Shown: positions 1-28,875 of the stretch, in pieces | Layout: each line of letters begins with the position of its first letter | Numbering within the stretch: position 1 is the stretch's first letter | Source: a virus | Length of the DNA: 28,875 nt | Reading direction: 5' to 3' (one strand) | IMG/VR virus record: IMGVR_UViG_3300017756_000071 | Coordinates: 1-28,875 of that record | Position numbers and translations under genes: made by a program | Notes under the pieces: generated by a model | Databases searched by the model: none | The model's input: the letters and a program-made list of their open reading frames with translations, nothing else | What the model was told of the DNA's origin: nothing

Positions 1-560
1 ATGCAGGAACTGGTATCACAACAGGAACTGACAATACGCTAGTCGGATGGGGAGCTGGAGATGGACTGACTGGTGCAGCAACAAGTAATACTTTAATTGG
101 TGCAGAAGCTGAAGCATCAAGTGCTGGTGCAACAAACCAAATTGCAATAGGAGCAGCCGCAGTAGGTCAAGGAAGTAACACAGTAGTTTTAGGAAAATCT
201 AGTGTTAGCGCTGTTTATGCCGCTAGGAATGCAAGTGCATCAGTAGAAGCATCAGCATTTAATGTTGGTTCAGATAGAAAATTAAAAAAGAATATAAGAG
301 ATACTGCTTTGCAAGGCATTGATTTAATTGACCAAATGCAAGTTAGAGATTTTGAATGGAAAGATAACGATGTGACTGTTAATGGTGGTTTAATTGCACA
401 AGAGTTAAAAGAAATTTATCCAGATGCTGTTGGAAAAAGAAATGATGATGGAGAGGATGGCGATACTACAATGACTATCTCAAGAGAAAGCATGGTTCCT
501 TTATTAATTAAAGCAGTCCAAGAGCTATCTGCAAAAGTAAAAGAATTAGAAAGTAAATAA
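1..560 (+). CDS. Tail fibre/spike C-terminus with S74 intramolecular chaperone (5' partial)
   Basis: The frame is open from the window edge (first full codon at 3) to the TAA at 558-560, so the N-terminal part lies outside. The visible first ~85 residues are a Gly/Ala/Thr-rich repeat (NTLVG, NTLIG, NQIAIG, NTVVLG), the beta-roll pattern of YadA-head-like trimeric fibres. Then comes GSDRKLKKNI, the junction typical of the peptidase S74 chaperone. The catalytic Ser would be the codon at 270-272, and cleavage would release the last ~96 residues. The rest fits the family: GLIAQELKEIYPDAV, SMVPLLIKAVQEL and a terminal coiled coil. By family knowledge the chaperone trimerises the fibre and then cuts itself off. 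The fibre is probably the receptor-binding protein. The call is firm for the S74 domain; the fibre type is inferred. Confidence 0.88.
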   Translation, partial: AGTGITTGTDNTLVGWGAGDGLTGAATSNTLIGAEAEASSAGATNQIAIGAAAVGQGSNTVVLGKSSVSAVYAARNASASVEASAFNVGSDRKLKKNIRDTALQGIDLIDQMQVRDFEWKDNDVTVNGGLIAQELKEIYPDAVGKRNDDGEDGDTTMTISRESMVPLLIKAVQELSAKVKELESK

Positions 561-574
561 ACAAGGAGTCAAAC

Positions 575-784
575 ATGGCAAAAAAAGAAAAGAAGCCAGT
601 CTTGAATCTAGATGATAAAGAGTATATCATAGAAGATATGACTGATGAGCAAAAGATGATGGTAAATCACATAAACGATATTCAGAACAAGCAGAACAGT
701 AATCAGTTTATTGCTGACCAATTATCTGTTGGTAAAAAAGCGTTTATAGAAATGCTTAAAAAATCCTTACTAGAGGAGAAATAA
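575..784 (+). CDS. Small phage protein, 69 aa, unknown function
   Basis: The gene has a very good ribosome site (AAGGAG six bases before ATG). The protein is short and charged: a Lys-rich start, an NLDDKEYIIEDM segment, then a long predicted helix with many Gln and Asn. The layout resembles a small family common in marine phages (from memory the DUF6447-like pattern of an EYxxEDMTDEQK start followed by a helical hairpin), but I cannot confirm membership. It sits directly behind the tail fibre and is probably co-transcribed with it, so a minor virion or assembly role is possible. No membrane segment or signal is seen. Confidence 0.7.
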   Translation: MAKKEKKPVLNLDDKEYIIEDMTDEQKMMVNHINDIQNKQNSNQFIADQLSVGKKAFIEMLKKSLLEEK

Positions 785-789
785 AAGTA

Positions 790-1086
790 ATGTTAATTAG
801 GAAAAGTTCTCAGGGTTACGATTTAAAACTATATAGGAATAACACTCCGGGTGCTACTCGTACCAAGACACACCCTAATGGTGATGTCGAAACCCTAACT
901 TACCCTAATAGATATAAATACTTTTTAATATTAGATGGTGAGATAATTAGAAGAAGTGATAGTTGGGATACTATTGAACAGTTATATGTTGATGAGTGCG
1001 AATCTAGACATGGAGGTGGAAAAGGTAGAGTGATAGTGGGAAAACATAAATTAGTTAATCACATGATAACAGAATTAGGAAGTTAA
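790..1086 (+). CDS. Hypothetical protein, 98 aa
   Basis: I do not recognise this protein. It is mixed alpha/beta in character. A segment with HPNGDVETLTYPNRYKYFLI looks like a short beta-hairpin region, followed by a helix (SWDTIEQLYVDECESRHGG) and a basic C-terminal part. There are no membrane segments and only one Cys. GAGGAG lies upstream inside the end of the preceding gene, somewhat far from the ATG (about a dozen bases). Position between the fibre gene and other small genes suggests a non-essential or accessory structural product, but that is only context. Confidence 0.65.
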   Translation: MLIRKSSQGYDLKLYRNNTPGATRTKTHPNGDVETLTYPNRYKYFLILDGEIIRRSDSWDTIEQLYVDECESRHGGGKGRVIVGKHKLVNHMITELGS

Positions 1087-1087
1087 A

Positions 1088-1396
1088 ATGTCTCTATATA
1101 AATATACAGAAAAAGAAGCAGCTAACTTATTAATAGGTCAAAATGGATTTGATGTTATAGGAGAGCATGACACTACTGTTGTAAATCCAGATACTGGTTC
1201 TTGGGTTGCTATACAAGCTTTAGGAAAAGATTCTAGCGGAACTACTGAGTTTTTAAAAATAAAGGTTACCTCTAATATTGGAGATAATATAGATTCTTTT
1301 GTTAATTTAATTCCCGGTGAAATACTTTATGGAAACTTTAGTGGTATTGTTAATCATACAGATTCTACAGCAGTATGCATAGCTTACAGAGGATAA
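1088..1396 (+). CDS. Hypothetical small protein, 102 aa, beta-rich
   Basis: The protein looks like a compact beta-sandwich: alternating short hydrophobic stretches with GSWVAIQALGKDSSGTTEFL, KIKVTSNIGDN and a closing VCIAYRG strand. Proteins of this size and composition near fibre genes in marine phages are often small capsid or fibre-decorating products, which is an inference here. The start has AGGAAG about seven bases upstream, at the end of the previous gene, so the two are probably translated together. No cysteine cluster, signal peptide or membrane helix is visible. Confidence 0.65.
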   Translation: MSLYKYTEKEAANLLIGQNGFDVIGEHDTTVVNPDTGSWVAIQALGKDSSGTTEFLKIKVTSNIGDNIDSFVNLIPGEILYGNFSGIVNHTDSTAVCIAYRG

Positions 1397-1503
1397 GAAG
1401 AACTGAAAGACTTAAGAGAAGGCTTATAAATTCTAGTAAAAAAATAGGAATATTGTCTTGGATAAAACAAAAAATAAAAAAGATTTTAAAATTAAAAAAA
1501 TAA
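1375..1503 (+). CDS. Possible 42-aa cationic amphipathic peptide
   Basis: This short frame overlaps the end of the preceding gene by 22 bases and fills the otherwise empty gap before the lipoprotein. It would encode a peptide with 16 Lys/Arg and only one Glu. The C-terminal part (GILSWIKQKIKKILKLKK) forms an amphipathic helix with Ile/Leu on one face and Lys on the other, the look of a membrane-active peptide. There is no clear ribosome site before the ATG at 1375; translation could be coupled to the upstream stop. A TTG at 1453 with a nearby AGGA is an alternative start giving only the amphipathic part. The high A content of the region can produce Lys-rich chance frames, hence the low confidence. 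Confidence 0.35.
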   Translation: MHSLQRIRRTERLKRRLINSSKKIGILSWIKQKIKKILKLKK

Positions 1504-1521
1504 ACAAAGGAGATTTTAAAG

Positions 1522-1749
1522 TTGTTAGTACGAGTTATAATATCAGGATGTTTTATACTTATGTTGAGTAGTTGTAATAATGGCTGGTCTGTAGGAAATA
1601 TAGATGTTCACGCAGAAGATTCTATGTATACTTTCGTAGAGGTCTTAGACCAAGACTCTACTTCACATTTTTATTCTGACCATATAAGATTTGATAGTGA
1701 CAACTGGTGTTTTGTTCATCATCAGTGGGAAGTAGTAAGGAAGAAATGA
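1522..1749 (+). CDS. Small lipoprotein, possible outer-membrane spanin subunit
   Basis: This is a 75-aa protein starting at TTG, chosen because AAAGGAG lies about eight bases upstream. It has a basic N-terminus, a hydrophobic stretch and a lipobox LMLSSC with the lipidated Cys at residue 18. Residue 19 is Asn, not Asp, which favours outer-membrane sorting. The mature part is short, acidic and contains a second Cys near the end. A tiny lipoprotein next to membrane/coiled-coil genes in a phage lysis region suggests an o-spanin (Rz1-type) that helps disrupt the outer membrane. It lacks the usual Pro-rich stretch, so this role is inferred. It overlaps the next gene by four bases (ATGA). Confidence 0.6.
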   Translation: MLVRVIISGCFILMLSSCNNGWSVGNIDVHAEDSMYTFVEVLDQDSTSHFYSDHIRFDSDNWCFVHHQWEVVRKK

Positions 1750-2066
1750 GTGAAGAAGTTAAGACCGCTAGAAGCTACAGAGGTACTATTGTCGATGACA
1801 ACGCTGTTATTTCTGTCAATATCAGATGGATATTTCAAGGCATTGCCCTTATTGGCGCTCTGGTCTATGGCTACTATAGGGTTGAGACTAGACTGGAATC
1901 ACTTGAAGATAAGTTGGCTAATGCAGATAAGCAGATTGGGGATTTACTTAGTAAACATATCGTGGAAGAAAGGGCTAAGAGAGCAGAGTTGGCAGAGAAA
2001 GTAGCCTTCTATGAGAAAGAATTTAATATTAATCCTTTAAGCTGGGGTAAAAGGAGAAAAAAGTAA
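1746..2066 (+). CDS. Membrane-anchored coiled-coil protein, 106 aa (i-spanin- or holin-like)
   Basis: The start at 1746 is preferred over an earlier in-frame ATG because it follows AAGGAAG closely and overlaps the lipoprotein stop as ATGA. Residues 1-27 are polar, residues 28-45 form one membrane helix (WIFQGIALIGALVYGYY), and residues 46-92 form a charged coiled coil (ETRLESLEDKLANADKQI), ending in a basic tail. A single N-terminal anchor with a coiled coil after it is the architecture of an inner-membrane spanin. The adjacent lipoprotein would be the natural partner, although the gene order is the reverse of Rz/Rz1. A holin-associated role is the main alternative. Confidence 0.6.
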   Translation: MSEEVKTARSYRGTIVDDNAVISVNIRWIFQGIALIGALVYGYYRVETRLESLEDKLANADKQIGDLLSKHIVEERAKRAELAEKVAFYEKEFNINPLSWGKRRKK

Positions 2067-2389
2067 TGGACATGATGGCAATTTACGGTGAAGCGGGGAT
2101 GATAGGAATTTGTGGTGCATTACTTGTTTATCTTGTAATGTCTTTGTCAAAGAAATCAGAGGCGCAGCAAGAGTCGTTAAAAGATTTAGAGGTAGAAAAT
2201 AAAGGTCAATCTGAAAGTATTAACAATATGGAAGGAATGATTATTAAATTAATATCTAGATGGAATGAATCAGATTCTGTTAGAGATAGAAGATATGAGC
2301 AAATGATGGAAGCTATATCAGATTTAGAAAAACAATTATCCAGAATGGATGGCATCATGTCACGTATGAATGGAAACGGAAGGCACTAA
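2066..2389 (+). CDS. Small membrane protein with coiled coil, 107 aa
   Basis: An N-terminal membrane helix at residues 10-28 (AGMIGICGALLVYLVMSL) is followed by a long polar, helical, coiled-coil-forming region (residues 33-97, heptad-like Leu/Met/Ile spacing). It starts at the one-base TAATG overlap with the previous gene, which implies reinitiation. Size, single helix and neighbours fit a phage lysis-region protein, possibly a holin partner or antiholin. I do not recognise a named family. It is one of three consecutive proteins built from one membrane helix plus a coiled coil. Confidence 0.6.
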   Translation: MDMMAIYGEAGMIGICGALLVYLVMSLSKKSEAQQESLKDLEVENKGQSESINNMEGMIIKLISRWNESDSVRDRRYEQMMEAISDLEKQLSRMDGIMSRMNGNGRH

Positions 2390-2601
2390 TGAATAATGAT
2401 GATTTAAGAACTCATTTAATTAGACATGATGAAAGATTAAGGAATATTTATTCTACATTGAATAGAATAGAAAAACATTTAGAAAGGCTTAATGGTAAAG
2501 TAGATAGGCACGAAACAGACATTGCTAAAGTTCAAGTCTGGGGAGCAGTTGCCTTAGTAAGCTTTCCTATAATCGTAAACATAATAATGAGGTTTATATA
2601 A
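2389..2601 (+). CDS. XhlA-like tail-anchored membrane protein, 70 aa, candidate holin
   Basis: Residues 8-48 form a charged coiled coil (DERLRNIYSTLNRIEKHLER and onward), and residues 50-68 are a C-terminal membrane helix (VWGAVALVSFPIIVNIIM). This arrangement, a cytoplasmic coiled coil with a C-terminal anchor in about 70 residues, is that of hemolysin XhlA-type holin-associated proteins of phages. The gene begins at a TAATG overlap and lies about 1.5 kb before the endolysin. Family assignment rests on architecture only; no diagnostic motif is visible. Confidence 0.6.
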   Translation: MNNDDLRTHLIRHDERLRNIYSTLNRIEKHLERLNGKVDRHETDIAKVQVWGAVALVSFPIIVNIIMRFI

Positions 2602-2777
2602 TGTTAAAGAAAATGATAGCAGATGAGTTATTAGGTGATGCAACTAAAGATGAGTTAATTGATGAGATTAATAAAGCGGTTGATATTCCTATTATATCTG
2701 AAAAAACAGAGAAGGCTATATTGGAAGCTCTTTGGAAAATTATTAAAAAAGTTTTGCTAGCTAAATTAGGCGTATAA
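2601..2777 (+). CDS. Hypothetical protein, 58 aa, helical
   Basis: A short frame fits exactly between its neighbours, with one-base TAATG overlaps at both ends; that tight fit is the main reason to believe it. The product is predicted to be all helical: an acidic N-terminal half (ADELLGDATKDELIDEINKA) and a C-terminal amphipathic basic helix (ALWKIIKKVLLAKLGV). It has no Cys and no true membrane segment, although the last 20 residues could lie on a membrane surface. Position after the holin-like genes allows a lysis role, but nothing proves it. Confidence 0.6.
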   Translation: MLKKMIADELLGDATKDELIDEINKAVDIPIISEKTEKAILEALWKIIKKVLLAKLGV

Positions 2778-3067
2778 TGCCTTCTAAAAAAGACCCTAGA
2801 TTAAAACGAGCTGGAGTCTCTGGGTTTAACAAACCTAAGAGAACACCTAATCATCCTAAAAAAAGTCATATAGTTGTGGCTAAAGAAGGGTCTAAAGTAA
2901 AGACAATTAGATTTGGTCAGCAAGGTGCTAGTACAGCAGGTAAACCAAAAGCTGGAGAATCTAGAAGAATAAAAATGAAAAGAAAATCGTTCAAAGCTAG
3001 ACATAGAAGAAATATAGCAAAAGGTAAAATGTCTGCGGCTTACTGGGCGAATAAGGTAAAATGGTAA
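2777..3067 (+). CDS. Basic phage protein, 96 aa, conserved-looking
   Basis: The protein is strongly basic. It starts MPSKKDPRLKRAGVSGFNKP and ends KGKMSAAYWANKVKW, a pattern I recall from many marine phage genomes, where it has no assigned function (possibly the DUF6321 family, from memory). The middle contains SHIVVAKEGSKVKTIRFGQQG, likely a beta-hairpin, followed by a helical KARHRRNIAKGK segment. Translation is coupled through TAATG at both ends. A nucleic-acid-binding or virion-packaged role is plausible from the charge. It begins the block of six consecutive small basic proteins. Confidence 0.75.
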   Translation: MPSKKDPRLKRAGVSGFNKPKRTPNHPKKSHIVVAKEGSKVKTIRFGQQGASTAGKPKAGESRRIKMKRKSFKARHRRNIAKGKMSAAYWANKVKW

Positions 3068-3228
3068 TGAATAAAAAAGTTAAAGCTCCAAAGGGTTATC
3101 ATTGGATGAAATCTGGTGCATCATATAAGTTAATGAAGCATAGTGGTAAATTTAAATCACATAAAGGTGCTAGTCTAATGGCTGATTTTAAAGTGCAAAT
3201 GAAACACTCAAAAGCTAAAAAGAAATAA
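3067..3228 (+). CDS. Basic protein, 53 aa
   Basis: This frame runs exactly between two TAATG junctions. The product is Lys-rich with several His and Met, containing APKGYHWMKSGASYKLMKHS, then a GKFKSHKGAS motif and a helical tail MADFKVQMKHSKAKKK. The PKGYHWMKSG..YKLM pattern recurs, to my recollection, in short proteins of marine phages, but no function is known to me. The end-to-end packing with neighbours and the non-random motif argue for a real gene. Confidence 0.65.
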   Translation: MNKKVKAPKGYHWMKSGASYKLMKHSGKFKSHKGASLMADFKVQMKHSKAKKK

Positions 3229-3350
3229 TGGGAAGAAAAGTTAGTTGGATGTTTGGAGGTAAGAAGTATAGCGGAACTTTAATAAGGGAAACTAAAACTC
3301 ATAAATTTGCTAGAACAAAAAACGGTAAGATAAAAAAGATTAAAAAATAA
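3228..3350 (+). CDS. Very small basic protein, 40 aa
   Basis: This frame is bounded by TAATG overlaps on both sides. The product is MGRKVSWMFGGKKYSGTLIR followed by a Lys/Thr-rich tail ending KIKKIKK. The first half could form a small beta-hairpin. It is too short for a family assignment. Belief rests on the perfect packing in a translationally coupled chain and on the same basic character as the neighbours. Confidence 0.55.
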   Translation: MGRKVSWMFGGKKYSGTLIRETKTHKFARTKNGKIKKIKK

Positions 3351-3583
3351 TGGCACGTAAATTTAAAAAAGTCTCTAAAACAAAAAGAGGTGTTCCTAAA
3401 AAATATGTAAGAGGTTCTAAGAATAAAAAGAAAACTCAAGATGAGATACTAAGAACTAGTAGGTTGTATAAAAAAGGAAAACTAACACCTGCAATGATGG
3501 ATAAAATATCCAAACAAAGGAGTAAAAGTGGTAAGAAAAAAACCAGTAAGAAAAAAAGCAAAGCCAAAAAGCGGAGGAAGTAA
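3350..3583 (+). CDS. Lys-rich basic protein, 77 aa
   Basis: Of 77 residues, 35 are Lys or Arg. The central part (GVPKKYVRGSKN, then DEILRTSRLYKKGKLTPAMM) resembles a short recurring phage domain with a helix ending in LTPAMMDKISKQR; the tail is a run of Ser/Lys/Arg. Such charge suggests DNA binding, for example to packaged DNA, or a virion protein that enters the host, but this is inferred from composition. The start is at the TAATG junction. The last 56 bases also carry the start of the next gene in another frame, including its ribosome site. Confidence 0.7.
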   Translation: MARKFKKVSKTKRGVPKKYVRGSKNKKKTQDEILRTSRLYKKGKLTPAMMDKISKQRSKSGKKKTSKKKSKAKKRRK

Positions 3584-3827
3584 AGCTTCCGTTTTAGCTA
3601 AGTACTCTAAGAGTTCTGGAATATCTAAAGGTACTCTTTCAAAAGTCTACTCTAGAGGTTTGGGAGCATATTACTCCAGTGGTTCTCGCCCCGGAGTTAG
3701 CGCTCATCAATGGGCTGCTGGGAGAGTTAGGAGCTTTGCTACAGGGAAAGGTGGTGCTAGAAAAGCAGATAAAGATTTATTGCGTGGTGGTAAAAAGAAA
3801 AAAGTAACAAGAAGAAAAAAGAAATAG
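3528..3827 (+). CDS. DUF5824-like basic protein, 99 aa
   Basis: The start is a GTG at 3528, supported by AAAGGAG five bases upstream inside the preceding gene, so the two frames overlap by 56 bases. The core reads SVLAKYSKSSGISKGTLSKV then YSRGLGAYYSSGSRPGVSAH and QWAAGRVRSF. This is the pattern I know as DUF5824, a small helical domain found in phages and large viruses, of unknown role. The tail GGARKADKDLLRGGKKKK is also typical. It may be a virion component, since similar proteins accompany structural genes. The family call is from memory. Confidence 0.72.
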   Translation: MVRKKPVRKKAKPKSGGSKASVLAKYSKSSGISKGTLSKVYSRGLGAYYSSGSRPGVSAHQWAAGRVRSFATGKGGARKADKDLLRGGKKKKVTRRKKK

Positions 3828-4120
3828 TGGCAAAAAAGAAAAAAGACCCTAGGGTTGGTACAGGTAAAAAACCTAAAGGTAGTGGTCGTAGATTATATAC
3901 AGATGAAAATCCTAAAGATACAGTAAGTATAAAGTTTGCAACTCCTACTGATGCAATTAAAACAGTTTCTAAAGTAAAAAAAATAAATAAACCCTTTGCT
4001 AGAAAAATACAAATACTAACAGTAGGAGAACAAAGGTCTAAGGTAGCAGGTAAAAGTGCACAAGCAACAATTTTTAAAAAAGGCAAAGAAGCTATTAGAA
4101 AAGCTCATGGAAAAAAATAA
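3827..4120 (+). CDS. Basic protein, 97 aa
   Basis: This gene starts at GTG in a TAGTG one-base overlap, a variant of the TAATG junctions around it. The N-terminus is KKKKDPRVGTGKKPKGSGRR, followed by LYTDENPKDTVSIKFATPTD and a helix-strand segment with KINKPFARKIQILTVGEQRS. The RRLYTDENP...VSIKF and ARKIQILTVGEQR parts look conserved and I recall similar text in cyanophage and other marine phage proteins, without function. It is the last of the basic series and is directly coupled to the endolysin start. Confidence 0.7.
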   Translation: MAKKKKDPRVGTGKKPKGSGRRLYTDENPKDTVSIKFATPTDAIKTVSKVKKINKPFARKIQILTVGEQRSKVAGKSAQATIFKKGKEAIRKAHGKK

Positions 4121-4500
4121 TGTATAGATTTGGTAAAAAAAGTAGAGAAAGATTAAAAGGTGTAGATTCTAAACTAGTTAATGTCCTTAATGAACTTATT
4201 AAAATTATGGATGTTACTATAATAGAGGGTCTACGAACAAAAGAAAGACAGCAAGAGTTGTTAAAGAAAGGAGCTACTAAAGTTAAGTATTCTAAACATA
4301 TGGATGGTAAAGCTGTAGACTTAGCACCGTACCCTATAGACTGGGAAAATAGAGATGGTTTTCACTATATGGGTGGTATGATTAGAGGAATAGCTAAACA
4401 ACTTAATGTTAAAGTTCGTTGGGGTGGAGACTGGGATTCTGACGGTGATGTAAAAGACAATGGCTTTGATGACTTAGTTCATGTGGAGATACTTGATTAA
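4120..4500 (+). CDS. Endolysin: M15 zinc peptidase (L-Ala-D-Glu / D-Ala-D-Ala type)
   Basis: This 126-aa single-domain enzyme cuts peptidoglycan stem peptides at lysis. SKHMDGKAVDLAP gives the SxHxxGxAxD signature with zinc ligands His60 and Asp67. WGGDWD (residues 101-106) and DLVHVEI supply catalytic Asp118 and the third zinc ligand His121, matching the spacing in the T5 endolysin (Asp three residues before the last His). The N-terminal helix with EGLRTKERQQELL is also typical. No signal peptide is present, so release needs a holin, consistent with the membrane genes upstream at 1746-2601. It starts and ends in TAATG overlaps. Confidence 0.92.
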   Translation: MYRFGKKSRERLKGVDSKLVNVLNELIKIMDVTIIEGLRTKERQQELLKKGATKVKYSKHMDGKAVDLAPYPIDWENRDGFHYMGGMIRGIAKQLNVKVRWGGDWDSDGDVKDNGFDDLVHVEILD

Positions 4501-4964
4501 TGCCTAAACAATTATATACTATAAATAAATTTGATGCTGGTATAAATACAGTTAAAGATGCAAGAGATTTAGCTGAACCAGAGTCAAGTGCCGTAACTAA
4601 TATGGCAGTTGATGCGCAAGGAAAAATAAAATCAGCAGGAACTTTTACTGGACATCTTGCTAATCCTTCTGATGTAGGCGGCAGTAACCTTGCAAAATTT
4701 ATATCTGGTCATACCGCAAGACTTGAAATAGGTACAAGTGCTCCGGGTACAACTACAGGAAGGCTTAATCTTGGAGGAGGATACAACTTATGTTACTTTG
4801 AATCAGACCATAGTATTTTTGATGACATAGATAATACAGGTAATGAATTTACTGTAGGAAGTGCTAATGGTAATATAAGTTTTGGTAACCCTCAAAATAC
4901 AGCAGTAGATGGAGTAGCAACTTCAAGCTCTGCTGATATTCCGGGTGCAGGGTCTACGGAGTAA
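4500..4964 (+). CDS. Virion structural protein, likely N-terminal part of the tail nozzle
   Basis: The 154-aa product begins with INKFDAGINTVKDARDLAEP and SSAVTNMAVDAQGKIKSAG, the opening pattern of podovirus tail-nozzle or tail-hub proteins (a strand, then P/E-x-x-S-x-x-NM-x-x-D-x-x-GKI). The rest is Gly/Ser/Asn-rich and beta in character. The large next gene follows after only three bases and looks like the continuation of the same structure, so the nozzle may be made of two chains. Alternatively this is a separate small tail protein. TAATG coupling links it to the endolysin gene. Confidence 0.6.
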   Translation: MPKQLYTINKFDAGINTVKDARDLAEPESSAVTNMAVDAQGKIKSAGTFTGHLANPSDVGGSNLAKFISGHTARLEIGTSAPGTTTGRLNLGGGYNLCYFESDHSIFDDIDNTGNEFTVGSANGNISFGNPQNTAVDGVATSSSADIPGAGSTE

Positions 4965-4967
4965 TAT

Positions 4968-7757
4968 ATGGCTTTAGCTGTACTTCCATCAAAATCATTT
5001 ATCAAAATAACCGTTTCTGGAACAGCAGATTACTGGACTTCCAACTTAGGATTCTTAGTAGGAGATGTAATAACTGTTACTGGTAGTAAACTTAACGACG
5101 GTGTTTATCTTGTATCTGGTTTTATTCAACAAGGCGGTTCTCATTATATGATGGTTATTGGAAAACCTATTGTAGATGAAACTTCTTTTACAGTTGATAC
5201 AGATACTGCAAAATTAGGTACATCCACAACTCTTGATATAGTGGATAGTCCTGATGTTAGGGTAGGTCAAACTGTAACTGGAACTAATATAGGAACAGGA
5301 AGAACTGTTCAATCTATTAGTGCAGGAACTGAAGGTATAGATGCTAGTCAAATAACTTTAAATACTGCTACTTCAGGTGCTGTAGGTAGTGGAGTCACCT
5401 TAACATTTTCATCATCGCCAGATGGAGCATCAACATCAGTTAGGATAAAAGCTAAAAGAGCTACAGGAGATAGGTTATGTGCCTTTGGAGATGCGGCTAA
5501 TAATAATGTAGATGTGTGGTCTTTTAATAAAGTAACCGACTCTAGCTCAACAGATGATGGCTGGGTAAATGAAGAAATAAACACAGCTATGATTTCACCA
5601 GCTAGTGAACACGTTTCTACATCTCAGTTTATATTTACATTTTCTGATGAAGTATTAAGAGTGACTGATATAAATATAGAAAATAATTCAATACTTAAAT
5701 GGTATGGCTATATACAAATGAATCAATTTGAAACTGCAAATGATTCAGTTTCTTTAGCTTTTAATGGATGGTATGAGCACCCTGCTTACTTAGAAAGACC
5801 AGCTTTAATAGCAATGGCTAGCTCAAATCAAAATGCAGTAGATACAGATAGTCACTATAATGTTTTAAATGATATAGTAGAAAACAAAGCAGGTTCAGAT
5901 GTCTTAACTTCAGAGCTTGTAACTGCAGTGACTGAAGACTCTATTACTTTTGATACTAGTGGCTCTGAAAGAACAGCTAATCATTATTTTGAAATGGGGC
6001 AAGTTTATTCAATTTTATCTCGTTCTTCTGAAAAACCAGAATGTTTTATGGTTAGAAAAACAGCAGAGGGAAGAAGTCCTACTACACCTGTAAGAGTTTA
6101 TCGTGGCTACGGAGGTACTCCAGATGCAGAAATAGCTGATAATAGTGGAGATATATACAAGAGAGGATTAGGTTGGAATATAGGAGTTACAGAAGGAACA
6201 GAAAAAGGTACTTGGGCTGAAAACGAGTATGAGTTTTTTCAAACATTTATATATGATGAAAACCAAGAAAGCAAACCTAAAAAATATACAGGAACTTTAA
6301 CAACTACTAACGAAAGCAAATCTTTAAAGTGTACGATTTATGCTGATAGATTTTACAATGGGAGAATAACTGGCGGTAGAATATATATAAGGGAAGCTGG
6401 TAGTAGCAACGATTTAATTTTATTTGCAGATATAGATATAAGACTTGGAGCAAGAATGACTCTTGACGGTGGTTATACACCTTGGGTAAAAAGAGTTGAT
6501 ACTAATGCTAATCATACTGAAAACTCTGGATATTATTCAGCTACTAGTTCTTCGGAAGGATTAAAATCTACTAATCCAAATTTTGATACTTACAAAACTC
6601 TTAATGGATATTCTGAAAGAGTTAGATTTAATTCAATAGGAAGAGAAAAAGAATTATATAAAGCTTCTGTTATAGCAAATAGAAGGCATTTTATAGCCAA
6701 TGTTAGAATTAAAAAAAATGGTACTAAAAAAACTCATGGTGATAGAATAATGTTTAGTGAGCTAGGAAAGTTTGATACTTTTACTGAAGATAATTTTATA
6801 GATGTTTCTAGAGGTGACTATGGAGAGTATACTGCTTTAGAATCTTTTGCTGATAAATTACTAGCTTTTAAGCATAACACTACACATATATTAAACATAT
6901 CTAGTCCTACTCCTTCTGGATGGTTTTTAGAAGAGAGTATTAAAAATTCTGGAGTTTCTTTTCATTATAGTATGACTAAAACTGAGTTTGGAGTTATTTG
7001 GGCAAATGAAAAAGGTTGTTTTATTTATAATGGAGTTAGCATAGTAGAATTAACTAAAAATAAATTAGGTATATTTGAATCTACTAACTCTAGTATACCA
7101 GCTTGGTCTGACTTTGCAAATGGAAGCCTTCATGAAAAAAATATTATGTGTGGATATGACGATATAAGTAATCAGTTAATAGTTATGAGGTCTCCCTCAG
7201 ACTTAAGTTCAGATAGTAATCAATGTTTTATATACGACTTTGATACAAATGCTTGGACATATAATACAAATTTATTTACAGACAGTCACTATTATACTAA
7301 TTTTATAAAAGACTGGAATAATAGCTTAGTTATAGGAAAAGAAAAAACTTCTACTGAAGTTGAGTTCAAAAAATACAGGGCAAATATTAGTTCTCAATCT
7401 AATCAGTCTATAGTTACTAGAGACATAGATTTTGGCAATGCGGGTTTAATTAAAAAAATATATAAAGTTATAATAACTTATAAGTCAAGCGTAGACCAAT
7501 TAACTCCTTTAGAGTTTGCAATAAATGGTACTGGTAGTTTTTCTGATTTTTCTACAGGTTCTAATATAACACCTGCAGGTAATGACTCTGGAGACTTAGA
7601 TGCTACATCTAATTTTGATATAGGAGTTTTTAAAGCTGATAATATTGTATCTTGTCAAAGTATACAGCTTAAAATAAATTTACCAGACAGTGGAACTTTT
7701 GAAGTAAACGATATAACTATTCAATATAGAGTTTTAGCAATTAAAGAAGTTTCATAA
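4968..7757 (+). CDS. Large virion protein, probable tail nozzle/hub, 929 aa
   Basis: The protein is beta-rich throughout. Residues ~75-150 contain a small Ig-like transition domain (VRVGQTVTGTNIGTGRTVQS, then ITLNTATSGAVGSGVTLTF) widespread in phage structural proteins. The C-terminal half contains blocks such as RIMFSELGKFDTFTEDNFID, YTALESFADKLLAFKHNTTH and CFIYDFDTNAWTYNT, resembling the propeller-like fold of tail-nozzle proteins (T7 gp12 / P22 gp10 class). No enzyme motif is seen. GGAG overlaps the preceding stop just before ATATATG. The exact tail role is inferred from pattern and neighbours (endolysin upstream, internal virion proteins downstream). Confidence 0.65.
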   Translation: MALAVLPSKSFIKITVSGTADYWTSNLGFLVGDVITVTGSKLNDGVYLVSGFIQQGGSHYMMVIGKPIVDETSFTVDTDTAKLGTSTTLDIVDSPDVRVGQTVTGTNIGTGRTVQSISAGTEGIDASQITLNTATSGAVGSGVTLTFSSSPDGASTSVRIKAKRATGDRLCAFGDAANNNVDVWSFNKVTDSSSTDDGWVNEEINTAMISPASEHVSTSQFIFTFSDEVLRVTDINIENNSILKWYGYIQMNQFETANDSVSLAFNGWYEHPAYLERPALIAMASSNQNAVDTDSHYNVLNDIVENKAGSDVLTSELVTAVTEDSITFDTSGSERTANHYFEMGQVYSILSRSSEKPECFMVRKTAEGRSPTTPVRVYRGYGGTPDAEIADNSGDIYKRGLGWNIGVTEGTEKGTWAENEYEFFQTFIYDENQESKPKKYTGTLTTTNESKSLKCTIYADRFYNGRITGGRIYIREAGSSNDLILFADIDIRLGARMTLDGGYTPWVKRVDTNANHTENSGYYSATSSSEGLKSTNPNFDTYKTLNGYSERVRFNSIGREKELYKASVIANRRHFIANVRIKKNGTKKTHGDRIMFSELGKFDTFTEDNFIDVSRGDYGEYTALESFADKLLAFKHNTTHILNISSPTPSGWFLEESIKNSGVSFHYSMTKTEFGVIWANEKGCFIYNGVSIVELTKNKLGIFESTNSSIPAWSDFANGSLHEKNIMCGYDDISNQLIVMRSPSDLSSDSNQCFIYDFDTNAWTYNTNLFTDSHYYTNFIKDWNNSLVIGKEKTSTEVEFKKYRANISSQSNQSIVTRDIDFGNAGLIKKIYKVIITYKSSVDQLTPLEFAINGTGSFSDFSTGSNITPAGNDSGDLDATSNFDIGVFKADNIVSCQSIQLKINLPDSGTFEVNDITIQYRVLAIKEVS

Positions 7758-8431
7758 TGAGAAATCATCTAAAATATTTAACTAACATAAAACAAAATAA
7801 TTTGTATTCAAGTGAAGAAATGCATTTAGGTAATATGGTTGAAGGTCAAGTTTCTATTTCTAATAATAGAAATTCTCAACCTAGTTTAAATTTTAAAAGA
7901 AATAATTTGCTTTATAAAGTAAGTCTTTCTCAAGATGGAAATATGTTTGTAGATAAAAAACTTACTACCAATTCTTTAGAGTATACAAATACATTTATAG
8001 ATTACAGAATATATAAGCATAATTTTTCTGATAACATAGGAACTACAGAACATTTTATACCTTGGCAGGGAACGGGGGAACAAACAGGAATGGATGATGC
8101 TACATCAACTCTTCTTGTACCATTTAAAATGACATGTCATAAAATATTATTTAGACCAGAATCATTTGATACACCCACTGCTAACTTTACTTTTAAAATT
8201 AAAAGACAAGACAGTGGTGATGCAACCGTAGACGAAGTTGCTAGCTTTACATACACAGATACATTTGCAGATAATACTACAATAGAAGTAAAGCAATCTG
8301 ATTTTAACAATACACCTACTGTAAGCTCAGGAGCTAAAGCATCAATAAGTATACAGGCAAGTGTAAATCCTCACGGTTCATCAAAAGATTATTATATAAC
8401 CTCCGTGTGGAGAACTGAAGTAACAATATAG
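7757..8431 (+). CDS. Virion/fibre-associated protein, 224 aa
   Basis: The N-terminal half is Asn/Ser-rich. The C-terminal half has a beta-sandwich pattern found in marine phage structural proteins: EHFIPWQGTGEQTG, LLVPFKMTCHKILFRPESF, KIKRQDSGD, then SIQASVNPHGSSKDYYITSV ending in a Trp-containing strand. This resembles receptor-facing or tail-decorating domains, but I cannot name the family. It is coupled by TAATG to the nozzle-like gene and followed after eight bases by the next virion gene. Confidence 0.6.
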   Translation: MRNHLKYLTNIKQNNLYSSEEMHLGNMVEGQVSISNNRNSQPSLNFKRNNLLYKVSLSQDGNMFVDKKLTTNSLEYTNTFIDYRIYKHNFSDNIGTTEHFIPWQGTGEQTGMDDATSTLLVPFKMTCHKILFRPESFDTPTANFTFKIKRQDSGDATVDEVASFTYTDTFADNTTIEVKQSDFNNTPTVSSGAKASISIQASVNPHGSSKDYYITSVWRTEVTI

Positions 8432-8439
8432 GAATTATT

Positions 8440-9609
8440 ATGTACAAGAAAAACAAAACAATAAAGGGGTATATGGGTGGTGGATATATGAAGCCTATGG
8501 AATATCAAACAGGAGGATATGTTCCCGGATTATCTAGAAATCTATTTAAGATTGGTTTGAGAAGAGATATAGATATAGCTGAAAAAGAAGCAGAAGAAAA
8601 CGCAGAAAAATTAGCTAAAGAACAGAAGTATAGGGGTTTACTAGGAAAACTAGGTAGCTTTGCAGGTACAGCTTTAGGAGCGGCATTAGCAGCACCTACT
8701 GGTGGAATGTCTATAGTTGCTGGAAAAGCACTTGGTTCTGCTATAGGTAAAGGAGCTGGTGAATTAGTAGGTGGTTCTTTTGTAGATACTGAAAACCTTA
8801 AAGAGTCTTCTACTGGTTTATTTAAAGATGATTTTGAATATTTAAAAGAGCAAGGAAAAAAATCTCAAGCCCTTAGTGGTTTAGCTGAACGTTCTGCTAT
8901 GGCTGGAGCTAAAACTTACGCTTTAGGTCAAGCTGGAGAAATTGAAAGCCTTGCTAAAAAATCTTATGCAGATAAATTTGGAATAGATGCCCTTGAAAAC
9001 TTAGGAATGGCTGGAGAAACAGACCCTTTATTATCTACATTGACTAAAGATGTATCTACTGCTGAGTCTGGATTTAAAGATGTTTTAGGTGATTTAAGCT
9101 CAGAAAGATTACCTTTAGATTTTTCCCAAACAACAGATTATGATACTGAACTAGCTATGCTTTTTGATGATATAGCAAGTCAAGAACAAGTTGGTCAAAA
9201 TATTGTAGATGGAGGTGTACTTAATTATAATCAAGGGGGAATGATTCAACAGTATCAAGAAGGTGGTAGTATATACGGAATGAATAGAACTCCTGAAGGT
9301 ATGATGCAGGCTATATATGAAATGCCTACTGATGATGGAAACAGGTACTACTTAGGAGAAGCTTTAAGACCTCAGCAAAGTTTATCAATGCAAGTAGCTA
9401 GAAAAAGAGCGAGTGAAAAAGCTATGAAAATGCCTCAAGACTCTATTTCATTTGAAATGGCTCAACAGATTTTAAATCCAGAAAGTCAAAATAAAAATAA
9501 TAAAAAAGGGCTTATGAGTATGTTAGGTTTTAATAAAGGTGGTCAAGTAGAAGAATATAAAGGTGGTGGATTAATAAATATGAACTCATACGCAAGGAGG
9601 ATTCTGTAA
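8440..9609 (+). CDS. Internal virion-type protein, 389 aa, with GG-V repeats
   Basis: Starting after AGGAATTATT, the protein has an N-terminal GGGYM / TGGYV pair, a helical charged segment, then a Gly/Ala-rich hydrophobic hairpin (residues ~70-105, FAGTALGAALAAPTGGMSIV and SAIGKGAGELVGG) that could insert in membranes. Later parts are helical. Short repeats of the form QGGM, EGGSI, KGGQV and GGGLI recur, as in many podovirus ejection proteins. A role as an internal virion protein delivered with DNA is inferred. Its last codons carry an exceptional AAGGAGG ribosome site for the next gene. Confidence 0.6.
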   Translation: MYKKNKTIKGYMGGGYMKPMEYQTGGYVPGLSRNLFKIGLRRDIDIAEKEAEENAEKLAKEQKYRGLLGKLGSFAGTALGAALAAPTGGMSIVAGKALGSAIGKGAGELVGGSFVDTENLKESSTGLFKDDFEYLKEQGKKSQALSGLAERSAMAGAKTYALGQAGEIESLAKKSYADKFGIDALENLGMAGETDPLLSTLTKDVSTAESGFKDVLGDLSSERLPLDFSQTTDYDTELAMLFDDIASQEQVGQNIVDGGVLNYNQGGMIQQYQEGGSIYGMNRTPEGMMQAIYEMPTDDGNRYYLGEALRPQQSLSMQVARKRASEKAMKMPQDSISFEMAQQILNPESQNKNNKKGLMSMLGFNKGGQVEEYKGGGLINMNSYARRIL

Positions 9610-10922
9610 TGCCAGATACAGTACCAGCAATGTTAGAACCCGGTGAATTTGTTATACGTAAAGATGCCGCTGAAAAAATAGGAATGAAAAATTTAGAAAT
9701 GTTAAACAATGCAGATAGGTTAGAAAATGGAAACTCAGCTATTGATGAATTAATAGCTCTTAGCACTCTTAGTGGTTCACAAGGAATGTATGGTGGTGGT
9801 TCTGTTAAAAAAATACCTCAATCTGGTTATATGAAAAAAGGTGGAGTGGTAAAAAATTTAAAGGATATTCCAGAAGGTAATCCCGGATTAGCTAAATTAC
9901 CAGAAATGGTACGAAATAAAATGGGATATATGGAAGATGGAGGAATGGTAAAAGACTCTATTGCAAGTATGATGGGTGGTGGAATGGCAATGAATAAAGA
10001 TATGATGGGTTACCAAAAAGGTGGTATGGTTGACGACCCATTAGAGATAGATATGAGAATGAGGTCTAATAACGTACAGGCTATAGGTTTAAGAAAACCA
10101 GATTCTGAAGAAAAAATATTAAGAGACTTAGCTAAGATGCAAAGAGATATAAACTTACTACAGTTTGTAAAACCTAGATACCCTAAGCCTAGTTCTTTTA
10201 ATGAATACAGAAAAATGAAAGAAGAGTCTGGCGATGTAATGAGTATGGATGAAATGATGGAAGTTTTAAATAGAGCGGCAGGTGCTACTCAAAACAAGTT
10301 TAAAATACCAGAAATGCAAAATGGTGGCTCAACTTTTACTTATGGCAGTGGAGAAACAAGTGTCCCAACCTTAACTGATTTGTATGAAAAAATGGGAGTT
10401 ATGCCGGTAGATGAGCAAAAGGAACGATTTGAAAGTTTATTTACTTATGACCCTAGTAGGGAAGAAACAACAGTTGATGCTTTTAAGTCTAATCTTGAAT
10501 CTTTACGTAAAGGTGCTGAATCATCTATAGGAAGAACTAGAGCTGCATCAAGCTCTGTAGGCGCTGGGTTTTCTGGATTTGGTGAACGTGAAAGAATTGT
10601 TTCCGAAGCTATGAGAGGAATTGCAGATAGAAGAGACATGGGAATTGAATCTGCTCAAAGAGGATTATTTGAAGACATAAGAGGACAAAGAGATAAATTT
10701 ATGGCAGATGCTATGTCTAGCTTATCTGATTTAGAATTAAGTGAAGGAACTAGAGATAGAACAGCTGTTGATGTTATTTCTGAATTATCCGCTAGTGGTA
10801 ATCTAACCGGAGGTTCTCCAAACTTTACTCCTCCTGATACAGCTAGTGCTTTTCCCGCAATGGGAACGGATGGCAATATGTATGTATGGAATCCCTCAAC
10901 ACAGTCATGGAGAAGAATATAA
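9609..10922 (+). CDS. Internal virion-type protein with PGEFV motif, 437 aa
   Basis: It begins MPDTVPAMLEPGEFVIRKDA, the VPAMLxPGEFV motif seen in phage tape-measure and internal virion proteins, here unusually at the very N-terminus. Many YxxGG-V repeats follow (GYMKKGGVV, GYMEDGGMV, GYQKGGMV). The C-terminal third is helical with an Arg-rich segment (ERERIVSEAMRGIADRRDMG) and ends in a beta-type tail NMYVWNPSTQSWRR. A perfect AAGGAGG nine bases upstream makes the start firm despite the TAATG overlap. The motif usually lies inside a longer protein, so this and the preceding gene may be two halves of one ancestral protein. Confidence 0.62.
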   Translation: MPDTVPAMLEPGEFVIRKDAAEKIGMKNLEMLNNADRLENGNSAIDELIALSTLSGSQGMYGGGSVKKIPQSGYMKKGGVVKNLKDIPEGNPGLAKLPEMVRNKMGYMEDGGMVKDSIASMMGGGMAMNKDMMGYQKGGMVDDPLEIDMRMRSNNVQAIGLRKPDSEEKILRDLAKMQRDINLLQFVKPRYPKPSSFNEYRKMKEESGDVMSMDEMMEVLNRAAGATQNKFKIPEMQNGGSTFTYGSGETSVPTLTDLYEKMGVMPVDEQKERFESLFTYDPSREETTVDAFKSNLESLRKGAESSIGRTRAASSSVGAGFSGFGERERIVSEAMRGIADRRDMGIESAQRGLFEDIRGQRDKFMADAMSSLSDLELSEGTRDRTAVDVISELSASGNLTGGSPNFTPPDTASAFPAMGTDGNMYVWNPSTQSWRRI

Positions 10923-12436
10923 TGGCAAGAGTTTTAACAAAAACAAATAGACCTATAGTAATTCAAGAGCCTCAAAGTGGTTTTGATACATTTCTTACAG
11001 AAATAGCTAAGTATGCTAGTCCTGAGTATCAACAGCAAAAAAAAATGAATGAACGTGCAGATGCTAGGTTTCAATTAGAAAAACAAAACGCTATACAAAA
11101 TAGAGAATATAGACAACAACAAATGGAGATTGCTAAGGCTCAAGAAAGTGATAGGGCAATGCAAGCTAGGCAAAGAAGAAAGGATACTATAGAAAAAAAA
11201 GCTATGGATGAATTTAGTATAATATATCCAGAAACCCTGAGTGCCGAAGGATTAGATATTGCAGAGCAGTTTTTAAATACTAACCTTGCTAACTCTTCTT
11301 CTTATGGAGTTCTTTCTGCTAAGATAAAAAGTGATAGAAATAATTTAAATATTAAGAATCAAAAACTTGATTCACTTGGAGAACTAATATATGAAGATGA
11401 GTATGACCCTAATAAACACAGAAATCTTGTTCAAAACCAAGGTAGTTTTTTAATACAAAATAAAATGAAACAGGAAATGTTTGGGCAATTATCTGATATA
11501 GATAGAGCAACATTAAATTCAGATATATCTTTTCTTTCAGATGGAATAGAAACTGCAAAACAAGATGAAATTTTAAGTGAAGGTTCTTATGAAAACTATG
11601 TAAAAAATACGGTTATACCAACTTATAAAAGTATGCAAGAAACTTATGGGGAAGGTTTTATGATGCCTTCTTTAGAAGGTATAATAAGGGGAGTTGACTC
11701 TTCTTTTGGTATTGATGATAGTGATATTGGTGGAGAAGAAACTGATATACTAGAAGAAACCGGTTTTGGTCAAGAGACTACTCCAGAACCAAGACAAACA
11801 GCAGATTATATTCAATTAGCAAACCAAGGAGTTTTAGAGCCTGAAAAAGTTATAGATTCTTTAGCAGATAAAGGAGAAGAATCTTTAGGTATGCTTGAGT
11901 CTGCTGCTAGTGAAGGAAGTGTTTTGATTCCTACTACTAAAGAAATAAGAAAAGCTGTAAAAACAGCTAGAAGTGATATAGGAAAATCTACTGCTAACCT
12001 CGTTAAGTCTTTTAGATTTGGTTCTGATAAACTAGTTTCACCTGAAGTAAGAAGTCAAAATATAGAGCAATTAAAAACAGCTTTAGTAAATGCTGTAAAT
12101 CTATATAAAAGTATAGACCCTAAACAGGGAAGAGCAAAGACATTAATAACATCTGCAGGAGGAAAATCTGAAAGAATGGCTATTAAAAAATCTATTGATA
12201 ATTTAAAAAAATTAATAGAAAGAAGTCCATTTAGAGCTGGTAGTATGAAAAATTTACCAGAAGATATAAAAAGTTTTATAAGAAATATAGACTTAGAAAA
12301 TGTTCAAGATAATAGAATGATGGCTGAAGATGATGGTTCTTTCCTTGAAAGCTTGCTACCAACAGCATTACAAGCAAGTCAAGATGATATGCCTTCTCCT
12401 CTTGATAATTTTATATTTGAATCCGCAACAGAGTAA
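10922..12436 (+). CDS. Internal virion/coiled-coil protein, 504 aa
   Basis: The start at 10922 is chosen over an earlier in-frame ATG because it forms the TAATG overlap used throughout this block. An N-terminal segment FDTFLTEIAKYASPEYQQQ leads into a Gln/Lys/Arg-rich coiled coil (about residues 35-95). Then come helical acidic regions and a more basic C-terminal part (residues ~350-470). There are no Cys clusters or enzyme motifs. Position between other internal virion candidates suggests an ejection-complex or portal-associated protein; this is context only. Confidence 0.58.
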   Translation: MARVLTKTNRPIVIQEPQSGFDTFLTEIAKYASPEYQQQKKMNERADARFQLEKQNAIQNREYRQQQMEIAKAQESDRAMQARQRRKDTIEKKAMDEFSIIYPETLSAEGLDIAEQFLNTNLANSSSYGVLSAKIKSDRNNLNIKNQKLDSLGELIYEDEYDPNKHRNLVQNQGSFLIQNKMKQEMFGQLSDIDRATLNSDISFLSDGIETAKQDEILSEGSYENYVKNTVIPTYKSMQETYGEGFMMPSLEGIIRGVDSSFGIDDSDIGGEETDILEETGFGQETTPEPRQTADYIQLANQGVLEPEKVIDSLADKGEESLGMLESAASEGSVLIPTTKEIRKAVKTARSDIGKSTANLVKSFRFGSDKLVSPEVRSQNIEQLKTALVNAVNLYKSIDPKQGRAKTLITSAGGKSERMAIKKSIDNLKKLIERSPFRAGSMKNLPEDIKSFIRNIDLENVQDNRMMAEDDGSFLESLLPTALQASQDDMPSPLDNFIFESATE

Positions 12437-12439
12437 TAT

Positions 12440-15400
12440 ATGTATACAAAAGAACAATTAGTATCTGCTTATAGGAAAAAATATCCAAACTGGTCTAAGT
12501 ATGATGACGATAAAATATATAGACATGTAACATCAAAGTTCCCTCAATATAAAACACAGCTACAAAAACCTACAGAACCTGAAGCAACTGGTTTTGTAGA
12601 TAGCTTACCTAACTGGTGGAAAAAAGGATACAACGACTCTATAACTGGTATGGCAGACGAGCTAATGACAGGTAAAAAAAGATTTGATTTATCTGGATAT
12701 GAACCCGGAGTATTAGAAGATATAGCTTCTTTTGCGGCTAGTATGTTCGCATCTCCTGCTGACTTAGGTATTACTCTTGCAAGTGGTGGAGTAGGTGCTA
12801 AGTTAGGTCAATCAGTTGCTAGAAAACTTGTAACTAAGAGACTATTAAGGAGCGGTGTTCCCTCTAGTAAGGCTAATGTAATAGGTAGAAGAGCGGCTAG
12901 AAAAGCTTATGGTGTTGGGGTAGGTAGAGCTAGTGGTGGTCTTGCAGGATATGAAGGTGTTAAGAGTGCTTTTACTCAGAAGTTAGAAAATGGAGATATT
13001 AAACCAGAGGAGGTTGTAAAAGATACTATATCCGGAGCTGTATTAGGAGGAGCAACTGTTGGAACAGGAGCTTATCTAACATCAAAAGGTTTTAGTACAT
13101 TGTCAAAAGTAACCGCTGAAGCTGGTGTTCTTGGTACTGCAACTCCATTAACAGAGGGCGAAATGCCTACACCTCAAGACTATGTAAATTCTGCAGGTAT
13201 GATTATAGGATTAAAAGCAGTAGGTGGAGCAATAAAAACTCCGGGTAGACTAAAACAATTTTTTGAAAAAAGCAGAAGACCTGAAAATAGAAGAGAAAAA
13301 ATGTCTTCTGAAATAGCTGAGAGTTACGGTGAGGTAGAGGGTTCAGATGCTTTTAAACAACTAATACAAAGAGAAGAGTGGATTGATTTTAAGGGTGATA
13401 AATGGACTAGAACAAGTCCACCAAATAGCAAAAAAATAAAACTTGTTAGTTTCTCAAAGGGAGAAAACAAAATACTAAGTGAAAAAGAATTTCAATTACA
13501 ATATAAACTATCTGATGAAGCACAAATACCTATTTCAAAAGTTCAAGAATATAGAGCTGGTAAACTTAGAGAGCTTGAAAGTTCTTTAAAAATAGACGAT
13601 ACTCAAAAACAATTATTTAGATATGAATCATTAGGTAAGAAAAGTAGAAATGCAGTTGACACTATAAAAACTGATGATACTAAAATACCTTTAAATTATT
13701 TAAAACCTAAAGAGTTGTTTAGATATAGAGATTCTTTATTAAAAAAACAAGAAGTATCTAAAGCTATAGATGACTTAAAAAATAAAGGATGGGTAACTCA
13801 AGAAGCAAAGTCTTCTTTGTTTCCTAAAGACTTTTTTCCCGCTCCTGTAGCTTCTTTAATGAACAATCTAACAAGGGCAAAATATAGAGGCTCTCAAAAG
13901 CAGGCTATAAGACAATACTATTATGGAATTGGTAAGTTTCAAACAACTAAAGATACTTTAACAGGAGATTACTTAGGAAATTTATTAAAAACAGGTTTAT
14001 TCACACCTAGTAAGAAAGAAATAAATAAATTTAGAACTAGAGGAATGTCTTTTAATGATGCTGAAGAAGCATATTACGTTGATTTATATAATAAAGTAAA
14101 GGCTGGTCAAGTAACTGATATAAATAAAGTAACTACTTCAATAGCAAGAAATTTTGTTTCTGCTGGTGGTCAATTTCCTGCATTTGAAAAAAACTATGTA
14201 CCTTATATGATTAAAAAAGATATAGCTGATATTATGTTTAATGATATGCTAGGTGTTTTTAGTAAAAAAAGTGAAATAGCAAAAAGATTAAAACAAGAGT
14301 TTGATACTTCTAGTGTAGATTTTTTAACAGGTTTAAGTGCAAATCCAAAAAACTGGTTAAAGAAAAATGATAAGTTAGCTAACTATTTAGACGGTATAAT
14401 AAAAAGAAATGTGTCTTCTTTAAGAAGGGAAACAAAGAGAATGTTAGCTGTTAATTTAGATAGAGGTGTAGACTTACCATATCTACAGGCGTATTCTAAA
14501 ATTGCTAATGGTTTAAGAGAAGAGTTGTTCAATGTTTTTGGAAACTTAGAAAAATCTAGAAAGTTCAATATACCAGAAGAGTTATTAGAAAAAAACTTAA
14601 AAACATTACTTACTAGATACTCTACAAAAGCTGCTAATAGAACTGCATTCGTTCAAACATTTGGAGCTAAAGGAAAAAAGTTTGAAGCTCTTTTAAAAAA
14701 TGCAGACGATAATGACAAAGGTATCATGAGAGAACTACATCACCACATAAAAGGGGATATAGAATATCATAATAATTATAACTATCAACCAAATACTAAA
14801 GAGTTTTTTCAAAAAGTTATGGAGTGGGAAACAGGTCTTAAGATTGGATTAGGATATGCTCCATTAATGAACGTTACTCAAAGCACAATATCTACAGCTT
14901 TAGAAGCTGGATATATTCCCTTTTTTAGAGGTATATTTTCTTTAGCTAACAAAGAAACTAGACAATTAATAGAAAGGTCTGGAGTAACTAACTATTCAAT
15001 GTTTAATGAGATGATAGGAGTATCAAGGTCTCAAGGTTTATCTAGTAAAGTAGCTGATGTATTAGGTAAATATAGTGGATTTACAGGTATAAATAAAGTA
15101 AATCAAATACTTGCCGCTTCTACGGCTAAAGGAATGGTAGATGATTTATATAAAGCAGTTAAAGGTAAAGGTATATATGGTAAATCTGCTAACTATAGAA
15201 AGTGGGCAGAGAGTAAATTAAGACAGTTTGATATAGACCCTAAAAAATCTAGATTATTAGATGAAGATTATATTAAAGCTATGTCTAAATTTGCTAGAAA
15301 AACTCAACTTCAAAAAGATTTATTAGAAGACCCATTATGGTTTAACAATCCAAAGGTGCGAGTGTTTACTCAGTTTAAAAGATTTGGATATAGGCAGTTT

Positions 15401-16090
15401 AATTATTTGAGAGATTTATTTGCACATGACATATCTTATGGAAATGTAATGCCTATTCTAAGACTTGGTTTTGCTGGAGTTGCAGGTGGTACAATAGCTA
15501 ATAAAGCAAAAGATTATGCTAGGAGTTGGGTTTCTGGAGAAACTGTTTTAAATCCAGAATCAAATATTCCAGAAGACTTAGAAGATATAGTAGATAACAT
15601 AGCTAGTATAGGTGCTTTTGGTTTTATGGGAGATGTTGTTTCATCTACTATGGAAGAAGGTAGAACTTATTCTAACGCTTTAAAATTTTTAGCATACCCA
15701 CCTTTTATTTCTGATATGGAAAACATTATAACTAGGTTTTTACCTGCAGTAGAAAGAGATTTTACAAACTATAGACAAGATGCATTATTAAGAATGCCAA
15801 GTCGATTACTAAGATTAACAGGTTCTTCTTTTTTAAGAGAAGGAGCTAAGAGATTAGAGACTGAAGGTATGAAACTTAATAGAATAAAAAGCACAAGGTC
15901 TAGAACAGTTAGCAAAGTATTAAGTATGTTGGAAAAAGCTAATGAACCTATAGACTATGATAAAGCCGTAGAAGAAATAAGAGCTTGGAATCAATCATTT
16001 CCTCAATACCCTATACTATCTTCAGATGTAAGTGCTAAAAAAATCTACTCTAGAAAACTTAGAAGATATAAGAAAAAAGTATTAGGTTAA
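12440..16090 (+). CDS. Giant internal virion (ejection) protein, 1216 aa
   Basis: At 1216 residues it is close in size to T7 gp16, the core ejection protein, and it occupies the equivalent last place in the structural block. The N-terminus (EQLVSAYRKKYPNW and PQYKTQL) is a short domain frequent at the start of such proteins. Residues ~90-270 contain several Gly/Ala-rich hydrophobic stretches (ADLGITLASGGVGAKLG, GAVLGGATVGTGAYL) that could form a membrane channel. The remainder is helical and basic. I do not see a convincing lysozyme or transglycosylase active site. It ends at 16090, sharing TTAA with the convergent helicase gene. Confidence 0.68.
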   Translation: MYTKEQLVSAYRKKYPNWSKYDDDKIYRHVTSKFPQYKTQLQKPTEPEATGFVDSLPNWWKKGYNDSITGMADELMTGKKRFDLSGYEPGVLEDIASFAASMFASPADLGITLASGGVGAKLGQSVARKLVTKRLLRSGVPSSKANVIGRRAARKAYGVGVGRASGGLAGYEGVKSAFTQKLENGDIKPEEVVKDTISGAVLGGATVGTGAYLTSKGFSTLSKVTAEAGVLGTATPLTEGEMPTPQDYVNSAGMIIGLKAVGGAIKTPGRLKQFFEKSRRPENRREKMSSEIAESYGEVEGSDAFKQLIQREEWIDFKGDKWTRTSPPNSKKIKLVSFSKGENKILSEKEFQLQYKLSDEAQIPISKVQEYRAGKLRELESSLKIDDTQKQLFRYESLGKKSRNAVDTIKTDDTKIPLNYLKPKELFRYRDSLLKKQEVSKAIDDLKNKGWVTQEAKSSLFPKDFFPAPVASLMNNLTRAKYRGSQKQAIRQYYYGIGKFQTTKDTLTGDYLGNLLKTGLFTPSKKEINKFRTRGMSFNDAEEAYYVDLYNKVKAGQVTDINKVTTSIARNFVSAGGQFPAFEKNYVPYMIKKDIADIMFNDMLGVFSKKSEIAKRLKQEFDTSSVDFLTGLSANPKNWLKKNDKLANYLDGIIKRNVSSLRRETKRMLAVNLDRGVDLPYLQAYSKIANGLREELFNVFGNLEKSRKFNIPEELLEKNLKTLLTRYSTKAANRTAFVQTFGAKGKKFEALLKNADDNDKGIMRELHHHIKGDIEYHNNYNYQPNTKEFFQKVMEWETGLKIGLGYAPLMNVTQSTISTALEAGYIPFFRGIFSLANKETRQLIERSGVTNYSMFNEMIGVSRSQGLSSKVADVLGKYSGFTGINKVNQILAASTAKGMVDDLYKAVKGKGIYGKSANYRKWAESKLRQFDIDPKKSRLLDEDYIKAMSKFARKTQLQKDLLEDPLWFNNPKVRVFTQFKRFGYRQFNYLRDLFAHDISYGNVMPILRLGFAGVAGGTIANKAKDYARSWVSGETVLNPESNIPEDLEDIVDNIASIGAFGFMGDVVSSTMEEGRTYSNALKFLAYPPFISDMENIITRFLPAVERDFTNYRQDALLRMPSRLLRLTGSSFLREGAKRLETEGMKLNRIKSTRSRTVSKVLSMLEKANEPIDYDKAVEEIRAWNQSFPQYPILSSDVSAKKIYSRKLRRYKKKVLG

Positions 16091-17418
16091 AAAGGATTAG
16101 GAGTACCTCTTACTCCATCCCCTCTATTATTAGCCATAGCTACAGCTTCCTGTTCTGAGTCTGTTACTGTACAGCTGTTACCGTGATAACCTACCTCACA
16201 AGAATTAGTTTGTCCATATCTATTCTTAGCTACTATAAGCTCTAAGTAGCAATCACTATTACCATCATCTCCATATCTAGATACCCAAGGATAATGAGAG
16301 AATACTACTATCTCTGCATCTTGTTCTAAGTTACCAGACTCTGCTAGGTCAGATAACCTAGGTACTCTATCATTTCTATGCTCCATATTTCTATTCATTT
16401 GAGATACTAGTATAACAGACATATCCTCTGACTTAGCTAACCACTTATAGTTTCTACTTACATCTCCTATCTTAAGTCTTAAGTCTCTTCTATCTTGAGG
16501 CGGATGCTCTATCAATCCTATATGGTCATCAATAACTACATCTGGCTTAACTGCTTTTATCTCCCTAAATGTATTCTCCATATCCCTAACATCATCAAAC
16601 ATAAATAACTTACCATTATATAACTCTGATATTTTGGCAGACACATCTTCTATAATTTTACTATCTATATCTACGTTATTACGAAGGTTTCTATACTGTA
16701 TAGAATCTGACTCCATAGCTAAAAACTTTTTCATCATCTCTGTATTAGGCATCTCTCTATTAAACATAGCTACCTTCATACCTTGATGTACTAAATTCCT
16801 AGCTATATTAGCTGAAACTGTAGTCTTTGCATTTCCCGGTCTACCTGCTATGATGGTTATCTCACCTCTAGTCATACCAGTAATTACTCTATCTAAAGTA
16901 TTTATACCTGTTTGTATAAGAGTAGTAGAATTAAATATAGACTCTTTAGTCTTATCTAACAACCCATCTATGTTGAAAGTCTTATTAGGCTGTAGCTTTA
17001 TTATATTTCCTATGGTAGTATGAGCATCCTCTAGTAACCTATTCGTATCAAGTGAACCATCGTTTATATCATTTGATATAGTATGCATCTGCTTATCTAA
17101 TATTCTTCTTAAATAGTAAGAGTGTAATCTCTTTGCATATGTATTAGCTTTTGATGGAGAGGTAACCTTTTCTAGAAACCCACTAATCTCATACATAGAA
17201 TGGTAACCATCTTTAGAAGAACCAACCTCTTCACATACTGTATTTAAATCTATATCAATACCTCTGGAGTGTAGCTTGTCTAAAGACTTCCAAACTTTTT
17301 GATTGAACGATGAGTAAAAGAAATCATCATCCGGTATCCATTGTTTGACAGAGTCTATATACTCACTATCCTGTATTAAGCATCCCAACAATGCTTTCTC
17401 TAGTTCAACACTATTCAT
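16087..17418 (-). CDS. dnaB: Replicative DNA helicase, DnaB family
   Basis: The 443-aa length is standard for DnaB. The N-terminal domain (ELEKALLGCLIQD) is present, with a linker, then the RecA-like core: Walker A GRPGNAKTT (residues 192-200), Walker B VVIDDHIGL (294-302), the VSQMNR motif (338-343), DLAESGNLEQDAEIV (357-371) and the arginine-finger region AKNRYGQT (397-404). It unwinds DNA at the fork using ATP. Walker B reads IDDH where many DnaB proteins have IDY. The protein ends in NPF. AAGGA precedes the start. It is the last gene of the minus-strand block and overlaps the convergent virion gene at the stop codons. Confidence 0.95.
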   Translation of the reverse strand: MNSVELEKALLGCLIQDSEYIDSVKQWIPDDDFFYSSFNQKVWKSLDKLHSRGIDIDLNTVCEEVGSSKDGYHSMYEISGFLEKVTSPSKANTYAKRLHSYYLRRILDKQMHTISNDINDGSLDTNRLLEDAHTTIGNIIKLQPNKTFNIDGLLDKTKESIFNSTTLIQTGINTLDRVITGMTRGEITIIAGRPGNAKTTVSANIARNLVHQGMKVAMFNREMPNTEMMKKFLAMESDSIQYRNLRNNVDIDSKIIEDVSAKISELYNGKLFMFDDVRDMENTFREIKAVKPDVVIDDHIGLIEHPPQDRRDLRLKIGDVSRNYKWLAKSEDMSVILVSQMNRNMEHRNDRVPRLSDLAESGNLEQDAEIVVFSHYPWVSRYGDDGNSDCYLELIVAKNRYGQTNSCEVGYHGNSCTVTDSEQEAVAMANNRGDGVRGTPNPF

Positions 17419-17419
17419 A

Positions 17420-17785
17420 TTAATCCTTTAACTTTGGTGGTATTCTATCTAGGTTTTTTCTCTCATACTCTTGCCGTAGTAAATAGCTTTTATTCTCATT
17501 CTTTATTACAGCAGATAAATACTTAACACCATAACCCCTATCTACACCACTTCTCTTTTCAAATTTATTTATAGATTCAATAACAATGTTATCATCTATA
17601 CCTTGTATCTCTGTAAGTAAACCGCACATATCTACATCTTTTATGTTCCAGTGAGCAGAGAGGCTAGAAAATATTTTATCTACAGCCTCTAGGACTCTAG
17701 GAGACCTAGCTAATCTTAACCTCTCTAGACTCAATGAAACATCTTTCTTATTTATTGTGCCTCTACATAATGGACACTTAGCCAC
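17420..17785 (-). CDS. Possible helicase loader/replication accessory protein, 121 aa
   Basis: It starts with GTG, and the stretch MAKCPLCRG gives a single CxxC at residues 4 and 7. The rest is helical, with a C-terminal GVDRGYGVKYLSAVIKNE. That Tyr-x-x-x-Val-Ile pattern recalls the C-terminal region of DnaC/DnaD-type loaders. It lies directly upstream of the DnaB gene with almost no gap, where phages often place the loader. I would call it a loader only provisionally. One CxxC alone cannot hold zinc, so dimer-shared binding or a partner is needed. It overlaps the preceding zinc-ribbon gene by eight bases. Confidence 0.55.
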   Translation of the reverse strand: MAKCPLCRGTINKKDVSLSLERLRLARSPRVLEAVDKIFSSLSAHWNIKDVDMCGLLTEIQGIDDNIVIESINKFEKRSGVDRGYGVKYLSAVIKNENKSYLLRQEYERKNLDRIPPKLKD

Positions 17786-18209
17786 AGGAGTCGCAATCCT
17801 TTTTGTTTAAAGGTACATTATTAAATATTTTAGGGTTTAAATACCTGTCCCCTAAAACCTTACCTGCAGAATCCATACTTCTAGTTTCATAAGGTCTCTT
17901 GCATTTAAGACATTTATAAACTTCTGAAGTACTTACTTCCTTAATCTTCTTACCTGTAAACTTTCTATATCTCTTTGTACTACCACTTGCAACGTCTACG
18001 CACTTCCAATCTATCCAATCTTTTCCTAGATAATAAGCTAAATCATCGACTTTAGCCTTTGAAATATCTTCGTACTCCCCGTAACTTCTTTTATCAGAGA
18101 TATTAATGCTAGAAATATTGTCATCTCTATTATAACGTACGACTTGCCTCTTGACTCTTTTACTAATTGAAGGTGTAATCCCTCTATTTCCTCCGAAGGT
18201 TTCAACCAT
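17778..18209 (-). CDS. Zinc-ribbon protein, 143 aa, unknown function
   Basis: Two CxxC pairs (Cys100/103 and Cys139/142) are separated by a loop containing YETRSMDSAGKVLGDRYLNP, so the C-terminal 45 residues should form a zinc ribbon. The N-terminal ~55 residues are polar and basic. They are encoded in DNA that also encodes the end of the resolvase in another frame, a 172-base overlap. AAGGA about eight bases upstream supports the ATG at 18209. Zinc ribbons beside helicase genes often bind DNA or the replication complex; primase-like function is not supported by any catalytic motif. Confidence 0.6.
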   Translation of the reverse strand: MVETFGGNRGITPSISKRVKRQVVRYNRDDNISSINISDKRSYGEYEDISKAKVDDLAYYLGKDWIDWKCVDVASGSTKRYRKFTGKKIKEVSTSEVYKCLKCKRPYETRSMDSAGKVLGDRYLNPKIFNNVPLNKKDCDSCG

Positions 18210-18397
18210 TCTGCTATCCTTTTTCTTACTTTACATTGTACTGTAAATTCTTCTATTACCATATCTACTTCAGCGTGTAATCCTAAAGACCTACCATCAG
18301 AACCCCACGCTCTTTTTGAATCTAATCCAAACTCAAGAGCTTTGTTAACACACTCTCTCTCGTAACGATTACCTTTTGCTTTGCTTTTTGATGGCAC
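18038..18397 (-). CDS. Holliday-junction resolvase-like PD-(D/E)XK nuclease, 119 aa
   Basis: It starts at GTG after AAGGAG. The N-terminal KGNRYERECVNKALEFGL supplies the catalytic Glu of Hjc-type resolvases (Glu13/15), followed by RAWGSDGRSLG, then VDMVIEEFTVQCK with Asp45 and a Q-x-K (Gln54, Lys56) in place of the more common E-x-K. The fold pattern and length match small phage resolvases that cut branched DNA before packaging. The last ~30 residues, after VIIEMTIFLALISL, are poorly family-like and lie in the frame overlap with the next gene. It fits with the Rad52-like and Cas4-like recombination genes upstream. Confidence 0.8.
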   Translation of the reverse strand: MPSKSKAKGNRYERECVNKALEFGLDSKRAWGSDGRSLGLHAEVDMVIEEFTVQCKVRKRIAEWLKPSEEIEGLHLQLVKESRGKSYVIIEMTIFLALISLIKEVTGSTKIFQRLKSMI

Positions 18398-18399
18398 TT

Positions 18400-18660
18400 C
18401 TACTCCTTCTCTTCTTTCTCTTCTTTGGAAACGGACTCTCCAGAAACTTTATCAATCCCTTGCTTGCCTTCTGTAAGAATGTCATCTATTTTCTCCTTCA
18501 TAAACTCAGTATACTTTTCTGTATCTCCTTTCATTTCTAGATAGTTATATAGAAAATCACTAAGTATTGTTAATGATGATTTATTAGATAAGGCTATCTT
18601 GGTTAAAACATCTAGTTGCCTTATCACTTCTCTGTTAGTTATTTTATTTTTTCTTTTCAT
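18400..18660 (-). CDS. Hypothetical protein, 86 aa, with acidic tail
   Basis: The start at 18660 is preferred because AAAGGA lies six bases upstream; an upstream TTG in frame (18696) has no clear ribosome site. The product is helical: a basic N-terminus (MKRKNKITNREVIRQLDVL), a helix-rich middle, and a strongly acidic Glu/Lys-rich end (SVSKEEKEEKE). It is not recognised. Its stop overlaps the ribosome site of the resolvase, so the two are presumably expressed together. Confidence 0.6.
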   Translation of the reverse strand: MKRKNKITNREVIRQLDVLTKIALSNKSSLTILSDFLYNYLEMKGDTEKYTEFMKEKIDDILTEGKQGIDKVSGESVSKEEKEEKE

Positions 18661-18668
18661 AGATTCCT

Positions 18669-18770
18669 TTATAGAAACAGGGGAGCAAAGCGCCAACTTT
18701 TTAATTTAAACACAATACTCATATCATAAGATATATTGTTATTGTTTATTATTTTAATTAAGCTCCCCAT
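18669..18770 (-). CDS. Doubtful 33-aa frame
   Basis: This short frame, MGSLIKIINNNNISYDMSIV followed by FKLKSWRFAPLFL, lies in the gap between two clearer genes. It has no ribosome site before its ATG. The sequence contains a 7-bp inverted repeat (GGGGAGC at 18680-18686, GCTCCCC at 18762-18768) that could instead make this a structured untranslated spacer. It is listed because it fills the gap; it could easily be chance. Confidence 0.2.
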   Translation of the reverse strand: MGSLIKIINNNNISYDMSIVFKLKSWRFAPLFL

Positions 18771-18784
18771 AGGTTTCTAATTAT

Positions 18785-18913
18785 CTAAAGACTATTTTCT
18801 ATTCTATTTAATCTTATGGTAATAAATGCCCATAAGGCTACTCCGTATAGAGTCTGTATTATAGTATCAAACTCTTGAGTCTGTAGTATTTCTAACATAG
18901 TATATTGAAACAT
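18785..18913 (-). CDS. Small membrane protein, 42 aa
   Basis: An AAGGAG sits six bases before the ATG, a site as good as that of any large gene here. The product has a polar N-terminus (MFQYTMLEILQTQEFDT), one hydrophobic helix (residues ~18-34, including LYGVALWAFITI) and a short basic/polar end. It is a typical phage micropeptide of unknown role; inner-membrane targeting is likely. A hairpin lies just upstream of it, separating it from the HTH-like gene. Confidence 0.55.
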   Translation of the reverse strand: MFQYTMLEILQTQEFDTIIQTLYGVALWAFITIRLNRIENSL

Positions 18914-18936
18914 ATTTTCTCCTTATTTAAAATTAA

Positions 18937-18960
18937 GAGGGTGTTTAATGGTACACCCTC
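18937..18960 (-). terminator. Hairpin, probable attenuating terminator
   Basis: An 8-bp perfect stem (GAGGGTGT / ACACCCTC) with an 8-base loop lies 13 bases after the stop of the 18974-19186 gene. On the minus strand it is followed by TTAATTTT, an interrupted T-run, so it may end part of the transcripts or protect their 3' ends. The run of A on the other side is short. Confidence 0.55.
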
Positions 18961-18973
18961 AAAACCATTAGTA

Positions 18974-19186
18974 TTACTTAGTTGTTAGACTATAAGTAGC
19001 AAACCCTTTCTTATTTATACTAGTAGTTATATCCATATCAAACCTAGTACGTAATACGTGTATTACAGCCGCTAATCTATAGACACCAAATCTACTGATA
19101 GCTGACCTAGCTGTTAAGTTTTTTCCTGTATTTAGGAAGTTCATTACTTTTACTATTTGACTTTTTCTTTTTCTTGTTTTTGCCAT
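18974..19186 (-). CDS. Small helix-turn-helix-like protein, 70 aa
   Basis: The N-terminus is basic (AKTRKRKSQIVKVMNFLNTG), followed by a segment reading ARSAISRFGVYRLAAVIHVL, which has the spacing of a helix-turn-helix (helix, turn at Phe-Gly, recognition helix with Tyr-Arg). It ends with a beta-wing-like ITTSINKKGFATYSLTT. This suggests a winged-HTH DNA-binding protein, perhaps a regulator of the early genes. GAGG precedes the start. The first 34 bases overlap the end of the previous gene. It is followed by a hairpin. Confidence 0.65.
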   Translation of the reverse strand: MAKTRKRKSQIVKVMNFLNTGKNLTARSAISRFGVYRLAAVIHVLRTRFDMDITTSINKKGFATYSLTTK

Positions 19187-19374
19187 TTTATTTCCTCGTT
19201 ATAGACCTTTCTCAAGGTCTTTGTTATTTCGTTGTCTTGTTGTTCAGTAAGTTCATAGACATGTTTACCTCTTCTTATATTAGTTACAGAGCCTAACATC
19301 AGCTCTATACCTCTTTTCCATCCAAAGGAATCTATGAAAACATCTTGTATTTCATTCCACTTACTTATCTTCAT
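19153..19374 (-). CDS. Hypothetical protein, 73 aa
   Basis: The start at 19374 is preferred to an earlier in-frame ATG pair because GGAG lies six to seven bases upstream. The product is mixed: MKISKWNEIQDVFIDSFGWK then a helical Lys/Glu-rich end (EEIKWQKQEKEKVK). It has no Cys and no membrane segment, and I do not recognise it. It overlaps both neighbours slightly, showing it is part of the tightly packed early operon. Confidence 0.55.
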   Translation of the reverse strand: MKISKWNEIQDVFIDSFGWKRGIELMLGSVTNIRRGKHVYELTEQQDNEITKTLRKVYNEEIKWQKQEKEKVK

Positions 19375-19618
19375 TAGGGGCTCCACCGTATTCATCATAT
19401 ACTCTACTAGGATATAGTTCCTCTTCCTTTTTCGTCATTCCTTCTGCTATATTTATCTCTGCTATCCTATTGTATTCCTTCTTTAACTTTTCTGTTATAG
19501 AATATACTTCTTTCAACTTAATATGCAGTGTTTTAATATTAGAGTTTATTTTAAGTATATCTCTATAAGCGTTTAAAGACCTAATGATTACTTCGTATTC
19601 GTTATTAGTTACTTTCAT
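19361..19618 (-). CDS. Hypothetical coiled-coil protein, 85 aa
   Basis: The ATG follows the SSB stop with no gap, so translation is probably coupled. Most of the chain is a Lys/Glu/Leu/Ile-rich helix (residues ~5-55, e.g. KINSNIKTLHIKLKEVYSIT), ending in a more polar Tyr- and Pro-containing tail (YPSRVYDEYGGAP). No family is recognised. Immediate coupling to SSB suggests an accessory role in replication or recombination, without proof. Confidence 0.55.
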   Translation of the reverse strand: MKVTNNEYEVIIRSLNAYRDILKINSNIKTLHIKLKEVYSITEKLKKEYNRIAEINIAEGMTKKEEELYPSRVYDEYGGAPNEDK

Positions 19619-20191
19619 TTAGAATGGTAGGTCGTCTACATCTACTTTACCATTCTTCCAAGAGAAAACATTGAACGCTTTAGGACTTACCATATCTTCT
19701 CCATCTCTATTAGTCCAGCTCTCATGCTTTACTCTTATGATTGCAGGTTTACCCTCTGAGTTAGAAGGAGTTAGTGTAGGTAAAGCAAACACCTTTTTAC
19801 CGTCTACCTCTTTCTCTTCAGGTGATATACCTAACGATTCTAAAACCTCTTTAAACTCTCTATTTCCACCAGAGTTAGGTTCTAAATTAGGACTATCTGG
19901 GTTTTTAAATCTAAAGAAACCTTTAGACCTAACTGTCTTACCTACAAATAAGTTACCACTATGTTCCCCAAAGTTTTTATCGGAGTTCTCAGCAGCTAAC
20001 TTAAATGTTATATTGTATATGTCAGCCATATACTTACCTCTTATAACAACGTTCTCTTTCATTGTAAATTCCTTTACATGAGCGTAGTACTCGCCCTCTG
20101 GAATCATTACGTTAGGCTTGTCTAGTGAAGGGTCATAGTACGATTCGCCACCCATAACACCACCTAATACTTCATCTATTGAATTACTCAT
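19619..20191 (-). CDS. Phage single-stranded DNA-binding protein
   Basis: The 190-aa protein has an OB-fold-like beta core (IPEGEYYAHVKEFTMKENVV, IYNITFKLAAENSD, GKTVRSKGFFRF) and a polar linker, and ends in VDVDDLPF. The terminal D-D-x-P-F is the hallmark acidic tip by which SSBs recruit partner proteins. The overall pattern resembles the DUF669-type phage SSBs more than E. coli SSB. The context fits: it is translated directly after a Rad52-like annealing protein (8-base overlap) in a recombination operon. It coats single strands for replication and strand annealing. Confidence 0.8.
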   Translation of the reverse strand: MSNSIDEVLGGVMGGESYYDPSLDKPNVMIPEGEYYAHVKEFTMKENVVIRGKYMADIYNITFKLAAENSDKNFGEHSGNLFVGKTVRSKGFFRFKNPDSPNLEPNSGGNREFKEVLESLGISPEEKEVDGKKVFALPTLTPSNSEGKPAIIRVKHESWTNRDGEDMVSPKAFNVFSWKNGKVDVDDLPF

Positions 20192-20807
20192 TTATTGTTT
20201 CCTCTTTTAGTTGATTTATTCTACTTATTACTTTACTCATATCTCGCTTCTCTACGTCACCGTTCTCTATTGAGATAGATATTTTCTCTTTCCACTTCTT
20301 ATCTAAGCCTTCCATTTCTGCTGTCAAATACTCTATATCTTCTTTACTTAGAGAAGGGTCTTCTACTCTGTTACGATATACATCATCTGCTATATTTAAA
20401 TACATATTAAAAGCCTTCTTAATACAATCTGTATTAGCTGATTTAATATCGTTACCTACGTCTACAAAACCACTACCATCTCTCTTCTGCATTATCCTAT
20501 GAGCCGCTGTCATATCTCCTAATCTCCATATACCACCCTCGTACCATTTCAATCTTCCGTGTACCATAAATGCTTCGCTACCTAAGTTGTCTGTATTAAC
20601 TATAGTCCAAGACCATCCCGGATAGTACTTATCTGCAACTGAACGCATGTAAGAATACTCTACGTAATCTGTACCCATCTTATTCTTTACGAAAGACTTT
20701 GGTGTATCTACATTAGATACAGATTCATGTAGGTCTCTTATAGAGTTTAATCCCATGTCAGTAATTATCTCCGTAGGACTTTCTATTATCTTAACCTCAC
20801 TACTCAT
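20184..20807 (-). CDS. Rad52-superfamily single-strand annealing protein
   Basis: The 207-aa protein contains EYSYMRSVADKYYPGWSWTI, then MVHGRLKWYEGGIWRLGDMT, and VGNDIKSANTDCIKKAFNMY. A beta-sheet followed by a long helix with the (G/A)-D/N-x-x-K-x-A-x-T-D-x-x-K-K-A pattern is the signature of the Rad52/DdrA/Mgm101 annealing group. It would pair complementary strands exposed by the phage nuclease. AAAAGGAG precedes the ATG. It lies in one run with SSB and the Cas4-like exonuclease, a classic phage annealing module. Confidence 0.78.
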   Translation of the reverse strand: MSSEVKIIESPTEIITDMGLNSIRDLHESVSNVDTPKSFVKNKMGTDYVEYSYMRSVADKYYPGWSWTIVNTDNLGSEAFMVHGRLKWYEGGIWRLGDMTAAHRIMQKRDGSGFVDVGNDIKSANTDCIKKAFNMYLNIADDVYRNRVEDPSLSKEDIEYLTAEMEGLDKKWKEKISISIENGDVEKRDMSKVISRINQLKEETINE

Positions 20808-20995
20808 TCACACTCCTTTTCTTTTATCTTTATTATTTGTGCTGATAGATATACACAGGCATCTAGTAATTCCTCCAATGCTTCCTTCATCCAATCTCTA
20901 CCATCATGCACATCTACCTCTTGGTTATACTCTCTCTTACCTTTTTCTAACCTTTCTTTTATGAGAGAAATTATATGATTATTATCTTTAGACAT
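20804..20995 (-). CDS. Small MazG-like/all-alpha protein, 63 aa
   Basis: The product is one helical unit: HIISLIKERLEKGKREYNQE then DWMKEALEELLDACVYLSAQ. The EALEELLDACVY segment resembles the metal-binding helix of all-alpha NTP pyrophosphatases (MazG/dUTPase-like, ExxE...D), but at 63 aa only part of that fold is present. It could be a minimal phage version acting as an oligomer, or only look similar. AGAGG precedes the ATG. Its stop overlaps the start of the Rad52-like gene (ATGA). Confidence 0.55.
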   Translation of the reverse strand: MSKDNNHIISLIKERLEKGKREYNQEVDVHDGRDWMKEALEELLDACVYLSAQIIKIKEKECE

Positions 20996-21205
20996 TTAAG
21001 CCTCTGCTTTATTAGAAGATAGCAAGCCACTTATTAGAGAAGCATCGTTACTTAACTCTTTAGCTTTCTCTAGGGACTTCTTGAACTCTGGTAACTCATC
21101 TTCTTGATTAGCTACCACTACCATTAGATGCATTAAAGCCATCTCCATTTCTATTACTCTGTTTTCTATGTCTCCTATCTTATTTAGTATCTTTGTTTTT
21201 TCCAA
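20996..21205 (-). CDS. Hypothetical protein, 69 aa
   Basis: The start is a TTG at 21205, supported by GGAGG nine bases upstream. The product is helical and acidic, with a Met-rich hydrophobic stretch (VIEMEMALMHLMVVVANQED) and a helical tail with KSLEKAKELSNDASLISGLL. It could be a small coiled-coil adaptor. Its stop abuts the ATG of the next gene. No family is recognised. Confidence 0.55.
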   Translation of the reverse strand: MEKTKILNKIGDIENRVIEMEMALMHLMVVVANQEDELPEFKKSLEKAKELSNDASLISGLLSSNKAEA

Positions 21206-21422
21206 AATTAAAAACCTCCACTACGTTTGTTTTCCAATTACCCTCTCTATTTAAATTATTAGAGAACAGCTCAGCGTCTCTTTTTTCTTTAAATAATCTC
21301 TTTGGGTATTTTTTGTTTATCTTACTAGAGAAAGCGCCACCCCTTATCATCCACCAATCATATCCATCTCTAGTCTCTTTTATTGCCCATGCTCTACTCT
21401 TATCTATACTATCCTTAGTCAT
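21180..21422 (-). CDS. Hypothetical protein, 80 aa
   Basis: AAGGAG precedes the ATG. The sequence contains AWAIKETRDGYDWWMIRGGA and KRLFKEKRDAELFSNNLNRE, a beta-beta-alpha arrangement like small phage proteins in which aromatic strands are followed by a helix. The C-terminus overlaps the start of the next gene by 26 bases. Its function is unknown. It sits directly downstream of the Cas4-like nuclease gene (nine-base gap), so it is probably co-translated. Confidence 0.55.
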   Translation of the reverse strand: MTKDSIDKSRAWAIKETRDGYDWWMIRGGAFSSKINKKYPKRLFKEKRDAELFSNNLNREGNWKTNVVEVFNFGKNKDTK

Positions 21423-21431
21423 TACATCTCC

Positions 21432-22304
21432 TTAGTTTACGTACGGACAAACATCTCTTACAGAGCAGTAAGACTTACACTTAGTACCGTTCCAAGTCTC
21501 GCTATCTGTGCATTTATTAGGGAGTTCCTTACTCTCTAATGCTTTAATTAGTTCATCTCTTTTGTTATTAAACTTATACTTTAAGTGTTCATTATCTATA
21601 AAGGGTACTTCTATCATGTATATATTTCTATCAATACCTCTACTAGTTGCTACTTGTAAACCACCATCTCTAACTGTAGCTTGTATATACATACTGTTTA
21701 CCTCCAGACCTTTTTGTTTTTCTAGTAAGTATCTGTAGAAATTTAACTGCCACCCCCAATCTTCTAGGTCTGCTTTATCTTTATCTATATAGAACTCTTT
21801 TACTCTTCTAGGCGTTCCCTTCTTGCCATGCCTACCACTAGTCTTATATACTTCAGTAGGATGAAAAGAATATCTTACTTGTATACCTAAAGCCTTAGCT
21901 ACCTTATACGAACCAGACATCTTATAGTCTACCAACATCTTTCTCTCTACATCATACAAGTCTGCAGTTCCTGTTATACCATCATACTCTAAATCAATCT
22001 CCGTCATCTGACTAGAGTTATCTAGTGCTGACTTCTCTAATAAGTCGTGATGTCTTGTTCCTGCTATAGAAAATGCTTGTGAGTCTGGTGACTCGAAGTA
22101 GTCTGCAGTTCTTTGTAGGTATGATTGACAAGTACCATTTAATAACTCTGTAGTAGATGGCATCCTATCAGAAGGTCTCTGCTTAGACATCTCTAATAAA
22201 GTAGGTAGGGTAACACCCATCCTCCCTAAATCTACTTTATTATTAGCTACTTCATCTAGAGATATAGTATCTCTATCAGGGTATCTAAATCCAATTAATG
22301 GCAT
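21432..22304 (-). CDS. Cas4/RecB-like PD-(D/E)XK exonuclease with Fe-S cluster
   Basis: The 290-aa protein has the motifs of this nuclease family: SxTELLNGTCQSYL (first cluster Cys59), AGTRHHDLLE (His85, Glu90), ITGTADLYD (Asp115), MLVDYKMS (Asp126, Lys128) and WQLNFYRYLL (Gln186, Tyr190). The C-terminal CKSYCSVRDVC gives Cys276, 280 and 286, which with Cys59 should bind a 4Fe-4S cluster. An extra Cys265 may be structural. It would resect DNA ends for the Rad52-like protein encoded shortly downstream. No CRISPR array or cas1/cas2 is present, so a phage recombination role is more likely than spacer acquisition. Confidence 0.85.
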   Translation of the reverse strand: MPLIGFRYPDRDTISLDEVANNKVDLGRMGVTLPTLLEMSKQRPSDRMPSTTELLNGTCQSYLQRTADYFESPDSQAFSIAGTRHHDLLEKSALDNSSQMTEIDLEYDGITGTADLYDVERKMLVDYKMSGSYKVAKALGIQVRYSFHPTEVYKTSGRHGKKGTPRRVKEFYIDKDKADLEDWGWQLNFYRYLLEKQKGLEVNSMYIQATVRDGGLQVATSRGIDRNIYMIEVPFIDNEHLKYKFNNKRDELIKALESKELPNKCTDSETWNGTKCKSYCSVRDVCPYVN

Positions 22305-22468
22305 CTCTTCTTCCTCTTCCTAGCTTCTTTTTGCTTAGAAGTTACACAACATTTATTACTTGTGCAAGTACTTTTTACTCTTGTAGACAAAAACATCTCA
22401 ACTTTTTTTATTGCATGGTTATTGTCTAAATGTTCATAGTCTAGTAGTAATGATTTTACTCTCCCCAT
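22295..22468 (-). CDS. Small basic Cys-containing protein, 57 aa
   Basis: This frame fits tightly between two genes, overlapping the upstream one by 13 bases and the nuclease start by 10. AAAAGGAG lies upstream of the ATG, though about ten bases away. The product has an N-terminal helix with Leu-rich SLLLDYEHLDNNHAI, three Cys in a CTSNKCC stretch, and a strongly basic tail (KQKEARKRKKRCH). It might be a DNA- or metal-binding micro-protein; nothing more specific can be said. Confidence 0.45.
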   Translation of the reverse strand: MGRVKSLLLDYEHLDNNHAIKKVEMFLSTRVKSTCTSNKCCVTSKQKEARKRKKRCH

Positions 22469-22743
22469 AATTCATCTACTCCTTTTGGCATAGAATCCCA
22501 CTCTCTTTCTCCTTTAAACTCTGGAAAGTTTGAAATCTCAGACTGAGAATCTACATATACTAGCTCTTCCTCTAATGGTTCTACCTCTGAAACAGTAGAG
22601 TATATTGCAATTCCATAGTCTTCTAATTTACCAGAAACAGTATCTTCTATAAAAGTTTCTATAGTTGTTCCCTCTTGTAAAATTCTATGGTCTCTTTCTG
22701 TGTTTTCATCTACCACTAGTCTTAGGTTTATTATCTTATTCAT
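22456..22743 (-). CDS. Hypothetical acidic protein, 95 aa
   Basis: The start at 22743 is chosen because AAAGGAG lies seven bases upstream; a longer in-frame extension would overlap the amidoligase gene without a ribosome site. The product begins NKIINLRLVVDENTERDHRI and is rich in Glu and Asp, with EPLEEELVYVDSQSEI and a C-terminal VDELWGE. It could be a small beta/alpha domain. It is the first gene after the two-amidoligase cassette and may belong to it, but no function is visible. Confidence 0.55.
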   Translation of the reverse strand: MNKIINLRLVVDENTERDHRILQEGTTIETFIEDTVSGKLEDYGIAIYSTVSEVEPLEEELVYVDSQSEISNFPEFKGEREWDSMPKGVDELWGE

Positions 22744-22762
22744 GTGCTTCTCCTTTCTTTTA

Positions 22763-23878
22763 TTATAAAAATTTATGCTTTCTCTTAAGAAAGTAATCGT
22801 GAAGTTCATCACCTAGTACTTTTTTAAATGTATATCTTATATCATCTCCTAGAAACTTATCTATGTGTTCTTTACTACTCTCTAGCTCTATACCTTTCTC
22901 TATAATTGCATTTAGTATACGAACCCAGTTGCGTATCTTCGTAGGGTTAAGAGTCCCAGAGTGTAGTCTAAACTCTAGGCTACCGTGAAAATATCTAGAG
23001 TGTATATTAAGACCACAGTACCTAGCATCATTATACTTTTCTATACTAGGGTTACAATCCATAGACTCATAGTATTCTTGTACCAACATCTCTTCACTAT
23101 GTATACTTAGCAGATTATCTACACTCATTGGAAACTCTTTACACCACCTAGAGTCTTGCCTAGATGGAGGCATCATAGACTTTAGGTATGGCTCAAACTC
23201 TTTGTATACTATAGCTATATAAGCAACCTGTCTATAGTCTAAGTTAGTAGAGTCAAAGTGTACGTGTAGTCCGCAACTAGAGTTTACAAGAGCATCATGC
23301 TCTATTGCCCACTCTGAAAGGTCTCGTATCTGTTGATATAGTATGTCTCCACTTGAGGGAGAACTAACCATCTCTATACCTTCGTAATCAGATGGAGGAT
23401 TTATAGAACCATCATAAGTATGCGCCCAATTTCTAGGGTAGTACATACTATCTTGTATAGGGTACATACATTCAGCTTCTATACCTACTAGCCTTCTAAC
23501 ATCTAAGTATTCAAATGTTTCTGATAACCTAGACCTAATAGGGGGAATCGCATCCTCTATTCTTTCTATGCACATAGAAATTATATCAGGCTCACAATTA
23601 CTGCAGTATGGGTCATCATTGTACCAATAAACATTGTCTCTATGCATTTCATCTTCGCAATCACAACAATAGGTAAAATTATCGTGATAGCAATCATCGC
23701 AGTAGTATTCATCATGTATAGTATAATGCACAGACTCTAGATTTGATTCTCCTCCGCAATTTTCGCATATACAATACTCTTCGTCATAGCAAGTATCACA
23801 TAGACTATGATTCTGAGTGATAGTATCAGATTCACAATTAACACAATACTCTATATTTTCTTCTCTCTCGGTTGACAT
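22763..23878 (-). CDS. Amidoligase with three N-terminal zinc ribbons, 371 aa
   Basis: Residues 1-100 carry three consecutive CxxC...CxxC units (Cys12/15/27/30, 38/41/60/63, and 71 or 72/74/92/95). The catalytic part fits the putative amidoligase family (glutamine-synthetase/GCS-like, Pfam Amidoligase_2): VGIEAE (131-136), DGS (156-158), EMVSSP (169-174), CGLHVH (202-207) and the long GLNIHSRYFHGSLEFRLHSG (289-308) ending in NWV. By family knowledge these enzymes activate a carboxylate with ATP and join it to an amine; the substrate is unknown. GGAG precedes the ATG. It lies one gene away from a class II amidotransferase that could supply ammonia. Confidence 0.87.
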   Translation of the reverse strand: MSTEREENIEYCVNCESDTITQNHSLCDTCYDEEYCICENCGGESNLESVHYTIHDEYYCDDCYHDNFTYCCDCEDEMHRDNVYWYNDDPYCSNCEPDIISMCIERIEDAIPPIRSRLSETFEYLDVRRLVGIEAECMYPIQDSMYYPRNWAHTYDGSINPPSDYEGIEMVSSPSSGDILYQQIRDLSEWAIEHDALVNSSCGLHVHFDSTNLDYRQVAYIAIVYKEFEPYLKSMMPPSRQDSRWCKEFPMSVDNLLSIHSEEMLVQEYYESMDCNPSIEKYNDARYCGLNIHSRYFHGSLEFRLHSGTLNPTKIRNWVRILNAIIEKGIELESSKEHIDKFLGDDIRYTFKKVLGDELHDYFLKRKHKFL

Positions 23879-23879
23879 A

Positions 23880-24191
23880 CTAGACTCCTATATTAGTAGT
23901 AATAATCCCAAGTACAAAAGCGTTAACAACTTTAATCCAATCCATTTTCTTAAGAGCATCGAATATACGAGTCTCTATCTCTACATCACTATCTTCTATC
24001 TCTATGTTACCTAGAGTAGAAATCTGCTCTTGTAAAAACTCTAGATACTCTTCGTAAGAGTGTTGATTTAAAAAAGGATTCTTTTTAGCTCTATTATATA
24101 AAGTCTCTATAATATACTTCTTAGACTTTAGTTTAATAGGGTCAGGTAAACCTATAAGTATTACCTTCTTCTTAGAAGGGAAATCTGTCAT
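23880..24191 (-). CDS. Unknown cassette protein, 103 aa, possible membrane tail
   Basis: It begins in a 20-base overlap with the end of the amidotransferase gene, with AAGGAG upstream. The N-terminal half is basic and helical (KKVILIGLPDPIKLKSKKY, SYEEYLEFLQEQISTL). The C-terminal half has a hydrophobic stretch, WIKVVNAFVLGIITTNIGV, long enough for a short membrane segment or a buried helix. I do not recognise it. Its place between the amidotransferase and an amidoligase suggests it belongs to the same pathway, perhaps as a carrier or anchor. Confidence 0.6.
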   Translation of the reverse strand: MTDFPSKKKVILIGLPDPIKLKSKKYIIETLYNRAKKNPFLNQHSYEEYLEFLQEQISTLGNIEIEDSDVEIETRIFDALKKMDWIKVVNAFVLGIITTNIGV

Positions 24192-25176
24192 CTTTATTCT
24201 CCTTGTTTCTTTTAGTATAAGATGGTAAGTCTATAGATAACTCACAATCTAAACATAGGTTTTGGTCTGCAACTGTAGATACTTCTTCACTATCTACCCA
24301 CTCATAACAGTAGTGGCACATCATTGTAGGGTTGCTAGATTCTATTAGAGCAGTACTCGCTGGACTTGGATTCATATCACAAGTAATGTAGTCTGTAGGT
24401 CTACTCCAGTTAAGTCCACTATAATAGTCGTCAATCTTTCTCCATTGACTCATAGTATGAAAAGACTCTTTCTCTACACTAGGAACGTTAGAGAAATTAT
24501 CTGTATCGTAAGTATGTATGTAGTCTTTTGCTACTACACTAGTAGGTAGTACTAGACCAGCTTTACTCATAGACAGCTGTAATATCTCCTTAGTAGATGC
24601 CCATAGCAAAACTCTAGCTTTCTTCCAATAGGCTACGTGCATAGGTCTACCAGACTCTCTAGCTAGATGTATCTTTCTATTACTATCTTTTATCCAAGTA
24701 ATAGCAAAGTCTCCGTCTATATCCTCAAATGCGTTTTTCATCTTGTTTCTATTAAGAGATGCAAAGATTACCTGAGAGTCTACCTCTACATTTTTACCTA
24801 GAGACTTTGCTACCTTATTATAGTTATGTATTATACCGTTATGCGCACCTACAACATCACCTACAGTAAACGGATGAGCATTACGAGTCTTTATTACTCC
24901 ATGAGTAGCTAGCCTTACATGACCCATAGCTATAGTAGTATCTACGTCTATACTATCTAGAAGTTCATCCCAATCTCCAGTAGTCACTAGAGAAGATGAA
25001 TCAAGTAGTGTCTTGTAAGTCTGTCTACTATTAGGTTGTATGATAGACATTCCTGTACTATCTGTACCTCTAATAGAGGACTCATCTGCTAGTTCTGTCA
25101 GTACATCTTTTAACATCTCTAGCTGATTTTTTGTTTGATGTCCGCTAGTCTTAGCGAACCCGAATATACCACACAT
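24172..25176 (-). CDS. Class II glutamine amidotransferase with C-terminal zinc ribbon and SSB-like tip
   Basis: The 334-aa protein starts MCGIFGFA: after Met removal Cys2 is the N-terminal nucleophile. Other key parts are RGTDSTG (36-42), GHVRLATHG with Arg88, NAHPF, HNG (Asn113, Gly114) and Asp133 in VDSQVIF, so the glutaminase site looks complete. There is no sugar-isomerase or asparagine-synthase domain, so ammonia must go to a partner; the two neighbouring amidoligases are candidates. A zinc ribbon follows (Cys287/290, 308/311). The extreme end is DDRFPF, very like an SSB acidic tip. AAGGAG precedes the ATG. Confidence 0.9.
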   Translation of the reverse strand: MCGIFGFAKTSGHQTKNQLEMLKDVLTELADESSIRGTDSTGMSIIQPNSRQTYKTLLDSSSLVTTGDWDELLDSIDVDTTIAMGHVRLATHGVIKTRNAHPFTVGDVVGAHNGIIHNYNKVAKSLGKNVEVDSQVIFASLNRNKMKNAFEDIDGDFAITWIKDSNRKIHLARESGRPMHVAYWKKARVLLWASTKEILQLSMSKAGLVLPTSVVAKDYIHTYDTDNFSNVPSVEKESFHTMSQWRKIDDYYSGLNWSRPTDYITCDMNPSPASTALIESSNPTMMCHYCYEWVDSEEVSTVADQNLCLDCELSIDLPSYTKRNKENKDDRFPF

Positions 25177-25189
25177 ATATGTAGTCTCC

Positions 25190-27037
25190 TTATTTGTTTT
25201 CGTTTATCCTTTTCTCTATGTATTCTGTACTCTCTCTACCACCAATACTATCTATAATCTCCATAGCATTACTAGTATTAGAAAGTACCTGTTGATACAA
25301 TTTTTTCATTAAATGTAAATCTTTAGAGGCATCCATTAGTCTATTAAGAAACTTTATCCAGCTTCTAATAGGAGGAGAGTAGATTTCTCCCTCATGATAC
25401 CTGAACTCTACAGTTCCTAAGTAGAACCTAGCGTGTATATTTGTACCTATATATCTACTACTGTTATACTTATTTAGATTGTAGTAGTCTGAACTCATAT
25501 TATAGTAACTATTTACTAGAGTAGGTAAGTCCCCTATCTCTAATATTTCTCTAGGAGACATATCTATTCTCTTAGCATACTCATTATCTCTTCTATCTAC
25601 AGGCATGGATTCATAGATAGAATCCTGTATAGAGCTAATTATCATTAGCAAGTTCTTAATCTCTACAAATCCAAAGTCTATAGCATTCATATGTATATGT
25701 ATACCACAGCTTGCATCTGTAAAGTTATCATGGTCTCTGTGTGCTTTCTCTAAGTCTGATAAGGCACTAGATACTTCAGAGCCAACTAACGGTCTAGATG
25801 TTCTATATTCTACTCCACCATCTGATAGAGACCCATCACTTACTACTTCAAAATTACTAGGTATTACATTGTAGCGTTCATAATCGTCTCTATTTTCATA
25901 TTGAGTAATAACCTCACTTTCTATGCCTGTATGTCTAGTATAAGTATTGTCCATATGTATTACCTCTGGCAAATCACTAGCTCTGTACGGAGCATACAGT
26001 CTATGATTTAAGTGTAGATTAGCGCAGCTAGTACAGTAACTATTTTGTTCTAGATTAAAGTACTTCCTACTTTTTTCTGTATCTCCATTAATAAATTCTC
26101 TTAGTTTTAACTTTCTATTATAAACACCATCTATTGAATGTATATAGTCTAGGTTTACCTTCTCTATCTTTTTACATTTAAAACACTCTTGAAAGAGATA
26201 ATTAGCACATCTACTATGTAAAAATTCTACACCCATATCTTCGTATATGCGACTTCTCTTAGGTGAGTATCTATCTCTATGATACATATTATCTATTGTT
26301 CCTAAAGATAGACAAGCACCACATGGTACTTCTACCTCTACACAACAACTTCTACATACAAAATCCATTTGTCCTATATCCGTTTTACCTAGATAATTAC
26401 TTTCTCTACAATAATGACATCTATAATAAACTATGCTCTTTTTATTTACAGAGCTATATGTTTTATGTAGTACCATTTGCGCTCTTTTATCTAAATAAAA
26501 TCTATTAGGCATTGAAACTCTATAGTCAAATCTATCTACAAACCTACCAGACTTCCAAAATTTATTAGTATAAAACCAAGAAGTATAATCTCTTGATTCT
26601 ATAGAGTTATTTCTCTGGTTCATATACTCTTCTGTTATGTAGTATGAGGCATTATCTCTATGTATTATGTCAGTCTCTTCGCACCACGGATGTGTTAACA
26701 TTGTACTCATCTCTCCATAGCCTCTAATAGTAGGTAGTCTATCTTTACAATCTCTAGTACAGAATAGTATATCTCTAGCTCTAGCTATTAGAGTTATATT
26801 AGAATAGATACCTTTAAGTACTACGTTAGGATGATTCTCTATTTTGTCAGTTTCTATATCTAATACATCTACTAATCTAAACAATCTAGATTTTATAGTA
26901 GGTAGAAAGTTTACCCTTCTTATCATTTCTCCATCTATTAAAATATCATCTAAAGAATGATTTTTGAATTTAAAATCACTATCTACTAATCTTGTATGTG
27001 AATAATTAGCTAAGTAGACTTCATTTGAATAGAACAT
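25190..27037 (-). CDS. Large amidoligase with novel N-terminal domain and zinc ribbons, 615 aa
   Basis: This is a second amidoligase, clearly different from the first. The core includes GIESE (371-375), DGS (401-403), VEYRTSRP (409-416), CGIHIHM (444-450) and GTNIHARFYLGTVEFRYHEG (531-550) with SWIKFLNRL. Before it lie cysteine pairs (Cys207/210/228/231, 239/242, 285/288/335/338) that should form two or three ribbons. The first ~200 residues form an unrecognised domain with no obvious motif. GGGAGG precedes the ATG; the stop lies 13 bases before the amidotransferase start. The function is ATP-dependent amide bond formation on an unknown substrate. Confidence 0.87.
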   Translation of the reverse strand: MFYSNEVYLANYSHTRLVDSDFKFKNHSLDDILIDGEMIRRVNFLPTIKSRLFRLVDVLDIETDKIENHPNVVLKGIYSNITLIARARDILFCTRDCKDRLPTIRGYGEMSTMLTHPWCEETDIIHRDNASYYITEEYMNQRNNSIESRDYTSWFYTNKFWKSGRFVDRFDYRVSMPNRFYLDKRAQMVLHKTYSSVNKKSIVYYRCHYCRESNYLGKTDIGQMDFVCRSCCVEVEVPCGACLSLGTIDNMYHRDRYSPKRSRIYEDMGVEFLHSRCANYLFQECFKCKKIEKVNLDYIHSIDGVYNRKLKLREFINGDTEKSRKYFNLEQNSYCTSCANLHLNHRLYAPYRASDLPEVIHMDNTYTRHTGIESEVITQYENRDDYERYNVIPSNFEVVSDGSLSDGGVEYRTSRPLVGSEVSSALSDLEKAHRDHDNFTDASCGIHIHMNAIDFGFVEIKNLLMIISSIQDSIYESMPVDRRDNEYAKRIDMSPREILEIGDLPTLVNSYYNMSSDYYNLNKYNSSRYIGTNIHARFYLGTVEFRYHEGEIYSPPIRSWIKFLNRLMDASKDLHLMKKLYQQVLSNTSNAMEIIDSIGGRESTEYIEKRINENK

Positions 27038-27167
27038 CTTTAGCCTCCCTGATTATATATAGAATATAATCTTTGTAGAGTACAACAAATCCACTAGACA
27101 ATATAGTCAGTAGACTGAAGTGATGCTCTCCACAAGAGCCTAGTAGATGATATATTATCTCTCTCAT
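27021..27167 (-). CDS. Small membrane protein, 48 aa
   Basis: The start at 27167 is chosen because it follows AGAGAGG; an in-frame extension upstream reads through the promoter region and has no ribosome site. The product has one hydrophobic segment (residues ~17-38, SLLTILSSGFVVLYKDYI) and a basic end. It overlaps the big amidoligase start by 17 bases, so it leads the amidoligase transcript. Membrane location is likely; function is unknown. Confidence 0.5.
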   Translation of the reverse strand: MREIIYHLLGSCGEHHFSLLTILSSGFVVLYKDYILYIIREAKDVLFK

Positions 27168-27234
27168 AATAACCTCTCTATTAGTTTTTTTCTCTACGAC
27201 AAAATACTTATATATCGTACTTTGGCGTACCATT

Positions 27235-27263
27235 AACTTACTAAATAATAGGGACAATGTCAA
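27235..27263 (-). promoter_or_regulatory. Possible sigma70-type promoter for the amidoligase cassette
   Basis: A perfect -35 TTGACA (27258-27263) is followed by a 17-base spacer and a poor -10 TAAGTT (27235-27240). The -35 is one arm of an inverted repeat (TGTCAA / TTGACA at 27273-27278), which may be an operator. It sits upstream of the 48-aa gene that heads the amidoligase genes. The weak -10 keeps confidence low. Confidence 0.4.
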
Positions 27264-27286
27264 GAACTTTTTTTGACAACATTCTA

Positions 27287-27430
27287 CTAGAAACAACCTC
27301 TAATAGCATACCCTACGAAATATATTGCTACGTAAATACCACCTAATAGCAATACTATCTCTAAAAAACTCTCTACTCTTTCGAGTATATCCTCTAGTAT
27401 CTCTACTATTTTACTTTCTATCTTTTCCAT
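27287..27430 (-). CDS. Small membrane protein, 47 aa
   Basis: AAGGAG lies about six bases before the ATG. The product has an acidic, amphipathic N-terminal helix (residues 1-21, KIESKIVEILEDILERVESF) and one membrane helix (residues ~23-43, EIVLLLGGIYVAIYFVGYAI). It ends near the inverted repeat and putative promoter. This is a credible phage micropeptide of unknown function, one of several single-helix proteins in the early block. Confidence 0.55.
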   Translation of the reverse strand: MEKIESKIVEILEDILERVESFLEIVLLLGGIYVAIYFVGYAIRGCF

Positions 27431-27447
27431 TCTATTACTCCTTATTT

Positions 27448-27906
27448 CTACCAAGTCTTATCACTCTTTAGTATTGGTCGTAGAATCTTCGGGTCGTACT
27501 TTCTAGCCTTTCTCCGAGTGTATGGAGTCCCTACTACCATTTTTCTACTAAAACTTTTCTCTCTCTGAATCTGCTTCTCTATAGCCTCACCTCTCTCTTT
27601 ACCATCTAATGTAGTTGCTAGAGTTATTCTCTTGTAGGAGTAACCTCTATCTACATTATGTACATCTACCTGCTTACTATCTCTATATGCTTTCTCTCTG
27701 ATTAACTCAATTAGAGTCCAATTCTGTAGAATTGTATTACTCTCTATGCGAGTTAAACTCTCTCCATTTTCTTTTATCTCTAAGATGTATTTTCTACTTT
27801 CTATATCTCTACTAATATATATCTCTAAGAGACTTTCTACTTTATACCTGTAGTTATCCAATGGAGTAGGAGATTGCATATCTACTAATATATTATCTCT
27901 ACTCAT
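27448..27906 (-). CDS. Hypothetical protein, 152 aa, basic C-terminus
   Basis: AGAGG precedes the ATG. The N-terminal part looks alpha/beta (NYRYKVESLLEIYISRDIES then KYILEIKENGE). The last ~45 residues are strongly basic (KQIQREKSFSRKMVVG, RRKARKYDPK), suggesting nucleic-acid contact. It has no Cys and no membrane segment. It is not recognised. As the second gene of the early block it may be a host-takeover factor, which is an inference from position. Confidence 0.6.
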   Translation of the reverse strand: MSRDNILVDMQSPTPLDNYRYKVESLLEIYISRDIESRKYILEIKENGESLTRIESNTILQNWTLIELIREKAYRDSKQVDVHNVDRGYSYKRITLATTLDGKERGEAIEKQIQREKSFSRKMVVGTPYTRRKARKYDPKILRPILKSDKTW

Positions 27907-28009
27907 TTTAACCTCTACTATTTATTATTCTATTATTTACCTATCTATTAAATTGGTGTCTACTATTTATCTTAATAGAAACCAAGTCACTAGATAAACT
28001 TTAGCCTAT

Positions 28010-28041
28010 GGAGAGAGCCTCTATAATATCTGACTCTCTCC
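28010..28041 (-). terminator. Strong hairpin between early genes
   Basis: A 10-bp stem (GGAGAGAGCC / GACTCTCTCC, with one G-T pair in the transcript) and a 12-base A/T-rich loop lie 14 bases after the stop of the first minus-strand gene. No T-run follows, so it is a weak terminator at best; it may be an RNA processing or stability element controlling how much of the downstream block is made. Confidence 0.45.
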
Positions 28042-28054
28042 GAGTTTATTTAAT

Positions 28055-28318
28055 CTACCTTTTACAGTTTAGAGAAACTTCAGAAATACTAGCGCCAGTG
28101 TCTCTCAAATTGTTGTTCCATTCATTTAAATTAGAAGTTGCAATCTCTACGAAATTTGACCACGCCTTTTGAACTTCTCTCGGGGCAAAGTCTAGTTTCC
28201 CAGTTCTTGGCATAGAAACTTTGCCTAGTCTTACTGCTTCGTCTAGTTGTTTCTGTTCTATGATTCCATCTTCTACTAAGGATTTCATAGAAGCGTAACT
28301 TGTCTTGTTATTATTCAT
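28055..28318 (-). CDS. Hypothetical early protein, 87 aa
   Basis: This is the first gene after the best promoter in the window, so it is probably expressed immediately on infection. AGAGG precedes the ATG. The product has an N-terminal helical part (SYASMKSLVEDGIIEQKQLD with EAVRLGKVSMP), which could be a small HTH-like or winged unit, and a helical C-terminal part (REVQKAWSNFVEIATSNLNE). No family is certain. Early position and size fit a host-takeover or regulatory protein. Confidence 0.6.
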   Translation of the reverse strand: MNNNKTSYASMKSLVEDGIIEQKQLDEAVRLGKVSMPRTGKLDFAPREVQKAWSNFVEIATSNLNEWNNNLRDTGASISEVSLNCKR

Positions 28319-28357
28319 TCTCTGACCTCTTGTTATTTGTTAATAAATTCATATCGG

Positions 28358-28387
28358 ATTATATGTATAAATATGTATATGATGCAA
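28358..28387 (-). promoter_or_regulatory. Early promoter for the minus-strand block
   Basis: A perfect -10 TATAAT (28358-28363) with an 18-base spacer and a -35-like TTGCAT (28382-28387) lies about 40 bases before the first minus-strand gene. A run of A/T lies upstream of the -35 (on the plus strand, nine A at 28392-28399 and beyond), which could act as an UP-element. It is probably recognised by the host sigma70 polymerase. Confidence 0.6.
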
Positions 28388-28422
28388 GAGAAAAAAAAAT
28401 TATTTTGCTAGCAGCGTGCAAA

Positions 28423-28687
28423 GAGCGTTTTGAGCGTTATGTTAAATTCAAAGTTGAATAAATATTCTATACTAATAATATTTGACAAATGCAACAATTT
28501 TATTTTACGATGTGGTGTACGTCACACTAAGAAAAATTTATCTTGCTTTATTCGTTATTTATTCGTAAAGGGTTTTTTACTATTGATATTGAGACTCAGT
28601 CTCAATAAGTTTTTTGTTCGCTACTCCAAATTTAACACTGTACAATTTAATAGTCAAGAGTTTATTTTTATGAGCGTTATGAGCGTT
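28423..28687. repeat. GAGCGTT direct repeats in two pairs
   Basis: GAGCGTT occurs at 28423-28429, 28432-28438, 28672-28678 and 28681-28687: two pairs, each with a nine-base period. TGAGCGTTATG at 28431-28441 recurs at 28671-28681, exactly 240 bases apart. Iteron-like spacing near the early promoter suggests binding sites for a phage initiator or repressor. Confidence 0.6.
28587..28607 (+). terminator. 21-bp palindrome followed by T-run
   Basis: The arms TATTGAGACT and AGTCTCAATA match perfectly around a single C. Folded as RNA this gives an 8-bp stem and a 5-base loop, followed two bases later by six T on the plus strand, so it could stop rightward transcripts. The near-absence of a loop in the DNA palindrome also fits an operator for a dimeric repressor. 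Confidence 0.55.
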
Positions 28688-28705
28688 TGAGTTTTAGAAC
28701 CATGA

Positions 28706-28737
28706 GTCGAATTTTCAACTAACAAGTCGAATTTCAA
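28706..28737 (+). repeat. GTCGAATTT tandem pair
   Basis: GTCGAATTTTCAA (28706-28718) is repeated as GTCGAATTTCAA (28726-28737), a 20-base period or two helical turns. This suits side-by-side protein binding. It lies between the GAGCGTT repeats and the seven-G run. Confidence 0.5.
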
Positions 28738-28875
28738 ACGAGATTTGGCGGGGGGGTACTATATAAAACAAAAGACACACACAATTTTTGCATATTTTTT
28801 TAAAACATATGTTGGTAATTATGCTTTATACTGGCTATTTTCGTCTATTTTGTATCCTGAGTCTATTATTTCTAA

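Follow-up and report, generated by a model that had tools for sequence, protein, structure and literature searches.

A phage locus with two different amidoligases on either side of a glutaminase raises the question of what these enzymes modify. Such a locus occurs in the window analysed here, an entire IMG/VR virus record (28,875 bases, 33% GC), where four genes encode, in order, a large amidoligase (LigL), a stand-alone glutaminase (GATase), a small orphan protein (SML) and a small amidoligase (LigS) (Table 1). This four-gene operon very probably puts amide bonds on some target during infection. An earlier note on the DNA had proposed a possible novel modification pathway acting on substrates such as DNA bases, host proteins or peptidoglycan.

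Organisation of the locus

The genes are tightly packed: in the window a gap of 13 bp separates LigL from GATase, SML overlaps the 3′ end of GATase by 20 bp, and SML and LigS are 1 bp apart. PHROGs assignments of the operon ORFs agreed with those of Pfam, and PADLOC gave no match to LigL, GATase, SML or LigS.

Table 1. Coordinates of the operon genes and their predicted parts in the window
Feature	Position	Strand	Details
LigL, large zinc-ribbon amidoligase	25190..27037	-	615 aa; Amidoligase_2 E=2.8e-23
LigL residues 1-203, accessory N-terminal domain	26429..27037	-	no family match
LigL residues 204-345, cysteine (zinc-ribbon-like) array	26003..26428	-	CxxC at 207, 228, 239, 285, 335 + C277
LigL residues 366-615, predicted ATP-dependent carboxylate-amine ligase core	25193..25942	-	invariant residues
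GATase, stand-alone class II glutaminase	24172..25176	-	334 aa; GATase_6 E=3.2e-17
GATase C-terminal CxxC...CxxC ribbon	24244..24318	-	C287, C290, C308, C311
SML, conserved orphan protein	23880..24191	-	103 aa
LigS, small zinc-ribbon amidoligase, LigL paralogue	22763..23878	-	371 aa; Amidoligase_2 E=1.5e-21
LigS ribbon array	23579..23845	-	CxxC at 12, 27, 38, 60, 71 + C92
LigS ligase core	22844..23500	-	E134, E136, D156, H205, H207, R286, H293, R295, E302, R304, H306

The two amidoligases

Both ligases match the Pfam family Amidoligase_2 (PF12224; cut-off 22 bits), LigL with 83.5 bits over residues 379-567 and LigS with 77.8 bits over residues 148-325, close to the cores that the earlier note had placed at 371-567 and 131-319. 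Across 32 aligned sequences, single-ligase relatives included, LigL residues E373, E375, D401, E410, H447, H449, R528, H535, E544, R546 and H548 do not vary; nor do the LigS core residues of Table 1 (E134 to H306) across 15 aligned sequences. Among 50,697 phage records, both proteins match amidoligases only partially and at less than 60% identity, and LigL has no relative among the sequences of solved structures (sole match, E=0.79).

The AlphaFold2 model of LigL (mean pLDDT 84.8) lies mostly above 90 in the core and partly below 50 at residues 110-132 of the N-terminal domain. Foldseek and VIA-align matched residues ~342-615 to YbdK (1r8g, Z 12.6), a Salmonella relative of YbdK (1tt4, Z 12.7), plant glutamate-cysteine ligase (2gwc, Z 12.1) and many glutamine synthetases (Z about 10-11); matches to the ligase core take up the whole VIA-align list, which therefore says nothing on the ribbons or the N-terminal domain. 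On this model the core is a GS/GCS-like fold, and the earlier expectation of a GCS-like ligase holds for LigL at fold level. The likeness to YbdK and the plant enzyme is one of core fold (Z 12-13), whereas their identity to the phage core is 8-12% and neither carries ribbons. The ExE, HxH and ExR residues sit on model strands 370-377, 445-451 and 542-549; from these core-strand positions and what is known of the fold, the conserved LigL residues are predicted to be metal and ATP ligands.

A profile alignment of LigL with LigS spans both ribbons and ligase (LigL residues 204-612, probability 100%), leaving residues 1-203 as the only part unique to LigL. The claim that the two differ in their N-terminal domains is therefore right for residues 1-203, which have no sequence match in Pfam or PDB, and wrong for the ribbon regions. 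The N-domain profile was not detected in the short LigL proteins (457-458 aa) of three relatives (L107-L109). A tree built from 62 cores has LigS as one clade (98/90), with LigL and LigS together on one side of a branch (89/92); in this tree the placement of L026/L028 depends on a branch of 4.25, and CW02 groups with phiM6 through long branches. These comparisons indicate an old duplication that gave two paralogues, LigL and LigS, with ribbons and ligase in common; its exact root is unsure because two deep LigL rows (L111 and L112) are placed beside LigS.

The glutaminase and the small orphan protein

GATase was described earlier as a stand-alone class II amidotransferase with a complete glutaminase site, and this is borne out. 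It scores 63.2 bits against Pfam GATase_6 (cut-off 27), while NCBIfam gave only distant GlmS, AsnB and PurF matches, far under the cut-off. Residues C2, R88, H112-N113-G114 and D133 are kept in 17 of 17 aligned homologues, and this catalytic set matches that of GlmS (alignment to 1xff). GATase has no fused synthase domain, and gene order suggests that its partners are the ligases.

SML was found at every uncut locus of the lineage, yet has no Pfam family and no match in the 50,697 phage records. It is the slowest-evolving of the four operon proteins (dN/dS 0.10-0.15, against 0.20-0.23 for GATase, 0.23-0.30 for LigS and 0.37-0.49 for LigL); none of the values exceeds 1, and they point to purifying selection on all four genes. 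The SML model is alpha/beta and of low confidence (pLDDT 64, pTM 0.54), and a fold search with it gave no match; against the sequences of solved structures there were weak matches only (best E=0.0025, hydroxyacyl-CoA dehydrogenases). Two candidate identities were discarded. A Pup-like tag (Pup/PafA-like conjugation) does not fit the C-terminus, which reads TNIGV in most of the lineage and whose last residue varies between V, G, S and A in 34 sequences, with no fixed Glu/Gln; homology to the ~190-aa protein encoded between the ligases of phage tf and Vibrio phage 1.293.O was dropped in the absence of a profile match. SML, which the earlier note had underrated, is treated here as a putative obligate partner in the operon.

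Conservation of the operon

Viral contigs were scanned with each of the four proteins and with an alignment of LigL, which gathered about 42 related contigs. By ORF calls and profiles, the order LigL-GATase-SML-LigS on one strand is kept at all 39 uncut loci of these uncultured viral contigs (31 of them with the 1-bp SML/LigS gap), and four loci cut by a contig end hold the portion of the block that fits; a single 63.9-kb record carries two of the loci. The block is retained down to 25-33% LigL identity (L107-L113). Such an order is far beyond chance, and the genes are linked rather than scattered in related phages. In bacterial genomes no four-gene block was detected, the scan returning plain amidoligases only, mostly of Firmicutes. 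A few uncultured phages (L114, L127, L150, L026-L028) encode a single ribbon ligase followed by a GATase.

Genome context and the gamma-glutamyl cyclotransferase

In relatives of 43-46 kb the operon shares a gene run with a PD-(D/E)XK nuclease and a DnaB helicase; terminase, portal and head genes lie on the opposite strand. Nearness to DnaB and recombination-type genes, and the ability of ribbons to bind nucleic acid, would suit hypermodification of DNA bases or nucleotides, DNA bases being one of the targets named in the earlier note; the ligases would then decorate carboxylated bases of the phage DNA with groups joined through amide bonds. This now appears very unlikely: thymidylate synthase (PF00303), the sole base-pathway family searched, matched in 0 of 12 lineage records against 9 of 14 controls, and, of those genes of the relatives that were run through PHROGs or Pfam, none was identified as a DNA polymerase or base-modification gene.

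In the relatives, the small terminase gene is separated from the large one by a gene for a gamma-glutamyl cyclotransferase (GGACT E=2.1e-12; phrog_2520) that retains the YGTLR motif and a conserved Glu. Pfam detects it in all nine relatives' records and all three deeper members tested, always outside the operon and on the other strand; the window record ends short of the gene and is excluded from these twelve. Synteny would put the gene of the window's genome ~3 kb beyond the record's end; the earlier note had missed it. Position outside the operon on the other strand makes its role with the ligases a genome-level association. In bacterial genomes an amidoligase is followed by a cyclotransferase within 1 kb at 27 of 46 loci, mostly in Firmicutes, and such pairs are also common in other viral contigs.

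Cyclotransferases cleave gamma-glutamyl amines, and a chemistry centred on gamma-glutamyl or glutamate carboxyl groups is thereby suggested. One form of it would be an auxiliary-metabolism operon for producing a small gamma-glutamyl peptide or for diverting glutamine nitrogen into phage synthesis. The YbdK/GCL-like fold and a cyclotransferase as in the glutathione cycle agree with this, and a similar proposal, of nitrogen metabolism, exists for phage ZRK32 (PMC10945688). It is nevertheless rather unlikely here, as a free small molecule needs neither ribbon arrays nor two diverged ligases, and a search with the RimK model alone gave no counterpart of ZRK32's glutathione-synthase-type partner.

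Cysteine ribbons and the nature of the target

CxxC pairs are present in LigL, GATase and LigS, as first noticed in the window, and are conserved across the lineage. Eight ribbon cysteines of LigL are invariant and three more nearly so (32 sequences); all those of LigS (five CxxC and C92) are invariant in 15 sequences, and C287, C290, C308 and C311 of GATase in 17. The arrays are predicted to bind zinc. Every full-length lineage ligase has several CxxC pairs, while none occurs in the 12 amidoligases of named phage records that were checked. Of the triple-ribbon layout that the earlier note took as possibly undescribed, the GATase ribbon is not unique, since the GATases of tf, CW02 and the Zobellviridae phage KZY1 also carry C-terminal CxxC pairs.

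Between the window and a near relative (L009), amino acid identity of LigL is 0.52 in the ribbons, 0.65 in the N-terminal domain and 0.77 in the core, and that of LigS is 0.54 in the ribbons and 0.87 in the core. Fast-changing spacers and N-terminal domain around fixed cysteines are what a recognition surface would show if the pressure on it kept changing; alternatively, constraint on them may be relaxed or weak.

The ribbons make a protein target a serious rival to a wall target. The ligases could amidate acidic side chains of a host or phage protein or join them to amines, redirecting host machinery, with the ribbons and N-terminal domain docking on that protein. The presence of ribbons on all three enzymes, against none in the 12 named-phage amidoligases compared, the divergence of ribbons and N-terminal domain around fixed cysteines and the adjoining replication genes speak for this, but no target candidate emerged, the cyclotransferase points to gamma-glutamyl chemistry and weak constraint alone may account for the fast spacers; a protein target is possible, if on balance doubtful. 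A more particular version, that LigL, LigS and GATase form a ribbon-tethered complex modifying a non-wall host macromolecule, with SML as its carrier or conjugated substrate, seems quite unlikely; if true, it would be a phage amidation or conjugation machine for which no precedent was found in the open-licence literature. Ribbon arrays do fit protein or nucleic-acid binding better than binding of a small wall precursor.

Relation to known systems

The functional statements found on phage amidoligase cassettes trace back to a prediction of 2009 (Iyer et al.). MurT-GatD families combine a Mur-like ligase with a class I amidotransferase, whereas a GS-fold ligase and a class II GATase are encoded here. 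The likeness to MurT-GatD, in which a glutaminase and an ATP-dependent ligase produce amides, as in the amidation of peptidoglycan glutamate (PMC3267633), serves as a working analogy only.

Amidoligase, class II GATase and cyclotransferase co-occur in unrelated phages: Arthrobacter phage Salgado, Vibrio phages 1.208.B and 1.293.O, tf and CW02 (see also PMC5513430). The recurrent phage set (LUZ24-like, Zobellviridae and Arthrobacter phages) often adds ATP-grasp and PF14395 ligases, and PMC5498523 and PMC10580990 name the fuller set a “peptidoglycan modification cassette”, proposed to act against superinfection. The kind of system is thus already known in phages, and a novel pathway is not supported. 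In the open-licence literature searched, no biochemical test of any phage member was found.

Like the cassette of LUZ24-like, phiEco32-like and Zobellviridae phages, also placed in the early region near replication genes, the lineage has Amidoligase_2, class II GATase and cyclotransferase. It differs in having two ribbon-bearing Amidoligase_2 proteins and SML, and in its cyclotransferase outside the operon. PF14395 (COOH-NH2 ligase type 2) matched in 0 of 12 lineage records and in all positive controls (tf, KZY1 and CW02), and the RimK-type ATP-grasp model, applied to the lineage alone, had no match there; these two results count against the wall reading, as the lineage does not hold the full published cassette. 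Arthrobacter cluster AL phages likewise encode a cyclotransferase, an amidoligase and a stand-alone class II GATase (Salgado gp97-99), but adjacent in one run, with a single ligase, no ribbons on ligase or GATase and no SML. Uncultured phages L114, L127, L150 and L026-L028 are also similar, in that a CxxC-array ligase is followed by a GATase also bearing CxxC; these have one ligase per pair, no SML and no GGACT match in the records tested. What is new here is that the ribbon ligase is duplicated, that SML is present and that the four genes keep a fixed layout; no description of these was found in the open-licence literature, though Iyer et al. (2009) may already mention part of the arrangement.

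Proposed function

Class II GATases free ammonia from glutamine, and GS-fold ligases form amide bonds via an acyl phosphate. The operon may accordingly be an early phage operon for a glutamine-driven complex that forms amide or isopeptide bonds, most likely on a host wall precursor or other gamma-glutamyl compound, a reading held tentatively and with a little less than even confidence. GATase would hydrolyse glutamine and supply ammonia to LigL, LigS or both. Each ligase would use ATP to activate a carboxylate and then couple this to ammonia or a different amine. The ribbons and the extra domain of LigL may bind the target or keep the complex together, SML would be its obligate small partner, and the separate cyclotransferase may remove or recycle gamma-glutamyl amines. 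Alteration of the host wall precursor or gamma-glutamyl compound would then block superinfection or tune lysis. The sequence analysis establishes the enzyme families, LigL's fold class, the invariance of catalytic residues, the conservation of ribbons and operon, and a cyclotransferase in the genomes of the lineage, whereas we infer the enzyme activities, complex formation, reaction order, target and benefit; as to target, a wall precursor or gamma-glutamyl compound is favoured, a protein is possible and DNA is unlikely.

Phage amidoligase cassettes occur in isolates infecting Pseudomonas, Escherichia, Vibrio and Arthrobacter. In the lineage described here the cassette is compact: its four tightly linked genes and one cyclotransferase lend themselves to cloning in one piece, and its two diverged ligases with a common glutaminase provide a natural comparison. 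Once found, the target would settle whether these cassettes serve superinfection protection, lysis control or host-protein modification.

Cyclotransferase and doubled ligase genes

A gene for gamma-glutamyl cyclotransferase is present in the records of all tested relatives that extend far enough to include its site. At L044, the locus of one relative, it is flanked by the small and large terminase genes, the former being immediately preceded by a metallophosphoesterase-like gene whose product has no Pfam match. Beyond this lineage, on other viral contigs and in Firmicutes genomes (L117-L147, L151-L193), a cyclotransferase often lies closely 3' of plain Amidoligase_2 genes; by one count, an amidoligase was followed by a close cyclotransferase in 27 of 46 bacterial loci.

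The viral record G015 (63,940 bases; loci L102 and L104) carries two complete copies of the four-gene block LigL-GATase-SML-LigS and two of the cyclotransferase gene, and is probably an assembly join of two related phages. A further form of doubling is seen at L114 and, likewise, at L122, each with two separate amidoligase-GATase pairs within one stretch.

Domain variation and other genes

LigL, the large amidoligase, is only 457-458 amino acids long in L107-L109; its N-terminal domain was undetected there and therefore looks dispensable for the system. The cysteine content of the L116 amidoligase is unusually high.

Features of the window and of other loci
Feature	Position	Strand	Evidence
Tail protein, C-terminal end with S74 intramolecular chaperone	window 3-560	+	E=1.8e-11
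Small M15-type peptidase	window 4120-4500	+	PF13539, 25.4 bits (cut-off 25)
Metallophosphoesterase-like protein	L044:12753-13514		phrog_221, E=1.5e-22
Gamma-glutamyl cyclotransferase	L044:14468-14845 (G001:C1:34468-34845)	opposite to ligase operon	
Amidoligase adjoining a GATase	L116:7458-8804		25 overlapping CxxC matches

The M15-type peptidase of the window is possibly the endolysin, and would matter if the ligase operon changes wall peptides.
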